From: Desulfallas thermosapovorans DSM 6562
Lineage (GTDB): Bacteria; Bacillota; Desulfotomaculia; Desulfotomaculales; Desulfallaceae
DNA: 64,000 nucleotides
Assembly (NCBI RefSeq): GCF_008124625.1
Contig: NZ_VNHM01000004.1
Span: forward strand, 1 to 64,000
Direction of reading: 5' to 3'
Below are positions 1-64,000 of this stretch, one piece after another. The notes beneath the pieces were generated by a model, which was not told where the DNA came from, searched no databases, and saw nothing but the letters and a program-made list of their open reading frames with translations. A program made the translations under genes and the position numbers. Each line of letters opens with the position of its first letter. The first letter of the stretch is position 1.

Positions 1-158
1 CGTTATCCCAGGCTATTGGGCAGGTTATCCACGCGTTACTCACCCGTCCGCCACTAGGTTTAACAAAAAGTAAGCTTCTCGTTAAACCCCGTTCGACTTG
101 CATGTGTTAAGCACGCCGCCAGCGTTCGTCCTGAGCCAGGATCAAACTCTCCATAAAA
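1..158 (-). rRNA. rrs: 16S ribosomal RNA, 5' end only
   Basis: Read on the minus strand, this begins with TTTTATGGAGAGTTTGATCC and continues through the universal GGCTCAG and GACGAACGCTGGCGGCG segments and the GTGAGTAACGCGTGG segment, all diagnostic of the first ~150 nt of bacterial 16S. The gene leaves the window on the left, so only the 5' domain start is present. The 5' boundary was set by analogy with the Bacillus mature end and may be off by a few bases. Transcription runs away from oriC, as is usual for rRNA operons next to the origin. Confidence 0.97.
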
Positions 159-370
159 GTTTTATGAAAAATTTAATCTTTGACTCGTTTAATGAATTAC
201 TCGTTTTAGCGCTTGCCTAAAAGCCTCTGCCGCCGCCGGTTGGCTTGGGCACCGGCTCTTAGCTTTTGCTTGACGAGGTTTGATGTGTTGAACTAGGTTC
301 AACTTTCATCTCTTTGCACTGTTTAGTTTTCAAGGACCGTTTATAACAATGTCGCAACTCATGGCGACGT
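159..370 (-). promoter_or_regulatory. rRNA operon leader
   Basis: This is the roughly 210-nt transcribed leader between the proximal promoter and 16S. It contains a strong GC hairpin (about 236-257, arms GCCGGT/ACCGGC). It also holds a segment reading GTCCTTGAAAACTAAACAGT on the minus strand, a type of sequence commonly found in Firmicutes rRNA leaders and spacers. No ORF of note is present. Antitermination (boxA-like) function is plausible but not shown. Confidence 0.6.
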
Positions 371-375
371 TATAA

Positions 376-404
376 ATTATATCGTTTAAGATTTTAAATG
401 TCAA
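376..404 (-). promoter_or_regulatory. rRNA promoter P2 (sigma-A consensus)
   Basis: On the minus strand, TTGACA (399-404) and TATAAT (376-381) are separated by exactly 17 nt, a perfect match to the vegetative sigma-A consensus. It points into the 16S gene. Confidence 0.9.
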
Positions 405-446
405 CACTAAATTTATTTTTTTATCGCCGTTCGTGGCGACTTATTT

Positions 447-475
447 ATAATAACACCGTAGTATAAACTTATCAA
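447..475 (-). promoter_or_regulatory. rRNA promoter P1 (sigma-A type)
   Basis: On the minus strand, TTGATA (470-475) and TATTAT (447-452) have a 17-nt spacer and lie about 71 bp upstream of P2. Tandem promoters are normal for rRNA operons of Firmicutes. The rest of the 476-631 interval shows no gene or clear signal. Confidence 0.75.
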
Positions 476-631
476 CTTATAAATACTGGACTTATTGCCA
501 ATTGAAAAATAATCCTCTGAAATGTTTTATTAAGAGCCCGCTCGAATAGTAAGCTTTAGTGCCATCGGGGAAAGTTAATTCTATATACTTTTCAAACAGA
601 CTCTATAAGTTAACCTCTTGTTCAATTTAAA

Positions 632-657
632 TAGCGGGGAGATTAATCTTCCCCGCT
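632..657 (-). terminator. hairpin at the gyrA 3' end
   Basis: AGCGGGGA and TCCCCGCT arms flank a short AT loop, and the hairpin overlaps the gyrA stop codon. The minus-strand downstream sequence is A/T-rich but lacks a long U tract, so this is a moderate intrinsic terminator candidate. Confidence 0.6.
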
Positions 658-3069
658 AATAACTTTAGCTACTGCCACAATATGATCACCTTCACCCAAT
701 TTCATCAATAAAACGCCCTGGGTTACCCGGCCAAATAAAGATATATCATCGGCTTTAATTCTGATCATTATGCCCTCTGCACTGATCATTAACACTTCAT
801 CTTCGGGTTTAACCACCTGCAATGATATAACATATCCATTGCGCTCAGTGCATTTTATATTTATAATTCCTTTACCGCCCCTGGACTGAGTTCTATACTC
901 GCTGATTTTAGTTCGTTTTCCATATCCTTTGCTGGTAACAACAAGTAAATCCGAATCTTCACGAACTAAATCCATGGATACAACTTTGTCTTGATCATTT
1001 AAAGTAATTGCTTTTACACCCCTGGTAACCCTACCGGTGGAACGCACATCTTCTTCAGAAAACCTAATAGCCAAGCCATTTTTGGTACCAATAATAATTT
1101 CCTCTGTCCCGTCGGTTAATAAAGCATTTACCAGTGCATCGCCGTCGTCAAGGTTAAGGGCTATAATTCCATCTCGTTTGGTATGAATATATTCATTGAG
1201 GGGTGTTTTTTTAATAATTCCACGGCTGGTGGACATGAGCAAGTAATTGTCATTTTCGAAGTCCTTAACAGGAATAACGGTTGTTATATATTCATCCTGA
1301 TCTATATAGATCAGGTTAATAATGGCAGTTCCCCGGGCCTGGCGACCGGACTCAGGAATTTCGTATCCCTTTAATCTATATACTTTGCCCTTATTGGTGA
1401 AAAATAAAAAATAATGGTGCGTTGTGGCAATAAATAAATGCCGTAAAAAATCACCCTCCTTGATACCCATAGCATGAATACCGCGACCGCCTCTGCGCTG
1501 GCTGCGATATGTATCAAGGGGCATTCTTTTTATATAGCCGTTATTGGTGATGGTGATAACCACATCCTCTTCCATAATCAGGTCATCATCATCAAACTCA
1601 GTTTCATCGTTGGAAAAAACGGTACGCCGTTCATCTCCGTACTTTTCCTTTATTACTGTTATTTCTTCTTTAATTATAGCCAGAACCTTTTTTTCGTCTG
1701 CCAATACAGAACGATAATACTCTATTTTCTTGATTAACTCCTTATATTCGGCCTCCAGTTTTTCCCTTTCCAAACCGGTTAAACGGTGTAACCGCATGTC
1801 CAATATAGCCTGGGCCTGCTTCTCCGAAAGGTCAAAACTATTCATAAGGCCAGTCCGAGCTACATCAATGTTTTTGGATCCACGAATAATTTTTATTACT
1901 TCGTCCATATTGGCCAGGGCAATGCGTAATCCCTCCACTATGTGGGCCCTGTCTTCTGCTTTACGTAAATTATATTTTGTACGGCGTATAATTATTTCCT
2001 TTTGGTGTTCAAGATAATAATGCAATACTTCCTTCAGGTTTAAAACCCTGGGTTCGCCATTAACCAAAGCCAACATGATAACGCCGAAAGTATCCTGCAT
2101 CTGAGTATGCTTGTATAATTGATTCAATATCACCTTGGGGTTGGCATCCTTACGCAATTCAATAACAATGCGCATACCATCCCGGTCCGATTCATCTCTT
2201 AAATCAGTGATGCCATCGATTTTTTTATCTTTGACCAGTTCGGCGATTTTTTCAATTAAACGTGCTTTGTTTACTTGGTAAGGTAGCTCGGAAACTATGA
2301 TACTTGTTTTTTTACCGCTTTCCTCTATGTCAGTTTTGGCCCTTACTTTGATGGTACCTCTACCGGTTTTATAAGCCGAGCGAATACCATCACGGCCCAA
2401 AATAATGGCACCGGTGGGAAAGTCAGGACCTTTAATATGCTTCATTAAATCATTTATATCCACATCAGGATTATCAATAAGTGTCACTACACCGTCAATT
2501 ACCTCTGAGAGGTTATGGGGAGGTACATTGGTGGCCATACCCACGGCAATACCGGCCGAACCGTTGACAAGCAAATTGGGAAAACGGGAGGGAAGAATTG
2601 CAGGTTCCTTACCGCTTTCGTCGTAATTGGGTATAAAATCAACGGTTTCCTTATCAATATCAGCCAGCAGCTCGGTGGTAATTTTGGATAAACGGGCTTC
2701 GGTATAACGCATGGCCGCTGCTGAATCACCATCTACCGAGCCAAAGTTACCATGACCGTCAACCAGTGGATAACGCAAGTTAAAATCCTGGGCCATCCTT
2801 ACCAGAGTATCGTATATAGCAGCATCACCGTGGGGGTGATACTTGGCCATTACTTCACCCACAATATATGCCGACTTGCGGTGCGGCTTATCCGGGGTTA
2901 CACCAAGGGTATGCATGGCATAAAGTATCCGGCGATGCACAGGCTTCAAGCCGTCTCTTACATCAGGTAAGGCTCTACCAACAATTACGCTCATGGCATA
3001 ATCCAGGTAAGAATGTTTCATTTCTTCGTTAATATCAATGGGAATAACTTTTCCGGTAAATGCGGGCAA
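643..3069 (-). CDS. gyrA: DNA gyrase subunit A
   Basis: GyrA is the breakage-reunion subunit of DNA gyrase (A2B2), which introduces negative supercoils with ATP hydrolysed by GyrB. At 808 aa it is normal length. The catalytic tyrosine is Tyr122 in RYTEAR. The GyrA box QRRGGRG in the C-terminal beta-pinwheel region distinguishes it from ParC. The quinolone-resistance region reads [10 protein letters not shown], so position 83 is Ala where many bacteria have Ser, while Asp87 is kept. The start is TTG with a GAGGTG Shine-Dalgarno a few bases upstream; no ATG in frame fits better. It lies downstream of gyrB in the same direction, separated by a 124-bp gap with a small hairpin. Confidence 0.98.
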
Positions 3070-3157
3070 TATATTTCACCTCAAAATTAATATAAAAATA
3101 AATATACTATTATTATAATTACCTTATTTATCTATGGTGAACCGTAATTTAACAGAT

Positions 3158-3181
3158 AAAACGGGAAGCACATTCCCGCTT
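3158..3181 (-). terminator. hairpin between gyrB and gyrA
   Basis: On the minus strand GCGGGAA and TTCCCGT pair around a 5-nt loop just after the gyrB stop, followed by a short T-rich run. It may be a weak terminator or attenuator letting part of gyrB transcription reach gyrA. Confidence 0.5.
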
Positions 3182-3193
3182 TTTATAATAAAG

Positions 3194-5113
<1,920 letters not shown>

Positions 5114-5198
5114 TTATAGTAATTAAGAAGACTTGATTCGGATGGGTTTTGACCCTATCTGAACCCTGGTCGCACTTATTTCGAATTTATCGCCATTT

Positions 5199-5223
5199 AA
5201 CTCCCGCCTTTACAGGCGGGAGT
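5199..5223. terminator. GC-rich hairpin between remB and gyrB
   Basis: ACTCCCGCCT and AGGCGGGAGT form a perfect 10-bp stem with a 4-nt loop. There is no U tract on either side, so it may be an mRNA stabilising or pausing structure rather than a true terminator. It sits in the 157-bp gap between remB and gyrB. Confidence 0.45.
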
Positions 5224-5249
5224 CCTGATAGCGGTTAACGGGATTAATG

Positions 5250-5483
5250 TTATAATGCCCTCTTTTTTAGCGTAGTGCATGAAATTGGCGATAAGTATAT
5301 TTCATTACCGGTGATGACATAGGTTTTTTCTTTACCCGGTTCTGAAATATTGACAATAAAACCTTCATCTCCGGCTGTATCCAAAAATTCACTGGTTATA
5401 GCTGAAGATTTAGATCTAATATCTAAAATTGCCACAATATCCTTTTTAGGAACAATAACATCCCCGCCAAGGTGTAGAAACAA
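5250..5483 (-). CDS. remB: RemB-like extracellular matrix regulator (DUF370)
   Basis: This 77-aa protein matches the RemA/RemB (DUF370) family: it begins MFLHLGGDVIVPKKDIVAIL, then a central RSKSSAITSEF stretch, and lies exactly where Bacillus has yaaB (remB), between recF and gyrB. RemA in Bacillus is a DNA-binding activator of matrix genes; the role of RemB is less defined. It starts immediately after the recF stop, so the two are probably co-transcribed and translationally coupled. A regulatory link to the polysaccharide genes further right would be conjecture. Confidence 0.85.
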   Translation of the reverse strand: MFLHLGGDVIVPKKDIVAILDIRSKSSAITSEFLDTAGDEGFIVNISEPGKEKTYVITGNEIYLSPISCTTLKKRAL

Positions 5484-6587
5484 TTAAATAACCTCCCTTA
5501 ACTGACCGTTATTAATTAAGTATACCCTATTTGCATAATGACCAATTTTACCGGTTAGTTCAGTTGTTGTTATAAAAGACTGTACATTATTATTAACAAT
5601 TAACATTAATAAATATCGCTGGCGTTGTTCATCCAGTTCCATCAATACATCATCAAGCAGCAAAATGGGAGATTCACCATATTCATAAAAATATAAATCT
5701 ATTTGAGCGGTTTTTAATGCTAAAATTATAGATCTTATCTGTCCTTGGGAAGCATAGTAACGGGCATCTTTATTATTAATTAGAAAAATAATATCATCTC
5801 GATGCGGTCCGAAGATTGTTTGCCTTTTATATAATTCTTCTTGTTGTCTGTTTTTCCCTTCAGACTTAAATTCCATAATAATTTGTTCCATATCTGTTTT
5901 TTCGGTAATTTTTAGCGTGGACAGGTATTTCATGTCCAATTCTTCACGACCACCGGTAATACCGGCATACGTCTTTCGCACCAGTGGTATATATTTTTTT
6001 AATAATCCAATGCGCCTCGCCAATACCTCTGCTCCATATTGATAAAACGATTCATTCCAAATTTGAAATGAATCGTTATTCCTTGCCCTACCGCTACGTA
6101 ATAAAAAGTTTCTTTGTTCCACTACCCGGCGATATTGTATTAATTTTTGCAGATAAAGCGGATCAATTGTACCGATATTGTGATCAATAAAATCACGTTT
6201 TCCGGACGGAGAACCCTTGATAATCTGCAGGTCGTCCGGCTTAAACAAGATAATACCGAAACGGCCGGGTAAAAATTTTCGTTTTTCTTCAACTCCGTTG
6301 ATAAACAGTTTTTTCTTGCCGTTCTGGTTAATGTTTACAGATACATCCATCTCCATATTGTTTACTTGATAGGTTGCCTTAATGGAAGCGTCTGTACCGT
6401 GCCAGCCGACAACATCACTGTTTTTTCTTCGGAAGGAATAGCCTTTGCCGCTGAAAAAAATTGCTTCCAGTAAATTTGTTTTTCCCTGGGCGTTTGCACC
6501 GGTAATAAAATTTATACCCGCATGTGGTTGCCAGTGCAGTCTATTGTAGTTACGAAAACAGTTGATATCAATGCTCTTTAAAATCAT
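5484..6587 (-). CDS. recF: DNA replication and repair protein RecF
   Basis: RecF is the SMC-like ATPase that helps load RecA at gaps through RecFOR. The 367-aa protein has the N-terminal signature LKSIDINCFRNY, the Walker A GANAQGKTNLLEA near residue 32, an ABC-type signature in the ASQGQIRSIILALK region, and Walker B ILLLDDVLMELDE. Length is typical. It overlaps the yaaA stop by 4 bp (ATGA), indicating translational coupling, and runs directly into remB. Confidence 0.97.
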   Translation of the reverse strand: MILKSIDINCFRNYNRLHWQPHAGINFITGANAQGKTNLLEAIFFSGKGYSFRRKNSDVVGWHGTDASIKATYQVNNMEMDVSVNINQNGKKKLFINGVEEKRKFLPGRFGIILFKPDDLQIIKGSPSGKRDFIDHNIGTIDPLYLQKLIQYRRVVEQRNFLLRSGRARNNDSFQIWNESFYQYGAEVLARRIGLLKKYIPLVRKTYAGITGGREELDMKYLSTLKITEKTDMEQIIMEFKSEGKNRQQEELYKRQTIFGPHRDDIIFLINNKDARYYASQGQIRSIILALKTAQIDLYFYEYGESPILLLDDVLMELDEQRQRYLLMLIVNNNVQSFITTTELTGKIGHYANRVYLINNGQLREVI

Positions 6588-6811
6588 GTATCCTCCAACT
6601 GAGAAACTACAAGAAAAGAGCCCGTGTTTTTAACTTCCACCAGGTCCCCGTTGGTTAATTTACGGGATCTACGGTTTTCAATCACTCCGTTAACCCGAAC
6701 CATATCATTTATAATATAATATTTACCCTGTCCCCCGGTGGAAGCAACACGGCACCATTTTAAAAACTGGTCCAGTGCTATCTTATTCCTAACCATAATT
6801 TTCTTTACCAT
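6584..6811 (-). CDS. yaaA: S4-domain RNA-binding protein YaaA
   Basis: This is a small S4-like RNA-binding protein found between dnaN and recF in many Firmicutes. The S4 signature is visible: DQFLKWCRVASTGGQ, then VRVNGVIENRRSRKL and GDLVEV. I chose the ATG at 6811 (protein begins MVKKIMVRNK) because the AAGGGTG ribosome binding site sits about 9 nt upstream; a GTG at 6823 is too close to that site. Its cellular role is unestablished; in Bacillus it is linked to ribosome assembly and recF operon expression. Confidence 0.88.
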   Translation of the reverse strand: MVKKIMVRNKIALDQFLKWCRVASTGGQGKYYIINDMVRVNGVIENRRSRKLTNGDLVEVKNTGSFLVVSQLEDT

Positions 6812-6825
6812 ATAATTATACACCC

Positions 6826-7929
6826 TTAAGGTACGGCCGGTACAAGAATGGAAAAGTACCTTTCATCATCAACGGGAATTATTAAAGATGGACTTTCCCG
6901 GCCGCTTAATTTTATAATAACTTCTTCACTATCCATAGATTTTAATACATCTATAAAGAATCGAACATTAAACCCGACGTCCAAAGGTTCACCGGTAAAT
7001 TCAGCAGCTAATTCTTCCCTTATTCGACCGGTTTCGGTATAAAAGTAAATCATTAAACCACTGGGACTAAAATTTATATTAAAAACATTTCTATTAGTAT
7101 TAACCAACAGTGAAGCCCTTTCGGCGGCGTCCAGTAAACTACTTACCGGCACCCTTGCTTCGCAAATATAACTTTCCGGTATCACAATTCTATAATCTGG
7201 AAACTGGCCGGCGATAAGCCGGGACATTATGCATATATTATCAATGGTAAAAAATATTTTATTATCGGTAATATAAATATAAATATTATCATCAACTGCA
7301 TCCAATATTCTATACAATTCGTTAAGAGTTTTACCGGGAACGATTATATTTATTAATTGCTCCGGTGGCGTAACCAGTTTTTCCTCACATAGCGCAAGCC
7401 TTCTTATATCGGTGGCCACCAAAGAAAGGGTGCCCTTTGGGGTAACGGTGAAGTTTATACCGGTAAATATCGGCCGGTGCTCTTCATTGGAAACGGCAAA
7501 AATAACATGTTTGAGCATATTTTTTAATTGGTTTTGATTTAGTACAAGAGTTGGATTTTCCGGCAATGAAGGGAATACGGGAAATTCATCTGCCGGGTAA
7601 CCATTTAAAACAACTTCTGATTCGCCATACATAAATGTTGTTGTATTACTTGCGATATCACACTTGATATTAATATCTTCGTTCGGCAATCGGCTGAATA
7701 AACTGGTTACGTATTTGGCGGGTATGGCGGTTGACCCGTTAACAATGGTATTAACGGGTATGGTACAGCGGATGCCGAACTCCAGATCAGTGGAAGACAA
7801 AAATAGTAAATCATCCTTGCTTTCGAAATGTAAGCAGGAGAGTAAGGGCATGGGACTGCGTTGTGAAACTGCCCTTTGTGTAATTTGTATGATGGTGTTT
7901 AACTTGTCTCTGGGCGCTGTAAGATGCAT
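6826..7929 (-). CDS. dnaN: DNA polymerase III beta sliding clamp
   Basis: The clamp forms a ring-shaped dimer that tethers the replicative polymerase. The 367-aa product contains the three repeated clamp folds, with the starting motif MHLTAPRDKLNTIIQ, the central RRLALCE motif and the C-terminal end FSILVPAVP, close to the family terminus. The ATG at 7929 is preferred over an in-frame GTG at 7938, because AAGGTGG lies 5 nt upstream of the ATG and overlaps the GTG. It follows dnaA across the oriC unwinding region. Confidence 0.97.
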   Translation of the reverse strand: MHLTAPRDKLNTIIQITQRAVSQRSPMPLLSCLHFESKDDLLFLSSTDLEFGIRCTIPVNTIVNGSTAIPAKYVTSLFSRLPNEDINIKCDIASNTTTFMYGESEVVLNGYPADEFPVFPSLPENPTLVLNQNQLKNMLKHVIFAVSNEEHRPIFTGINFTVTPKGTLSLVATDIRRLALCEEKLVTPPEQLINIIVPGKTLNELYRILDAVDDNIYIYITDNKIFFTIDNICIMSRLIAGQFPDYRIVIPESYICEARVPVSSLLDAAERASLLVNTNRNVFNINFSPSGLMIYFYTETGRIREELAAEFTGEPLDVGFNVRFFIDVLKSMDSEEVIIKLSGRESPSLIIPVDDERYFSILVPAVP

Positions 7930-7938
7930 ATAAACCAC

Positions 7939-8000
7939 CTTAATATAATAAAATATAAAGTTAGTAACAGTTATAGTAGTAGTTGTGAATTAGTGGATAA
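7939..8000 (-). other. oriC: oriC unwinding region: DnaA box, DnaA-trios and AT-rich DUE
   Basis: In the 134-bp gap between the dnaA stop and the dnaN start, reading on the minus strand, there is a DnaA box TTATCCACT (7992-8000, one mismatch). A short spacer follows, then a run of trinucleotides whose plus-strand reading is TAG-TAA-CAG-TTA-TAG-TAG-TAG (7962-7982). An almost pure A/T tract (7939-7959) comes last. This order matches the box/trio/unwinding-element architecture described for Bacillus subtilis oriC, where DnaA-trios guide DnaA filament formation on single-stranded DNA. Established: the architecture. Inferred: that this is the melting site. Confidence 0.8.
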
Positions 8001-8063
8001 GTAATAACAAATCAATGGCGGTAACGATTAAACCGGTTAATAAGATTGTTAGTAAAAAAGGTT

Positions 8064-9404
8064 TTAATTATGTTTTATGTTGTCAATTAATTTCTGTATT
8101 GTCTGGGCGAGGGTTGCACCACTGGCTATCTCATTGGAAATCTTGTCATGCGCGTGTAACACTGTTGAATGATCTTTGCCGCCGAAATGATTGCCGATTT
8201 GTGGTAAGGATTCCGTGGTTAATTCACGGCATAAGTACATGGCGATCTGCCGGGGGTAAGCAATAGCCCTGGTTCTTTTTTTTGATTTCATGTCTTCAAG
8301 CTTAATATTGAAATACGCGGCTACTTTTTGTTGAATTAAATTGACGGTGATTTCCACCGGTTTTTTATCAGGAAGCATGTCTTTTAATATTTCGGCAGCC
8401 TTATCTTTATCAATTACTTCATCATTTAAAGAACTGAATGCAGTTACCCTGATTAGGGCGCCTTCCAGCTCTCTGATGTTGGATTGAATGTGGTCAGCTA
8501 TGAATGCGATCACTTCATCAGAGACAGTGAGATTCTCCATCTGGGCTTTCTTTTGTAATATTGCTATTCTTGTTTCATAATCCGGAGGTTGAATGTCTGT
8601 AATCAGACCCCATTCAAAACGAGAACGAAGCCTGTCCTCAAGGGTGGGTATTTCCTTGGGAGGACGGTCACTGGATATAATAATTTGTTTATTAGCTTCG
8701 TAAAGGGTATTGAAGGTATGAAAAAACTCTTCCTGTGTTGCTTCCTTACCGGCCAGGAATTGTATATCGTCAATTAGTAGAATATCGATGCTGCGGTATT
8801 TGTTCTTAAATTCCACTGTTTTTTCTTCACGTATGGCTCTAATTAAATCATTTGTAAATTTTTCCGAAGTGACGTAGGCAACAATATAATCATTGCTGTT
8901 ATTTTGTCTGGCATAATGTCCTATGGCGTGCATTAAATGCGTTTTACCCAAACCGACACCACCATAAATAAAAAGGGGGTTATAACCTTTGGCTGGTGAT
9001 TCAGCCACTGCCAGGCAAGCAGCATGAGCAAATCTGTTATTAGCACCTACCACGTAATTTTCAAAGGTATACCTGGGGTTAAGAACGGAATATTTTAAGT
9101 CCTTTAAATCGTCCATGATTAAGCTGCTTTGTTCGTTAATTTGATTAATTTCATCTTCCAGAATAAATTGGACTGCAGTTTTAGTACCGGTTATATCTGA
9201 AATAACCTCTGTAAATAAAGGTGCATAATTATTATTGAGCCAATCCTTGGAAAATTGATCCGATACATTAATGTAATAAAAATTATTTTTCATGGCGACA
9301 GGTTGCATGGTATTTATCCATGTTGAATAAGATTGGGGGTTTAACCTGTTTTTTAACTGGCCAATAGCCTTTTTCCAAATAGAATTCACATTACTGGTGA
9401 TCAA
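8064..9404 (-). CDS. dnaA: Chromosomal replication initiator DnaA
   Basis: DnaA is the AAA+ initiator that binds DnaA boxes and melts oriC. The 446-aa protein has domain I (about 1-85), a short linker, and the AAA+ core with Walker A GGVGLGKTHLMHAIG and Walker B LLIDDIQFL. The C-terminal DNA-binding domain carries the signature GNHFGGKDHSTVLHAHDKI. The start is TTG (protein begins MITSNVNSIWKKAIGQL) with GGGGGAC upstream. The upstream paired DnaA boxes suggest autoregulation. Confidence 0.98.
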   Translation of the reverse strand: MITSNVNSIWKKAIGQLKNRLNPQSYSTWINTMQPVAMKNNFYYINVSDQFSKDWLNNNYAPLFTEVISDITGTKTAVQFILEDEINQINEQSSLIMDDLKDLKYSVLNPRYTFENYVVGANNRFAHAACLAVAESPAKGYNPLFIYGGVGLGKTHLMHAIGHYARQNNSNDYIVAYVTSEKFTNDLIRAIREEKTVEFKNKYRSIDILLIDDIQFLAGKEATQEEFFHTFNTLYEANKQIIISSDRPPKEIPTLEDRLRSRFEWGLITDIQPPDYETRIAILQKKAQMENLTVSDEVIAFIADHIQSNIRELEGALIRVTAFSSLNDEVIDKDKAAEILKDMLPDKKPVEITVNLIQQKVAAYFNIKLEDMKSKKRTRAIAYPRQIAMYLCRELTTESLPQIGNHFGGKDHSTVLHAHDKISNEIASGATLAQTIQKLIDNIKHN

Positions 9405-9451
9405 CGTCTGGTCCCCCTAAGGATAACATAATTTTTAATAATAACAATTTA

Positions 9452-9490
9452 CACACAGACTTATCCACATGTTGTGGATAAGTCTGTGTG
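9452..9490. other. oriC: oriC: perfect palindrome of two DnaA boxes
   Basis: Two consensus boxes, TTATCCACA (9461-9469) and its inverse TGTGGATAA (9473-9481), lie 3 bp apart inside a perfect 18-bp inverted repeat (9452-9469 and 9473-9490). This is the upstream half of a bipartite origin between dnaA and rpmH. The rest of 9491-9700 is A/T-rich and holds no gene that I can support; a 63-codon minus-strand frame there has no family resemblance. Confidence 0.85.
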
Positions 9491-9709
9491 CTAGTAGGCT
9501 AAGTAAAATGATATCAAAACTTAATCATCTATTCAATAAACAAATTCCAATATTCAATGGGCTTCAATTAATGCTAGGAGATATAGACTTCCACCCGGTT
9601 AATTAAAAATATAAAGAACAAAAAAAACATGCACACCTTTTCACAATTATTATTAACAGGCTGTGTATTATAGTATAAACTATTACCAGTTATAGTGCAA
9701 AACCGTTGC

Positions 9710-9739
9710 TTGACTGAAAATAAGCGTATACTATATAAT
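9710..9739 (+). promoter_or_regulatory. Promoter of the rpmH-rnpA operon
   Basis: TTGACT (9710-9715) and TATAAT (9734-9739) are separated by 18 nt, about 70 bp upstream of rpmH. It is a good sigma-A match. Confidence 0.75.
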
Positions 9740-9808
9740 GAAAGTGTACGCCTATTATTTTCCATATTTTTGCTAATCCAACAAGCGGTAAAGGGGATGC
9801 TTACTTAA

Positions 9809-9943
9809 ATGAAAAGAACATTTCAACCCAAGAACAGGCAAAGGAAAAGGGTACATGGATTTCTAAAAAGAATGTCAACTAAAGCAGGGCGGAACGTTAT
9901 CAAGAGAAGAAGGCTCAAAGGAAGAAAAAGACTCAGTGCGTAA
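9809..9943 (+). CDS. rpmH: 50S ribosomal protein L34 (bL34)
   Basis: A 44-aa, very basic protein beginning [18 protein letters not shown] and ending GRKRLSA, which is the full-length bL34 family pattern. It is a structural component of the large subunit. rpmH followed by rnpA to the right of dnaA/oriC is one of the most conserved bacterial gene neighbourhoods. Confidence 0.98.
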
Positions 9944-9967
9944 GGCCGCTTGATAAAGTGGCCTTTT
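9942..9967 (+). terminator. hairpin after rpmH (attenuator)
   Basis: AAGGCC and GGCCTT pair, with additional CTT/AAG pairing inside, followed by a short T run. It overlaps the rpmH stop. It probably acts as a partial terminator that keeps rnpA expression below that of rpmH, an inference from position. Confidence 0.6.
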
Positions 9968-9989
9968 GCTAATGTATGAAGGGAAATAA

Positions 9990-10343
9990 ATGCAGAAAAA
10001 ATATTTGATTAAAAAGAACAGCGAATATCGAAAAATATACAAACACGGTATATCATTAGCAAACTGGTATACAGTTATTTTTGCTTGTAAAAACGACCGG
10101 AACACAAAAAGATTTGGTTTTTCTGTGAGTAAGAAAATAGGTAAGGCTGTTAAACGTAACTTGGTACGCAGAAGATTAAAAGAAATATGCAGGTTAAACA
10201 ATCAATGGTTTTTAGACGGATATGATTATATTATAATTGCCCGTAAAGGGATAGAAGGTATAAGTTTCAGCTCTCTACAGAGTGGGATGGAAAAATTGGC
10301 GTACAGAATAAGTAAACTTATGGTAGGGAAACTTAAAGCATGA
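9990..10343 (+). CDS. rnpA: Ribonuclease P protein component
   Basis: This is the protein cofactor of RNase P, which matures tRNA 5' ends. The 117-aa basic protein has the family motifs [31 protein letters not shown] and VRRRLKEI, the last being the RNR-type basic helix that contacts the RNA. The start is ATG with AAGGG upstream. The stop overlaps the yidD start by 4 bp. Confidence 0.97.
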
Positions 10344-10549
10344 GGATAATAGTAATTGGTTTTATTCGTTTTTACCAGAAATATATCTCACCCCTTAAAG
10401 GACCAACTTGCAGGTTTTACCCTACGTGTTCGGAATATGCTGTACAGGCTTTTTTAATGTATGGTATATGGAAAGGAACTATAAAAGTAATAATTCGGGT
10501 ATTAAAGTGCCATCCTTTTCATCCGGGGGGATATGACCCGGTTAAATGA
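10340..10549 (+). CDS. yidD: Membrane protein insertion efficiency factor YidD
   Basis: A 69-aa protein of the YidD family, with the hallmark [17 protein letters not shown], the [10 protein letters not shown] motif and the C-terminal [12 protein letters not shown]. YidD assists YidC-dependent insertion. It is translationally coupled to rnpA (ATGA overlap) and followed 25 bp later by yidC. Confidence 0.97.
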
Positions 10550-10574
10550 TCTGTAGGTTATAGGAGGCGATGGT

Positions 10575-11246
10575 TTGGGGGAATTGTTTCAGGCTCTGGT
10601 TGATGCTATAACTTCATTGACCCATTGGCTATACGGATTGACGGAAAGTGCCGGGGTACCAAGTTATGGCCTGGCCATAATTTTATTGACTGTACTAATA
10701 AAGTTGGTATTGTTTCCATTGAACCAAAAACAAATGGTATCAATGAAACGTATGCAGGAGATACAACCCAAGATTAAAGAACTACAAGAAAAATATAAGA
10801 ATAAAGACCCGCAAAAGATGCAGCAAAAAATGATGGAATTATATAGAGAGCATAATGTAAATCCAATGGCCGGTTGTTTGCCTATTCTGGTACAAATGCC
10901 CATATTGATAGCTCTATATCGTTCTTTACTACACATAGATTTTAAAAATATTGAGCATGCGGGGTTTTTTTGGATAAATTCTTTGTCGGATAAGGATCCC
11001 CTTTTCATTTTACCTGTATTGGCGGGCGTCACCACATATATGCAATCAAAGTTGACCGTATCAACTGTTGACCAAACTCAGCGTATGATGCTATACATGA
11101 TGCCTGTATTTCTTGCCTGGATTAGTACTACTGTGCCGTCCGGATTGGTCTTGTATTGGGTGGTCTTTAATATACTGGGATTTGCCCAACAGTTCTTTGT
11201 TAACAGGCAAGTTGAGCAAGCAAAGGAGGGAGCTCCTTCGAAGTGA
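10575..11246 (+). CDS. yidC: Membrane protein insertase YidC/SpoIIIJ
   Basis: This is the insertase that folds and inserts membrane proteins with or without SecYEG. The 223-aa short form lacks the periplasmic domain of Gram-negative YidC. Visible are five hydrophobic segments, the cytoplasmic coiled-coil hairpin (MKRMQEIQPKIKELQEKY, near residues 57-75), NPMAGCLPILVQMPILIALY and the conserved arginine for substrate contact in TM1-TM2. No lipobox is evident at the N-terminus. The start is TTG with AGGAGGCGATGG upstream. The stop overlaps the jag start. Confidence 0.96.
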   Translation: MGELFQALVDAITSLTHWLYGLTESAGVPSYGLAIILLTVLIKLVLFPLNQKQMVSMKRMQEIQPKIKELQEKYKNKDPQKMQQKMMELYREHNVNPMAGCLPILVQMPILIALYRSLLHIDFKNIEHAGFFWINSLSDKDPLFILPVLAGVTTYMQSKLTVSTVDQTQRMMLYMMPVFLAWISTTVPSGLVLYWVVFNILGFAQQFFVNRQVEQAKEGAPSK

Positions 11247-11863
11247 GTTTTATTGAAAAAAGCGGTAGAACTGTAGATGAGGCTGTGGAGAGCGCTTTGG
11301 CTGAATTAAATGTGCAGAAAGATGAAGTTGAAATAGAAGTTATTGAAGAGCCCAGTAAAGGATTATTTGGATTTATCGGTGTTAAACCGGCACGGGTGAA
11401 GGTTAAAATAAAAGAGACCGCAGCGAGACAAGCCAGGGAATTGCTTGGTAAAATAATGAGTTTAATGAATCTCGATGTGGATATAGATATTATTGAAAAA
11501 GATGAAAAGATACTGGTAAATATTAACGGCCCCGATTTGGGTATATTAATAGGACGGCGTGGGGAAACTTTAGATGCATTACAGTATTTGGTAAATTTAT
11601 CCGCAAATAAAAATATGGAAAAAAGAAAGAGAATATTTATTGATATTGAGGGATACCGCAAACGGCGGGAGGATACACTAAAAAAATTAGCTTATAAACT
11701 TGCGGATAAAGCACGTCAAAGGGGACGTAATGTAATTTTGGAACCTATGAATTCCATGGAACGAAGAATTATTCACACCGCACTGCAGGGTAGGGATGAC
11801 ATATACACATTTAGCGAGGGAGAGGAACCCTATCGTAAAATTATAATTGCACCGAAAAAATAA
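11243..11863 (+). CDS. jag: Jag/KhpB RNA-binding protein (SpoIIIJ-associated)
   Basis: A 206-aa protein with a Jag_N domain (about 1-50, including GKTVDEAVESAL-like and KGLFGFIGVKPARV), a KH domain with GILIGRRGETLDALQYL, and an R3H domain at the end (RRIIHTALQ). The family binds RNA and affects cell division and elongation in Firmicutes, partnering KhpA. The start is GTG, overlapping the yidC stop by 4 bp. An upstream AAGGAG site sits in a small palindrome with CTCCTT, which could mask it. Confidence 0.95.
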   Translation: MSFIEKSGRTVDEAVESALAELNVQKDEVEIEVIEEPSKGLFGFIGVKPARVKVKIKETAARQARELLGKIMSLMNLDVDIDIIEKDEKILVNINGPDLGILIGRRGETLDALQYLVNLSANKNMEKRKRIFIDIEGYRKRREDTLKKLAYKLADKARQRGRNVILEPMNSMERRIIHTALQGRDDIYTFSEGEEPYRKIIIAPKK

Positions 11864-11870
11864 TGAGGGC

Positions 11871-11907
11871 AAAAAACCCAGCACGGAAAAACCGGGCTGG
11901 GTTTTTT
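11871..11907 (+). terminator. Intrinsic terminator after jag
   Basis: AAAACCCAGC and GCTGGGTTTTTT pair around an A/C loop, with a T6 run. It ends the rpmH-jag transcription unit and excludes the long in-frame upstream extension of mnmE. Confidence 0.88.
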
Positions 11908-11928
11908 CAAACGGAGGTTACCATAGAA

Positions 11929-13317
11929 ATGATCGGAGATACCATTGCAGCTATATCAACACCACCTGGTGAGGGCGCCATCGGTATAGTCAGGTTAAGT
12001 GGACCGGAAGCTATAGTTATAACTGAAAAAATTTTTCGTGCCGCCAAAAATAAAGACTGGTCCAGGCAAAATTTCAAGCTTGTTTATGGTTATATATATA
12101 GCCCTGAAACTAAAAATGTTATAGATGAAGTTTTAGTTGGCATAATGCGTGCACCATATTCCTATACCAAAGAGGACGTGGTGGAGATTAACTGCCACGG
12201 CGGGGCATTGCCGTTACGTAAAATATTGGAATTGGTATTGAATTTGGGTGCACGATTGGCGGAACCCGGCGAATTTACCAAGCGGGCATTTCTAAATGGC
12301 AGGTTGGACCTGATTCAGGCTGAGTCGATTATCGATATTATAAGAGCCAGTACAGATGATGCAATGCGCCTGGCCGTAGGTCAATTATCCGGGGGACTAT
12401 CCGATAAAATAACTGCAATTCAGCAACAGTTACTGCAGATAACCGCCCTTATTGAAGCAAATATTGATTTTCCTGAAGAAGACGTTGATGAGTATAATTT
12501 AACAGATATAAAACTGCAGGTTGAGCAAATAATGCAAGAAATAAAAAAGCTTTTAGAAAACGCAGAGACAGGCAAGATATACCGGGAAGGTTTACGAACC
12601 GTTATTATTGGTAAACCAAATGTGGGTAAATCTTCACTGCTAAACGTTTTATTAAAGGAAAACAGGGCCATTGTTACTGATATACCCGGGACTACCCGGG
12701 ATTTGATTGAAGAAGTAATCAATATCGGCGGTATACCGCTGAAAATTATTGATACGGCAGGGATTCGGGAGACAGAAGATGTTATTGAAAAAATAGGAGT
12801 ACAAAAAACCAGGGAGAGTATAAAGGCAGCTGATTTCATTATTATGGTCTTTGATGCCTTGGATGGGATAAATGAAATAGATAATGAAATAATTAAATTG
12901 GTCCAACCCAAAAAGGGAGTTAAAGTATTAAACAAAATTGATTTGCAAGAGCAAGAAAACCCAAGCCTTAAAGAGCAGCTTAAAATTATATTACCGGATT
13001 GGCCGTTGGTGGATATCTCCGCACTTGAAGAAAGGAATATTGAAAAATTGGAGCAAGAGATAGTAAACATGGTTACCCGGGGGCAGGTTATACCCGGGGA
13101 TGGTATAATGGTTAGCAATGTTAGACATAAAAATCAATTGGTTAAAGCTTTGCAACACTTGACAGATGTGCGGGATGCCATTGAACAGGGTATGTCCCTT
13201 GATTTGATAGCCGTTGATATTCGAGGTGCCTGGGAGGCAGTTAGCGAGATAAACGGTACTGCGGTGACCGAGCATATTGTAGATAAAATATTTGCCGATT
13301 TTTGTATTGGAAAGTGA
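11929..13317 (+). CDS. mnmE: tRNA modification GTPase MnmE (TrmE)
   Basis: With MnmG it forms the 5-carboxymethylaminomethyl group on wobble U34. The 462-aa protein has the N-terminal folate-binding domain (IGDTIAAISTPPGEGAIGI), a helical domain, and an inserted G domain with GKPNVGKSSLLNVL, DTAGIRE and NKID. The C-terminus FCIGK bears the essential cysteine. I start at ATG 11929 behind ACGGAGG; the open frame back to 11863 runs through the jag terminator and is not credible. mnmG follows 9 bp after. Confidence 0.97.
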   Translation: MIGDTIAAISTPPGEGAIGIVRLSGPEAIVITEKIFRAAKNKDWSRQNFKLVYGYIYSPETKNVIDEVLVGIMRAPYSYTKEDVVEINCHGGALPLRKILELVLNLGARLAEPGEFTKRAFLNGRLDLIQAESIIDIIRASTDDAMRLAVGQLSGGLSDKITAIQQQLLQITALIEANIDFPEEDVDEYNLTDIKLQVEQIMQEIKKLLENAETGKIYREGLRTVIIGKPNVGKSSLLNVLLKENRAIVTDIPGTTRDLIEEVINIGGIPLKIIDTAGIRETEDVIEKIGVQKTRESIKAADFIIMVFDALDGINEIDNEIIKLVQPKKGVKVLNKIDLQEQENPSLKEQLKIILPDWPLVDISALEERNIEKLEQEIVNMVTRGQVIPGDGIMVSNVRHKNQLVKALQHLTDVRDAIEQGMSLDLIAVDIRGAWEAVSEINGTAVTEHIVDKIFADFCIGK

Positions 13318-13326
13318 GGAAAGTCC

Positions 13327-15207
13327 ATGGAATATTTGGCCGGTAATTATGATGTGGTGGTTATAGGAGCCGGGCATGCAGGCTGTGAAGCCGGGCTGGC
13401 GGCGGCCCGCATGGGTATGAAAACACTGGTACTTACCATTAGTATGGATAATATTGCTATGATGCCGTGTAATCCGGCCATGGGCGGTCCGGCCAAGGGA
13501 CAGTTAATCAGGGAAGTGGATGCTTTGGGCGGAGAAATAGGCATCAACACCGACCGTTCTGCTATTCAGATGCGCATGCTTAATACCGCAAAGGGCCCGG
13601 CGGTTCAGGCATTGCGAGCCCAGGCCGATAAAATAAATTATCATATCAATATGAAGCAAGTACTTGAGAACCAGGAAAATTTGGATGTAAAGCAAGTCAT
13701 GGTGGAGAAAATACTGGTTCAAGCGGGACGAATTGCTGGAGTAGTTGGACATACAGGTGCCGTATTTCAAGCCAGGGCGGTGGTTATTGCCACCGGTACT
13801 TTTTTAAAGGGGCGCATTATTATTGGTGACGTGGCTTATTCCGGCGGACCGAATGGTAATTTTCCGTCCATTAAGCTGTCCGATTGTTTAAAGGATTTGG
13901 GATTTACCCTGGGGCGTTTTAAGACCGGCACACCGGCCAGGGTTGACAAGCGCAGTATTGATTTTTCAAAAATGAATATACAACCGGGGGATGATAGGGT
14001 TTATAATTTTTCATTCATTTCTGATATTAAGGAAAGGGAACAAATTCCCTGCTGGCTTACCTACAGTAATGAGCGTACCCATAATATTATTAAGGAAAAT
14101 TTACATCGATCGCCACTATTTACCGGCGTTATTGAAGGTGTAGGACCACGATACTGCCCGTCCATTGAAACAAAAGTAGTCAGATTTTCAGATAAACCTG
14201 CCCACCAGGTTTTTGTCGAACCGGAAGGAAGAAAAACAAATGAAATGTATGTTCAGGGCATGTCCACCAGTTTGCCGGAAGATGTGCAATTGGCCATGTT
14301 AAGAACCATACCGGGTATGGAAAGGGTGGAGATCATTCGTACCGGTTATGCGATAGAGTATGATTACATTGTCCCCAGCCAGCTTAAGTTGACATTGGAA
14401 ACCAAAGAAATAAAGGGGCTTTTTACTGCCGGTCAAATTAACGGAACATCGGGTTACGAGGAAGCCGCAGCTCAGGGTATCATAGCGGGCATTAACGCTG
14501 CCAGGTATATTAAGGAGGAAGAACCATTCATTATATCCAGAGCTGAAGGATATATAGGTGTATTGATTGACGATCTGGTAACCAAGGGAGTGACGGAACC
14601 ATATCGTTTATTAACATCCCGGGCTGAATATCGTTTAATGTTAAGACAGGATAACGCTGATCTGCGGCTCACAGAAAGGGGATACCAAATTGGTCTGGTA
14701 ACTCCTGCCCGTTACCGGCGCTTTATGGCAAAACGTAAAGCAGTGGAAGAGGAAAAAGAAAGGTTGCAGCGTACTTTGGTTATGGCGGGCCCGGAAATTA
14801 AAGCCATACTTGAAGAAAAAAACTCATCTATGTTTCAGGGCAGTATTACCTTGGCCGCGTTATTAAAGAGACCGGAAATAAATTACCATGACTTAGAAAG
14901 AATACCAGTGGAGCACCCACAATTGGATGAGGATGTTAAAGAGGAAGTTGAAATTCAAATTAAATATGAGGGCTATATAAAAAAGCAGGAATCTCAGGTG
15001 AAAAAATTCGAAAAGATAGAGCATATGAAGATACCGGATGAAATTGACTACTCCAAAGTTAAGGGTTTGGCTGTAGAGGCGGTGGAAAAATTGGAGAAGA
15101 TAAGACCGGTATCCATTGGCCAGGCTTCCCGTATTTCCGGTGTGAACCCGTCGGATATATCTGTGTTATTGATTTATTTGGAACAGCAAAGGCGGGCAGA
15201 AGGTTAA
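13327..15207 (+). CDS. mnmG: tRNA uridine-5-carboxymethylaminomethyl enzyme MnmG (GidA)
   Basis: FAD-dependent partner of MnmE, acting on tRNA U34. The 626-aa protein shows the dinucleotide-binding motif [19 protein letters not shown], the GidA signature regions [15 protein letters not shown] and [16 protein letters not shown], and the C-terminal helical domain with [16 protein letters not shown]. Length matches the family. ATG start with TGAGGAAAG upstream. Confidence 0.98.
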
Positions 15208-15220
15208 ACAAGCTTACTGG

Positions 15221-15240
15221 TAAGAGGCTGTTTGAAAAGT
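15221..15240 (-). repeat. 20-bp sequence also found at 62967-62986 (17/20)
   Basis: The minus-strand reading is ACTTTTCAAACAGCCTCTTA; a copy with 3 differences lies at 62967-62986 on the plus strand. Each copy is near a palindromic element (15360-15439 and 62845-62904). It might be an end of a decayed insertion sequence, but no transposase is present. The remainder of 15208-15495 holds only the palindromic element. Confidence 0.4.
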
Positions 15241-15359
15241 CCGTGTTAAACACCCATGCTGCCAACGCGACACCAGCAGAGGATGAAAATTACCGACGAT
15301 ATTTTTAGGATATATCGACTTATAATCTTTACGTTGGCTGGTTTTGTGGTGCCCACGCA

Positions 15360-15439
15360 GGTGCCAGGTGTTGAAAGTCTAAAAAGAAATTCTTTTAGAT
15401 TTTTTGCGCACCGGAAAGGCATTTGCAACACCCGGCACC
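15360..15439 (-). repeat. Palindromic dispersed element, copy A (80 bp)
   Basis: Bounded by GGTGCCAGGTGTTG and its near inverse CAACACCCGGCACC. The interior (TTGAAAGTCTAAAAAGAAATTC and on to the CCGGAAAGGCAT part) aligns with the reverse complement of the copy at 33982-34088, but lacks the sub-terminal ACCGGTTGAAAG block. Located between mnmG and rsmG. It is responsible for a false upstream extension of the rsmG frame. Confidence 0.8.
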
Positions 15440-15495
15440 AAAGCCTGCTTTTCCAACAAGTTTTGAAATTAAAATATTTTAGGGATAGATGTGAT

Positions 15496-16224
15496 ATGAA
15501 TGATGTGTTTAAACAAACCATTGTACGTGGATGCACAATGGCAGGGATTGAAATACCCGGTGATGTTATAAAAAAATATGAAAAATATTACCAGTTACTG
15601 TGTCAAAAAAATAGCGAATTTAATTTAACTTCTATTACTGACCCTGCGGAAGCAGCTGAAAAACATTTTATAGATTCGATTTTGCTGTATCAGGATATAT
15701 CCAGGGATAAGAGTATATCAACAACAATTTCAATGGTGGATATAGGCAGTGGTGCCGGTTTTCCCGGTTTGCCACTAAAAATATATCAACCGGATATCAT
15801 CATCACATTAATTGATGCGGTGGGTAAAAAAGTAAACTTTATGCAGCAGGTAATAAAAGAACTGGATATAGATAATGCCCGGGCCATACATATCAGGGCT
15901 GAAGAGTTGTCAGTAACCGGTAGAGAAAAATATGATGTGGCTGTTAGCCGGGCTGTGGCGGAACTGCGGGTTTTGGTTGAGTACGCTCTTCCCCTTGTTA
16001 AAGTAGGGGGTCTATTTATTGCAGCCAAGGGTCCCAATGTTCAGGATGAATTAAGTTCGGCTGAGCGTGCAATAAAAATCCTTGGTGGGAAAATAATTGG
16101 TACTCGCCATATAGCTTTACCTTTGAGTCATGAGGGAAGATCCATCATCACTATTGAAAAGGTAAACAACACCCCGGATAAATACCCGAGAAGGGCCGGT
16201 ATACCAAAAAAGCGACCACTATGA
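15496..16224 (+). CDS. rsmG: 16S rRNA (guanine-527-N7)-methyltransferase RsmG (GidB)
   Basis: SAM-dependent methyltransferase for m7G527 of 16S rRNA. The 242-aa protein has EFNLTSITDPAEAAEKHFIDS near the N-terminus, the SAM-binding motif MVDIGSGAGFPGLPLKI and the AVSRAVAEL motif. I place the start at ATG 15496 (MNDVFKQTIV), giving the normal family length; the frame is open back to 15256, but that part is read from a dispersed repeat and resembles nothing. The ribosome binding site is weak (AGGGA about 11 nt upstream). Confidence 0.95.
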   Translation: MNDVFKQTIVRGCTMAGIEIPGDVIKKYEKYYQLLCQKNSEFNLTSITDPAEAAEKHFIDSILLYQDISRDKSISTTISMVDIGSGAGFPGLPLKIYQPDIIITLIDAVGKKVNFMQQVIKELDIDNARAIHIRAEELSVTGREKYDVAVSRAVAELRVLVEYALPLVKVGGLFIAAKGPNVQDELSSAERAIKILGGKIIGTRHIALPLSHEGRSIITIEKVNNTPDKYPRRAGIPKKRPL

Positions 16225-16255
16225 CTTATTAAAGACATGTATAAAGTAACAAAAT

Positions 16256-16282
16256 GGCGGGGTTTTCAGCCCTGTTTTTTTT
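16256..16282 (+). terminator. Intrinsic terminator candidate after rsmG
   Basis: A short CGGGG/CCCTG stem is followed by a T8 run, between rsmG and parA. Confidence 0.55.
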
Positions 16283-16366
16283 ATTGCCTGAATGTGGGGA
16301 GGAAGTAAGGTAATTTATGTGGAATAAAAATTTGTAAAGGAAAGAAGCATCTAAGGGGTGCATATT

Positions 16367-17128
16367 GTGGGACAAATAATTGCTATTGCCAACCAGAAGG
16401 GAGGAGTAGGTAAAACCACTACGGCGGTTAACCTTTCCGCGTGGTTGTCCTTACTGGGTTGTAAAGTACTACTTACTGATATCGATCCCCAGGGAAATGC
16501 CACCAGCGGTGTTGGTGTTAATAAGGATGCCCTTGAATACAGTGTATATGATTTGCTTTTAGGTAACGTGGAAACCGGCCTGGTAAAAATAAAAAACATC
16601 TTGGATAAATTGGATATAATACCTTCATCAATAGAATTGGCCGGTGCGGAAATAGAAATGGTGGATATAAAAGAAAGAGAATATCTATTAAGAAATATAT
16701 TAATTAAGGAAAAGGGCAAGTATGATTATATTATCATTGATTGTCCACCATCGTTGGGTTTGCTGACCATTAATGCCCTTACAGCAGCTGAATCTGTCAT
16801 TGTACCATTACAGTGTGAATATTATGCTTTGGAAGGACTCGGCCAGTTGATGAATACCATTAACCTTGTGCAGCAGGGCTTAAATAAGGAATTAGTTATC
16901 AAGGGCGTGGTCTTGACTATGTTTGATGGCCGTACCAATTTATCCATTCAGGTTGTTGATGAGGTGAAAAAATATTTTAAGGATAAGGTATTTAGAAGTA
17001 TCATCCCCCGTAATGTAAGATTAAGTGAAGCGCCGAGCCACGGTAAACCGGTAATGTTGTATGATCGACGTTCCAGGGGAGCTGAACTTTACCAGGAATT
17101 AGCGCGTGAGGTGATGGGCATTGAGTAA
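16367..17128 (+). CDS. parA: Chromosome-partitioning ATPase ParA/Soj
   Basis: Walker-type ATPase that, with ParB and parS, controls origin segregation and replication initiation. The 253-aa protein shows the deviant Walker A KGGVGKTTTAVNLSA, the A' motif LLTDIDPQGN, and Walker B YIIIDCPPSLG. I use the GTG at 16367 (begins MGQIIAIANQKGG), since AAGGGG lies 8 nt upstream; a GTG at 16358 overlaps that site. The stop overlaps the parB start by 8 bp. Confidence 0.97.
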   Translation: MGQIIAIANQKGGVGKTTTAVNLSAWLSLLGCKVLLTDIDPQGNATSGVGVNKDALEYSVYDLLLGNVETGLVKIKNILDKLDIIPSSIELAGAEIEMVDIKEREYLLRNILIKEKGKYDYIIIDCPPSLGLLTINALTAAESVIVPLQCEYYALEGLGQLMNTINLVQQGLNKELVIKGVVLTMFDGRTNLSIQVVDEVKKYFKDKVFRSIIPRNVRLSEAPSHGKPVMLYDRRSRGAELYQELAREVMGIE

Positions 17129-17984
17129 AAAAAGAGGTTTGGGCAAGGGACTTTCCGTTTTAATACCGGTTAAAGAAGAAACTAATGATAATGGCATAAG
17201 TGAAAACGAAATGAAGGAAGTCGATATTAATAAAATATATCCCAATCCCAATCAACCCAGGCAAAAAATTGATGAACATAGTTTAAATGAACTGGTATAC
17301 TCAATAGAAACACACGGGCTGATTCAACCCATTGTTGTGCGGCCCGCAAAAGATGATTGCTATGAGATTATAGCAGGAGAAAGACGATGGCTGGCATGTA
17401 AAAAATTAAATTTAGATAAAGTACCTGTGGTTGTTAAAAACTATAGTGATTTGGAAGCTTCAGCAGCAGCACTGATAGAGAATATCCAGCGGGAAGATTT
17501 AAACACAATTGAGGAGGCCAGCGCATACAGAAAATTAATGGATAAATATGGTCTAACTCAGGAAGAATTATCAGCGCAAGTTGGAAAAAGCCGGTCATTT
17601 ATCGCCAATATGGTAAGAATTTTAGCTTTACCCGATGCCATAAAAGATATGTTGATGGAGGGAGTAATTACTGCCGGGCACGCCAGAGCATTATTATCTT
17701 TACCGGATCATGAAACACAAATTAAATTAGCTTTAAAGGTTATCAAACAGCAGTTAAGTGTGCGTAAAACTGAGGAAATGGTAAAAAAATATATAGAAAT
17801 CAAACAGGATACTAAAAAAAATAAAACTGATCCGGTGATTTTAGAGTGGCAGAAAAAATTATTACAGGGTATTGATAAAAAGGTAAAAATAAAAAGCAAC
17901 CCCAATGGTAGTGGAAAAATAATAATTGAATACAAAGATAACGATGAACTGGTAAGTTTGATAAATAAAATAAAAATCAGTTAA
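17121..17984 (+). CDS. parB: Chromosome-partitioning protein ParB/Spo0J
   Basis: CTP-dependent clamp that loads at parS. The 287-aa protein begins MSKKRGLGKGLSVLIP, has the ParB/Srx CTPase domain with PNPNQPR and AGERRWLACKKL, the ENIQREDLN box, then the HTH (GLTQEELSAQVGKSRSFIANM) and the C-terminal dimerisation domain. TTG start. A perfect parS follows 3 nt after the stop. Confidence 0.97.
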   Translation: MSKKRGLGKGLSVLIPVKEETNDNGISENEMKEVDINKIYPNPNQPRQKIDEHSLNELVYSIETHGLIQPIVVRPAKDDCYEIIAGERRWLACKKLNLDKVPVVVKNYSDLEASAAALIENIQREDLNTIEEASAYRKLMDKYGLTQEELSAQVGKSRSFIANMVRILALPDAIKDMLMEGVITAGHARALLSLPDHETQIKLALKVIKQQLSVRKTEEMVKKYIEIKQDTKKNKTDPVILEWQKKLLQGIDKKVKIKSNPNGSGKIIIEYKDNDELVSLINKIKIS

Positions 17985-17986
17985 AT

Positions 17987-18002
17987 TGTTTCACGTGAAA
18001 CA
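17987..18002. other. parS: parS centromere site
   Basis: TGTTTCACGTGAAACA is a perfect 16-bp palindrome, identical to the consensus Spo0J-binding parS of Bacillus. It begins 3 nt after the parB stop codon and about 8.5 kb from the oriC boxes. Confidence 0.95.
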
Positions 18003-18023
18003 TTATTGTATAAAGGAGTAGAC

Positions 18024-18716
18024 ATGCTAGGCACCATAGTAAACGTGTTGGCTATTTGCGCCGGTGCGATAGCTGGATTGGTATTAAAAAAAGGTATTAA
18101 GCCCTCGGTTAAAAAAACCGTTATGCAGGCTATTGGCCTGTCTGTCTTACTGGTGGGCTTACAAATGTCATTGCAAAGTAACCAGATAATCTTAGTGATT
18201 ATAAGTTTGGCCCTTGGGGGTATAAGTGGAGAGTTACTGAAAATTGAAGATAATCTCCATAGATTGGGTTTATGGCTACAAAACTTAGTTGGTAAAAAAA
18301 GTGGTGATATAGCCAGTGCCTTTGTAACAACAAGTTTAATATATTGTGTTGGAGCTATGGCAATTGTGGGTGCTATTGAGGATGGTTTAACCGGTAATCC
18401 AAACACATTATTCACCAAAGCCATACTTGATGGGGTAAGCGCTATTTTTTTTGCTTCGACAATGGGCATTGGAGTGATTTTCTCTTGTATACCAGTGTTA
18501 ATTTATCAAGGAACCATCACATTAACGGCATCATTTTTAAAGGATATTCTTAATCCCTTCGTTATAAACCAGTTAACAGCTACCGGTGGTTTATTGATTG
18601 TTGGTATTGCTATAAATATCCTTGAGCTCAAGAAAATTAATACAGGTAATTTATTACCCGCTATTATTATCATTGTCCCATTGTCTTACATAGTAAAAAA
18701 TCTAAACCTGGTTTAA
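18024..18716 (+). CDS. DUF554 integral membrane protein (YqgA/YdfK-like)
   Basis: A 230-aa, strongly hydrophobic protein matching DUF554: it opens MLGTIVNVLAICAGAIAGL, has the SGELLKIEDNLHRLG segment, then GAMAIVGAIEDGLTGNPNTL and ILDGVSAIFFASTMGIGV. About six or seven membrane segments are visible. Function is unknown, possibly a transporter. ATG 18024 has AAAGGAG at good spacing; a TTG at 18006 is in frame but overlaps the parS neighbourhood. Confidence 0.88.
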   Translation: MLGTIVNVLAICAGAIAGLVLKKGIKPSVKKTVMQAIGLSVLLVGLQMSLQSNQIILVIISLALGGISGELLKIEDNLHRLGLWLQNLVGKKSGDIASAFVTTSLIYCVGAMAIVGAIEDGLTGNPNTLFTKAILDGVSAIFFASTMGIGVIFSCIPVLIYQGTITLTASFLKDILNPFVINQLTATGGLLIVGIAINILELKKINTGNLLPAIIIIVPLSYIVKNLNLV

Positions 18717-18721
18717 AATAT

Positions 18722-18758
18722 TAAAAAGTCTGGAGCCATTAACAACTCCAGACTTTTC
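18722..18758. terminator. Bidirectional intrinsic terminator
   Basis: AAAAGTCTGGAG and CTCCAGACTTTT pair perfectly, with T runs both ways. It lies between the converging DUF554 gene and yyaC, overlapping the yyaC 3' end. Confidence 0.9.
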
Positions 18759-19338
18759 CTTTACTATATTCCACTGCTACTTTGGATAACCCGTTGGCAA
18801 TGGCATCTGCCATTTTCATAACCAGGTTAAGCCGGGTGTTTTGAAGTACCAGGTACTCCATGAAACCACCAACATTAACAATACCGGTAATATGAATATG
18901 TCCAACCGGTGGTAGTGATTTATTTACACCGGCTCCGGGTTTTAATGCGCCCTCACTTATAGATATCTGCCCTATATTATCTACACTTCCCAGGCATGCA
19001 TCCAGCGCAATTATAAAGGGATTGGGATATTTTTTATTTATTTCGTCAAGACAGTCCGTTAAATTACCCGCGTGGACCGGTTGGTCAAGATTTCCGTATA
19101 GTTCAAAAAAATTATTATTCTTACAAACTAATTTACTGCCCACCAGCGGTCCCAAGCAATCTCCGGTGGAACGATCGGTGCCAATACATAACAACACAAT
19201 TTGCTTGCCGCTGCTAATGTTATACCGGTTGAATTTATCTATAACTGCCATGCATATTTTTTCTGATGCCAGTGGATCCTCAACATGTACTTTGATCTTT
19301 TTTGTGGTTTCGTTAAACACAGGATTAGCTATAGCCAC
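18739..19338 (-). CDS. yyaC: Putative sporulation protein YyaC (DUF1256)
   Basis: A 199-aa DUF1256 protein related to the germination-protease fold. Motifs: CIGTDRSTGDCLGPLVG, PFIIALDACLGSVDNIGQI and KPGAGVNKSLPPVGHIHITG, all family hallmarks, including aspartates placed like those of GPR. Bacillus yyaC is also beside soj/spo0J. It is one of the markers that this genome belongs to a spore former. GTG start with AGAGGTG upstream. It is the only leftward gene in the 9.8-32 kb stretch. Confidence 0.9.
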   Translation of the reverse strand: MAIANPVFNETTKKIKVHVEDPLASEKICMAVIDKFNRYNISSGKQIVLLCIGTDRSTGDCLGPLVGSKLVCKNNNFFELYGNLDQPVHAGNLTDCLDEINKKYPNPFIIALDACLGSVDNIGQISISEGALKPGAGVNKSLPPVGHIHITGIVNVGGFMEYLVLQNTRLNLVMKMADAIANGLSKVAVEYSKGKVWSC

Positions 19339-19469
19339 ATAATCACCTCTTCTTAAAAAACAAACAACTAATATATTTATTTCCTGGCACCGCGCTTTTT
19401 ATTCTTATTTTGGTTAAAAGGTATTTGATCTTTGCATAAACTCATTTTATAGGGTTTATGGAGGTGAAT

Positions 19470-20525
19470 GTGCTGGCACTAAGTAAACAAGTCTCCGTGC
19501 CGAAAATTGCAGCTATGTATATGGGTGCAGTGATTGGCGCGGGTTTTGCGTCTGGCCAGGAAATTCTGCAATTTATCATAGTGCATGGTCAAGATGGTAT
19601 TAAAGAAGTAGTGCTGGTTACCTTTCTGTTTTGCTATCTGGGAGCGATAACACTATATCTGTCGAGGAAATTAGGTACCAACAATTATTTAGTATTATTG
19701 AATTTTTTAGTGGGCAAAAAACTGGCCAAATTAATTGATATAATAAGTTTATTAATGCTGGCCGGTGGACTGAGTGTAATGTTATCCGGCAGTGGAGCTG
19801 TTTTTAGCGAACATTTTAACATTCCCGCCTGGTATGGAATACTAATAATAGCAGGTATAAATTGCCTGGTTTTACTATGCGGTATGCATGGTGTTTTATG
19901 GATAAATGTTATTCTGGTGCCCTTAAAAATAACCGCTATACTTATAACATCATTATTACTAATACAATTGCAAAATAACCCCATAACAGCAAATCTTGCC
20001 GTGCAGCAATCAGAAAATATCAGACACTGGACTTTCTCCGGTTTATTATATGTCTCGTATAATATGATTTTAGTTATTGCCGTGTTATCCACCATTGGAA
20101 AAGATATAAATACTAAAAGTGCCATAGCCGGTGGCATACTGGGGGGATTGGGACTGGGTGTTACTGCAGGGGTCATGGTTATAGCCGGATTAACTGTTTA
20201 CCCCGAAATTACAAATTATAAGGTGCCCATGATTTATATGGCCGGCATCATTGGCGCCGGCTTAAGGAATACTATGGGATTGTTGATTTGGCTGGCTATT
20301 TTAACCACAACTGTGGCCAATGCCCATGGTTTTGCCTCCCGGGTGGCTGAACCCGGAAGTTATAGATATAAAATGATAGGTATTGGGATCACACTACTGG
20401 CTATTCCACTGGCCAGGTTAGATTTTGACAAATTGGTTGGTATAATATACCCTATATTTGGATATGCAGGTTTATTGCTAATTATTATTTTACTGGTGGT
20501 TCCACCTGTTAAATATTTGCGTTAA
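19470..20525 (+). CDS. YkvI-type membrane protein (APC superfamily)
   Basis: A 351-aa integral membrane protein with about 10 predicted helices. The first helix has YMGAVIGAGFASGQEILQF, the glycine-rich broken helix typical of amino-acid/cation symporters of the APC superfamily, and the length matches the YkvI family. Substrate unknown. The GTG at 19470 is preferred (GGAGGTGAAT immediately upstream); the ATG at 19458 lies upstream of that site. It is followed 49 bp later by cvpA. Confidence 0.8.
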   Translation: MLALSKQVSVPKIAAMYMGAVIGAGFASGQEILQFIIVHGQDGIKEVVLVTFLFCYLGAITLYLSRKLGTNNYLVLLNFLVGKKLAKLIDIISLLMLAGGLSVMLSGSGAVFSEHFNIPAWYGILIIAGINCLVLLCGMHGVLWINVILVPLKITAILITSLLLIQLQNNPITANLAVQQSENIRHWTFSGLLYVSYNMILVIAVLSTIGKDINTKSAIAGGILGGLGLGVTAGVMVIAGLTVYPEITNYKVPMIYMAGIIGAGLRNTMGLLIWLAILTTTVANAHGFASRVAEPGSYRYKMIGIGITLLAIPLARLDFDKLVGIIYPIFGYAGLLLIIILLVVPPVKYLR

Positions 20526-20574
20526 AAATTTGCAAGAAATTAATTAATTGGTGAACTAACACAGGAGGGATTAT

Positions 20575-21255
20575 ATGAACTGGTTGGATTGGGTATTAAT
20601 CCTGGTGATAACACTCTCCGCCCTGAGGGGGTTGTCCACCGGTTTTTTCGCCGGGGTTGCCAGGCTACTGGGGTTAATACTGGGTATTGCGGCAGCTTTT
20701 ACGTGCTACCGCCGGTTGGCCGCCTACCTTGATGCCCAGTGGGGGTGGGGAGACAGTATTGCCGGATTCCTAATTAATCATTTTTCTAATTCACTGCTTC
20801 CGGATTTGGCCGGAAAAATATCCATGGACGGATTGCAGCAAACTATCCCCGGGAGTTTGGATAGTATTGCCCATCAACTGGCTTTATCAGTGCTGGAGTT
20901 TATATCTTTCGTATTGATATTGCTGGCGGTGGCAATGGTAGTAAAAATAATTATGCAGTTTTTCTCCGGCGCAGTAGCCCATACCTTTTTAAGCCCTTTG
21001 GACCACATTGGGGGACTACTGCTGGGCCTGGCCCGTGGTCTGGTAATAGTTCTGTTGGTGGCGCTGTTTCTAGAACCTGTGTTATCCACCGGGGTAATGG
21101 CAGGTTATGAACAAAATGGTGCAATCAGTCGCGCCGTGGCGGGTTCATTATTAATTCCTTACGCTTATCAGATATTGGATGTTATTAATCTCCATTTCCC
21201 GTTGAGTGCATCCCCGGTTGATTTGATTGTGATGCATGGATGTAGATATATATAA
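20575..21255 (+). CDS. CvpA family membrane protein
   Basis: A 226-aa protein with the CvpA pattern: N-terminal NWLDWVLILVITLSALRGL, FFAGVARLLGLILGI, a soluble loop, then two further membrane helices and HIGGLLLGLARGLVIVLLV. Members are linked to colicin V production and to envelope stress tolerance. ACAGGAGG precedes the ATG. Confidence 0.9.
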   Translation: MNWLDWVLILVITLSALRGLSTGFFAGVARLLGLILGIAAAFTCYRRLAAYLDAQWGWGDSIAGFLINHFSNSLLPDLAGKISMDGLQQTIPGSLDSIAHQLALSVLEFISFVLILLAVAMVVKIIMQFFSGAVAHTFLSPLDHIGGLLLGLARGLVIVLLVALFLEPVLSTGVMAGYEQNGAISRAVAGSLLIPYAYQILDVINLHFPLSASPVDLIVMHGCRYI

Positions 21256-21297
21256 ACAGGCTATAATAATTGCACTAAAATATATGGGAGGTTCCTT

Positions 21298-22695
21298 ATG
21301 TCAGAGATTAGTAACTTTGCTTATAGTAGAAAAACCGTTTGGGAACATTTAAACAACCAGGAAAAAGAAGCTGTAATGCAAATGGGTGAAGATTATAAAA
21401 GATTTATCAAGCAAGCTAAAACAGAAAGGGAAACAATTAAACTGGTCAAAGAGTACATTGAGAATAATGGTTATGTACCGGTGGATAAAGTCACGGGGCC
21501 ACTTGATACTGGTGACCGGGTGTACCAGGAGATAAAAGGTAAGGCGCTGGTCATGGCTGTAGTCGGCCAGCGTCCCCTGGTTGAGGGTGCAAATATTATC
21601 GGAGCCCATGTGGATAGTCCCAGGCTGGATTTAAAGATGCACCCGCTGTACGAACAAAGTGGACTGGCTTTATTAAAGACCCATTATTACGGCGGTATTA
21701 AAAAATACCAATGGCTGTCACTGCCACTGGCCTTGCACGGGGTGGTTATTAAAAATGACGGCTCAAAGGTTTACATATGTCTGGGTGAAGATGACCAGGA
21801 CCCGGTTTTTTTAATTACGGATTTACTGCCTCACCTGGCCAAGGATCAAATGGACAAAAAATTAATCGAGGCCTTTCCGGGTGAAAAATTAAATGCTCTA
21901 TGTGGCAGCCTGCCGGTGGATGACATTAGTGTTAAAGAAAGGGTCAAGGAATATATACTGGGCATATTAAACAGGCATTACGGTATTATTGAGGAGGACT
22001 TTATCAGTGCCGAATTGGAACTGGTGCCCGCCACTACTCCCCGGGATATAGGGTTTGATCGTTCCCTGGTGGGAGCCTACGGCCAGGATGACCGGGTATG
22101 TGCATATGGTTTATTGATGGCGATGGCTGGAATACAGCATCCTGTTAACACCGCCATAGGTGTTTTTGCTGATAAAGAGGAAATCGGCAGTGTGGGTAAC
22201 ACAGGTATGGAATCGAATTTTTTTACCAATTTTATGGCTGAACTGGTTGGTAAAACCACCGGTCAATATAATGAACTGGTACTGCGCAGGGCCATGAGCA
22301 GGTCCCGGGCTTTGTCGGCTGATGTTAACGCGGCCGTTGACCCGGATTTTGAAGATGTAATGGAGAAAAATAACGCCTCCCGTCTTGGTTGTGGGCCGGT
22401 AATTACCAAATATACCGGTTCCGGGGGTAAAAAAGGATCCAATGATGCCCATGCTGAATTTGTGGCCCGGGTAAGAAAAATATTCAATGACCAGGGTGTT
22501 ATCTGGCAAACAGGGGAATTGGGCAAGGTGGACCAGGGAGGAGGCGGCACCGTTGCCTATATGATGGCCAATTTAGGCATGGATGTGCTGGACTGCGGTG
22601 TTGCTTTACTGGGTATGCATTCCCCTTTTGAAGTTAGCCATAAAGCTGATATTTATATGATGTACAAGGGGTACCAGGCCTTTTTAAAGGCTTAA
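21298..22695 (+). CDS. Family M18 aminopeptidase
   Basis: A 465-aa zinc aminopeptidase of the M18 (aspartyl/aminopeptidase I) family. Metal ligands and surroundings are visible in GAHVDSPRLDLK (His and Asp), FADKEEIGSVGNTGMES (catalytic Glu and ligand) and the C-terminal GMHSPFEVSHKADIYM. It probably forms a dodecameric cytosolic peptidase. ATG with GGGAGG upstream. It stands alone between cvpA and DUF951. Confidence 0.93.
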   Translation: MSEISNFAYSRKTVWEHLNNQEKEAVMQMGEDYKRFIKQAKTERETIKLVKEYIENNGYVPVDKVTGPLDTGDRVYQEIKGKALVMAVVGQRPLVEGANIIGAHVDSPRLDLKMHPLYEQSGLALLKTHYYGGIKKYQWLSLPLALHGVVIKNDGSKVYICLGEDDQDPVFLITDLLPHLAKDQMDKKLIEAFPGEKLNALCGSLPVDDISVKERVKEYILGILNRHYGIIEEDFISAELELVPATTPRDIGFDRSLVGAYGQDDRVCAYGLLMAMAGIQHPVNTAIGVFADKEEIGSVGNTGMESNFFTNFMAELVGKTTGQYNELVLRRAMSRSRALSADVNAAVDPDFEDVMEKNNASRLGCGPVITKYTGSGGKKGSNDAHAEFVARVRKIFNDQGVIWQTGELGKVDQGGGGTVAYMMANLGMDVLDCGVALLGMHSPFEVSHKADIYMMYKGYQAFLKA

Positions 22696-22722
22696 AAATA
22701 CAATTATGCTGGGTGGTTGGTT

Positions 22723-22926
22723 ATGCTGGTTAAATATAGTGTGGGAGATATAGTTAAAACGCGTAAACCGCATCCCTGCGGTGGTGATGAGTGGGAGGTA
22801 ATGCGCACCGGGGTGGATTTTCGCATTCGGTGCACAAAATGCGGGCGGGTATTAATGTTGCCCAGGCCCAAGTTTGAAAAGAGTGTGAAAAAAATTATAC
22901 ATTCCAGTGCCGGTGATAAAAGTTAG
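22723..22926 (+). CDS. DUF951 zinc-binding-like protein
   Basis: A 67-aa protein with the DUF951 pattern: YSVGDIVKTRKPHPCGG, WEVMRTGVDFRIRCTKCGR and VLMLPRPKFEKSVKKI. CxxC plus an upstream Cys/His suggest a metal site. It is usually found immediately before rpsF in Firmicutes (yyzM in Bacillus). Function unknown. Confidence 0.9.
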   Translation: MLVKYSVGDIVKTRKPHPCGGDEWEVMRTGVDFRIRCTKCGRVLMLPRPKFEKSVKKIIHSSAGDKS

Positions 22927-22933
22927 TTTCTGC

Positions 22934-22962
22934 TTGCCCTGTTCAATTATCTGTGCTATAAT
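22934..22962 (+). promoter_or_regulatory. Promoter of the rpsF-ssb-rpsR operon
   Basis: TTGCCC (22934-22939) and TATAAT (22957-22962) have a 17-nt spacer. Confidence 0.7.
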
Positions 22963-22969
22963 TTTATAG

Positions 22970-23118
22970 CCAATTTTGGCAATGTTATTATATTATATGG
23001 ACCTGCCCTGCTCCACTTTCGGGGTAAATTACACCAGGCGACTTGATGACGCTGTCGCTTGTCTGTTTACCGCACGGACACAGTGGGGCCTTATGTCCAC
23101 AGGGAGGAGGTGAATATC
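22970..23118 (+). promoter_or_regulatory. Structured rpsF leader (possible S6:S18 autoregulatory element)
   Basis: About 150 nt of untranslated RNA with several complementary GC segments, including GCACGGACACAGTGGGGCC just before the GGAGGAGG ribosome binding site. Many bacteria carry an S6:S18-binding leader at this place. I could not verify the conserved bulge, so the identity is inferred from position. Confidence 0.4.
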
Positions 23119-23409
23119 GTGCGTCAGTATGAATTAGTATTCATCATTAGGACAGACCTTGAGGAAGAAGCCACCGAGGCTTTGATTGAAAAGGTAAGGA
23201 CTATTGCAGAAACCAATGGCGCCGAGGTAACCAAGCTTGAAAAGTGGGGCAAACGTCGTTTGGCCTACGAGATTCAGCGTACCCGTGAAGGTTATTACGT
23301 CATAATGAACTTCAAAGGTGACGCAGCGGTGGCCGCAGAATTGGACCGGGTACTGAAAATTACCGAAAATATACTGCGGTACATGATTGTTCGCGAAGAT
23401 GAAAAGTAA
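23119..23409 (+). CDS. rpsF: 30S ribosomal protein S6 (bS6)
   Basis: A 96-aa protein beginning MRQYELVFIIRTDLEEE, with KWGKRRLAYEIQRTREGYYV and ending LRYMIVREDEK, full-length bS6. It binds 16S rRNA as a heterodimer with S18. GTG start at 23119, 7 nt behind GGAGGTG; the frame is open to 23059, but that part overlaps the leader and is not S6-like. Confidence 0.97.
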   Translation: MRQYELVFIIRTDLEEEATEALIEKVRTIAETNGAEVTKLEKWGKRRLAYEIQRTREGYYVIMNFKGDAAVAAELDRVLKITENILRYMIVREDEK

Positions 23410-23453
23410 TCTATAAGTATATAGAGATAAAGCAAGACCAAGGCGGTGATATA

Positions 23454-23876
23454 ATGTTAAATAAAGTCATATTGATCGGTAGATTAACCCGGGATCCCGA
23501 ACTGCGCCATACACCTAGCGGTATGCAGGTGGCAACTTTTTCCCTGGCATTAAACCGCCAGTACACAAACCGGCAGGGTGAAAGAGTGGATGGAACGGAT
23601 TATATAGATATTGTAGTATGGCAAAAGCTGGCTGAGACCTGTGCCAATTACCTGGGCAAGGGCCGGTTGGTGGCGGTGGAAGGAAGACTGCAGTCACGTT
23701 CTTATGATGATAAACAAGGTATACGCCGTAAAGTTGTTGAAGTTGTGGCAAGCGATGTTCGATTTTTGGATTCCGCCAGAGATGCCCGGGGTCCGGTCAT
23801 GGGTGGAAACCAAGCCGCCGAAGGTGAGCACTTTGCCAGCGAAATTAGCTTTAATGAGGAGGATATTCCGTTTTAG
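23454..23876 (+). CDS. ssb: Single-stranded DNA-binding protein
   Basis: A 140-aa OB-fold protein: MLNKVILIGRLTRDPELRHT, then FSLALNRQYTNRQGERVDGT and IDIVVWQKLAETCANYLGKG, and the acidic C-terminal tip FNEEDIPF that recruits replication and repair partners. The rpsF-ssb-rpsR order is classic. AAGGCGGTGAT precedes the start. Confidence 0.97.
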   Translation: MLNKVILIGRLTRDPELRHTPSGMQVATFSLALNRQYTNRQGERVDGTDYIDIVVWQKLAETCANYLGKGRLVAVEGRLQSRSYDDKQGIRRKVVEVVASDVRFLDSARDARGPVMGGNQAAEGEHFASEISFNEEDIPF

Positions 23877-23888
23877 GAGGGAAGTACA

Positions 23889-24119
23889 ATGAGACGTGAA
23901 CGTGGGCGTCGGGGCAAAAAGCGTATTTGCAGTTTTTGCGTCGACAAGATGGAAAGTGTGGATTATAAAGACGTACCGCGTTTAAAAAAATATATCACCG
24001 AGAGGGGTAAGATATTACCCCGCCGCATATCCGGCAACTGTGCCCGCCACCAGCGTATGTTGACCCTGGCGATTAAACGGGCCAGAAATATAGCACTTTT
24101 GCCATTCACCGCAGAATAA
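23889..24119 (+). CDS. rpsR: 30S ribosomal protein S18 (bS18)
   Basis: A 76-aa protein with [34 protein letters not shown] and [12 protein letters not shown], which is bS18. The CxxC plus downstream Cys-x2-His arrangement suggests the zinc-binding (C+) form. TTTTAGGAGGG overlaps the end of ssb, so the two are tightly linked. Confidence 0.97.
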
Positions 24120-24141
24120 TTTAAACTTTACAGTCTTTTAC

Positions 24142-24172
24142 AGGGGAACGCTATGTTCCCCTTGCTTTTTTT
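24142..24172 (+). terminator. Intrinsic terminator after rpsR
   Basis: AGGGGAAC and GTTCCCCT pair around GCTAT, followed by TTGC and a T7 run. Confidence 0.92.
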
Positions 24173-24297
24173 AACCTGGTATGCTAATCAATAAATAACA
24201 GTTTGATATACGCAGCGTAATGAAGGAAAAACTGTACCGGTGCAGAAATATAATTTGTTGTGATGTAAGCCGGATAAAACAAATTTGAGGTGGTTTT

Positions 24298-25281
24298 TTG
24301 CATCCGATAAAAAGGTACCCGGGCGCAATAGAAATAATTATTGCGGGCACCGTTATGTCTTTACTGGGATTACTGGGCCTTTACATCGCACCGCTGTATT
24401 TTTTAACCATGTTGTTATTGCCCATGCCGCTGGTTTATCTAATTTTAAGGCGCGATTTATATCATGGATTACTGGCCGTAATACTAACCATGATTATGCT
24501 GTTTATTTCCTTTACCAGCATCAGGCCGGTGGGGTTGCTGGTTTTACAATTTGCTCCCTTAGGTATTTTAATTGGCTTAATGTTAAAGAACAAGGTGACT
24601 GTGGATAAAAGTATGGCGGTGCTCTTCTTTTGGGCGCTTACCATAGCGGGTCTGAATCTAATGTTTAGTTTTTTCATTGGTGGTGCCGGTATATCCCAGG
24701 TGACCGACGAGTTTCGTGCCACTATGGAGCAAACGTCTCAGTTATATAGCCAAAACGGCTTGATTGATGAGGCAGATAAAGAACAGTACCTGGCCCTTAC
24801 CAGGCAAATGATTGAGCTTGTGCAAACCTTTTTGCCCGGTAGTGTGGCCGTGTGGAATATCATGATGACCATGTTCACTTATTTTATTGCCAGGCACTTG
24901 ATGCGCAGCCTTGGTTTGTGCGAGTCGACCAATTATTATTTTACCCAGTGGCGTTTGCCCTGGTATTCTATTTGGTTGATTATTACCGGCCTGGCGCTGA
25001 CCCTGGGCGGTGACGAGTTATCCTGGCAGTTGATGGAGGTAACAGGTAAAAATATACTGTATATTGCGGCTTTTATTTTTTTTGTACTGGGTATGGCTGT
25101 GATTGCTCATTATATACAGATATGGGGAGTTTCCAAAATAGTAAAATTTATTGTATTGTTTGCAATGCTACTGTATTTACCCTTTACTGCCATGATGGTA
25201 TTAACCATTGGTGTAATTGACCCTTTGATTAATTTCCGCCGACTGCCGAATAATGACGACAATAAAAACAAGGGAGGCTAA
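24298..25281 (+). CDS. YybS-like DUF2232 membrane protein
   Basis: A 327-aa, eight-helix-like membrane protein in the position of Bacillus yybS (DUF2232), upstream of rplI. The opening YPGAIEIIIAGTVMSLLGLLG and the long C-terminal hydrophobic block match the family pattern. Function unknown. TTG start with GAGGTGG upstream. Unlike Bacillus, no gdpP gene follows; rplI starts 3 bp after the stop. Confidence 0.82.
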   Translation: MHPIKRYPGAIEIIIAGTVMSLLGLLGLYIAPLYFLTMLLLPMPLVYLILRRDLYHGLLAVILTMIMLFISFTSIRPVGLLVLQFAPLGILIGLMLKNKVTVDKSMAVLFFWALTIAGLNLMFSFFIGGAGISQVTDEFRATMEQTSQLYSQNGLIDEADKEQYLALTRQMIELVQTFLPGSVAVWNIMMTMFTYFIARHLMRSLGLCESTNYYFTQWRLPWYSIWLIITGLALTLGGDELSWQLMEVTGKNILYIAAFIFFVLGMAVIAHYIQIWGVSKIVKFIVLFAMLLYLPFTAMMVLTIGVIDPLINFRRLPNNDDNKNKGG

Positions 25282-25284
25282 ACA

Positions 25285-25731
25285 ATGCAGGTCATTCTTT
25301 TGGAAGATGTTAAAAAGCTCGGCCAAAAGGGCCAGGTAATAAAGGTAGCCGAGGGTTATGCCCGTAATTTTTTAATTCCCAAAGGTCTTGCCGTGGAAGC
25401 ATCCAAAGGCAGGCTAAAGGATTTGGAAAAACAAAATGAGGTTAAAGCAGCCCAGAGAAAAAAAGCTGAGGATGAGGCCAGAGCCCTGGGGCAACAGATG
25501 GAAGGCCTGAAGCTGGTTATTCCGGCCCGGGTGGGTGATGCCGGTAAATTATTCGGTGCCATTAATAATAAGGATATCGCGGAATTTTTACAGCATAAGC
25601 ATGGCTTCAACGTTGACAAGAAAAAAATTATTTTAAAGACCCCCATCAAAGCATTGGGTGAGTACGGTATTACCATTAAGCTGCACCCGGCGGTACAGGT
25701 ACAAATCAATGTGGAAGTCGTTCCGGAGTAG
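25285..25731 (+). CDS. rplI: 50S ribosomal protein L9 (bL9)
   Basis: A 148-aa protein with the canonical N-terminal domain MQVILLEDVKKLGQKGQVIKV and GYARNFLIPKGLA, a long central helix rich in Lys/Ala/Glu, and the C-terminal domain. AAGGGAGGC lies upstream. Close to lonC, 34 bp away. Confidence 0.97.
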   Translation: MQVILLEDVKKLGQKGQVIKVAEGYARNFLIPKGLAVEASKGRLKDLEKQNEVKAAQRKKAEDEARALGQQMEGLKLVIPARVGDAGKLFGAINNKDIAEFLQHKHGFNVDKKKIILKTPIKALGEYGITIKLHPAVQVQINVEVVPE

Positions 25732-25765
25732 GTTAACAACTGACAGTTAAGGAGATTTGACAGCA

Positions 25766-27691
25766 ATGAAAAGTATTCTGGAAAAAATAAAGGGTAAAAC
25801 CGATTTAAGTGCCAAGTTCAGGGAACGGGAACAGTTGCGCCGGCAGGTTAATTCCTTGTTTAACCTGCTCAGTGATTTATACGGTTCGGATAAAATTGTA
25901 CTGCGGGCCGGAAAATTGAATATTTTACAAGCGATGCGTTCCGATTATTTGCCTGAACAGGTACTGGCCCTGCAGAAGCTTGTTTTTGAAGATCCTACTA
26001 TCGAAACCGTACCGGAATTGGATGATATACCAGGGATATTGGATGAGATAGAGAATGAGATTGCCGATATAATAGCCAGGCGTACTCTTGAAGATGAACT
26101 GGAAAAGAAGATCAATGAACGGTTGCAGCAGCGCCACGAGGAGTATGTACGCGAAATAAAAATGCAGATCATTAAGGAAAATGCCGGGCCGGAAAATGCT
26201 CAAACATTGAAGAAATTTGCAGTGCTGGAAAAACTGGAACAAAAAAGTTTGGTCCGTTCTGCGTTGGATATTTTGCGGCCTGCCAGTATTGATGAAATTA
26301 TAGGCCAGGAGCGACCGGTGCGGGCATTACTCTCCAAACTGGCGTCGCCTATTCCCCAGCATATACTGCTTTACGGGCCCCCTGGAGTGGGAAAAACCAC
26401 TGCAGCCAGATTAGCCCTGGCGGTGGCCCGGGGATTAAAACACAGTCCCTTTGAAACCGATGCTGCCTTTGTGGAGGTAAACGGGACTACGCTGCGCTGG
26501 GACCCCCGGGAGGTGACCAACCCGCTTTTGGGTTCGGTACATGACCCCATATACCAGGGGGCCAGGCGTGATTTGGCTGATAGCGGCGTGCCCGAGCCTA
26601 AACCCGGCTTGGTGACAGACGCCCATGGTGGTGTGCTGTTTATTGACGAAATAGGGGAACTGGATGTTATATTACAAAACAAATTGTTAAAAGTGCTGGA
26701 GGATAAGCGGGTGTTCTTTGAATCCTCTTATTATGATCCGTCGGACAACAATGTTCCCAAATATATTAAAAAATTATTTGAAGAGGGTGCACCGGCGGAT
26801 TTTATATTAATCGGTGCCACCACCAGGGAACCGGAGGAAATCAACCCGGCTATCCGCAGCCGCTGTGCCGAGATATTTTTTGAGCCGTTAACCCCTTCCG
26901 ACATTTATAAGATAGTATACCAGGCCGCCCAAAAGTTAAATGTGGCCATAAATGAAAAAGTGGCCAATCTCATTGCCGAATATACCATTGAAGGGCGCAA
27001 GGCGGTTAATATTTTGGCGGATGCCTATGCACTGGCCTGCCACAGGTCGCCGGATGATGCCAACCCGGCCATTAGTGAAACCGATGTTTATGAAGTTATA
27101 CAGGTCAGCCGCCTGACACCATATGTGATACGGCGGGCTGCTGAAAATAAAGAAGTGGGCCGGATTTTCGGCCTCGGTGTGGCCGGGTTTATTGGCTCGG
27201 CCCTGGAAATTGAAGCGGTGGCTTTTCCGGCCAGGCGCAAGGAAGGCGGGGTGATCCGCTTCAATGAAACTGCCGGTAGTATGGCCAGGGATTCCGTGTT
27301 TAACGCAGCCTCGGTGCTACGCAAATTGACGGGCCGTGATTTATATGATTATGATGTACATGTAAACGTGGTTGGTGGCGGTCGTATTGATGGCCCATCA
27401 GCCGGTGCGGCCATATCACTGGCTATTTATAGTGCTTTGGAAAACCTGCCCGTGCCCCAAAATATCGCCGTTACCGGGGAGCTTTCCATACAGGGCATGA
27501 TCAGAGCTGTTGGCGGTATACCGGAAAAAATTTACGGCGCCAGACAGTGTGGCATTGATACCGTGTTTATCCCCTGGGAAAATAAAAAGGATATACCGTC
27601 GGACGCCAGGGGTGTAAAGGTTATAACAGTCAAAACATTGGAAGAAATTATCGAGCATATCTTTTCAGATCATGCCAGGCCAGTCAGTTGA
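25766..27691 (+). CDS. lonC: ATP-dependent protease LonC
   Basis: A 641-aa Lon-family protease. The N-terminal 180 residues are helical/coiled-coil rather than a LAN domain; then an AAA+ module with Walker A LLYGPPGVGKTTAARLA, FIDEIGELD (Walker B) and sensor motifs. The C-terminal Lon protease domain has the catalytic Ser in DGPSAGAAIS and the Lys in GGIPEKIYGA. These features fit LonC, a form common in anaerobic Clostridia. ATG 25766 behind AAGGAG is preferred over TTG 25757, which is too close. It sits between rplI and dnaB. Confidence 0.9.
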   Translation: MKSILEKIKGKTDLSAKFREREQLRRQVNSLFNLLSDLYGSDKIVLRAGKLNILQAMRSDYLPEQVLALQKLVFEDPTIETVPELDDIPGILDEIENEIADIIARRTLEDELEKKINERLQQRHEEYVREIKMQIIKENAGPENAQTLKKFAVLEKLEQKSLVRSALDILRPASIDEIIGQERPVRALLSKLASPIPQHILLYGPPGVGKTTAARLALAVARGLKHSPFETDAAFVEVNGTTLRWDPREVTNPLLGSVHDPIYQGARRDLADSGVPEPKPGLVTDAHGGVLFIDEIGELDVILQNKLLKVLEDKRVFFESSYYDPSDNNVPKYIKKLFEEGAPADFILIGATTREPEEINPAIRSRCAEIFFEPLTPSDIYKIVYQAAQKLNVAINEKVANLIAEYTIEGRKAVNILADAYALACHRSPDDANPAISETDVYEVIQVSRLTPYVIRRAAENKEVGRIFGLGVAGFIGSALEIEAVAFPARRKEGGVIRFNETAGSMARDSVFNAASVLRKLTGRDLYDYDVHVNVVGGGRIDGPSAGAAISLAIYSALENLPVPQNIAVTGELSIQGMIRAVGGIPEKIYGARQCGIDTVFIPWENKKDIPSDARGVKVITVKTLEEIIEHIFSDHARPVS

Positions 27692-27715
27692 ATAACTTAG
27701 CAGGTGATGATGTTT

Positions 27716-29047
27716 ATGTGGGATAAAGTCCCTCCCCACAATATAGACGCCGAACAGTCTGTTTTAGGCGCGCTGTTTTTGGATAACAATGCCATTGCCA
27801 TCGTAACGCGCTTTCTCCAACCGGAAGATTTCTATATGGAGGCCCACAAGGTTATCTATAAAACTATCCTGGATTTGGAGGAGAACGGCCAGGCCGTTGA
27901 CCTGGTAACGGTAACGGACCAACTCCGGCGCAAAGGTACACTGGAAAAGGTGGGTGGGGCTACCTATGTAGCCACCCTCAGTAATATTGCCCCCACCGCC
28001 GCCAATGCCGAGTATTACGCTCGCATTGTGGAGGAGAAAGCGCTATTACGTAATTTAATCAACCTGGCCACCCGCATTGCCGGCATGGGTTACGAGGGTA
28101 GTGAAGATGCGGAAAGGTTGATGGAAGAAGCCGAAAGAATGCTGCTGGAATTGGGTTCACGGCGTACTTCGGCATTGTTTACCGAAATTAAAGATATACT
28201 GGTGGATGCCTTTAAGCACATGGAACACCTTTATAAACACAAAGGGGAAATAAACGGGGTACCCACCGGTTTTATAGATCTTGATCGTCTCTGCCAGGGC
28301 TTACAGCCCGGGGATTTGGTAATTGTTGCGGGGCGTCCCTCCATGGGCAAAACCAGTTTTGGTTTATGTATTGCCTATCATGCAGCGCAAAAAATTAATA
28401 AACCCGTGGCTATTTTTAGCATGGAAATGTCCAAGGAACAACTGGTGCAGCGGATGCTTTGTGCTGAAGCCATGGTGGACCAGCATAAAATACGCACCGG
28501 CTTTATTGGTGACCAGGACTGGGGCAAGCTTACCCAAAAGGCCAGTGAATTGGCCAGATTGCCCATTTTTATCGATGACTCGGGCGTCCTTACGGTGCGC
28601 CAGCTCAGGTCTAAAGCCCGGCGCCTGCACATGGAAAAAGGGCTGGGCTTAATTGTGATAGACTACCTGCAGTTAATGCAGGGTAGCGGTCGTAGCGAAA
28701 ACAGGCAGCAGGAGATTGCCAATATCTCCCGTTCATTAAAAGCTCTGGCCAAAGAACTGGGTGTGCCGGTTCTGGCGCTGGCCCAGTTAAGCCGTTCCGT
28801 GGAACAACGCCAGGACAAAAAACCTATTATGTCCGACTTGCGTGAAAGTGGCAGTCTTGAACAGGATGCCGATGTGGTTATGTTTATATACCGGGATGAA
28901 TATTATAATCCCGATACTGAAAAAATAGGCATTGCCGATATAATTGTAGCCAAGCAAAGAAACGGTCCCACTGGAGTGGTGGAACTGGCTTTTTTGAAGG
29001 AGTATACCAAGTTTATGACCTTATCCCGGCGCAATGACGGTGAATGA
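27716..29047 (+). CDS. dnaB: Replicative DNA helicase DnaB (DnaC in Bacillus)
   Basis: Hexameric 5'-3' replicative helicase. The 443-aa protein has the N-terminal domain (PPHNIDAEQSVLGALFLDN), and the RecA-like domain with Walker A AGRPSMGKTSFGLC, LIVIDYLQLM (Walker B) and SDLRESGSLEQDADVV. Start codons at 27704, 27707, 27710 and 27716 are all in frame; 27716 has the best spacing to AGGTG. Its place after rplI is conserved. Confidence 0.97.
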   Translation: MWDKVPPHNIDAEQSVLGALFLDNNAIAIVTRFLQPEDFYMEAHKVIYKTILDLEENGQAVDLVTVTDQLRRKGTLEKVGGATYVATLSNIAPTAANAEYYARIVEEKALLRNLINLATRIAGMGYEGSEDAERLMEEAERMLLELGSRRTSALFTEIKDILVDAFKHMEHLYKHKGEINGVPTGFIDLDRLCQGLQPGDLVIVAGRPSMGKTSFGLCIAYHAAQKINKPVAIFSMEMSKEQLVQRMLCAEAMVDQHKIRTGFIGDQDWGKLTQKASELARLPIFIDDSGVLTVRQLRSKARRLHMEKGLGLIVIDYLQLMQGSGRSENRQQEIANISRSLKALAKELGVPVLALAQLSRSVEQRQDKKPIMSDLRESGSLEQDADVVMFIYRDEYYNPDTEKIGIADIIVAKQRNGPTGVVELAFLKEYTKFMTLSRRNDGE

Positions 29048-29063
29048 GCGTTCATAATCAACC

Positions 29064-29092
29064 TTGACAGAAAAATTCCTATTTGATAATAT
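29064..29092 (+). promoter_or_regulatory. Promoter upstream of the FAD protein gene
   Basis: TTGACA (29064-29069) and TAATAT (29087-29092) are separated by 17 nt, about 145 bp before the next start codon. Confidence 0.65.
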
Positions 29093-29236
29093 TTTATTGT
29101 TGTGCACAAGTTAATATGTAACAATATACAGATGCCCTAAATATCGTAATTAATTGACTCAAACACAGCACCCGTTTGGGTTATTTTTGTGTTTGGGTGT
29201 GCAAAATATTTAAAGGAAAAACAGGGGGTTTGCCCA

Positions 29237-30625
29237 ATGACGCAGCATTATGACGTAATTATTGTGGGTGCCGGTCCAGCCGGAATTTTTGCTGCTTTGG
29301 AATTATCCGGGAAAAGGAAGGACTTGCGGATATTGATATTAGAGAAGGGCCGTGATATCGATCAGCGCAATTGTCCCTCCCGGGAAAAGGGTGGCAGTTG
29401 CTTTAATTGTCATCCCTGTTCCACAGTATGTGGTTGGGGTGGTGCCGGTGCCTTCAGTGACGGCAAGCTGACCCTTTCATCAGAGATAGGTGGTAGTCTG
29501 GAGCAATACCTGGGTGTGGAAAAACTAAACGAAATGATTAAAGAAATCGACCGGATATATCTCGAATTTGGTGCTCCCCAGCAGGTTTACGGCTTGGAAC
29601 ACCAGGACGAGATACATGAATTTCAGCGCCGGGCTACCATGGCTGATTTAAAATTAATTCCAGTGGCTATACGTCATTTGGGCACCGGGCGTTGCCAGGA
29701 AATTTTACAGCATATGTATATGCATCTTGTTGATAAGGGTATTGAAGTACGTACCCGGACGATGGTGGACCAAATTATTACCGACGGGAACCGGGTTAAG
29801 GGTGTTCGTACTGTCGGCGGTGAAGAGATTACCGGTGATCACGTGATACTGGCACCGGGGCGGGAAGGGGCCGAGTGGCTGGCCCGGGAAGCTTTCCGGT
29901 TGGAACTGCAAACCGGAGTCAACCCGGTTGACATAGGGGTGCGGGTGGAAGTACCTGCGGCTGTTATGGAGCCTTTAACCAGGGTGTTCTATGAATCTAA
30001 ACTAATATATTATTCCCGGGCCTTTGATGACCGGGTGCGTACCTTTTGCATGAACCCGCACGGGGAAGTGGTTATGGAAAACAATGACGGGTTGGTGACG
30101 GTTAACGGGCACAGCCATGCCTTTAATAAAACGGATAACACTAACTTTGCCGTATTGGTCAGCAAAACTTTTACAGAACCATTCCGGGAACCCATTGCCT
30201 ATGGCAAATATGTGGCCAGCCTGGCTAACTTGCTTGGTGGCGGTGTAATTGTTCAGCGTTTGGGTGATTTACTGGACGGGCACCGGTCCACGGTGGATCG
30301 CATGCAAAAATGCCTGGTAACACCCACTCTCAAAGAGGCTACGCCGGGTGATCTCAGCCTGGTATTTCCATACCGGCACCTGGTAGCCATTGTTGAGATG
30401 CTTAAAGCGCTGGATGCTATTGCTCCCGGTGTTTATTCCCGCTATACACTGCTATATGGCGTGGAAGTCAAGTTTTACTCTTCCCGGTTGGCCTTGACCA
30501 ATGGCCTGGAAACGCGGATTAAAAACTTGTTTGCGGTGGGCGACGGTGCCGGTGTCACCAGGGGTCTGGCTCAGGCTTCGGTGGCGGGTATTGTGGCTGC
30601 CAGGGAAATTCTTAGCAGAATATAA
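29237..30625 (+). CDS. FAD-dependent dehydrogenase-like protein (COG2509 type)
   Basis: A 462-aa flavoprotein with an N-terminal dinucleotide motif VIIVGAGPAGIFAALELSG, a cysteine-rich segment CFNCHPCSTVCGWGGAGAF followed by SDGKLTLSS, and a C-terminal FAVGDGAGVTRGLAQASVAG that closes the FAD site. This combination is typical of the uncharacterised COG2509 group. Cysteine spacing suggests a redox or metal function; substrate unknown. ATG 29237 is used, with AGGGGG 8 nt upstream. Confidence 0.85.
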   Translation: MTQHYDVIIVGAGPAGIFAALELSGKRKDLRILILEKGRDIDQRNCPSREKGGSCFNCHPCSTVCGWGGAGAFSDGKLTLSSEIGGSLEQYLGVEKLNEMIKEIDRIYLEFGAPQQVYGLEHQDEIHEFQRRATMADLKLIPVAIRHLGTGRCQEILQHMYMHLVDKGIEVRTRTMVDQIITDGNRVKGVRTVGGEEITGDHVILAPGREGAEWLAREAFRLELQTGVNPVDIGVRVEVPAAVMEPLTRVFYESKLIYYSRAFDDRVRTFCMNPHGEVVMENNDGLVTVNGHSHAFNKTDNTNFAVLVSKTFTEPFREPIAYGKYVASLANLLGGGVIVQRLGDLLDGHRSTVDRMQKCLVTPTLKEATPGDLSLVFPYRHLVAIVEMLKALDAIAPGVYSRYTLLYGVEVKFYSSRLALTNGLETRIKNLFAVGDGAGVTRGLAQASVAGIVAAREILSRI

Positions 30626-31924
<1,299 letters not shown>

Positions 31925-32016
31925 TTATTATTATTAAACCATAAACCTGTAGAAATAAAACATATGACTTTACAGGGTATATTAGTTGGAAGGAATGAAA
32001 TATTTTGTGTGAAGCT

Positions 32017-32130
32017 GGTGCCGGGTGTCCACCGGTTGAAAGCCCTTGACTTTCAACATTATATTCATACCTTTCCAGGGCACAAAACGTCATGAAAGAT
32101 TTTCTTTTACGACTTTCAACACCCGGCACC
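32017..32130 (+). repeat. Palindromic dispersed element, copy B (114 bp)
   Basis: Starts GGTGCCGGGTGTCCACCGG and ends CTTTCAACACCCGGCACC, so the outermost 11-12 bp are perfect inverted repeats. An internal GTTGAAAG/CTTTCAAC pair gives a nested stem. It is about 80% alike to the copy at 33982-34088 throughout, including CAGGGCACAAAACGTCATG. It occupies much of the 339-bp gap between purA and tRNA-Lys. Confidence 0.85.
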
Positions 32131-32213
32131 AAATGTAATAATATTTATAATAGGAACGACGTAATAGTTCCCTCGCTTAGCAAAAAAACTCTATCTTGTC
32201 ATAATAAAAATTG

Positions 32214-32242
32214 TTGACACTTTGATTAATTTACTGTAAACT
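32214..32242 (+). promoter_or_regulatory. Promoter of the tRNA-Lys/tRNA-Glu unit
   Basis: TTGACA (32214-32219) and TAAACT (32237-32242), 17-nt spacer, 22 nt upstream of the tRNA. Confidence 0.75.
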
Positions 32243-32263
32243 ATACAACTGTAAGACGTCAGT

Positions 32264-32339
32264 GAGCCATTAGCTCAGCCGGTAGAGCACCTGACTTTTA
32301 ATCAGGGTGTCCCGCGTTCGAGTCGCGGATGGCTCACCA
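32264..32339 (+). tRNA. trnK: tRNA-Lys (anticodon TTT)
   Basis: 76 nt with acceptor arms GAGCCAT/ATGGCTC, D stem GCTC/GAGC, anticodon stem CCTGA/TCAGG around the loop CTTTTAA, and T stem CCGCG/CGCGG. CCA is encoded. Confidence 0.97.
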
Positions 32340-32344
32340 AAAAC

Positions 32345-32420
32345 GGCCCCATGGTCAAGAGGCCTAAGACACCGCCCTTTCACGGCGGTAACCCGGGTTC
32401 GAATCCCGGTGGGGTCACCA
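32345..32420 (+). tRNA. trnE: tRNA-Glu (anticodon TTC)
   Basis: 76 nt with acceptor arms GGCCCCA/TGGGGTC (one G-U), anticodon stem CCGCC/GGCGG around the loop CTTTCAC, and T stem CCGGG/CCCGG. CCA is encoded. Five nt after tRNA-Lys. Confidence 0.96.
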
Positions 32421-32425
32421 AAGCC

Positions 32426-32461
32426 AAACCACCTTTCCATTACCGGAAAGGTGGTTTTTTT
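32426..32461 (+). terminator. Intrinsic terminator after the tRNA pair
   Basis: AAACCACCTTTCC and GGAAAGGTGGTTT pair perfectly, followed by T residues. Confidence 0.93.
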
Positions 32462-32601
32462 ACTATTTAAGGAAAGCTTATGCGGGCTGTGAGGTTATAT
32501 GCGGGACATACTCCTTACAGAGGAGGTATTGCAGGGAAGGTGTGACCTGCGGGTTTGTTGATGAGAACGAGGCGGATAATAAGCGGCGAATTTCTCCGCT
32601 C

Positions 32602-32636
32602 CAACGAAAGGTGTAGGTGGTAACTACCTTTCGTTG
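32602..32636 (-). terminator. Hairpin at the 3' end of the leftward sugar operon
   Basis: CAACGAAAGG and CCTTTCGTTG form a perfect 10-bp stem; GTAG/CTAC extends it inside. It overlaps the last codons of the glycosyltransferase at 32624-33895. No U tract. The rest of 32462-32601 has no recognisable feature. Confidence 0.5.
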
Positions 32637-33895
32637 TATATTGCGGGTGCCGTGGTTTGATTTTCTCGCTGTAAAAACGCTGCCAGTCGCCGCCCCAGCA
32701 CTGTCGAGGCATGCTCGGCTTCTACATATTGCCGTGCTTTTTTACCCATTTGGGCGGCCCGGTCGGGGTGCTGCACCATTTCCAGCAAGGCCTGCACCAG
32801 GGCTTCCACATTACCTCCCGGTAGAACAACACCCCCGCCGCTTAAATCAACGGGATTACCGCCGGCCCGGTCACATAGAAAAATAACAGGCAGACCGGCA
32901 GCCATATAATCAAATATTTTGTTGGGGCTGACCCCCCACTGAAACACAGGGGAATCCTGAAAGGAATGCAGCCCGGTATTAACCCTTTTTAACAAAGATG
33001 GCACATACTCTTTAGCCACCGGGTCAACAAAGGTGACATTGTCCAGGTGTTCCCGGGCGGCTCTATCCTGCAGCCGTGGTTTTTCAGGACCGTTGCCCAC
33101 CAGTAAAAAGTGTACCCGCGTGTCACCCTGCCTTTTTAGCACACCTGCGGCATCCAGTATAGTATCCAATCCATTGGCTATACCGTGAGTTCCTGTATAT
33201 ACCGCAATGAATTTTCCCGATAAGCCGGCCAATATTTTTTCCAGTTCATCCCCTAAGGGTGGGGTATCAGTATTGTAACGGCTTAAATTGACTCCATTAG
33301 GTAAGTAGAATATTTTTTCCCCGGGGATACCAAACCGGGTTATATACTCACCGGCTCCGGGTAAAAGTATAATGATCCCGTCGGCTTTGCGATAAAGAAA
33401 AACTTCCAGCTTTCTTAACAACCTGATTACGGGGTGACGTTCCGAAATCTTACCGATGTCAATAAGCACCTGGGGCCAGAGATCGCGTACCTCGAAAAAA
33501 AAGGGGCAGCGGTGATGTCTGGCCAGCCAGTAAGCGGCCAGCACGGCCAGGAGGTGCACCGAGGAGCCAATGATCATATCAGGTTTTTCCCGGTTCCAGG
33601 CCACCTGCATCACCCTTCTGGTGTATTCAAGCATGTTCAGCACCCTGTCCCGGCCATTGTCCTGGTAGGCTGCGGTTTTCAGCCAAACAAAGCGCACACC
33701 GTTATGGTACTCCTCCTTGATTGTTTCACCTGGTGCCAAGTGGGCTTCGCTATGGGTTTGGTGATTAAAGGAAGCGGCAAATATAGCCACCTCCCAGCCC
33801 AATTGCACCAGTTCACCGGCCAAATCCAGATGCCTGGTGCCACCGCTTTCATTGGGTCCCACCGCGTAATGATTCAATATCCAAAGTCTGGGCAT
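32624..33895 (-). CDS. Glycosyltransferase family 4 (WbuB-like)
   Basis: A 423-aa GT-B enzyme that adds a sugar to a lipid-linked oligosaccharide. The N-terminal domain starts MPRLWILNHYAVGPNESGGT, as in WbuB-like aminosugar transferases. The C-terminal nucleotide-binding half has AVYTGTHGIANGLDTILDAA, HFLLVGNGPEKPRL and the SPNKIFDYMAAGLPVIF motif with the EX7E-like region. I start at ATG 33895 (GGGAGAGAG upstream); the frame is open back to 34087, but that segment is read out of a dispersed repeat. Last gene of a leftward four-gene unit. Sugar specificity not determinable. Confidence 0.88.
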   Translation of the reverse strand: MPRLWILNHYAVGPNESGGTRHLDLAGELVQLGWEVAIFAASFNHQTHSEAHLAPGETIKEEYHNGVRFVWLKTAAYQDNGRDRVLNMLEYTRRVMQVAWNREKPDMIIGSSVHLLAVLAAYWLARHHRCPFFFEVRDLWPQVLIDIGKISERHPVIRLLRKLEVFLYRKADGIIILLPGAGEYITRFGIPGEKIFYLPNGVNLSRYNTDTPPLGDELEKILAGLSGKFIAVYTGTHGIANGLDTILDAAGVLKRQGDTRVHFLLVGNGPEKPRLQDRAAREHLDNVTFVDPVAKEYVPSLLKRVNTGLHSFQDSPVFQWGVSPNKIFDYMAAGLPVIFLCDRAGGNPVDLSGGGVVLPGGNVEALVQALLEMVQHPDRAAQMGKKARQYVEAEHASTVLGRRLAAFLQRENQTTAPAIYNER

Positions 33896-33981
33896 AACGC
33901 TCTCTCCCGTATTTTTAATACCGTAACTAACCAACAGCCACCAACTGCGAGTCGATTTTGATGTTGACGTCTTATATTGAT

Positions 33982-34088
33982 GGTGCCGGGTGCCTACCGG
34001 TTGAAAGTCAAACAACCTTATATGCATGCCTTGCCGGGGCACGAAACGCCATGAAAGAATTTCTTTTAGACTTTCAACACCCGGCACC
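33982..34088 (+). repeat. Palindromic dispersed element, copy C (107 bp)
   Basis: Begins GGTGCCGGGTGCCTACCGG and ends CTTTCAACACCCGGCACC. Interior CCGGGGCACGAAACGCCATG matches copy B at 32017-32130. It lies between the aminotransferase stop and the glycosyltransferase start and fabricates 64 extra in-frame codons upstream of the latter together with adjoining sequence. Confidence 0.85.
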
Positions 34089-34113
34089 AGGGTGTTAATG
34101 ATAACGGGTGCAC

Positions 34114-35247
34114 TTAGTCATTCCTGGATAACCATTTTTTGACGCACTGGCTGATGTAGTCAATTTGGTCCCGGGAAATTTCCGCATCCATGGGCAGGCT
34201 TAATATTTCACGGCTGGCCTCCTCGGCAACGGGGAAATCCCCTGGCCGGTAACCGAGATACCGGTATGCCGGTTGAAGGTGTAACGGTATGGGATAGTGC
34301 ACTCCTGTTGATATGCCTGCTTCTTTAAGATATTTTTGCAATGCCTCCCTTTGTTTGACCCGGACTACATACAGGTGATAAACGTGTTTTACCCCTTGTG
34401 CCACGGCCGGTAGTTTAATGGATGACAGGCCCGCCAAACCTTCCCCGTAATGCCGGGCATTTACAATCCGTTGCTCCGTCCACCGGTCTAGATATTTCAG
34501 TTTGACCCGTAGTACTGCGGCCTGTATGCTGTCGAGGCGGCAGTTATATCCCTCCATTAAATGTTCATATTTCTGGGTACGCCCGTGATTTCTAAGCATG
34601 GCGATACGCTGGGCCACCTGCTGGTTGTTGGTTACCACCGCCCCGGCATCACCGTAGGCGCCGAGGTTTTTTCCCGGGTAAAAGCTGAAGCAGGCGGCGT
34701 CGGCCAGCGTACCGACTGCTTGACCCTTAAACTCGGCCCCGTGGGCCTGGGCGGCATCCTCAATAACCTTTAACCCGTATCTGCCGGCTATTTCATTGAT
34801 ATCATCCATAGGACAGGGCTGGCCGTAGAGATGGACAGCTATCACTGCCTTGACCGGTAAATTCTTTCCCACAAGTTCCTTAATTCTGTCCTCCAGCCGG
34901 TGGGGGTCGATTAATAATGTATCCGGGTTTATATCGACGAAAACGGGTTTGGCCCCCACCCGGGTGATGGCTTCGGTGGTGGCGATGAAGGTATTGGGCA
35001 CGGTAATCACCAGGTCCCCGGGGCCAACCCCCACTGCTTCAAGGGCCAGGATCAGGGCATCGGTACCGTTGCTGACGCCTACACAATACCTGGCCCGGCA
35101 GAAGGAAGCGAATTCCTGCTCAAACAGTTGCACTTCCGGCCCCATAATAAAACTTGCGGAATCTAATACACCATTGATGGCCTGCTGGATTTCGGGTTTT
35201 ATTTTAGCGTACTGGGCGGGAAGATTCATAAAGGGGATTTTTTGCAT
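34114..35247 (-). CDS. DegT/DnrJ/EryC1 sugar aminotransferase (WbpE-like)
   Basis: A 377-aa PLP-dependent aminotransferase acting on a nucleotide-linked keto-sugar. Motifs: [20 protein letters not shown], the [11 protein letters not shown] segment with the PLP-contacting Asp, and the Schiff-base lysine in [17 protein letters not shown]. Beside a Gfo/Idh dehydrogenase and a left-handed beta-helix acetyltransferase, it most resembles the WbpE/WlbC step, 3-amination of UDP-GlcNAcA. AAAAAGGAGC precedes the ATG. Specificity is an inference from context. Confidence 0.87.
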
Positions 35248-35348
35248 AGCGCAGCTCCTTTTTATTTTTTCTCGCCTTAAAGACCTCCACCCTCTACAAG
35301 GTGGGGGATGAGTGGCGGTAATGGTGCAATTTAAAGTTCAGCCGTGTT

Positions 35349-35957
35349 TTATTTATAAGGCAGGTTGTTCAAGTAATTGATTATTTTAGCCGGGTTACCG
35401 GCCACCACACCCATGGCGGGCACGTCCTTGGTTACCACTGACCCGGCCCCAACCAGGCAGTGCTCACCAAGGACTACGCCGGGCAGTAATGTACTGTTTG
35501 CTCCCACCTTGGCATTTTGTTTGATATGGGCGCCCTTTAAGCTGTTTTTAACCCCCGGCGCCAGCGGGTACCGGGCATTGGTGACAACTACGTTGGGGCC
35601 TATCCAGGCACCGTCCTCAAGGATACTGAACTCGGGTATGAAAGCCTGGGAATGAATGTGCACATTGTCGTTTATTACAATATGATGTTCAATTACACTG
35701 CCGGTGCCGATGCTTACCTGGTTGCCAATTACGTTCTCTTCCCGGATCATTACGTTATGACCGGTTTGAAAACCGGAACCTATTTTATTGCCGGCATAAA
35801 TCACGGTATGGGAACGTATAACGGCATTATCGCCAATTATTGTTTCCAGTTCACCGTCGGCCCGGCCCTTTGGCGGCAGGCCAATAATTACATAGGCACC
35901 GATTTGAACGTTACTGCCAATTTTAACGTTGGAATAAATTTTGTATTCGCCGGACAC
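35349..35957 (-). CDS. Left-handed beta-helix N-acetyltransferase (WbpD-like)
   Basis: A 202-aa protein made of hexapeptide repeats (IYSNVKIGSNVQIGAYVIIG, and later GANSTLLPGVVLG), ending PAMGVVAGNPAKII, the typical coenzyme A-binding finish of sugar O/N-acetyltransferases. In this neighbourhood it fits WbpD/WlbB, acetylating the 3-amino group made by the aminotransferase. The start is probably GTG 35957, behind GAGGAG; the frame is open 12 codons further upstream to the end of the preceding gene. Trimer expected. Confidence 0.87.
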   Translation of the reverse strand: MSGEYKIYSNVKIGSNVQIGAYVIIGLPPKGRADGELETIIGDNAVIRSHTVIYAGNKIGSGFQTGHNVMIREENVIGNQVSIGTGSVIEHHIVINDNVHIHSQAFIPEFSILEDGAWIGPNVVVTNARYPLAPGVKNSLKGAHIKQNAKVGANSTLLPGVVLGEHCLVGAGSVVTKDVPAMGVVAGNPAKIINYLNNLPYK

Positions 35958-35993
35958 TTCTCTTCGCTCCTCGCATAGAAAACATAACTGCAT

Positions 35994-37007
35994 TTATGGG
36001 TTATGGTTCAATTTAATTTTGGAGTTGCTCATAATGCTCCATATCAAATCAAGGGCCTTTTTACCGTCCTCGCATTTAATCAAGGGCTCTCTTTTTTCCA
36101 TAATGGCCAGGGTTACATCTTCGATAACCTTATAATGACCGTACCATTTGGGTACTTCTTTGACTTCGGGTTCCGAAACACCGTCAACCCGCCAGGCACG
36201 AAAACCGTTAAGTTTGGGGCCGCCCAGAATAACGCTGCCCTTTTCACCGATCACCGTTACAGTTTCCTCCAGGTTTCGGGGATAGGCGCAGGTGGTGGCG
36301 TTGATGGTACCGATGGCCCCGCTGGTAAATTCAACTATGGCCACGGCGGTATCTTCTACTTCTATGTCGTGGGCCAGCGTGGCGCGGTAAGCCTGTAATT
36401 GTTTAACGTCGCCCAGGTAGTATAGTAAAAGGTCAAGGTGATGGATAGCCTGGTTCAACAATACCCCGCCATCCATTAACTTGGTTCCCCGCCAGGCTGC
36501 TTCGTTATAGTATCTTTGCGGCCGGTACCAGTGCACGCAGGCGCTGCCGAATAACATTCGTCCCATAATTCCCTGATCCACCGTATTTTTTAAGAAAGTA
36601 CTGGCCGGCAAAAAACGATTGTTTAATACCGTCGTTAAAATGCGCCCGGCCCTTCGGGCCGCGTTGATCATAGCACCGGCCTGCTCCGGTGTCATGGCCA
36701 TTGGTTTTTCCACCACGGTATGTTTACCCGCCCCGAGGCTGTCAAGGGCCATTTGGGCATGCAGACCGCTTGGCGTAGCAATAATAACTACGTCAATGTC
36801 CCGGTTGGTCAAAAGTTCATGATAATCATCATAGGCCAGGCAATTAAAGCACTGGGCCATGGCTTTTGATTTTGCCCCATCGCTGTCGGCCACTGCGGCA
36901 ACGCAGGCAATTTTTAAATTCTCAAACACGTCGATATAACGTTTGGTTATTGCTCCACAGCCGATGATGCCATACTTAACCACCCCGGCTGGTTTACGAT
37001 CCAGCAA
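35994..37007 (-). CDS. Gfo/Idh/MocA dehydrogenase (WbpB-like)
   Basis: A 337-aa NAD(P)-dependent sugar oxidoreductase. N-terminal Rossmann fold with YGIIGCGAITKRYI, then VVIIATPSGLHAQMALDSL and VVEKPMAMTPEQA, which contains the conserved EKP lysine. The family includes WbpB/WlbA, which oxidises UDP-GlcNAcA at C3 before amination. First gene of the leftward unit dehydrogenase-acetyltransferase-aminotransferase-GT4. The ATG-like start follows AGGAGGGG. Confidence 0.88.
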   Translation of the reverse strand: MLDRKPAGVVKYGIIGCGAITKRYIDVFENLKIACVAAVADSDGAKSKAMAQCFNCLAYDDYHELLTNRDIDVVIIATPSGLHAQMALDSLGAGKHTVVEKPMAMTPEQAGAMINAARRAGRILTTVLNNRFLPASTFLKNTVDQGIMGRMLFGSACVHWYRPQRYYNEAAWRGTKLMDGGVLLNQAIHHLDLLLYYLGDVKQLQAYRATLAHDIEVEDTAVAIVEFTSGAIGTINATTCAYPRNLEETVTVIGEKGSVILGGPKLNGFRAWRVDGVSEPEVKEVPKWYGHYKVIEDVTLAIMEKREPLIKCEDGKKALDLIWSIMSNSKIKLNHNP

Positions 37008-37240
37008 AATTTCCCCTCCTGCTCTGGTAAAATTTTTAATTATTCCTACACAGTACGCGATTAATTATCATATGGTTACTTGAAACAATCATTAAATGGT
37101 GAGGCGGGCGATTAAGATAACTATTTTGGTATTGGCTATATTTGATAGCCCGGCGGTTTTTTAATCACCATATTCGACCTTTTTCCATATCATAGAAAAT
37201 AAAACACTACCTTACATGGTATAAAAAGAGGGGTTATACA

Positions 37241-38647
37241 GTGGAGGACAGGCAAAGTAGGGTATTGATAGTGGGTGCGGGGTTAGCCGGTAGCCTGGCT
37301 GTTCAATCCATCAGCAGTTCAGGGAAAGGACCGGTGATTATTGGCTTTATTGATGATGATCGAAATAAACTGAACTTAAAAGTGTGCGGTTTACCTGTTC
37401 TAGGCAATCGTTTTGATATTCCGCGTATAGCTGACAGGCACAAGGTGAACGAAATAGTCATTGCCCTGCCTTCAGCGCCTCCCGATGCGGTCAGCGACAT
37501 TGTTCGGATTTGTAAAGGGTTATCCGGAGTTAAAATTAAAATATTACCCGGTACCTATGATTTAAAAACAGGTTGCCTAAACCCTATTTCCATAAGGGAA
37601 GTGCAACTGGAGGACTTGCTGGGCCGTAAACCTTTATCCCTTGATTTGAACAGTATAAACAATTATTTAAAGGACCAGGTGGTATTGGTAACCGGGGCGG
37701 GAGGCTCGGTGGGTACGGAATTGAGCATGAATATAGCCAACAGCAATCCCGGGCAACTGGTATTAATGGGGCGGGGAGAGAACAGTATTTATGAAGTGGA
37801 AAGAAAGTTAACAATGAATTGCTCCGGGGTGGATATAGCCACCGAGATAGCCGATATCAGAGACCGTGGCAGGATAACCAGGCTTTTTCAAAAATACAAA
37901 CCCGGGGTGGTCTTCCATGCCGCCGCGCACAAACATGTACCCTACATGGAAAGAATACCCGAGGAGGCTGTAAAGAATAATATTTTGGGTACCAAGGTGA
38001 TGTGTGAAGTGGCCCACGAGTTTAACTGTGATAAATTTGTGTTAATATCCACCGACAAAGCTGTGAAGCCCACCAGTATCATGGGTGTAACCAAAAGGAT
38101 AGCCGAAGCCATTGTGCTTATGATGAACAGGGAAAGCCAAACTAAATTTTCCGCTGTTCGCTTCGGTAACATACTGGGTAGCAGGGGGAGCGTCATTCCT
38201 TTGTTTGAAAAGCAAATCGCCCGGGGCGGGCCGGTTACCATTACCCACCCGCAAATGATGCGTTACTTCATGACGGTGAGCGAGGCCGCCTGGCTGGTTA
38301 TCCAGGCGGGAGCCATCGCCCGGGGAGGAGAAGTATTTGTTTTGGACATGGGGGAGCCCGTGTGCATTAAGGATTTAGCCTATAAACTGATTAAGCTGAA
38401 AGGGCTGGAGCCCGAAAAGGAAATTGCCATTGAATATACCGGTATCAGGCCGGGAGAAAAGATCACCGAAGTACTGGTGGGGGATGATGAGCAAGTAAAG
38501 ACTACCCCGCATAAAAAGATATTTGCGGTTTACAGCTCTGTGGATAACTTCGCCCGGGTTAAAGAGTTGTTGGCCACGCTGGAAAAACCGGGTTTTTCCT
38601 ATGCGGAGGAGGATATTCGGAGTTTGCTGCGGCCGTATTTGGGGTGA
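37241..38647 (+). CDS. UDP-sugar 4,6-dehydratase, CapD/WbpM/PglF family, soluble form
   Basis: A 468-aa protein. N-terminal CoA-binding-like Rossmann domain (RVLIVGAGLAGSLAVQS, about 1-130), then an SDR domain with VVLVTGAGGSVGTELSM, HAAAHKHVPYMERIPEEAV and ISTDKAVKPTSIMGVTKR, where the catalytic site is Ser-Met-Lys as in WbpM-type dehydratases. It lacks the four N-terminal membrane helices usual for this group. It likely acts on UDP-GlcNAc to give a 4-keto-6-deoxy sugar. GTG start, AGAGGGG upstream. Divergent from the leftward sugar unit; the 233-bp gap holds A/T-rich promoter-like sequence and a GGCTAT/ATAGCC hairpin. Confidence 0.88.
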   Translation: MEDRQSRVLIVGAGLAGSLAVQSISSSGKGPVIIGFIDDDRNKLNLKVCGLPVLGNRFDIPRIADRHKVNEIVIALPSAPPDAVSDIVRICKGLSGVKIKILPGTYDLKTGCLNPISIREVQLEDLLGRKPLSLDLNSINNYLKDQVVLVTGAGGSVGTELSMNIANSNPGQLVLMGRGENSIYEVERKLTMNCSGVDIATEIADIRDRGRITRLFQKYKPGVVFHAAAHKHVPYMERIPEEAVKNNILGTKVMCEVAHEFNCDKFVLISTDKAVKPTSIMGVTKRIAEAIVLMMNRESQTKFSAVRFGNILGSRGSVIPLFEKQIARGGPVTITHPQMMRYFMTVSEAAWLVIQAGAIARGGEVFVLDMGEPVCIKDLAYKLIKLKGLEPEKEIAIEYTGIRPGEKITEVLVGDDEQVKTTPHKKIFAVYSSVDNFARVKELLATLEKPGFSYAEEDIRSLLRPYLG

Positions 38648-38712
38648 GGGATATAAGATGAACATTGCAGTGAAATAAGGAGTTTTTCAAATAAAATCCT
38701 TTGTAAATGGTA

Positions 38713-38736
38713 AAACCGCCCGGCGGCGGTTTTTTG
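38713..38736 (+). terminator. Intrinsic terminator after the dehydratase gene
   Basis: AAACCGCC and GGCGGTTT pair closely and a T6 run follows. The rest of 38737-38912 contains a GGGGCAG/CTGCCCC hairpin near 38850-38881, but no gene. Confidence 0.85.
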
Positions 38737-38912
38737 CTTCAACAGGTACACTTTGCCCACAAATGGATTATATCCACAACGGTTTTGATCACCTGTTTAG
38801 CCGCGTATCCGCTGAACAAAACTTAGACGGTTGCGCTTTCTACAGTAAGGGGCAGGTATGCGGGGTAGTATAACTGCCCCCGCATGCTAATATTATTTCC
38901 GTTACACATCTT

Positions 38913-40337
38913 TCACTTTGGCGGCAGCAAATTAACAGCGGCTTCCCCCCGGGCCTCCAGTTGACAGGCCACCCGCAGCAGGCGGCGGTAGAGTCCCCTG
39001 GTTTCGGGAAACTCGGGATTGAAGAACAGGCCGGGATGAATCAACAGGCTGATGGCTCCGCCAATGCGGCTGATATGGTATAGCATGTTATGAAAAGCCT
39101 TCGCCGGGTCCCGGGGATATTGGCCCAGCAGCGTGTTTTCAATCATGGTCAAAGGCACTTCCCACAGGGGCAGGGCCTGGCCCGAGGTGTGGTCGTATGG
39201 TTGAAACGGCCCGGCGATGCCGCAACGGTAGCCCACATAATCGGAATAACCAAGGCTTTCATCACATTGTATTCCCATGGATGCCAGGAAGGAAAAGGAC
39301 TTTTCGGGGTCAAAACGCAGGTAATGCGCCCTGCCGGATATAATGGGCCTACCCACATAGCGGCATAATTCAGTCAACTGGCTGTTAAACCGGTCAGCGT
39401 TAAGCAAAGTGTCGTAGTTATAGTGTATACCCACCGGCCACTCAGGCGGGATTTGCCTTATTGCTTCGGGTATGATGGCTGAGCCGCTTCTGGCACCTAA
39501 ACGGCCCCCGGTACCGTTTAGGAAATAAAAAGATGAAGTGTAGCCAAACATCCTCTCCACGTCCACCATCCCGGCCAGGTTTTCTAAATAATAAGCTTTG
39601 GGATACATTGTATTGCGCAGTATCCACCAAAAATTGGCCAGGCGGGGAGGCTTAAATTTCAGTAAAGGTTGGAAAATCCTTAAAAAGCGCACCGCTTGGG
39701 TCCACACATCGTTGCCCCGCAAAATATCATTATCATGGGATAGAACAACCACCGGGGGCTGTACCAAACCCTTTAAATCAAACCCGGGATAGTTTTCTTT
39801 TAAGAGACCCCGGCAGGCGGCCACCAGCACCGCCACCCCTTCGTTAAAGGCCGGTACCTCCAACAAATTGTCCTCCCGCCTGGGGCTCATGGACCCGGTG
39901 AACCGGCCGTGGGCATCCCGCCGGGGGCTTTCCCTTTCCTCCCGCAGGGTTAACAAATCAAACAGGTTGGCAAAGATATGCCAGGCGGGAATAAGGGTGC
40001 CCTGTTCATGCCGGTACCACAGAGGGGTTGCAGTACAGGGCAGGTTGGACCAACCGTCTCCCGGGGGAGGGGGTAGCGGGTTCCAGAGGGTCAGTTCCGT
40101 ACCGTTAAAGGGCACCTTATACGGAGCTTTAGGACGGACTGAATTATTTATATCAATTGTTATGGCAATGACAGGTTCCCTTATCCGGATGGCTTCGGTA
40201 TAGGATAGAAAACGAATATCTGCTGTTTGCAGCATGTCAAGGGCTTCCCGGGTAAAAAAACGTTCCGTGTGCTGCAGTATTTGCCGCCACAAGTAGTTTA
40301 CCTCGCCGGGTTTCATCACCCTGTTGCTTGCCCCCAT
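38913..40337 (-). CDS. Polysaccharide-deacetylase-like protein
   Basis: A 474-aa protein whose core has VVVLSHDNDILRG (the Asp-Asp metal motif of NodB-type deacetylases), GIHYNYDTLL, ISGRAHYLRF and SLLIHPGLFF, the late His motif. The N-terminal 200 residues contain a large region without a family I recognise. No signal peptide or membrane segment is evident, so a cytoplasmic role is suggested, unlike most such enzymes. Its ATG overlaps the stop of the GNAT gene (TAATG). Probably modifies the repeat unit; the reaction is unproven. Confidence 0.7.
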   Translation of the reverse strand: MGASNRVMKPGEVNYLWRQILQHTERFFTREALDMLQTADIRFLSYTEAIRIREPVIAITIDINNSVRPKAPYKVPFNGTELTLWNPLPPPPGDGWSNLPCTATPLWYRHEQGTLIPAWHIFANLFDLLTLREERESPRRDAHGRFTGSMSPRREDNLLEVPAFNEGVAVLVAACRGLLKENYPGFDLKGLVQPPVVVLSHDNDILRGNDVWTQAVRFLRIFQPLLKFKPPRLANFWWILRNTMYPKAYYLENLAGMVDVERMFGYTSSFYFLNGTGGRLGARSGSAIIPEAIRQIPPEWPVGIHYNYDTLLNADRFNSQLTELCRYVGRPIISGRAHYLRFDPEKSFSFLASMGIQCDESLGYSDYVGYRCGIAGPFQPYDHTSGQALPLWEVPLTMIENTLLGQYPRDPAKAFHNMLYHISRIGGAISLLIHPGLFFNPEFPETRGLYRRLLRVACQLEARGEAAVNLLPPK

Positions 40338-41449
40338 TATCCCAACACCCCTTCGGTATAAATTCTGTTAATGTACCAGTTGTCCAGTGATTGTAATGAG
40401 GGACGGGCAGCGGCGCCCTGTAAGTAATGGAGCACCATCCACTCGCCGCGGGGGATATAATAAAACCCCACTTTACGGGCCGCCCGGGCTACCAGGTTAT
40501 CAAAGGGATGGTTGTTTACTTTCCAGGCCCTGACCCCCAGGGCACCTGTTTTGCGCAGTTTCACTACCGCGTCTATTAATAAAGCCGCCACGACGGTTTC
40601 TATATTTTTCGGATGAAGCTGTTTTGAAGCAGCTATTATATCCACAATATGCCCCACCGAATTATCGTCCAGGGCATAAGCCACCCACCCCAGTAGCCGG
40701 TTGTTCAAGTAAGCTGCCCGAAACGTGGCCCGGAGGTGGGGGTTTTCAAATATCCGCCACCTTAAAAATGCCTCGTCCCTTAATACAGTTGTGCCCCCCC
40801 ACTGCCTCACAAAGGCCCGGCATAAATCCGCGCATTCCCTGGGAGGCGCGGATAACGTTTGTATTCGAATATCTCGGGCCAGTGACCTGTTAATTCTCCA
40901 TCCGGAACAGCATAAAACGGCGGATGAAAAAACACCGGCCAGGCTGCAGAGCATTTTTATGCCCCTGGTTTTGATTGGCGATGAGAGATTGTTTTTAAGC
41001 AGCGCGTTAACGGCATCCCCGTGCAAGGGAAAAAACAATTGGCCGATGCTGGTGTGGACTTCAAAACCCGCCCTTTTATTGGCTTTTATGGCGGGGGTAA
41101 ATCCCCAGACCACTAAAACCCCCTGGCTCTCCATATAAGAAAAAATCTTGTCGAACAGGGCGGGGTAGATTCCAGTGCCCCGGATAACCGGATCTAAAAG
41201 TGCCTCCTCGGATTTACCGGTTAAAAATTCCCCTTCCTCATCAATCATGCGGGTGGGAATCTGAGCCAGCGTGCCTAAAACCCTCCGGTCTTTTTCCGCT
41301 ATCACGAAGGGTATATCAGGCAGCCCGGAATGTAAAAACTCCCAATTCCACTGGGCCAGGGTCCGGTTTTTTCCATAAAAATTATTGTGGAATTCATTAC
41401 AGGCTTCGCCATCTTCAGGCTGGATAAATCGGATATTTATACCTTCCAT
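40337..41449 (-). CDS. GNAT-fold acyltransferase
   Basis: A 370-aa protein with two GNAT-like halves. The first has IRFIQPEDGEACNEFHNNFYG, DPVIRGTGIYPALFDKI (the coenzyme A-binding RGxG) and GFTPAIKANKRAGFEV. The second half contains LLGWVAYALD and a second acyl-CoA-like fold. Common in capsule/exopolysaccharide loci beside deacetylase-like genes. Two ATGs (41464, 41449) are possible, neither with a strong ribosome binding site; the second gives the better N-terminus. Translationally coupled to the downstream deacetylase-like gene. Confidence 0.72.
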   Translation of the reverse strand: MEGINIRFIQPEDGEACNEFHNNFYGKNRTLAQWNWEFLHSGLPDIPFVIAEKDRRVLGTLAQIPTRMIDEEGEFLTGKSEEALLDPVIRGTGIYPALFDKIFSYMESQGVLVVWGFTPAIKANKRAGFEVHTSIGQLFFPLHGDAVNALLKNNLSSPIKTRGIKMLCSLAGVFSSAVLCCSGWRINRSLARDIRIQTLSAPPRECADLCRAFVRQWGGTTVLRDEAFLRWRIFENPHLRATFRAAYLNNRLLGWVAYALDDNSVGHIVDIIAASKQLHPKNIETVVAALLIDAVVKLRKTGALGVRAWKVNNHPFDNLVARAARKVGFYYIPRGEWMVLHYLQGAAARPSLQSLDNWYINRIYTEGVLG

Positions 41450-41515
41450 GGACAAAAACCCCATTTTTTTCTAAGTTTATTGTTAGAATACGTAAAATTT
41501 AAATATTTGTTACTA

Positions 41516-41554
41516 ATTAAGCCCCGGATTCTTTTTAAAAATCCGGGGCTTAAT
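41516..41554. terminator. Large palindromic hairpin between divergent genes
   Basis: ATTAAGCCCCGGATT and AATCCGGGGCTTAAT are perfect 15-bp inverted arms with a 9-nt loop. It lies upstream of both divergent genes, so it may insulate them or act as a regulatory site rather than end a transcript. Confidence 0.6.
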
Positions 41555-41653
41555 CAGTAACTCACGGGTTCGGGGCTGCGTATTATGGCTACATATGTAA
41601 GAAAAAAAACCAATAAAGTTAAGAGGTGAAAGCATGAAAAAAAAGTCTTTATT

Positions 41654-42760
41654 ATGAGCTGTTTGCACTCCTGTCACGATGTCCGGGTTTCGGTCAAACA
41701 GGCGGCATCACTGGCCAAAAAATACGATGTAGAGTTACATGCCATAGGAGATTTTAAATTTGCCCGCAAAAACGGTGTTAAATTATTCGGCTTGCCCAAA
41801 AGCAAAAGGCTTTACACAAGGCCGCTCAATTGGTGCCGTCTTTTGGTGCGGGCTTTAAGGGCCAGGGCCGGTTTATATCATTTTCACGATCCTGAACTGA
41901 TTCCCGTGGGGCTGGTGCTGAGACTGCTGGGTCGTAAGGTTATTTATGACGTGCATGAGGATTATCCCGATGCCATATTGCATAAAACATGGATACCCGG
42001 TTGGGCCAGAAAGCTAGTTTCCAGGGTATTTAATTTTGTGGAAAAGAAAAGCGCGTCGTTTTTCAATGCTGTTGTGCTGGCAGAATCGGGTTACCAGGAG
42101 AGTTTTAAAAACGTTAAGACAACTAAAGTGGAGATCCTTAATTATCCCCTTTACAAAGCCAACACCATGGAGCGCCCGGTGGAGGTTCACGGGCGGGTCA
42201 ATCTGATTTATGCCGGTAATATCAGTGCCATCAGGGGGGCCGTGGAAATGGTGGAGGCACTGCATATTTTACGCAGTGCAGCGGTAAATGCGCACCTTTA
42301 CCTGGTGGGGCCGGTAAATCAACCCGGTTTACAGGTAAAACTGAACGAGCTTGCCCGCACCTACGGGTTACAGGACCATATAACCATGACGGGCCTGGTT
42401 TCCCATGACCAGGTTTACCAGTATTACCGGTATGCCCATATCGGTTTAGGCCTGCTCTATCCCGTGGATAACTTCTTAAAATCCCTGGCCACGAAAATAT
42501 TTGAATATATGGCTGTTGGCCTGCCCATGGTGGTGTCGGATTTTCCCGGTTGGAAGAAGCTCCTTGGGGAAGTAAAGGCGGGGGTAACGGCCAACCCGCT
42601 GGATCCTAAAGAGATTGCGGTGCAAATCAAATACTTGGTAGATAACCCTCAAATACGTGCAGATATGGCCATGGCCGGACGCAAAGCCTTTGAGGAGAGA
42701 TTCAACTGGTTGACTGAAGAAAAAAAATTGCTTGGTTTATATGAAAAATTACTTGGTTAA
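41654..42760 (+). CDS. Glycosyltransferase (GT-B) with disrupted 5' end
   Basis: A 368-aa in-frame part of a family-4-like transferase: HFHDPELIPVGLVLRLLG and YDVHEDYPDAI in the acceptor half, RVNLIYAGNISAIRGAVEMV, VGPVNQPG and LATKIFEYMAVGLPMVVSDF in the donor half. The natural start appears to be ATG 41634, which has AAGAGGTGAAAGC upstream and is followed by eight A residues. In that frame a stop comes after 7 codons, whereas one more A would give MKKKVFIMSCLHS and fuse with this frame. ATG 41654 itself has no ribosome binding site. So expression may need slippage, or the copy is phase-off. Confidence 0.8.
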   Translation: MSCLHSCHDVRVSVKQAASLAKKYDVELHAIGDFKFARKNGVKLFGLPKSKRLYTRPLNWCRLLVRALRARAGLYHFHDPELIPVGLVLRLLGRKVIYDVHEDYPDAILHKTWIPGWARKLVSRVFNFVEKKSASFFNAVVLAESGYQESFKNVKTTKVEILNYPLYKANTMERPVEVHGRVNLIYAGNISAIRGAVEMVEALHILRSAAVNAHLYLVGPVNQPGLQVKLNELARTYGLQDHITMTGLVSHDQVYQYYRYAHIGLGLLYPVDNFLKSLATKIFEYMAVGLPMVVSDFPGWKKLLGEVKAGVTANPLDPKEIAVQIKYLVDNPQIRADMAMAGRKAFEERFNWLTEEKKLLGLYEKLLG

Positions 42761-42781
42761 AGAAAAAAAGGTGAGGATGGT

Positions 42782-45355
42782 ATGCAAGGGGATTATTATA
42801 AGTACTGGCCACTGGGTCTTTTATTGGCCATAGCATTCCTGTTGGGGGTATATGGTCTATTTACAGGTAACTGGCTGCCCTTTTTGGTGCTTTGGGGGTT
42901 GCCCCTCATTGCATTGATTGTTTGGCGCCCGCTGGTAGGCTTTTGCGTAATGGTTTTTTTTATCCCCCTGGAAGATTTAACTGTGATTTTCCCGTCCTTT
43001 ACTGTAATAAAGTTAATCGGGATAGTTACCTTTTGGGGCTGGTTAATGCATTTAATCCTGGCCAGGAAGTTTTTTAAACTAAATAACTTTATATTTATTT
43101 TGGTGTTATATCTTTTTTGGAGCTTCTTATCCACCGCCTGGGCTATCGAACCAGAGCAGAGTATGCGGCGAATGATATCTCTGGTGCAATTACTGGCCAT
43201 GGTGGTGCTGGGTTATAACCTGGTGGAAAAAAAGAAAGACGTTCATTACATTCTGGGAAGCTTCCTATTTGGTGCCTTTATAGCGGCGCTTCTGGGCATA
43301 TATAACGGCTACCTGCATGATTTCACCACCAGGGCGGTGATATGTAATTTGCAGGACCCCAACCTGTATGCCAGGCTGTTGGGCTTGGGGGTGATATTCG
43401 GTGGTTATCTTGCTTTTACCACCAAAGACAAATTAATGCGGCTAGCCTGCCTTTCCGCCTGTGCCGTTATGCTTTTGGCAATATTACTGTCGGGTTCCCG
43501 GGGAGCCTGGCTGGCTATGTTTTTAACCTTACTGGCAGGTAATATCCTTGGCGCCAGGTTTTTAATCAAAGCTTTAAATAAAAGAACGGTACTGGTTGGT
43601 TTAATAGCGGTCGTAATCATAGCCTGCTGTCTGGGTGCATATGCTGTTAAGGAAATGCCGGTGATATCCCAGCGCGCCCAGAGCTTCAACGAAATTTCCG
43701 ATGAGCGGGCAGCGGGTCGTTTTGATATCTGGCTGGTGGGGGCGGAAATTTGTAAAAATAATGTTTTACACGGGGTCGGTTTGGATAATTTCCCCTATGC
43801 TTACACCCGGTACCTCCCGGCCACGGAAGGGGTTTCCGGGGTTGGTTTGAACAAAGGTCCCCACAATATTTACCTGGCCGCCTTTGCGGAACTGGGGTTA
43901 CCGGGTCTCATACTGCTGCTGGCCCTGTTTGTTTCCATGTGGCGACTGGGCGGGCAAACGGAAAAGCCGGCGGATATGATTGCCTGCAGGATGCTTACCC
44001 TTTTTATGGCTCTGGCCGGCCTAACTTGTATGGACCATCATGCTAAATTCTTCTACCTGGGCATGCTGGTTCCCTCTATCATGGCCCAGTTCGGCATATT
44101 ACGGGGTTTTCGACCTTCCGGCAGCCCGGATAACGTGATATTTTTATCCCCGATATTCCCCAATAAATTCAACATAAATAGCGGCATTTTTGCCTTCAGG
44201 ATGATCCAAAACCTGCAGGCTGCCGGGGTTAATGTAAAGGTGATTGCCCCGGTGCCCTACAGCCCGGTGGTGCTGTGGTATAAGGAAAAATGGCGCAATA
44301 TGGGACGGGTACCCTGGAGGGAAAATATTGACGGGGTGGAAATATATCATCCTCGCTTCCTCTGCCTGCCCGGGGGCAAATATGACGAATGGAATATGCG
44401 CTTCATGTACTGGTCCCTTTTGCCGCTGGTAAGTACCTTTAATGCGGTGGCCCGGTATAAAATAATCCATTCCTACGGTCTTGTGCCCACCGGTTATGTG
44501 GGTCTACTGATGGCGGAAAAGCTGGGTGTATACTCGGTATGTACCGCCATAGGTTCCGATGTTAATATGGTGGGGCAAAAACCCGCCGGTGTATCCCAGA
44601 AGGCCAGGTATACACTGCAAAATACCGATGCAGTGGTGGCGGTGGGGCAAGAATTAGCTCGCCAGGCTGAAAAACTAAGTGGAGAAACCAGGGAAGTCAA
44701 GGTGATATACGAAGGTGTGGATGATAATATGTTTGACACCTCGGGTATCAGCCAGGTTCAGGCCAAGATAAAATTGGGGCTTCAGGTGAATGACCGGATT
44801 ATACTTTATGTTGGACGGCTTATCCAGCAAAAGGGTATTTATGAACTAATTGATGCCTTTACCTGGGTGGCCAGGAAATACCCGGCCGCGCGCCTGGTTC
44901 TGGTGGGCAGTGGCCAGGATAAGGAGTCATTAAACTCGCTGGTTGAAGCCAGGGGGTTGCAATCCAAAGTGACCTTTGCGGGACAGGTGCCCCATGCTGA
45001 ACTGGTCTGGTGGTATGCAGCCTGTGAAATCAGCGTTCTGCTGAGCTACCATGAAGGTGTGCCCAATGTTCTCAAGGAGGCCATGAGCTGCGGCAGGCCC
45101 GTGGTGGCCACCAAAGCGGTGGGGATTACGGAGCTGGTTATGGACGGTAAAAACGGTATTTTGGTTGAACCCCGCAACAGTGCTGCTGCGGCGGAGGCTC
45201 TGATTAAACTGCTGGATGATCGTGACACCGCCGCACGTATGGGCAGCCAAGGACGCAATTTAATAAAAAGCGGTTGGGTTGGCTGGAGGCAAACTGCTTA
45301 TGAATACAGGCAGTTATATGATCAACTGGTGGAAGGGAATCATCGCAAGCAATGA
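42782..45355 (+). CDS. O-antigen polymerase/ligase fused to a GT4 glycosyltransferase
   Basis: An 857-aa two-domain protein. Residues 1-~440 are a polytopic membrane region with about 11-12 helices and a long loop holding ERAAGRFDIWLVGAEICKNN, VGLDNF and GPHNIYLAAFAELGLPGL, the Wzy/WaaL-type pattern. Residues ~446-850 are a cytosolic GT-B with IFLSPIFPNKFN, AIGSDVNMVG, ILYVGRLIQQKGIYEL, RLVLVGSGQDKESL and SYHEGVPNVLKEAMSCGRPVV. A polymerase coupled to a transferase in one chain is unusual. GGTGAGG precedes the ATG, 21 bp after the previous gene. Confidence 0.85.
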   Translation: MQGDYYKYWPLGLLLAIAFLLGVYGLFTGNWLPFLVLWGLPLIALIVWRPLVGFCVMVFFIPLEDLTVIFPSFTVIKLIGIVTFWGWLMHLILARKFFKLNNFIFILVLYLFWSFLSTAWAIEPEQSMRRMISLVQLLAMVVLGYNLVEKKKDVHYILGSFLFGAFIAALLGIYNGYLHDFTTRAVICNLQDPNLYARLLGLGVIFGGYLAFTTKDKLMRLACLSACAVMLLAILLSGSRGAWLAMFLTLLAGNILGARFLIKALNKRTVLVGLIAVVIIACCLGAYAVKEMPVISQRAQSFNEISDERAAGRFDIWLVGAEICKNNVLHGVGLDNFPYAYTRYLPATEGVSGVGLNKGPHNIYLAAFAELGLPGLILLLALFVSMWRLGGQTEKPADMIACRMLTLFMALAGLTCMDHHAKFFYLGMLVPSIMAQFGILRGFRPSGSPDNVIFLSPIFPNKFNINSGIFAFRMIQNLQAAGVNVKVIAPVPYSPVVLWYKEKWRNMGRVPWRENIDGVEIYHPRFLCLPGGKYDEWNMRFMYWSLLPLVSTFNAVARYKIIHSYGLVPTGYVGLLMAEKLGVYSVCTAIGSDVNMVGQKPAGVSQKARYTLQNTDAVVAVGQELARQAEKLSGETREVKVIYEGVDDNMFDTSGISQVQAKIKLGLQVNDRIILYVGRLIQQKGIYELIDAFTWVARKYPAARLVLVGSGQDKESLNSLVEARGLQSKVTFAGQVPHAELVWWYAACEISVLLSYHEGVPNVLKEAMSCGRPVVATKAVGITELVMDGKNGILVEPRNSAAAAEALIKLLDDRDTAARMGSQGRNLIKSGWVGWRQTAYEYRQLYDQLVEGNHRKQ

Positions 45356-45375
45356 ATAAACAAATATTTCTAAAT

Positions 45376-45414
45376 AAAGAAACCCGGCCTGGGTCAAGGT
45401 TCGGGTTTTCTTTT
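45376..45414 (+). terminator. Intrinsic terminator after the fusion gene
   Basis: AAAGAAACCCG and CGGGTTTTCTTT pair around a G/C/T loop, with T-rich tail. The remainder of 45415-45561 is a leader for the next gene without a recognised riboswitch. Confidence 0.8.
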
Positions 45415-45561
45415 ATACAATACAACACAGGACACGTTACTATATGCCGTGATAAAAAAGATAATAGGAATAAATTGGGGTGCTAAATTTTAAAGGGTTT
45501 TGTAGGTAATTGTAGAAATTAGTCATCCGAGATGACATAAATAAGGAGGGCACCCTAGGAA

Positions 45562-47865
45562 ATGAGTTGTTTGAGAAAAATTTGTATCGCGTTGGTGGTT
45601 GCACTGTTGTTTCTGATACCGGTGCAAGCTGTGAATGCTGCAACCAATGCAGATACCTTGAAAAATTTGTTTGATAAGGTGGATAACCAGTCAAAATGGA
45701 AAGCCAGCAGCAATAAACCGGACGGTTATCAAATATGTTACACCGATTCTTACGTTATGCGCGCTTATCTGTTAATGTACCAGTCCACCGGTGACAAGAA
45801 ATACCTTAATAGTTTTACCAGTTTTGCCGACAGCGTACTGGCGCGCCGGGATAACGTGGTGGGTAAGACCGATTTTCGTGGTTTAAGACTGCCGGGCTGG
45901 AGTAGTAACCATTTTGACCCAAAACAAAATATGCATTACGTCATGGCTACCGGGATGATTGCCACTCCCCTGGCTCAATTCGCCACGGTGGTGAAAAGTG
46001 ATCCCGCTTTGGCCAGCTACAATGCCAAAGCTAATATTTATTTGCAGGCGGCCAGGGATGCAGTGGCCATTCATGAAAAACCCGGCGACTCAAGATATAT
46101 TTACAGCGATAATAACTGGATTGAAGATGGTAATGCCATGTATTTGAAAAGGCCTCTTAACATGAGCTTAGCATATGGCAGTGCTTTGCTGGCCATTTAC
46201 GAAGCTACGGGGGACAAGTCATATCTGGATAGAGGAACAAAAATAGCCAATTATTTTAAACAGCAGCTTACCGTAAACCCGGCTACCAACGGCTATTATT
46301 GGAAGTATTTCCCCGGTCACCCCTCATACGGTAACGTTATAGAGGATTTAAGCCATTCCACGCTGGGCACTGAATTTGCTTACCTTAGCTATAAATGCGG
46401 TCTTTTTAATAATAACGACATGCAAAGATTCGCCAATACCGCCACCAAAACCCTGGCCAGAAGCAACGGCTCAGTTGCCGAAAGGTTAAACGGCAGCGGT
46501 ACCAGTACCCAACCCGGCAAATTCTTGCACTGGTTGTGGTTTGAGCCCTGGGCACCGTCTTTACTGGATACTAGCTATAATATAGTCAAAAACAGAACTT
46601 CAACTTACCCCATGGAACTCATCGGAATAGCCATGCTGAACTACTTTAATGCCCATGGAGAGACCCCTGACCCAGTTGACCCTGCTCCGGGCCCGGGACC
46701 GGGGGAACCGGAACCGGAAGAACCGGAACCGCCCCAGGACACCCAGCGTCCCGTGGTTAAAGTAAATGCCCCGGCAACCGGCAGCCAGCTAAAGGGCACC
46801 GCAGTATTCCAGGTATCGGCCAGCGATAACACCGGAGTAGACAAGCTGGTCCTGGGTTACGGTCCCAGCGCCAAGGGTCCGTGGACCGAGTTTAAAGGCA
46901 CAGCGGAATTAAAGAGCGGCAGCGCAACGGAAGGCAATTGGGAACTGAGTTGGGATGTATCGGGCCTTGCAGACGGCACCTACTATGTATTGGCCCGTGC
47001 CACAGACGCAGCGGGCAACATGGTCTTTTCACCGGCGGCAGCATATGAAGTAAAGAACGCCGTACCGGAACCGGAACCGGAAGAACCGGAACCGCCCCAG
47101 GACACCCAGCGTCCCGTGGTTAAAGTAAATGCCCCGGCAACCGGCAGCCAGCTAAAGGGCACCGCAGTATTCCAGGTATCGGCCAGCGATAACACCGGAG
47201 TAGACAAGCTGGTCCTGGGTTACGGTCCCAGCGCCAAGGGTCCGTGGACCGAGTTTAAAGGCACAGCGGAATTAAAGAGCGGCAGCGCAACGGAAGGCAA
47301 TTGGGAACTGAGTTGGGATGTATCGGGCCTTGCAGACGGCACCTACTATGTATTGGCCCGTGCCACAGACGCAGCGGGCAACATGGGCTTTTCACCGGCG
47401 GCTAAATATGAAGTAAAGAACAAGGTTGAAAACCCGGCACCGGCGGGCAATTTAATCCAAAACGGTGACTTCAGCGCGGGTTTACAGGGTTGGTCAAACA
47501 AGAACAATTCAGCTAAAATCAGCCGTGACTCTGCCGGCAACCCGGCTTTAACCAATACATCCAACTATGATTTCTTCCAGGAAATCAGTCTTAAGCCCGG
47601 CAATTATAAGCTGAATGCCCGGACCCACGCGGGTAATTCCAAAAAAGCAGCCATGATTGTGGTGGTATATTATTACCGTGACGGCAGTCACAGCACGGAA
47701 TACGCCTTCAAGCACCAGCATGCCGGCAGGACCTGGGAGTCCATGCGGGAAATGGCCATTAAGGTACCCAGCACGGTAGTTAAGGCCAGGGTATTCCTGA
47801 CCGTTGAACCCGGTGACAATGGTTACCACCACTTTGATGATGTTACATTGACGGCAGTTAAATAA
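45562..47865 (+). CDS. Secreted multidomain polysaccharide-active protein
   Basis: A 767-aa exported protein. Residues 1-26 form a signal peptide (CIALVVALLFLIPVQAVNA, cleavage after VNA). Residues ~28-372 are repeated helix pairs (TGDKKYLNSFTSFADSVLA, TGDKSYLDRGTKIANYFK) that look like an (alpha/alpha) toroid of glycoside hydrolases, lyases or C5-epimerases. Pro/Glu linkers (PEPEEPEPPQ) join two near-identical Ig-like domains (~395-500, 516-622), and a C-terminal carbohydrate-binding-like domain (~634-767, LIQNGDFSAGLQGW to HHFDDVTL) follows. Probably acts on the cell's own extracellular polymer. The enzymatic class is not identified. AGGAGGG upstream. Confidence 0.75.
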   Translation: MSCLRKICIALVVALLFLIPVQAVNAATNADTLKNLFDKVDNQSKWKASSNKPDGYQICYTDSYVMRAYLLMYQSTGDKKYLNSFTSFADSVLARRDNVVGKTDFRGLRLPGWSSNHFDPKQNMHYVMATGMIATPLAQFATVVKSDPALASYNAKANIYLQAARDAVAIHEKPGDSRYIYSDNNWIEDGNAMYLKRPLNMSLAYGSALLAIYEATGDKSYLDRGTKIANYFKQQLTVNPATNGYYWKYFPGHPSYGNVIEDLSHSTLGTEFAYLSYKCGLFNNNDMQRFANTATKTLARSNGSVAERLNGSGTSTQPGKFLHWLWFEPWAPSLLDTSYNIVKNRTSTYPMELIGIAMLNYFNAHGETPDPVDPAPGPGPGEPEPEEPEPPQDTQRPVVKVNAPATGSQLKGTAVFQVSASDNTGVDKLVLGYGPSAKGPWTEFKGTAELKSGSATEGNWELSWDVSGLADGTYYVLARATDAAGNMVFSPAAAYEVKNAVPEPEPEEPEPPQDTQRPVVKVNAPATGSQLKGTAVFQVSASDNTGVDKLVLGYGPSAKGPWTEFKGTAELKSGSATEGNWELSWDVSGLADGTYYVLARATDAAGNMGFSPAAKYEVKNKVENPAPAGNLIQNGDFSAGLQGWSNKNNSAKISRDSAGNPALTNTSNYDFFQEISLKPGNYKLNARTHAGNSKKAAMIVVVYYYRDGSHSTEYAFKHQHAGRTWESMREMAIKVPSTVVKARVFLTVEPGDNGYHHFDDVTLTAVK
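46708..47423 (+). repeat. Tandem 363-bp duplication inside the secreted protein gene
   Basis: Two copies at an exact 363-nt offset (121 codons), almost identical at the nucleotide level; a GTC/GGC difference near 47023/47386 and the last few codons before the linker differ. Each encodes the Pro/Glu linker and one Ig-like domain. Confidence 0.93.
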
Positions 47866-47872
47866 AAGTTAA

Positions 47873-47918
47873 CACCAAAAGGGGGGGGACGTTGGACGTC
47901 TCCCCTTTTGGTGTTAAT
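47873..47918. terminator. Bidirectional terminator between convergent genes
   Basis: AACACCAAAAGGGG and CCCCTTTTGGTGTT are perfectly complementary; the hairpin overlaps the stop of the leftward LysM gene. Confidence 0.9.
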
Positions 47919-49155
47919 TGACCGGTATATATAGTATTTGACCTACCTCTAAACTGTTGGGGTTGGTGATGTTGTTTTCGTCAATCAATGTTTTAAGGTC
48001 AACGCCAAACTTTTCGGCTATGCCTGAGGCCGTATCCCCGGGTTTTACAACATATTCAGTATGGTTACCCAGGTAGTTCCGGGAGTCTTCGGTTTGGGCC
48101 CGGGTCAGATTATTTAATTCCGCGCCAGTGGCCAGTTTTAAAGATACGTTATCGAAGTCGCAGGCCACCGCAGCCGAGTCATCGTTGGCCAGCAAGTATA
48201 TTCTGGCCTGGTGAATGCCGGCAGGTATTTTGATAACTTCCGTTACATCATTCCATTCATTGTTGGTGTGACTGCGCACAATGTTATAAAACTCCGGAAT
48301 TCTCTGACCTTGCTCATCTAAAAATACTACTTTGATGCGGGTGGGCACTTGCACGTCCGGTGTTCTGGTTGTGGCTTTGACTACGTAAATTTGTTCCGGC
48401 TCAACCTCAACCTGCTGGTAAAGACTCCAGTTATACCCGTTCCTTAAAAATTTATTATCATTCTCCTCGGTAATTAAAGATGATTCTCCAACCCAACCAA
48501 ACAGTCCCAGTTCAAAATCCCCATTGGCTATTTTTTCATTTTGGTCCGCCTGCAGGTTTGCCCGGTCACCCACTGCACTGGTCCTGGTAACCACGATATT
48601 GTCAAAATAGTGGTAACCTTTGGGGTCACTGGTTAGCAGGTATATTTTAGTTATGGCGGCTTTTTCGGGTATGGCGATATATTGTTGAGCTATGTCCTCC
48701 CAATCGTTACCGGTATGGGTGTGCCGGATATCATAGTACTGGGGCAATTTGTTTCCATTGACATCATGGAATGTAAAAACTATCCTGGCCGGTCCCTGGG
48801 CCGTGCCCTTTTTGGTTTGGGCTTTGATTTGGTAGGTGGTGTGGGGAAGCAAATTCATGTCCTGCCGGATGTCCCAACTGGCGTTGTTCATGATATAGTG
48901 ATTTCCGTTTTCATCCTTTTGCACGGCGTAATTATTATTCCAGCCAAGGCCTCCCTGTTCAAAATCCCCGTTTATTATGGCGGGTTTTTCCAAAAAGACG
49001 GTGTCAGGGTTTTCGGTACCGGCCGGTGCGTCAACAGCGGCTTTAGCACCGGGGTTGGTTGAGGTCTGGGAATTAAGGTTGTTGTAAACAAAATAAAGGA
49101 CCACCAGAGCAAAAATTGCGGTTAATACTATAACCAATAAATTCTTACCTTTAAT
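47914..49155 (-). CDS. Membrane-anchored LysM protein with two carbohydrate-binding-like domains
   Basis: About 413 aa. Residues ~8-25 are a membrane anchor (VIVLTAIFALVVLYFVY). Two homologous galactose-binding-like domains (~55-175 and 200-330) each start with NGDFE and end YHYFDNIVV/CDFDNVSL. The C-terminal LysM (EYVVKPGDTASGIAEKFGVD to NSLEVGQILYIP) binds peptidoglycan. The start is likely ATT 49155: GGAGGAG sits 6 nt upstream, the peptide begins MKGKNLLVIVL, and an in-frame TAA above leaves no ATG or GTG. A TTG at 49137 is the only alternative, and it lacks a site. It converges on the secreted enzyme that bears a related C-terminal domain. Confidence 0.83.
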   Translation of the reverse strand: MKGKNLLVIVLTAIFALVVLYFVYNNLNSQTSTNPGAKAAVDAPAGTENPDTVFLEKPAIINGDFEQGGLGWNNNYAVQKDENGNHYIMNNASWDIRQDMNLLPHTTYQIKAQTKKGTAQGPARIVFTFHDVNGNKLPQYYDIRHTHTGNDWEDIAQQYIAIPEKAAITKIYLLTSDPKGYHYFDNIVVTRTSAVGDRANLQADQNEKIANGDFELGLFGWVGESSLITEENDNKFLRNGYNWSLYQQVEVEPEQIYVVKATTRTPDVQVPTRIKVVFLDEQGQRIPEFYNIVRSHTNNEWNDVTEVIKIPAGIHQARIYLLANDDSAAVACDFDNVSLKLATGAELNNLTRAQTEDSRNYLGNHTEYVVKPGDTASGIAEKFGVDLKTLIDENNITNPNSLEVGQILYIPVN

Positions 49156-49270
49156 TTTTTTCTCCTCCTTTTTAATTTATGTAAAAGAATAGAACAGGTA
49201 ATTTTACATTATGCGCTGTTTGGTAGTTATGTCATTGTAGACTAGCAGTAAGTAAATGGTAGTGGTATCG

Positions 49271-49319
49271 CACTGGTGACGGGTGTCGATGGTAAAACCT
49301 TCAGCACCCGGCACCAGTG
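49271..49319. repeat. Palindromic dispersed element, copy F (short, 49 bp)
   Basis: CACTGGTGACGGGTGT and GCACCCGGCACCAGTG are complementary with one mismatch, enclosing a short TGGTAAAACCTTCA centre. Terminal sequence agrees with the family ends. It follows the flippase stop codon (leftward) and may end its transcript. Confidence 0.7.
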
Positions 49320-49322
49320 GTT

Positions 49323-50819
49323 TTATAGCAAGCGCCTGGCAACTGCAGCAATGTTTTTTAAATCCCTGGCGTAAAATATGCCGTTTATACCAAGGGTTAC
49401 GGTGGTTGCAACAAACATGATTTCACAGGCATACAGGCACCATCTTAAATAACTGTCAATATGCATGGCCGGAAGCAATTGAGCTAGCAAAACAATGGCT
49501 GCGGCGGCTAAAATATTTACGGCACATCTTTTAATGAAAAGCCGGATACTTCTGTGTAAAACATTGTTCGAAAGATATATGGCATATTGGATGGTCCTGA
49601 ACAGCATGGCGCATAGAGTTGCAATGGCCACCCCCATCAGGCCGTATTGGATTACTAAAGCAATAGACAAGATGATGTTAATTGCTGCCTCGGCAAAGGC
49701 CCCGTTTCTGGTTTGCTTAAAATGTCCCGCTGCCAGCGTTACAGAGTGGTAGGGGAGCCTGATGCAGTATACTGCTTCGGCCATGATCAGAATATATGCA
49801 AAGGCCGGCCTGTGGTAGTTAGCATCGGTGATGCCGCCGGTATACACCGAGACAAAGGGCAATACCAACAATGCCGCGCTGGTAAAAAAGATGGTGGTAA
49901 CGGTAAAGGAAATAAATTCATACAGGCGGAAGTTGGCGTTTAGGGCTACGGTTTCTTTTTTTGCGATCATGTTGCCAAAGCCGGCCTCCAGGCCGGACGA
50001 AAAGGTGGTCATTATTTTCTCTATCCCGGATACCACCATATAATATATGGAATACACCGAAACTTCCCTGGTGTTGGTGAACAATGTCAGCACTACCACA
50101 TCGGTGTGCCGGTGCAAAAAATAAGCTAAATGGTGACCCAGTCCATCCCATCTTTGTTTGATAGCCCTTTGATCAGCGGTACAGCGGCTGGTTATTTTAT
50201 ATTTGCTCCGGACATAAATGCTAAGTAGTATCGGTCTGGTGATAAAAACAACTGCACTGCCCAGCATAACCATGTGTATACCGGCGCCTTGTTTAACAAG
50301 GATTACAACCAGGATGGTGCTGCAAACCGTGGCCAGTATTTGTGTTAACGAGGCTATGTACCTTTTTTGGTCCGCCTGTAACAACACTTGATAGGTAATC
50401 CCGAAGTAATACTGTACGAAGGTACCGGCGCCAATAATTAACACCAGGATAAAGGTAAACAGCCATTCAAATTCATTTCCCACCAGAAACGGGAACAATC
50501 CCGCCACAAGCAGGGAATAACCAACAAAGACCAGTGCTATGACCCGGAAAAGGTTTTCCGTAGCTTTAACAATACCGTTTATGGAGTTCAGGTCATGATC
50601 AGCCAGCGGTTTGTACAGGGCCGCCCGTACCACGCCGCCCACACCAAACTCAAGCAGGGTGATATAACCTAAAAATTGCTTGATGGAATAAACCAAGCCA
50701 TTAACACTGGAACCAAAGGACCCGATGATCAACCTGGGGACAATAAAACCGCAGATAATGGTTATTGCCTGCAGGGCCAGTGAAGCCGCGGTGTTATATA
50801 ATGCTTTCCTGGTTCTCAT
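49323..50819 (-). CDS. Polysaccharide flippase (Wzx/MATE-like)
   Basis: A 498-aa polytopic membrane protein with 12-14 helices; N-terminus YNTAASLALQAITIICGFIV then PRLIIGSFGSSVNGLVYSI, and a LLEFGVGGVVRAALYKPLAD motif typical of the oligosaccharidyl-lipid flippase group. Moves undecaprenyl-linked repeat units outward for the polymerase. Overlaps the GT2 gene by 4 bp, so the two are coupled. Confidence 0.88.
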   Translation of the reverse strand: MRTRKALYNTAASLALQAITIICGFIVPRLIIGSFGSSVNGLVYSIKQFLGYITLLEFGVGGVVRAALYKPLADHDLNSINGIVKATENLFRVIALVFVGYSLLVAGLFPFLVGNEFEWLFTFILVLIIGAGTFVQYYFGITYQVLLQADQKRYIASLTQILATVCSTILVVILVKQGAGIHMVMLGSAVVFITRPILLSIYVRSKYKITSRCTADQRAIKQRWDGLGHHLAYFLHRHTDVVVLTLFTNTREVSVYSIYYMVVSGIEKIMTTFSSGLEAGFGNMIAKKETVALNANFRLYEFISFTVTTIFFTSAALLVLPFVSVYTGGITDANYHRPAFAYILIMAEAVYCIRLPYHSVTLAAGHFKQTRNGAFAEAAINIILSIALVIQYGLMGVAIATLCAMLFRTIQYAIYLSNNVLHRSIRLFIKRCAVNILAAAAIVLLAQLLPAMHIDSYLRWCLYACEIMFVATTVTLGINGIFYARDLKNIAAVARRLL

Positions 50820-51730
50820 GGTGCATTCTTCCCATAGGATTTACGGAAAAGAAAAAACCTGGCTATATGTTTCAGGTAAGCGAGGTTGCGCTTGATCGCC
50901 CACGGGGCCAGCTTGACTGATTGCCAGTATATGGCCAGGGCCTTTTTTCCGTCACCCAGTTGCAGGTAGTACGGGGTAAGCATAATAAGCCGTGTACTTT
51001 TAGCCTTTGGATGTGTAGCTAAATAATCCGCATATTTTTTGTTAATAGCCTGGATACCCTGAATTTTGCTCCGGGGGTTGGTGGTGATTCTTTCTCCGTC
51101 GTGGATATGATAAATAACCAGTGATTCATTTACACAATCAACCTTGAACTTGCGGGCAATTCTCAGCCACATATCGTGGTCCTGGGATGATAGCATACTG
51201 GTGTCAAACAGGCCGCACTGTTCAAAGCACCTGCGCCTGACCAGCACAAAAGAAGTTGAACCGATAAAGTTCCCCAGCATTAAATCATCGAAAACACTGC
51301 CCGCTATACAGCGGTCAATTAACCGGGTACTTTGAGTGGTGGAGTCAACCATTTTATAGTTGCAGTAAACCAGGCCGGTATTTGCATCAGACATTTTAGC
51401 CATTTGCTTTTGTAGTTTTCCGGGCAGCCACTGGTCGTCATCATCCAAAAAAGCGATAAATTCACCCCGGGAGGCTAAAAGCCCGGTGTTTCTCGCTGCA
51501 CTGCCGCCCAGGTTTTGATCGTGTTTGATGTAGCGCAGGCGGTGGTCGTCCAGGGTTTTTATCAACTGTTCCACCGCTTTCCGCTGGGCAAAATCAGCCG
51601 GGCTGTCATTCACAACGATTATTTCCAGGTTTTTATAAGACTGGTTAATGACGCTGTCCAGCGCCCTTTTAACCATGGCCGGGGGGCGTTTGCAGGTGGG
51701 AATAATCACGCTGATTAAAGGTTCTTCCAT
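50816..51730 (-). CDS. Glycosyltransferase family 2
   Basis: A 304-aa GT-A fold enzyme: PLISVIIPTCKRPPAMVKRA, LEIIVVNDSP, NLGGSAARNTGLLASRGEF, then the metal-binding FLDDDDQWLPGKL and the catalytic SSQDHDMWLRIARKF region. No membrane segment. First gene of the leftward GT2-flippase pair. Transfers one residue to the lipid-linked unit; sugar unknown. Confidence 0.9.
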   Translation of the reverse strand: MEEPLISVIIPTCKRPPAMVKRALDSVINQSYKNLEIIVVNDSPADFAQRKAVEQLIKTLDDHRLRYIKHDQNLGGSAARNTGLLASRGEFIAFLDDDDQWLPGKLQKQMAKMSDANTGLVYCNYKMVDSTTQSTRLIDRCIAGSVFDDLMLGNFIGSTSFVLVRRRCFEQCGLFDTSMLSSQDHDMWLRIARKFKVDCVNESLVIYHIHDGERITTNPRSKIQGIQAINKKYADYLATHPKAKSTRLIMLTPYYLQLGDGKKALAIYWQSVKLAPWAIKRNLAYLKHIARFFLFRKSYGKNAP

Positions 51731-51894
51731 AATCTCTCAAACCTTTCTTGGGACTGCCATACTATGGGCAAATGCAATGGCTCCTCAGTTATAATACGTT
51801 TCCGGGATGGGGGATGTTATTATAAATTCCAAATGGTGGGTGGAATAAATTGACTTATGTTACGCTAAAATATAATTGTTTTGAAATTATCACA

Positions 51895-51990
51895 ATGGGT
51901 GAAAAGCATGGAGCTTGCTTAGAATCTTTACCGCAGAGATATTCCTATAAGCCATTGAACCAGTTGGAGACTATGGTTAAAGAACAATAA
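51895..51990 (+). CDS. Possible 31-aa small ORF, weak
   Basis: An ATG-TAA frame of 31 codons (begins MGEKHGACLESLPQRYS) in the 340-bp gap 51731-52070, ending 20 bp before a strong terminator. No ribosome binding site, no recognised family. Upstream TTGACT and TATAAT (about 51850-51876) are only 15 nt apart. Listed so that the gap is documented; I do not claim it is expressed. Otherwise the gap shows nothing. Confidence 0.15.
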   Translation: MGEKHGACLESLPQRYSYKPLNQLETMVKEQ

Positions 51991-52010
51991 AATTCTGATA
52001 TTTCCGGTAT

Positions 52011-52059
52011 AAAAAGAGGACAGAAACCGTTAACAAACAAACGGTTTCTGTCCTCTTTT
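52011..52059. terminator. Strong bidirectional terminator
   Basis: AAAAGAGGACAGAAACCGTT and AACGGTTTCTGTCCTCTTTT are perfectly complementary (20 bp) around a short A/C loop. It terminates the leftward AOR operon. Confidence 0.93.
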
Positions 52060-52070
52060 GTTTGGTTGTT

Positions 52071-52271
52071 TTATCCTCCGGATACGATGGTAAGTAGTTT
52101 TATGTGCGCCCCATCGGCCAGCGGTTCCATGTCCAGGCGGTCCCGGGGCACAACCTTTCCGTCCACAACCACCAGGGTCATGGCACCGGGGGACTCTCCG
52201 GCCGCTTTCAAAGCATCCGCCGCTGTCATACCTGGCGTAAACGGGATTTGCTTTTCATTGACCTTAATCAT
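52071..52271 (-). CDS. MoaD/ThiS-like sulfur carrier protein
   Basis: A 66-aa ubiquitin-fold protein beginning MIKVNEKQIPFTPGMTAADA and ending TIVSGG, the di-glycine terminus needed for thiocarboxylate formation. Such carriers next to tungsten aldehyde oxidoreductases are thought to supply sulfur for the pterin cofactor or act specifically with the enzyme. Start overlaps the stop of the oxidoreductase gene by one base (TAATG). Confidence 0.85.
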   Translation of the reverse strand: MIKVNEKQIPFTPGMTAADALKAAGESPGAMTLVVVDGKVVPRDRLDMEPLADGAHIKLLTIVSGG

Positions 52272-53977
52272 TAGAAGTCGAATAGCACCTCTAATTCGTA
52301 GTCGTTGATATCGAACTGTGAACCTGTTGCGGCGGAGCGCTCTTTATAGAAGAATTCAGGCAGCCTGTCGTCTTCGGCGGTCATTCCCGCTGCTTTATTG
52401 AAGGCCCTTTCGGTTAATAACGTTTTTACACCAAGGCCGATGGTGACCCGGGTGATATCGGCTTTGCCGCCGTACAGGGCTGCCATCATGTCTGCCAGTA
52501 GCGGTATGCCGGGGACCATGTGGGCAAAGGCAAAAATGCACATCATGCTGTCCGCAAAGCACATGGCCACCTGCAGCTTGTTGGAGGCGTAGGCCTGGGC
52601 CGCCCGCCCGCAATCGTCAAAGGCACGGCCCATGGTAAGACCCGCAGTATGGTCCGCCCCCATGGGACTGGTGGCATAGGTGATCCCGGTACCCTTGGTG
52701 TTGCGTGGATCATAACCGGGTAGGGCCTGGTGTTTTACCACCGGGATGCGCTGGCAGCCCAGACTTTGTCCCACGGCCTCGCAGCCGTTGCCCAGCAGCT
52801 TGCCGAATTCCGTGCCCTTGACCATTTCATCCAGCAGTGCCAGGGCGGCGTCCGCATCGCCCCATTTGATTTTGCCGGTTTCCATGCACATGGCCACGGC
52901 GTTCGCTGTTTCGATGGTGTCCACGCCGATATCATCACAGATGCGATCCATTTTGGCGATGGCATCCAAATCGGCAATGTGGCAGTTGGGGCCGAACAGG
53001 GCGATGGTTTCATATTCAAAGCCCGAGGTAAGGTAATTGCCGTCCTGGTCGTTGTATATGTTGGAACACTGTACCACGCAGCCGGGCTGGCAGGCCAGTT
53101 TATTACGGCCGCCTCTGGTGGCCAGGTTGGTCATAAATTTATTGGCGCCTACCTCCGTGTAAGCCGGGAATAGTTTGCCGGAGAAGTTGTCCACCGGGAG
53201 AATACCGTTGGCACCGGTGGCTTCAATGGTGGAAATGGTGCCGATGTTGTGGAAGGGATCGTTTTTAGCTCCTGCGGCAATCATTTTGTTCAGCTTTTGG
53301 CACACTTCGTTGAACTTGGCCTCATCGGCGTATTGAACTTTAAATGGTTCCTTCGGCTTTTCAATAACCACCGCTTTAATGCGCTTGCTGCCCATTAACG
53401 CGCCCAGGCCGCCTCGCCCGGCTGCCCGGCTGGGGTGTCCGTAGCCGAATTCGGTAACTTGGATGGAGGCACTTTTGTAAAGACGTTCCCCTGCAGAGCC
53501 TATGGAAACAGTGGCCAGTTTGTCACCAAAGCGTTCCCGCATTTTACCGGCAAACTCGTAATTGTTGACCCCTGCATAAGCGCCGGCGTCCTCCAGTGAA
53601 GCGTTTCCCGCGGCATCAATGTGTAACATCCAAAGGCCGTCACCGGCGGGTATATTTTTAACTACAATCAATTTAATACCCTGCTCGGCCAATAAAGCCG
53701 CAGCATAGCCCCCTACGTTGCTCTCTTTGATTCCCCCGGTCAGCGGGCTTTTGCCACCGATGGACAGGCGGTGGGTGGTGGTAAATTTGGTCCCGGCAAA
53801 TACCGATGTACATAAAATCAGCTGGTTTTGGGCGCCCAGTGGATCGCACTGGGGAGGAACGTTATTAATCATATATTGGGCAATCAGTGCTTTGCCGCCC
53901 AGCTCCCGGTAAGCATCATCCAGGGGCTCTTTGCTGACCGTCAGGGATTGCATATCAACCACTAATTTTGACCACAT
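52271..53977 (-). CDS. Aldehyde:ferredoxin oxidoreductase (tungsten/molybdopterin)
   Basis: A 568-aa AOR-family enzyme that oxidises aldehydes to acids with ferredoxin, or the reverse. [4Fe-4S] ligands are visible in CQPGCVVQC (Cx3Cx3C) and the late ADSMMC cysteine. Pterin-binding regions: GRGGLGALMGSKRIKAVVI and DDIGVDTIETANAVAMC. N-terminus ALIAQYMINNVPP and TGGIKESNVGG are characteristic. Somewhat shorter than the archaeal 605-aa enzyme. AGGAGAG precedes the ATG. Pairs with the carrier protein and the upstream alcohol dehydrogenase. Confidence 0.93.
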   Translation of the reverse strand: MWSKLVVDMQSLTVSKEPLDDAYRELGGKALIAQYMINNVPPQCDPLGAQNQLILCTSVFAGTKFTTTHRLSIGGKSPLTGGIKESNVGGYAAALLAEQGIKLIVVKNIPAGDGLWMLHIDAAGNASLEDAGAYAGVNNYEFAGKMRERFGDKLATVSIGSAGERLYKSASIQVTEFGYGHPSRAAGRGGLGALMGSKRIKAVVIEKPKEPFKVQYADEAKFNEVCQKLNKMIAAGAKNDPFHNIGTISTIEATGANGILPVDNFSGKLFPAYTEVGANKFMTNLATRGGRNKLACQPGCVVQCSNIYNDQDGNYLTSGFEYETIALFGPNCHIADLDAIAKMDRICDDIGVDTIETANAVAMCMETGKIKWGDADAALALLDEMVKGTEFGKLLGNGCEAVGQSLGCQRIPVVKHQALPGYDPRNTKGTGITYATSPMGADHTAGLTMGRAFDDCGRAAQAYASNKLQVAMCFADSMMCIFAFAHMVPGIPLLADMMAALYGGKADITRVTIGLGVKTLLTERAFNKAAGMTAEDDRLPEFFYKERSAATGSQFDINDYELEVLFDF

Positions 53978-54018
53978 AGTCTTACTCTCCTTTCATATAG
54001 TGGGCCAGTAAAATATTA

Positions 54019-55173
54019 TCAAGCATCGTAGGCAGACTGGATCATCTCAGCCACCCTGGCCGCGGTGATACGATAAGGTACCAGGGCAAATCCCGTATCC
54101 GCTGTGACAAGTGGTGCCACTTTCATGGCCGCCTCCAGGGGAATGCCCAGTTCTTTTATATTGGGTAAATCCACGGACTTGAGCAGGGAGCGTATGGCCT
54201 TACGGGCAGCGGCCCCGATTTCCTCGGGTGAAGCCTCCTCAGGGACTGTCACATCCAAACATTCACAGATCATGCGTACTTTTTTATATTCGGTTTTGGC
54301 GGCATACTCAATGACTTCGGGCAGTGCCAATGCGCAAGCAATTCCGTGGGGTATGTGGAAATTAGCACCCAGGGTGTGTCCGATGCAATGGCCCAGGTGC
54401 ACGAAACCATTGGTAAAGGCCATTCCGGCATATAATGAGGCCAGTATCATCTGCTCCCTGGCCTCAAGGTTGGAGCCGTCACGGTAAGCCACGGGCAGCC
54501 ACCTGGCAATCATACGCGTTGCCTCCCGCGCCAAAGCATCTGAGAGGGGGTTTGCATGCCCGCTGGTAAGGGCCTCCAGGGCATGGGCCAGGGCGTCGGC
54601 GCCGGTGGCCGCGGTCATTTTTGGGGGTAGCCCCAGGGTAAGATCGGGATCTACAATGGCCAGGGTGCCCAAACAAACATTGCTGACCACGGTATCCTTC
54701 TTGCCCAGGGAAGTACAGGAAACAACGCACATATTGGTAACTTCGCTACCGGTACCGCTGGTGGTGGGTATAAACACCATGGGCACACCCGGCTTAAGGT
54801 TTTTTTGCACACCAAAATATTTCATAATGGGAGGAGTGTTGTTGATGAGCACATTGATGCCCTTGGCGGTGTCCATGGCACTGCCTCCACCCACGGCCAC
54901 AATACCGTCCACCGCTTCCCGGCGAGCCATTTCCGCCGCCTGCTCGATCATGGTATCCGGGGGGTCGGGGAGCACACCGTCAAAGATAACAGTTTCAATT
55001 CCGGCGTTTTGAATATTCTCAACAATTGTGCCGGCAATACCCACATCTTTAAGCCCTTTGTCGTAGACAACCAGTACTTTTTTACAGCCCAGTTCACGTA
55101 CCTTCAAGCCGGTGCGCAGTGAGGAACCACTGCCCATGATAACAGGGACAAAAATATCATACGATGTAATCAT
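54019..55173 (-). CDS. Iron-containing alcohol dehydrogenase
   Basis: A 384-aa type III dehydrogenase. NAD-binding VDGIVAVGGGSAMDTAKGIN, the family signature ATGADALAHALEALTSGHANP and the metal site FVHLGHCIGHTLGANFHIPHG with its histidines. It would interconvert an alcohol and the aldehyde used by the neighbouring oxidoreductase. GGAGCAGGTG upstream. First gene of the leftward unit. Confidence 0.93.
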   Translation of the reverse strand: MITSYDIFVPVIMGSGSSLRTGLKVRELGCKKVLVVYDKGLKDVGIAGTIVENIQNAGIETVIFDGVLPDPPDTMIEQAAEMARREAVDGIVAVGGGSAMDTAKGINVLINNTPPIMKYFGVQKNLKPGVPMVFIPTTSGTGSEVTNMCVVSCTSLGKKDTVVSNVCLGTLAIVDPDLTLGLPPKMTAATGADALAHALEALTSGHANPLSDALAREATRMIARWLPVAYRDGSNLEAREQMILASLYAGMAFTNGFVHLGHCIGHTLGANFHIPHGIACALALPEVIEYAAKTEYKKVRMICECLDVTVPEEASPEEIGAAARKAIRSLLKSVDLPNIKELGIPLEAAMKVAPLVTADTGFALVPYRITAARVAEMIQSAYDA

Positions 55174-55225
55174 TTATCACCTGCTCCTTCCTTTTTAATG
55201 CTAAAGCTATCATTTGTCCTAATGG

Positions 55226-55248
55226 TATCACTGCGGCGTTTGGTGATA
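55226..55248. promoter_or_regulatory. Possible operator between adh and the PucR-type gene
   Basis: TATCAC and GTGATA are inverted halves with an 11-bp gap; a second, imperfect half (GTACCACTGATAC) follows at once. It lies in the 182-bp divergent promoter region, a plausible binding site for the adjacent regulator. Inferred from placement only. Confidence 0.35.
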
Positions 55249-55355
55249 AATGTACCACTGATACAAAAAGAAGGGCAATATTTGTGTAATCTGTACTATT
55301 TTGAATTGTTTTTATTTATTAAATTGTATTATCATATAGAGAAGGTGGTGAGAGG

Positions 55356-56930
55356 GTGCGTTATAACGAGCTGATTGAAATTCTGCAAGGGACATTTGCT
55401 ATAGATACCCGTTTGGGCGGTAGCTCCCCGGCCATCATAGATATTCGGCTGCTGGAAAGGAACGAACGGAACTGGAATGAACATGTTTTGTATGTGGGGA
55501 GCCTTGCCCGGTTAAATAACCCGCCGGACCGGCCCATTATGATATTATCCGTGGATGAAGCCCCTGTATTGCCCCGGGGCAGTAGTTATGCCCGTATTCG
55601 CCAGGAAGATGTTAATGATATTTTCAATACGGCGAAGGATCTGATTTTTGAGGACTTGCGAGGGAAGAGCATATTTTTTGAACTGGCCCAAATGGCCATG
55701 GGTGAAAAGAAAATGGGTTGTATCATCAATGCCGCGGCTACATTGCTGGGCAATGCCCTAATCCTTGTGGACCTGGGTCAGAAGGTACTGGCGCATTCCA
55801 CCAATTATGAAATTATGGACCCCTTGTGGGCCCAGAATATAGAGCGGGGATACTGCTCCTATGAATTCGTACAAAAAGTTCGCACCAGCAAGCATATGCA
55901 GGAATGGAGTAGAAGGGGGAATGAAACCCAGCTCATTACTTTACCCGGCGATATGCAGCCCAAGCTGGTGGCCAGGATTGTTCACGGGGGTCACGTTGCC
56001 GGTGCCGTTGTCATGATTGAACATCATACACCTATTGCCCGCAGCCACAAGCGACTGCTTCCGCTGGTGGGCAGGTTGCTCTTTGATGTCCATTATCGCA
56101 ATTCGGATACCGGGGGAGCCCACGAATCATTTTACAGTGCTATCTTATATAATCTGTTGGATGAACCTAATATTTCCAATACTGTGGAATATATCACCAT
56201 GTCCAACATTGACTTTCCGGCGGAAATGCGTGTGGTGGTGGCCCGTTTCGTCCGCCCGATGGAAAACCGCTACATCAAACGAACCCTCAGTATGGAGTTG
56301 GAACGCATATTTCCCAAAGGGTATTCAGTCCAGTATAAAAGCTATATAAGCATTTTGGTTTCGGAGGTATCCGAAAAACAAGTCCAAGAGCTGGCCAGGC
56401 TGGCCGTGAACGAGGATATCAGCATTGGGATTAGCTGGCCTTTTTCCAATATCGCCGAGTTTAAAAGGCATTTTAACCAGGCGGTGTCCTCCATAAAACA
56501 GGCCCAGCGCTTCGGCCGGGTCAACGAGGTTTTTGATTACAGCGATTTTAACTACTATGATCTGTTATACAACTATACCGGAAAGATACCCTTGGAACAC
56601 TACTGCCATCCTGCTTTGCGGGTGCTGCGGGAATATGACAGGGCCAACAACACCGAGCTTTACGTTACTTTACGCACCTATTTGGAACATAAAAACAACC
56701 TCCGGGCCACTGCGGAGGCACTGTTTATACACAGAAATACACTGGTTTACAGAATCAATCGCATAAATGAGCTCCTCAAACTGGACCTGGGCAATGTTAA
56801 CGTTGTATATTCACTGGTGGATTCCTTCAGAATTGAAGCTTTTTTAAAGGCTTTGGCCGAATCCGGCCTGCCTGTTATCCAGGACTCCGAACATCAAAAC
56901 TCCGCCGGTAAGGATGTTTTACACAGGTAG
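55356..56930 (+). CDS. PucR/CdaR-type transcriptional regulator
   Basis: A 524-aa regulator with an N-terminal sensory region (~1-130, PucR-like), a GAF-like middle, a GGDEF-like CdaR domain (~280-400) and the C-terminal PucR helix-turn-helix: LYVTLRTYLEHKNNLRATAE followed by LFIHRNTLVYRINRINELL. Divergent from the adh-AOR-carrier unit, which it probably controls in response to an alcohol or aldehyde. GTG start, AAGGTGGTGAGAGG upstream. Confidence 0.88.
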   Translation: MRYNELIEILQGTFAIDTRLGGSSPAIIDIRLLERNERNWNEHVLYVGSLARLNNPPDRPIMILSVDEAPVLPRGSSYARIRQEDVNDIFNTAKDLIFEDLRGKSIFFELAQMAMGEKKMGCIINAAATLLGNALILVDLGQKVLAHSTNYEIMDPLWAQNIERGYCSYEFVQKVRTSKHMQEWSRRGNETQLITLPGDMQPKLVARIVHGGHVAGAVVMIEHHTPIARSHKRLLPLVGRLLFDVHYRNSDTGGAHESFYSAILYNLLDEPNISNTVEYITMSNIDFPAEMRVVVARFVRPMENRYIKRTLSMELERIFPKGYSVQYKSYISILVSEVSEKQVQELARLAVNEDISIGISWPFSNIAEFKRHFNQAVSSIKQAQRFGRVNEVFDYSDFNYYDLLYNYTGKIPLEHYCHPALRVLREYDRANNTELYVTLRTYLEHKNNLRATAEALFIHRNTLVYRINRINELLKLDLGNVNVVYSLVDSFRIEAFLKALAESGLPVIQDSEHQNSAGKDVLHR

Positions 56931-57006
56931 GGGCCGAATAGTTGCCGGCTTTGGAGCCGGGTGCCACCAGTTTAGGCAACGAAAAATTTAAGGGGTAGAG
57001 CCTGTA

Positions 57007-57055
57007 AAAAGGAATTGTTGAAAACTGTTTACCACGGTTTTCGGCAATTCCTTTT
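57007..57055. terminator. Bidirectional terminator
   Basis: AAAAAGGAATTG and CAATTCCTTTT pair, with inner GAAAAC/GTTTTC. Sits between the regulator and the convergent DUF3307 gene. Confidence 0.85.
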
Positions 57056-57380
57056 ATTTTATATATACGAAAACCACCGTTAAAAAGTGCAGCAGTTGAT
57101 CGATGATATTGGTGGGATGAAAGTAATTTTTTTTACTGCTGACAATGCTCATTTTCACAGCATCTATTACGGTGTGGGTGGCAAAAAGAAAGAGTGCCTT
57201 CCACGGGGCGAACAGGTCCAGCAGCCAGAGGCCGGGGCACATGGCCAGGGTCCACAGTGAGGTATGGATGATAAGTCCCCAAAAACTTTTTCGTTTTAAG
57301 ATGCCCAGCCTTGTTTTTTGTAAAGTATATTCCGTGAAATAATGGCCGCCAAGGGTTACCAAAAATGCCGCCAACAGCAA
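57054..57380 (-). CDS. DUF3307 membrane protein
   Basis: A 108-aa protein with about three hydrophobic segments and the DUF3307 pattern: AFLVTLGGHYFTEYTLQKTR, GLIIHTSLWTLAM, then HTVIDAVKMSI and IIDQLLHFLTVVFVY. Often phage- or restriction-associated in other genomes, but nothing of that kind is nearby here. Function unknown. The next 300 bp to 57701 hold only element D and a promoter. Confidence 0.75.
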   Translation of the reverse strand: MLLAAFLVTLGGHYFTEYTLQKTRLGILKRKSFWGLIIHTSLWTLAMCPGLWLLDLFAPWKALFLFATHTVIDAVKMSIVSSKKNYFHPTNIIDQLLHFLTVVFVYIK

Positions 57381-57419
57381 ATTATCACCTGCTTTTGAGC
57401 CGGTTTGAAAACAAGTTCC

Positions 57420-57500
57420 GGTGCCGTGTTGAAAGTCGTAAAAGAAATTTTTTCATAACGTTTTGTGCCCTGGAAAGGGGATGCATATAAGGTTGAAAAG
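57420..57500 (-). repeat. Palindromic dispersed element, copy D (one end lost)
   Basis: Starts GGTGCCGTGTTGAAAGTCG and matches the reverse complement of copy B through TTTTGTGCCCTGGAAAGG and ATATAAGGTTGAAA, but the expected distal CACCCGGCACC end is missing or degraded. Confidence 0.75.
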
Positions 57501-57621
57501 CGCTGTCGGGAATGTTAATTTCACATACCTTTCGAAGGACCTTTAAAGTTCATTAATATCCGCTAGTTTTATCGATATGTCCTCCGGTTTGCCGGGTGCG
57601 TAGCCACCGCTCCCTTAATAA

Positions 57622-57650
57622 TTGACTGACCTTTTGTAACACAATATTTT
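57622..57650 (+). promoter_or_regulatory. Promoter candidate for the UDP-sugar dehydrogenase operon
   Basis: TTGACT (57622-57627) and TATTTT (57645-57650), 17-nt spacer, about 50 nt upstream of the start. Confidence 0.5.
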
Positions 57651-57701
57651 TCCAAATCATATCTTTATTTAAAAGATAATGCCATGGAGGAAACAAAAAT
57701 C

Positions 57702-59105
57702 ATGCAGGTAACTATCATTGGAGCGGGTTATGTGGGTCTAACCACCGGAGTAACCCTGGCCTACCTGGGACATAAGGTTACACTGGTGGATAAAAACCCG
57801 GCAGTAATAAGTTCTTTGGAACAGGGTAAAAGTCCCATCTATGAATACGGTATGGATGTGTTGCTGCCAAAGGCTCGCCGGAACATCTCCTTTACTACTT
57901 CCTATGCCGGGATCGACGGATCCCGGGTTATCCTCATAGCAGTGGGGACACCTTCCAAAGAAAACGGGGATGCCGACCTTGGTTTTTTAGAGGACGCGGT
58001 AACCCAAATAGCCCACAGCCTTAGCGGTACCGGTTACCCGGTTATTGTTAACAAATCCACGGTGCCACCGGGGACAGCCAGCAGGGTGAATACGCTGGTT
58101 AACAACGTATTGTCCGGCAGGGGATTATCCCCGGGGGTAAACGTGGCATCCAACCCCGAATTTTTGCGGGAAGGAAGTGCCTTTTGGGATGCTTTGTATC
58201 CCGACCGGATAGTTGTAGGTGCCGCGGAGCCATCAACCAGGGAACTGCTCACCGAACTTTACCAACCCATCATAGAACAAAATTTCACCGCGCCACCCAG
58301 TTTACCCAGGCCGGAAGGTTATAACGGGCCTGTTTTATTTACCACCAATCCACTAAACGCTGAGCTTATTAAATATGCATCCAACGCGTTTTTGGCTATG
58401 AAAGTTTCCTTTGTCAATGAATTTGCGGGGCTGGCGGAACTGCTTAACGCTGATATTGTCGAGATAGCTTACGGCATGGGGCTGGACAGTAGAATCGGCA
58501 ATAAATTTTTACAGGCCGGAGTGGGGTGGGGAGGCAGTTGTTTCGGTAAAGACGCCCGGGCCATACTGTACACCGCCAAAAAATACGGCTATTCTCTTCC
58601 CCTGGTGCAGGGGGCCATTGAAGTAAATAACAGGCAGAAAAAACTGGTGACGTCAAAAATTCGTTCCACTTTAAAAACCGTCCCCGGCAGCACCATCGGT
58701 ATCATGGGCCTGGCCTTTAAACCCGGCACTGACGACTGCCGCGAAACCCCGGCCACCGGTTTAATTGCCGAATTGCTCAACATGGGCGCCTTCATTAAAG
58801 TTTATGACCCCATGGCGATGGATAATTTCCAAAGGCTGTACCCGGATTTACCTGTGGAGTATGCCACTGACCTGGCAGATTTAGCTGACGGCTGCGATGC
58901 GCTGGTATTGTTAACTGAATGGGAACAGTTTAAAAACGCCGATTGGCCGGCGCTGCGCTCGTTAATGAAAAAAAATATATTTATCGATGGGAGAAACCTC
59001 CTTGACCCCCGGTTTATGGAACAGTCAGGTTTTGTATACCGTGGTGTGGGCAGGCATGTGCATGTTAGGGAAAATACTGCTGCAGCCGCTCCGAAAGGGC
59101 AGTGA
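57702..59105 (+). CDS. UDP-glucose/UDP-GlcNAc 6-dehydrogenase
   Basis: A 467-aa NAD-dependent enzyme oxidising a UDP-sugar at C6 to the uronate. MQVTIIGAGYVGLTTGVTLA, the VGTPSKENGDADL motif, NKSTVPPGTA, NPEFLREGSAFWD and the catalytic cysteine in WGGSCFGKDARAI; C-terminal domain with GLAFKPGTDDCRETPA. It might provide UDP-GlcNAcA (WbpA role) for the dehydrogenase/aminotransferase/acetyltransferase trio at 34-37 kb, or UDP-glucuronate. ATG 57702 with GGAGG 11 nt upstream; ATG 57684 is also in frame. Confidence 0.93.
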   Translation: MQVTIIGAGYVGLTTGVTLAYLGHKVTLVDKNPAVISSLEQGKSPIYEYGMDVLLPKARRNISFTTSYAGIDGSRVILIAVGTPSKENGDADLGFLEDAVTQIAHSLSGTGYPVIVNKSTVPPGTASRVNTLVNNVLSGRGLSPGVNVASNPEFLREGSAFWDALYPDRIVVGAAEPSTRELLTELYQPIIEQNFTAPPSLPRPEGYNGPVLFTTNPLNAELIKYASNAFLAMKVSFVNEFAGLAELLNADIVEIAYGMGLDSRIGNKFLQAGVGWGGSCFGKDARAILYTAKKYGYSLPLVQGAIEVNNRQKKLVTSKIRSTLKTVPGSTIGIMGLAFKPGTDDCRETPATGLIAELLNMGAFIKVYDPMAMDNFQRLYPDLPVEYATDLADLADGCDALVLLTEWEQFKNADWPALRSLMKKNIFIDGRNLLDPRFMEQSGFVYRGVGRHVHVRENTAAAAPKGQ

Positions 59106-60145
59106 TGATGGTGGAGTGCCGCGTACTGGGTGTCCGGGACAGTGCGGCCTGGCTGGCCCTATTGGAGAAAATCGTGGCCCCGGATATACATTTTACTCCC
59201 GGGTATGCCCAAATTTTCAGCCGGGAAGGCGAGGCCAGGCTGTTTGTTTACCAGCGGAACGGCCAGTTAGTTTTGTATCCTTTTATACTGCGCCGGGTGC
59301 ACAGCTCGCCGGCGGGTCACCCGAGCCAAACATACTACGATATAACTTCCCCTTACGGTTTTGGCGGACCTGTTTATACAGCCGGAACGGATAAAGCTAT
59401 CATTGATGATTTTTACACCTGCTTTAAACAATACTGCCGGGAGAACCAAATTATTACCGAATTTATTCGCTTTCACCCTTTACTTCAGAACCATCTTTTG
59501 ATGCAAGACCATGTTGACGTGCAAAGAAACTCCACGGTGGTATATATTGATCTGTCGAAAAACCTGGATGAAATCTGGTCGGGCTACCAGCGCAGCTGCC
59601 GCAAAAATGTAAATAAGGCATTGCGGGAAGGGGTCGCGGTGACCATTGAGTCATCACCCCGCCACATCACCGAATTTATCACTGTTTACAATCAGACCAT
59701 GGACAGAAACCAGGCCGACCGGTTTTATTATTTCTCCCCCGGCTTTTTTGACAGGCTGCACCGGGGTATAAAAAACCATTACCTCTATGCCCACGCCTGG
59801 CTTAAAGGACAAATTGTGTCCACCGAACTGCTGGTTTACAACCGGCATTATATACATTCCTTTTTGGGGGGCACCCTGGCGGAGTATTTCCCGTACCGCC
59901 CCAATAACCTGCTCAAACATGAGGTTATCAAGTGGGCAAAAGGCAAGGGTATCAGGTATTTCATACTGGGCGGCGGTCGCAGTGACGAAGACGGTATCTT
60001 TAAATTTAAGAAAACTTTTTCGGGAAATCTGGCCGGGTATTACGTCGGTAAAAAAATTCACAATCACCGGGCCGTGGCCGAGTTAACAGGCTCCACCGGC
60101 CAGGTGGATACCGGGCCGGGGTTCTTTCCCCCTTACCGGAGGTGA
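59102..60145 (+). CDS. FemAB/BioF2-like aminoacyl- or acyltransferase
   Basis: A 347-aa protein of the FemAB-like, double-GNAT type: RNSTVVYIDLSKNLDEIW, YQRSCRKNVNKALREGVAV (nucleotide/tRNA-end contact region in the family), FYTCFKQYCRENQI, HSFLGGTLAEYFPYRPNN, and FILGGGRSDEDGIFKFKK. Members add amino acids to peptidoglycan or acyl groups to surface sugars. Its place between the UDP-sugar dehydrogenase and the initiating transferase points to polymer decoration. Overlaps the dehydrogenase stop by 4 bp; in-frame starts at 59102, 59105 and 59108. Confidence 0.8.
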   Translation: MMMVECRVLGVRDSAAWLALLEKIVAPDIHFTPGYAQIFSREGEARLFVYQRNGQLVLYPFILRRVHSSPAGHPSQTYYDITSPYGFGGPVYTAGTDKAIIDDFYTCFKQYCRENQIITEFIRFHPLLQNHLLMQDHVDVQRNSTVVYIDLSKNLDEIWSGYQRSCRKNVNKALREGVAVTIESSPRHITEFITVYNQTMDRNQADRFYYFSPGFFDRLHRGIKNHYLYAHAWLKGQIVSTELLVYNRHYIHSFLGGTLAEYFPYRPNNLLKHEVIKWAKGKGIRYFILGGGRSDEDGIFKFKKTFSGNLAGYYVGKKIHNHRAVAELTGSTGQVDTGPGFFPPYRR

Positions 60146-60147
60146 GC

Positions 60148-60774
60148 ATGGTTATTAGTAACACCCAGGAAATAATTAAAAGATGGTTTGATATTGTCCT
60201 GTGCCTGATATTGCTGACCCTTTTTTTCCCCTTGATGATTATAATCGCTCTGGTTATTAAAATGACATCGCCCGGGGAAGTGATTTACCGGCAGCAGAGG
60301 TTGGGCCGGCACGGTCAAATATTTTACCTGCTCAAATTCAGAAGTATGGTAAAAAACGCTGAGTTTATAGGCACCGGCATGTTGTTGCAGGAAAATGACG
60401 CCAGGATTACCCCGGTGGGCAGATTTTTGCGTAAAACCAGCTTGGATGAACTACCTCAATTAATTAATGTGTTAAAGGGCGACATGAGCATGGTCGGTCC
60501 CCGGCCCGCTCCTGTGTTTCACCTCAACAAATACGACAGCCGGCAGAGACGCAGGCTGCAGGTTAAGCCCGGTATTACAGGATGGGCTCAGGTAAACGGC
60601 CGGGTGGCCCTTTACTGGCCCCAGAGAATAGAGCTGGATTTGTGGTATATCGACCACTACTCCCCGGGTTTGGACCTGCTGATCTTAGCCAAGACAGCCT
60701 GGGCGGTTTTTGACCGGAAAAGTACCACTGCCCAACCGGACCGCAAGGATGTGGACCCCTTTATGAAAATGTGA
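60148..60774 (+). CDS. Initiating undecaprenyl-phosphate sugar-1-phosphate transferase
   Basis: A 208-aa monotopic PssY/PglC-like protein without the long polytopic N-terminus. One hydrophobic re-entrant segment (FDIVLCLILLTLFFPLMII), GEVIYRQQRLGRHGQIF, LKFRSMVKNAE, the DELPQL motif, VGPRPA and PGITGWAQVNGR. It transfers a hexosamine-1-P onto undecaprenyl phosphate, starting repeat-unit synthesis. ATG 60148 behind GGAGGTGAGC. Confidence 0.93.
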   Translation: MVISNTQEIIKRWFDIVLCLILLTLFFPLMIIIALVIKMTSPGEVIYRQQRLGRHGQIFYLLKFRSMVKNAEFIGTGMLLQENDARITPVGRFLRKTSLDELPQLINVLKGDMSMVGPRPAPVFHLNKYDSRQRRRLQVKPGITGWAQVNGRVALYWPQRIELDLWYIDHYSPGLDLLILAKTAWAVFDRKSTTAQPDRKDVDPFMKM

Positions 60775-60841
60775 AGGGTTTGGCCGGCGAAGGATGCGAG
60801 CCGGTGGGCCAAAGTGTACCGTATGAGATGGGAGGTAAAAC

Positions 60842-61783
60842 ATGGAATTAAAGGATTTGACAGTGCTGGTTACCGGGGGTGGGGGCTTTATGGGCTCCCA
60901 CCTTTGTGGGGCACTGGTTAATGCCGGGGCTCAAGTGAAGGTGATAGATAATTTTGCCTCGGGCCGGCCGGATAACCTGGCTGGTATTGAAGAACGGTTG
61001 GAAATGATTAATGGCAGCGTGGCCGATGAAAAAAAAGTACGGTTGGCCTGCCGTGGTGTTGATGCCGTGGTGCATACCGCCTTCCCCATGGCCATGCGGG
61101 AGCGATCCCTGGAAACGGGGGTTTTGGTGGATTACCTGGCCGGGCTTTTTAATTTGCTCAAAGAATGCGTGGCTGGTAATGCATTGTTCGTTTATATATC
61201 CTCCATTGCGGTTTACGGTAACCAGCAGTACGTGCCCGTGGATGAAAACCATCCCCTGGAGCCCGTGATGCTGCACGGGGCCATGAAACTGGCCGGTGAG
61301 CACCTGTGCCGGGCATTGGGCCACAGTCACGGCCTTAGGGCGGTGATACTCAGGGTGGCGGACATTTACGGGCCTAGAAATACCAGGGTCAGCGTGCCGG
61401 TGAGGTTTTTGATGAACGCCCTTTCCGGGCAGCCTTTGCGGGTATTTGGCTCAGGCCGGCAGTCCCGGACCTATACCTATGTGGATGATTTCGTCCAGGC
61501 CGTACTGGGGGTTTTGGTTACCCCGGCCGCGGTGGGCCGGGTGTTCAATATCGCCGGGGATCAGGTGGTTTCCATGTATGAGCTGGCGCTGCTGGTAAAG
61601 GGGATTACCGGCAGCCAAAGCCCGGTGGTGTTGGAAGAAAACATGCCCGCCGATGACCGGCGGTTGGAAATAGACGGCACCCTGGCCAGGCAAACGCTGC
61701 AATTGGGTCAACCGGTGCATATCCGGGATGGTTTGGCCCAAACCAGGGACTGGTTGCGGCAAAATCCCGGTTTTTATAAATAA
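60842..61783 (+). CDS. NAD-dependent epimerase/dehydratase (SDR), atypical active site
   Basis: A 313-aa extended SDR with VLVTGGGGFMGSHLCGALV (NAD), AVVHTAFP, ISSIAVYG (catalytic Ser position), but the usual YxxxK reads HGAMK followed by LAGEHL. So the tyrosine acid/base is histidine. Downstream RVADIYGPRN and FVDDF-like YTYVDDFVQAVLG are intact. In other members this motif makes 4-epimerases; this protein may be altered or regulatory. GGGAGG upstream. A GGGCG/CGCCC hairpin follows the stop. Confidence 0.83.
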   Translation: MELKDLTVLVTGGGGFMGSHLCGALVNAGAQVKVIDNFASGRPDNLAGIEERLEMINGSVADEKKVRLACRGVDAVVHTAFPMAMRERSLETGVLVDYLAGLFNLLKECVAGNALFVYISSIAVYGNQQYVPVDENHPLEPVMLHGAMKLAGEHLCRALGHSHGLRAVILRVADIYGPRNTRVSVPVRFLMNALSGQPLRVFGSGRQSRTYTYVDDFVQAVLGVLVTPAAVGRVFNIAGDQVVSMYELALLVKGITGSQSPVVLEENMPADDRRLEIDGTLARQTLQLGQPVHIRDGLAQTRDWLRQNPGFYK

Positions 61784-61893
61784 CGGGCGGGATGCGCCCT
61801 TTCCACGGGCCTGGAGTACACAAATTGAGGTCGTGGTTATAGGTAGCCTGAACTTTTTCAAGGGCAAGGATTAATACAGGGTGAGGCGAGAGC

Positions 61894-62874
61894 TTGGTGA
61901 AAAAAAGAAAGTTATTATATGCTGTGCCGGCTGTGCTGCTGGTGGCCGCTGCGCTGGGTTTTATCTATGCCACCGGCTGGGCGGGAGAGGGGTTACAGTC
62001 TTTCATTGCCCCGCCAACTGTTGCAAAGTCCACCGGTATTGGAGCCGGTCTGGAAGAACAGCCGCCCCCGGCTGAGCCGCAAGTAGCCCGGTTGACGGAT
62101 CCTTTAAATATACTGGTGGTTGGCATAGATAAGGCTTCCTCCATTAACGGCCCGCCCCGCCCGGGTCCCTGGCGGGCTGATGTTATTATACTGGTCCGGG
62201 TGGATCCGGATAGCCGGCAGGTCAGCCTTTTATCCATTCCCCGGGATACCAGGGCCCATATTCCCGGGCACGGTACGGAAAAAATCGCCCACGCCCATGC
62301 TTACGGTGCCATGCCCCTTACCATTGCTGCGGTGGAGGAATTGCTTCAAGTGCAGGTGGATCATTATATGAGCCTTGACTATGTAACCTTTGCCCGTATG
62401 GTGGATATACTGGGCGGCATAGAAATTGACGTGCCCAGGGAGGCAGTAACCAATCACATGCATTTTAAGCCCGGCAAGCAAATGATGGATGGGCGCACGG
62501 CCTATGAATATATTCACAGCCGGGATGAGCCGCAGGGGGATATCGCCCGCATCGAAAGGCAGCAGCTATTTTTGCGTGCTCTGCTGGAAACAGTACGAGA
62601 TAAAGCCGGGGGGCTTGATTTGGTACGGATGTACCTGGAATTCAGAAAAAGCTCGGAAATATCCCTTTCCCTGGCGGACACGCTAAAGTTAGTTCTTTTT
62701 GCCCGGGAGTTGAGTATGGACAATCTCAGCATGCAGACATTGCCGGGCAAACCGGAATACATTCACGGCATCAGTTACTGGATAGCGGATCAACAAAGCC
62801 TGAGAACCCTGCACCGGCAATTGTCTCCGGTGCAGTTGTCTTCAGTGCCGGGTGTTGAAAGGTTGAAAGATTAA
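61894..62874 (+). CDS. LytR-CpsA-Psr (LCP) wall polymer ligase
   Basis: A 326-aa type II membrane protein. One anchor near residues 7-27, Pro-rich stretch, then the LCP domain with NILVVGIDKAS, RADVIILVRVDPDSRQ, LLSIPRDTRAHIPGHG (the RD motif), KIAHAHAYG and DGRTAYEYIHSRDEPQGDI, RIERQQLFLRAL. It would attach undecaprenyl-linked polymer to peptidoglycan. The last ten residues (SVPGVERLKD) and the stop codon are read from a palindromic element, so the original C-terminus was probably different. TTG 61894 or GTG 61897 starts; GAGG upstream. Confidence 0.93.
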   Translation: MVKKRKLLYAVPAVLLVAAALGFIYATGWAGEGLQSFIAPPTVAKSTGIGAGLEEQPPPAEPQVARLTDPLNILVVGIDKASSINGPPRPGPWRADVIILVRVDPDSRQVSLLSIPRDTRAHIPGHGTEKIAHAHAYGAMPLTIAAVEELLQVQVDHYMSLDYVTFARMVDILGGIEIDVPREAVTNHMHFKPGKQMMDGRTAYEYIHSRDEPQGDIARIERQQLFLRALLETVRDKAGGLDLVRMYLEFRKSSEISLSLADTLKLVLFARELSMDNLSMQTLPGKPEYIHGISYWIADQQSLRTLHRQLSPVQLSSVPGVERLKD

Positions 62875-62904
62875 AATCTTTCAACCTTTCCAATACCCGG
62901 CACC
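62845..62904. repeat. Palindromic dispersed element, copy E (60 bp), overlaps the LCP stop
   Basis: GTGCCGGGTGTTGAAAGG is followed by TTGAAAGAT and the complementary CTTTCAACCTTTCC to ACCCGGCAC, giving a nearly perfect long hairpin. It lacks the internal block of copies B and C. Confidence 0.85.
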
Positions 62905-62966
62905 TGCGTGAGCACCACAAGAGCCTGCCAACCTGGAGATTGATAATATAAGTGGACCTTACGCGG

Positions 62967-62986
62967 GCTTTCCGAACAGCCTCTTA
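62967..62986 (+). repeat. 20-bp partner of 15221-15240
   Basis: GCTTTCCGAACAGCCTCTTA matches 17 of 20 bases with the inverse of 15221-15240. See the findings. Confidence 0.4.
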
Positions 62987-63063
62987 TTGGTTTTGGAGTA
63001 AGTCAATTTGATAATTTACCGAATAGCCAACTGTTAGATGAGAAAACAATTCTGTGTAAGTGT

Positions 63064-64000
63064 TTATTGCCTCGTACCGGGGGACAGTCGATCCCGCAAG
63101 CGGTTCAGGACCGCAGCGAATTCCCCCCAGGTTACCGGCGTATTGGGAAGGTGATCATTCACTATTAAACCGTCATTTTTAAGGCGATCAATCTCGGCCT
63201 GGGGATTCCAGCCACCACTGTTTTGCGGGCTGTTTGCCGGCCTAGGGGGCGATGGCGTAACTTCATCTACAAATTTAGTCATATAATCCCTCACTATACT
63301 GACCCCGTAATCCGGGGATGGCGCCCATTTGCCCCCCAGGTCTTCCACTGCGTGCAGTGTGCCACCCCAGCCCGCGCTTAAAACCGCATTTCGCCGGGGG
63401 TCCAGGACGGGTCTGCCCGGGGGCAGCTTATTGCCGTAAAAATAGGCGTGCCAGTGTTGAAATTGGGCTTCAATGCCCGTTTCGGGAGTGGCAAAGGAGG
63501 CTCCTTCCCGGCCGTTAAAGGCATCCAGCCCGGCAAAGTTGTTTTGTTCCGGCCGGACATCACCGCCGAATTTCCAGTAAGCGGTCTCCTTCAAGGACTG
63601 GGCAAATACGGCATCCCAGCGGATACGGTAGATATCTCCCATTTTAACGTATATGGCCACGTAATCCGGGGCTGCCGGGTTGCGGGATTTAAGCAACTGC
63701 CTGGCTTTGGCCGGCGAGGCGGCGGTGGGGATCCTGGTGGGGGTAGCACCGGTCCCCGCAGTTTTGGTATTTAATTGCAGCGCCCGGGCGATGCCTTCAC
63801 CTATGGCTTCCCCCAGCTGCATAAGCCCGGTTCGGTTGGTTAATAACGACAGGTCATGGCTGTTATCGATGAACAAATTCTCCAGCAGTATCGCCGGCAT
63901 GGCTGTGTCGCGGAGTACGGCGAAATCAGCTGATTTCTTGCCTCTGTCCGGGAAGCCCTTGGTTTTATAAAAAGCTGCCACCCGGTCATGCAGCAGATCC
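63064..64000 (-). CDS. N-acetylmuramoyl-L-alanine amidase with glucosaminidase-like domain (5' end cut)
   Basis: At least 312 residues are visible; the reading frame is open to the window edge, so the N-terminus lies beyond. The upstream portion has the Amidase_3 end: RDTAMPAILLENLFIDNS (catalytic Glu) and FPDRGKKSADFAVL. A second module has IRWDAVFAQSLKETAYWKFG and NNFAGLDAF with GIEAQFQHWHAYFYG, which fits a glucosaminidase (GH73) fold. The C-terminus (GGWNPQAEIDRLKNDGLI) is a small repeat-like tail. Cell-wall turnover, possibly at sporulation. Stop in GTACGAGG context. Confidence 0.85.
   Translation of the reverse strand, partial: DLLHDRVAAFYKTKGFPDRGKKSADFAVLRDTAMPAILLENLFIDNSHDLSLLTNRTGLMQLGEAIGEGIARALQLNTKTAGTGATPTRIPTAASPAKARQLLKSRNPAAPDYVAIYVKMGDIYRIRWDAVFAQSLKETAYWKFGGDVRPEQNNFAGLDAFNGREGASFATPETGIEAQFQHWHAYFYGNKLPPGRPVLDPRRNAVLSAGWGGTLHAVEDLGGKWAPSPDYGVSIVRDYMTKFVDEVTPSPPRPANSPQNSGGWNPQAEIDRLKNDGLIVNDHLPNTPVTWGEFAAVLNRLRDRLSPGTRQ

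Follow-up and report, generated by a model that had tools for sequence, protein, structure and literature searches.

Organization of the locus

In the window, that is the whole stretch of 64,000 nucleotides analysed here, two convergent genes (P0001 and P0002) are flanked by genes matching polysaccharide synthesis proteins (Table 1). The product of P0001 has a hydrophobic N-terminus, judged by eye to be a signal peptide, followed by a toroid domain, two nearly identical Ig-like repeats (Big_7) and a carbohydrate-binding-like module (CBM). P0002 combines a transmembrane segment, two CBMs and a LysM domain (56.1 bits, cut-off 20.9). Counted from the TTG that heads its list of starts, P0002 would span 47914-49137 on the minus strand and encode 407 aa, and the reading frame stays open to 49176. 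An ATT at 49155-49153 behind an AAGGAGG motif is the likely start codon, in agreement with the end coordinate given by the first-pass annotation. An AUU or AUA start was also seen repeatedly among other anchor genes.

The first-pass annotation had described a convergent pair with a shared terminator and Wzx and Wzy neighbours. A terminator-like hairpin does lie between the two genes, and the Wzy part stood, with a clear Wzy_C domain fused to a GT4 glycosyltransferase. The Wzx part did not hold to the same degree, as the flippase-like protein stayed under the Polysacc_synt cut-off.

Table 1. Coordinates of the P0001/P0002 locus and its neighbours in the window
Feature	Position	Strand	Remarks
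P0001, putatively secreted toroid-Ig-Ig-CBM protein	45562..47865	+	767 aa
(alpha/alpha)6 toroid domain of P0001	45640..46674	+	structure model, fold comparison, Pfam
Two Ig-like repeats (Big_7) of P0001	46741..47439	+
C-terminal CBM of P0001, CBM16/CBM4_9-like sandwich	47446..47856	+	alignment, predicted structure
P0002, predicted membrane-anchored CBM-CBM-LysM protein	47914..49155	-	from ATT start
AAGGAGG and ATT, likely start of P0002	49153..49170	-	canonical start codon absent
Transmembrane segment of P0002	49084..49140	-	mean hydropathy 2.89 over 19 residues
First CBM of P0002	48583..48987	-
Second CBM of P0002	48133..48540	-
LysM domain of P0002	47923..48054	-
Hairpin between the convergent genes, terminator-like	47867..47919	.	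-34.5 kcal/mol, z -6.0
Wzy_C (clear match) fused to GT4 glycosyltransferase	42782..45355	+	Pfam
GT4 glycosyltransferase	41654..42760	+	Pfam
Flippase-like (Wzx-like) protein	49323..50819	-	Polysacc_synt 20.2 bits, under 28.2 cut-off
GT2 glycosyltransferase	50816..51730	-	Pfam

The toroid domain

The AF2 model of the toroid (pLDDT 85.8, pTM 0.89) matched (alpha/alpha)6-type proteins across the whole domain, with Z of 20.2-24.0, 269-311 aligned residues and rmsd of 2.9-4.1 among the 50 matches listed, which agrees with the toroid label given at first pass. The fold is near to those of polysaccharide hydrolases, lyases and sugar epimerases. When the toroid of the window was searched alone, GlcNAc_2-epim reached 23.7 bits against a cut-off of 23.4 but spanned only 78 of the 339 residues, and GH76, GH88, GH127 and C5-epim_C all remained under their cut-offs. 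The 32 toroid relatives gave Pfam matches at E <= 0.01 to GlcNAc_2-epim (21), GH76 (17), GH88 (15), GH127 (14) and C5-epim_C (5), and NCBIfam returned a single stray match, in one member. A known enzyme family was also sought by PDB sequence search and fold comparison, and over all four approaches the likeness was weak, partial or restricted to the whole fold; the toroid fits none of the curated families well. The toroids of GH105/GH88, GH76 and the cellobiose/GlcNAc 2-epimerases share its fold (Z 20-24), whereas identity in the aligned pairs was 6-16% and the Pfam matches were weak and partial.

The shared carbohydrate-binding-like module

The first-pass annotation had claimed that the C-terminal domain of the enzyme is like the two repeats of P0002, and our alignments bore this out. 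The P0001 CBM shared 43 identities over 136 columns with the first P0002 copy (score 199; the best of 2000 shuffles reached 62) and scored 132 with the second copy (shuffle maximum 55); the two copies scored 226 with each other (shuffle maximum 59). By these alignments the three modules are clearly homologous, and enzyme and anchor CBMs were found to be one family with one fold rather than different folds. CBM_4_9 matched P0002 just above its cut-off (27.7 against 25.9 bits), and the Pfam matches of P0001 included no CBM_4_9 over its C-terminal CBM. That domain was confidently predicted to be CBM16-like (Foldseek E 3.4e-7); its fold resembles CBM16 structures with Z about 16, whereas identity to them is about 20%. 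The profile match of P0002 and the beta-sandwich fold of the P0001 CBM together place the module in the CBM_4_9/CBM16 superfamily. A profile of the anchor CBM, searched against the PDB, recovered the CBM-like domain found in Cry1 proteins (best E 2e-5), and its matches to CBMs were faint.

Enzyme and anchor CBMs mostly fell into separate tree groups (4 label changes, where shuffling gave about 26), and therefore the pairing did not arise by recent copying. For this tree, five CBM rows that lay at contig ends or had a disrupted frame (two from L118, one each from L125, L120 and L116) were relabelled from anchor to enzyme.

Distribution of the pair

The toroid was found in 31 of the 113 genomes of the class. 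A stand-alone CBM protein was present in 19 of these 31 and in none of the other 82 (Fisher p 8.4e-14, with kinship ignored). For this count G010 and G087, which have a CBM match beginning at the contig start and no toroid, were scored as lacking the stand-alone protein; otherwise the figure is 2/82. The CBM itself occurred in all 31 toroid genomes and in 2/82 others, both as contig-edge fragments. A draw from the phylum added four further toroid genomes, of which two encode a TM-CBM-LysM protein, and all six genomes in the draw with a CBM match at E < 1e-20 carried the toroid. G139 and G263, outside the class, have the toroid and no separate CBM protein, and in G263 the CBM is absent as well.

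The pair is thus found repeatedly beyond this genome, often as neighbouring genes, as would be expected from the first-pass annotation, although the stand-alone gene was on a different contig from the toroid in 5/21 cases (G012, G075, G076, G077 and G114). The pair is old, and it is not obligatory, since in 12 of the 31 toroid-bearing members of the class the enzyme occurs by itself. The docking at peptidoglycan through LysM that was proposed at first pass would not apply throughout: among the 21 genomes in which a stand-alone CBM protein was found, LysM was present in 12 and absent in nine. In those nine the protein had either a TM segment or a lipoprotein-like signal (the latter in G085, G086 and G088), except in G013, whose ORF shows no visible anchor. 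A hydrophobic N-terminal segment was found in 20 of the 21 stand-alone ORFs tested. Typically, the second protein is built around a membrane anchor plus CBM, and LysM is not constant. Scanning genome contigs with P0002 gave two loci that matched its LysM end only.

No toroid match was found in 72,556 plasmid and 50,697 phage records, and none was confirmed in viral contigs, in collections from which records very close to the window may be missing.

The polysaccharide setting

Glycosyltransferase matches were found near 30 of the 35 toroid loci (five had none) and near one of 20 arbitrary control stretches, two of which were short (2.6 and 4.0 kb). The query enzymes came from the window, so that G000 scores by construction, and many of the test loci are kin. 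The polysaccharide setting suggested for the window at first pass therefore extends to most toroid loci, and the toroid gene lies inside a polysaccharide biosynthesis locus as expected for a role like that of AlgL or BcsZ. The window also encodes a DegT aminotransferase, a hexapeptide transferase, a Gfo/Idh oxidoreductase and a UDP-sugar dehydrogenase, which we take to resemble WbpE, WbpD, WbpB and WbpA, respectively. A weak VimE match was seen in the window, and Hepar_II_III proteins lie close to the toroid in G013, G014 and G090. These genes hint at a uronic-acid polymer; it stays a hint because WbpB-like genes were near only 9/35 toroid loci.

Possible role of the two proteins

We give about even credence to the reading that P0001 and P0002 serve one surface polysaccharide, the first as an enzyme of its pathway and the second as a lectin-like anchor in the envelope. 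The polymer would be made by the surrounding locus. P0001 would be exported and hold the polymer by its CBM, while its toroid would act on it by cleavage, lyase or uronate-epimerase chemistry, in the manner of AlgL and BcsZ at other polymer loci. P0002 would be fixed in the membrane through its N-terminal TM segment and, in the window's protein, also at peptidoglycan through LysM. From the homology of the CBMs, both proteins may bind the same polymer; the two CBMs of P0002 would grip it, so that the polymer, and indirectly the enzyme, would be kept at the envelope.

A wall-directed role is unlikely, yet it is the strongest of the alternatives. The CBM would then be a cell-wall targeting module for a common wall polysaccharide, the toroid a wall-remodelling enzyme and P0002 a bridge between membrane, wall polysaccharide and peptidoglycan, with no capsule or exopolysaccharide being tethered. 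The ligand may be a wall polymer, since G012 carries this CBM in fusion with Amidase_3, a peptidoglycan amidase (with a weak glucosaminidase match), and also with NAGPA plus LysM. The frequency of LysM among the stand-alone proteins points the same way, as does the fused GT4 of the window, which resembles the teichuronic acid protein TuaC (E 9e-55, far under the cut-off of the model). However, the nine stand-alone proteins that lack LysM fit this role poorly, and the flippase-like and Wzy_C genes of the loci suit a polymer built from repeat units. Were the surface polymer itself wall-bound, this reading and the preceding one would overlap.

A foraging role is improbable, in which P0001 would attack polysaccharides of foreign origin and P0002 would present the captured glycan on the cell surface. 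The toroid-Ig-CBM architecture may recall secreted plant-polysaccharide enzymes, and CBM16 structures, by their titles, bind beta-glucan and mannan oligosaccharides; however, the neighbours are glycosyltransferase and sugar-nucleotide genes. At least one toroid, that of G071, has a transporter (DctM/DctQ) nearby. We see little chance that the toroid is a non-catalytic lectin-like scaffold and that both are matrix proteins. It may lack activity, and the search for a catalytic pair typical of a known family yielded none, but eight residues (R70, D71, N174, Y219, Y223, E235, D236 and H239 in toroid numbering) do not vary among 32 sequences, as would suit an active site.

Known systems offer parallels to an enzyme and anchor serving one surface polysaccharide. 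PMC8829089 describes AlgL as an alginate lyase of the Gram-negative periplasm with an (alpha/alpha)5 toroid. This toroid enzyme is exported, and its gene belongs to the operon for its substrate polymer; P0001 may likewise be exported and act on the local polymer. In contrast to AlgL, P0001 is of the (alpha/alpha)6 type with Ig and CBM modules, a CBM-bearing anchor is encoded beside it, and no alginate lyase was among its Pfam matches. BcsZ (GH8) and CcsZ (GH5) are, according to PMC7710045, hydrolases of cellulose synthase loci, and CcsZ shows in Clostridia the principle of a synthase-associated polysaccharide hydrolase. Neither GH8 nor GH5 was among the Pfam matches of the toroid, however, and the locus here is Wzy-like. 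No such enzyme/anchor CBM pair appeared among the listed titles of open-access papers on LysM, CBMs and exopolysaccharide.

More tentatively, and with some doubt, the two proteins may form a dedicated, long-conserved polymer-holding system, in which an enzyme of a family that lacks a curated model shares its lectin module with a membrane anchor that often docks at peptidoglycan too. One recognition event would then process the polymer and fasten it to the envelope, and the AUU/AUA start would keep the output of the anchor low. If the surface-polysaccharide reading is true, matching lectin modules would be one way for bacteria that presumably lack an outer membrane, as we infer for this lineage, to retain a repeat-unit polymer. 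The activity of the toroid would be new biochemistry, because its family has neither an NCBIfam model nor a convincing Pfam family. Sulfate-reducing and syntrophic bacteria living in aggregates are presumably among the members of the group.

The gene pair and its modules

The first-pass annotation described a convergent pair, P0001 (the putative enzyme) and P0002 (the putative anchor), sharing a carbohydrate-binding-like module (CBM) and a terminator, and both observations were confirmed. Pairwise module scores were 199 (P0001 against P0002 copy 1), 132 (P0001 against copy 2) and 226 (copy 1 against copy 2), against maxima of 62, 55 and 59, respectively, in 2000 shuffles per comparison; the modules are homologous. 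A strong hairpin separates the two genes. The carbohydrate-binding-like character was upheld by structure prediction: a model from an alignment of 48 copies (pLDDT 97.2) resembled CBM16, with a Foldseek E of 3.4e-7 and a Z of about 16; the Cry1 CBM-like domain scores equally high. The Ig-like repeats of P0001 matched Big_7 (E 1.2e-15). Their copy number ranges from 0 to 4 among relatives; this variation and their near-identity are a sign of recent duplication.

Locations of features in the window and in related loci
Feature	Location	Strand	Remarks
Wzy_C/TuaC-like GT4 ORF	window 42782-45355		single fused ORF
P0001	window 45562-47865	+	767 aa: hydrophobic N-terminus, helical domain, two Ig-like repeats, C-terminal module
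Ig-like repeat pair of P0001	window 46741-47439	+	two copies, almost identical
Hairpin	window 47867-47919		between convergent genes; z -6.0
P0002	window, 3' end at 47914	-	TM segment, two modules, one LysM
AAGGAGG, then ATT/ATA at 8-9 bases	window 49153-49170	-	anchor gene, no canonical start nearby; likewise the anchor genes of L027, L028, L030, L111, L113, L115
Short membrane-protein ORFs	L046 about 252 (G014); L047 about 15112 (G013)		AAGGAGG, then ATT at 9 bases
CBM fusion protein, G012	L176 7917-9734	+	
CBM fusion protein, G012	L120 5803-7299	-	

The AF2 model of the helical domain (toroid), built from 12 relatives, had pLDDT 85.8 and pTM 0.89, with residues 74-82 and 90-95, where a conserved loop sits, below 50. 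Among the matches listed, it reached Z 20-24 against (alpha/alpha)6-type proteins; fold matches were the putative hydrolase 3k11, GH105, GH76, cellobiose 2-epimerases and a polysaccharide lyase (best Foldseek E 4.1e-5), and the comparison set no single enzyme family apart. GlcNAc_2-epim was matched by 21 of 32 toroid relatives and GH76 by 17 (E <= 0.01), and NCBIfam holds no model of the toroid's own. Residues invariant across 32 sequences, among others R70, D71, N174, Y219, Y223, E235, D236 and H239, would suit a putative active site.

Distribution and arrangement

In the genus set (n=7), P0002 relatives and the toroid were found in the same six genomes, and G005 has neither. At family level 12 of 16 genomes carry the toroid, and at class level 31 of 113; an anchor-CBM profile matched 33 of the 113, namely these 31 plus G010 and G087, whose matches start at contig starts. 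Co-occurrence of the pair was borne out elsewhere: by architecture, a stand-alone CBM protein is present in 19 of the 31 (G000, the window's genome, G001, G002, G003, G004, G006, G007, G012, G013, G014, G015, G075, G076, G077, G085, G086, G088, G095, G112), and in 12 the matches are confined to the enzyme (G009, G071, G090, G091, G092, G094, G096, G097, G099, G100, G101, G109). The phylum draw gave the toroid in 7 of 398 genomes, four of them outside the class. G234, outside the class, has a convergent TM-CBM-LysM protein 1.4 kb from the toroid; the CBM-CBM-LysM protein of G114, whose start is hydrophobic, is encoded on a contig other than the toroid's, adjoining glycosyltransferase-like genes; G139 has one CBM match, inside the enzyme; and in toroid-bearing G263 the profile search found none. 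All six genomes of the draw with a CBM match at E < 1e-20 carry the toroid; the remaining 12 matching genomes had best E 4.6e-13 to 5.9e-9.

The gene of the stand-alone CBM protein lies on the same contig as the toroid, within 7 kb of it, in 16 of the 21 genomes that have such a protein, 11 of which have no intervening ORF of at least 90 aa (G000, G001, G002, G003, G004, G006, G085, G086, G088, G095, G112), and on another contig in five (G012, G075, G076, G077, G114). In G085, G086 and G088 (L117, L119, L144) the adjoining toroid is a second, CBM-less one; its neighbour is a CBM protein of lipoprotein-like type, an arrangement that looks like separate provision of the CBM. The stand-alone protein carries LysM in 12 of the 21 genomes and lacks it in nine. 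Of 21 ORFs tested (two from G012, G114 left out), 20 contain a strongly hydrophobic stretch, with a mean of at least 2.4 over 19 residues; the exception is that of G013, which starts just upstream of the CBM.

Proposed polymer processing and anchoring

Using four glycosyltransferases of the window as queries, matches were found at 30 of 35 toroid loci (at least two at 25), against one of 20 arbitrarily placed control stretches in genomes of the same set. Some loci also carry Wzy_C-like genes; Wzy_C and the TuaC-like GT4, fused in the window, occur as two ORFs in G003, G006 and G014. Sugar-nucleotide genes of the window hint at a diamino-uronic acid, which is not general since a WbpB-like gene lies near just 9 of 35 loci.

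In a 90-row CBM tree, with few alignment columns for that number of rows, enzyme and anchor labels changed 4 times, whereas shuffles gave about 26 changes. One supported group (99/96) unites the first CBMs of 14 anchors across families, and the majority of enzyme CBMs clustered apart; the two proteins have therefore long been maintained as distinct partners. In G012, the CBM of a NAGPA-CBM-LysM protein clusters with those of enzymes (100/100), which would be a swap consistent with a common ligand. The G234 anchor CBM likewise joins them, though its branch is very long.

The best account, to which we give about even chances, pairs an enzyme that processes a polysaccharide with an envelope anchor to match, and the original reading of a polymer-anchoring or remodelling system is supported in part. 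Such an enzyme would resemble those of AlgL (alginate) or BcsZ (cellulose synthase) loci in way of working; the comparison concerns role and does not place it in an enzyme family. That the CBM binds a wall polymer is rather unlikely; it is nevertheless a serious rival because G012 has two fusions of this CBM, one with Amidase_3 and one, in a separate protein, with NAGPA and LysM.

Start codon of the anchor

Our survey of 1,071 kb of DNA revealed 76 AAGGAGG sites preceding a canonical start codon that opens an ORF of at least 100 codons, and 15 with ATT, ATA, ATC or CTG as sole option at 5-10 bases (ORF at least 150 codons). Anchor genes account for seven of these 15 (window, G001, G002, G004, G075, G076, G077), two are short membrane-protein ORFs adjoining anchors of G013 and G014, and six concern unrelated genes or gene interiors. 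Conserved non-canonical initiation of anchor genes is possible on these sequence patterns. The stretch upstream of ATT is not frame-conserved, since the AAGGAGG-ATT spacing in G004 exceeds the window's by one base. The anchors of G112 and G234 offer GTG and ATG as starts instead.
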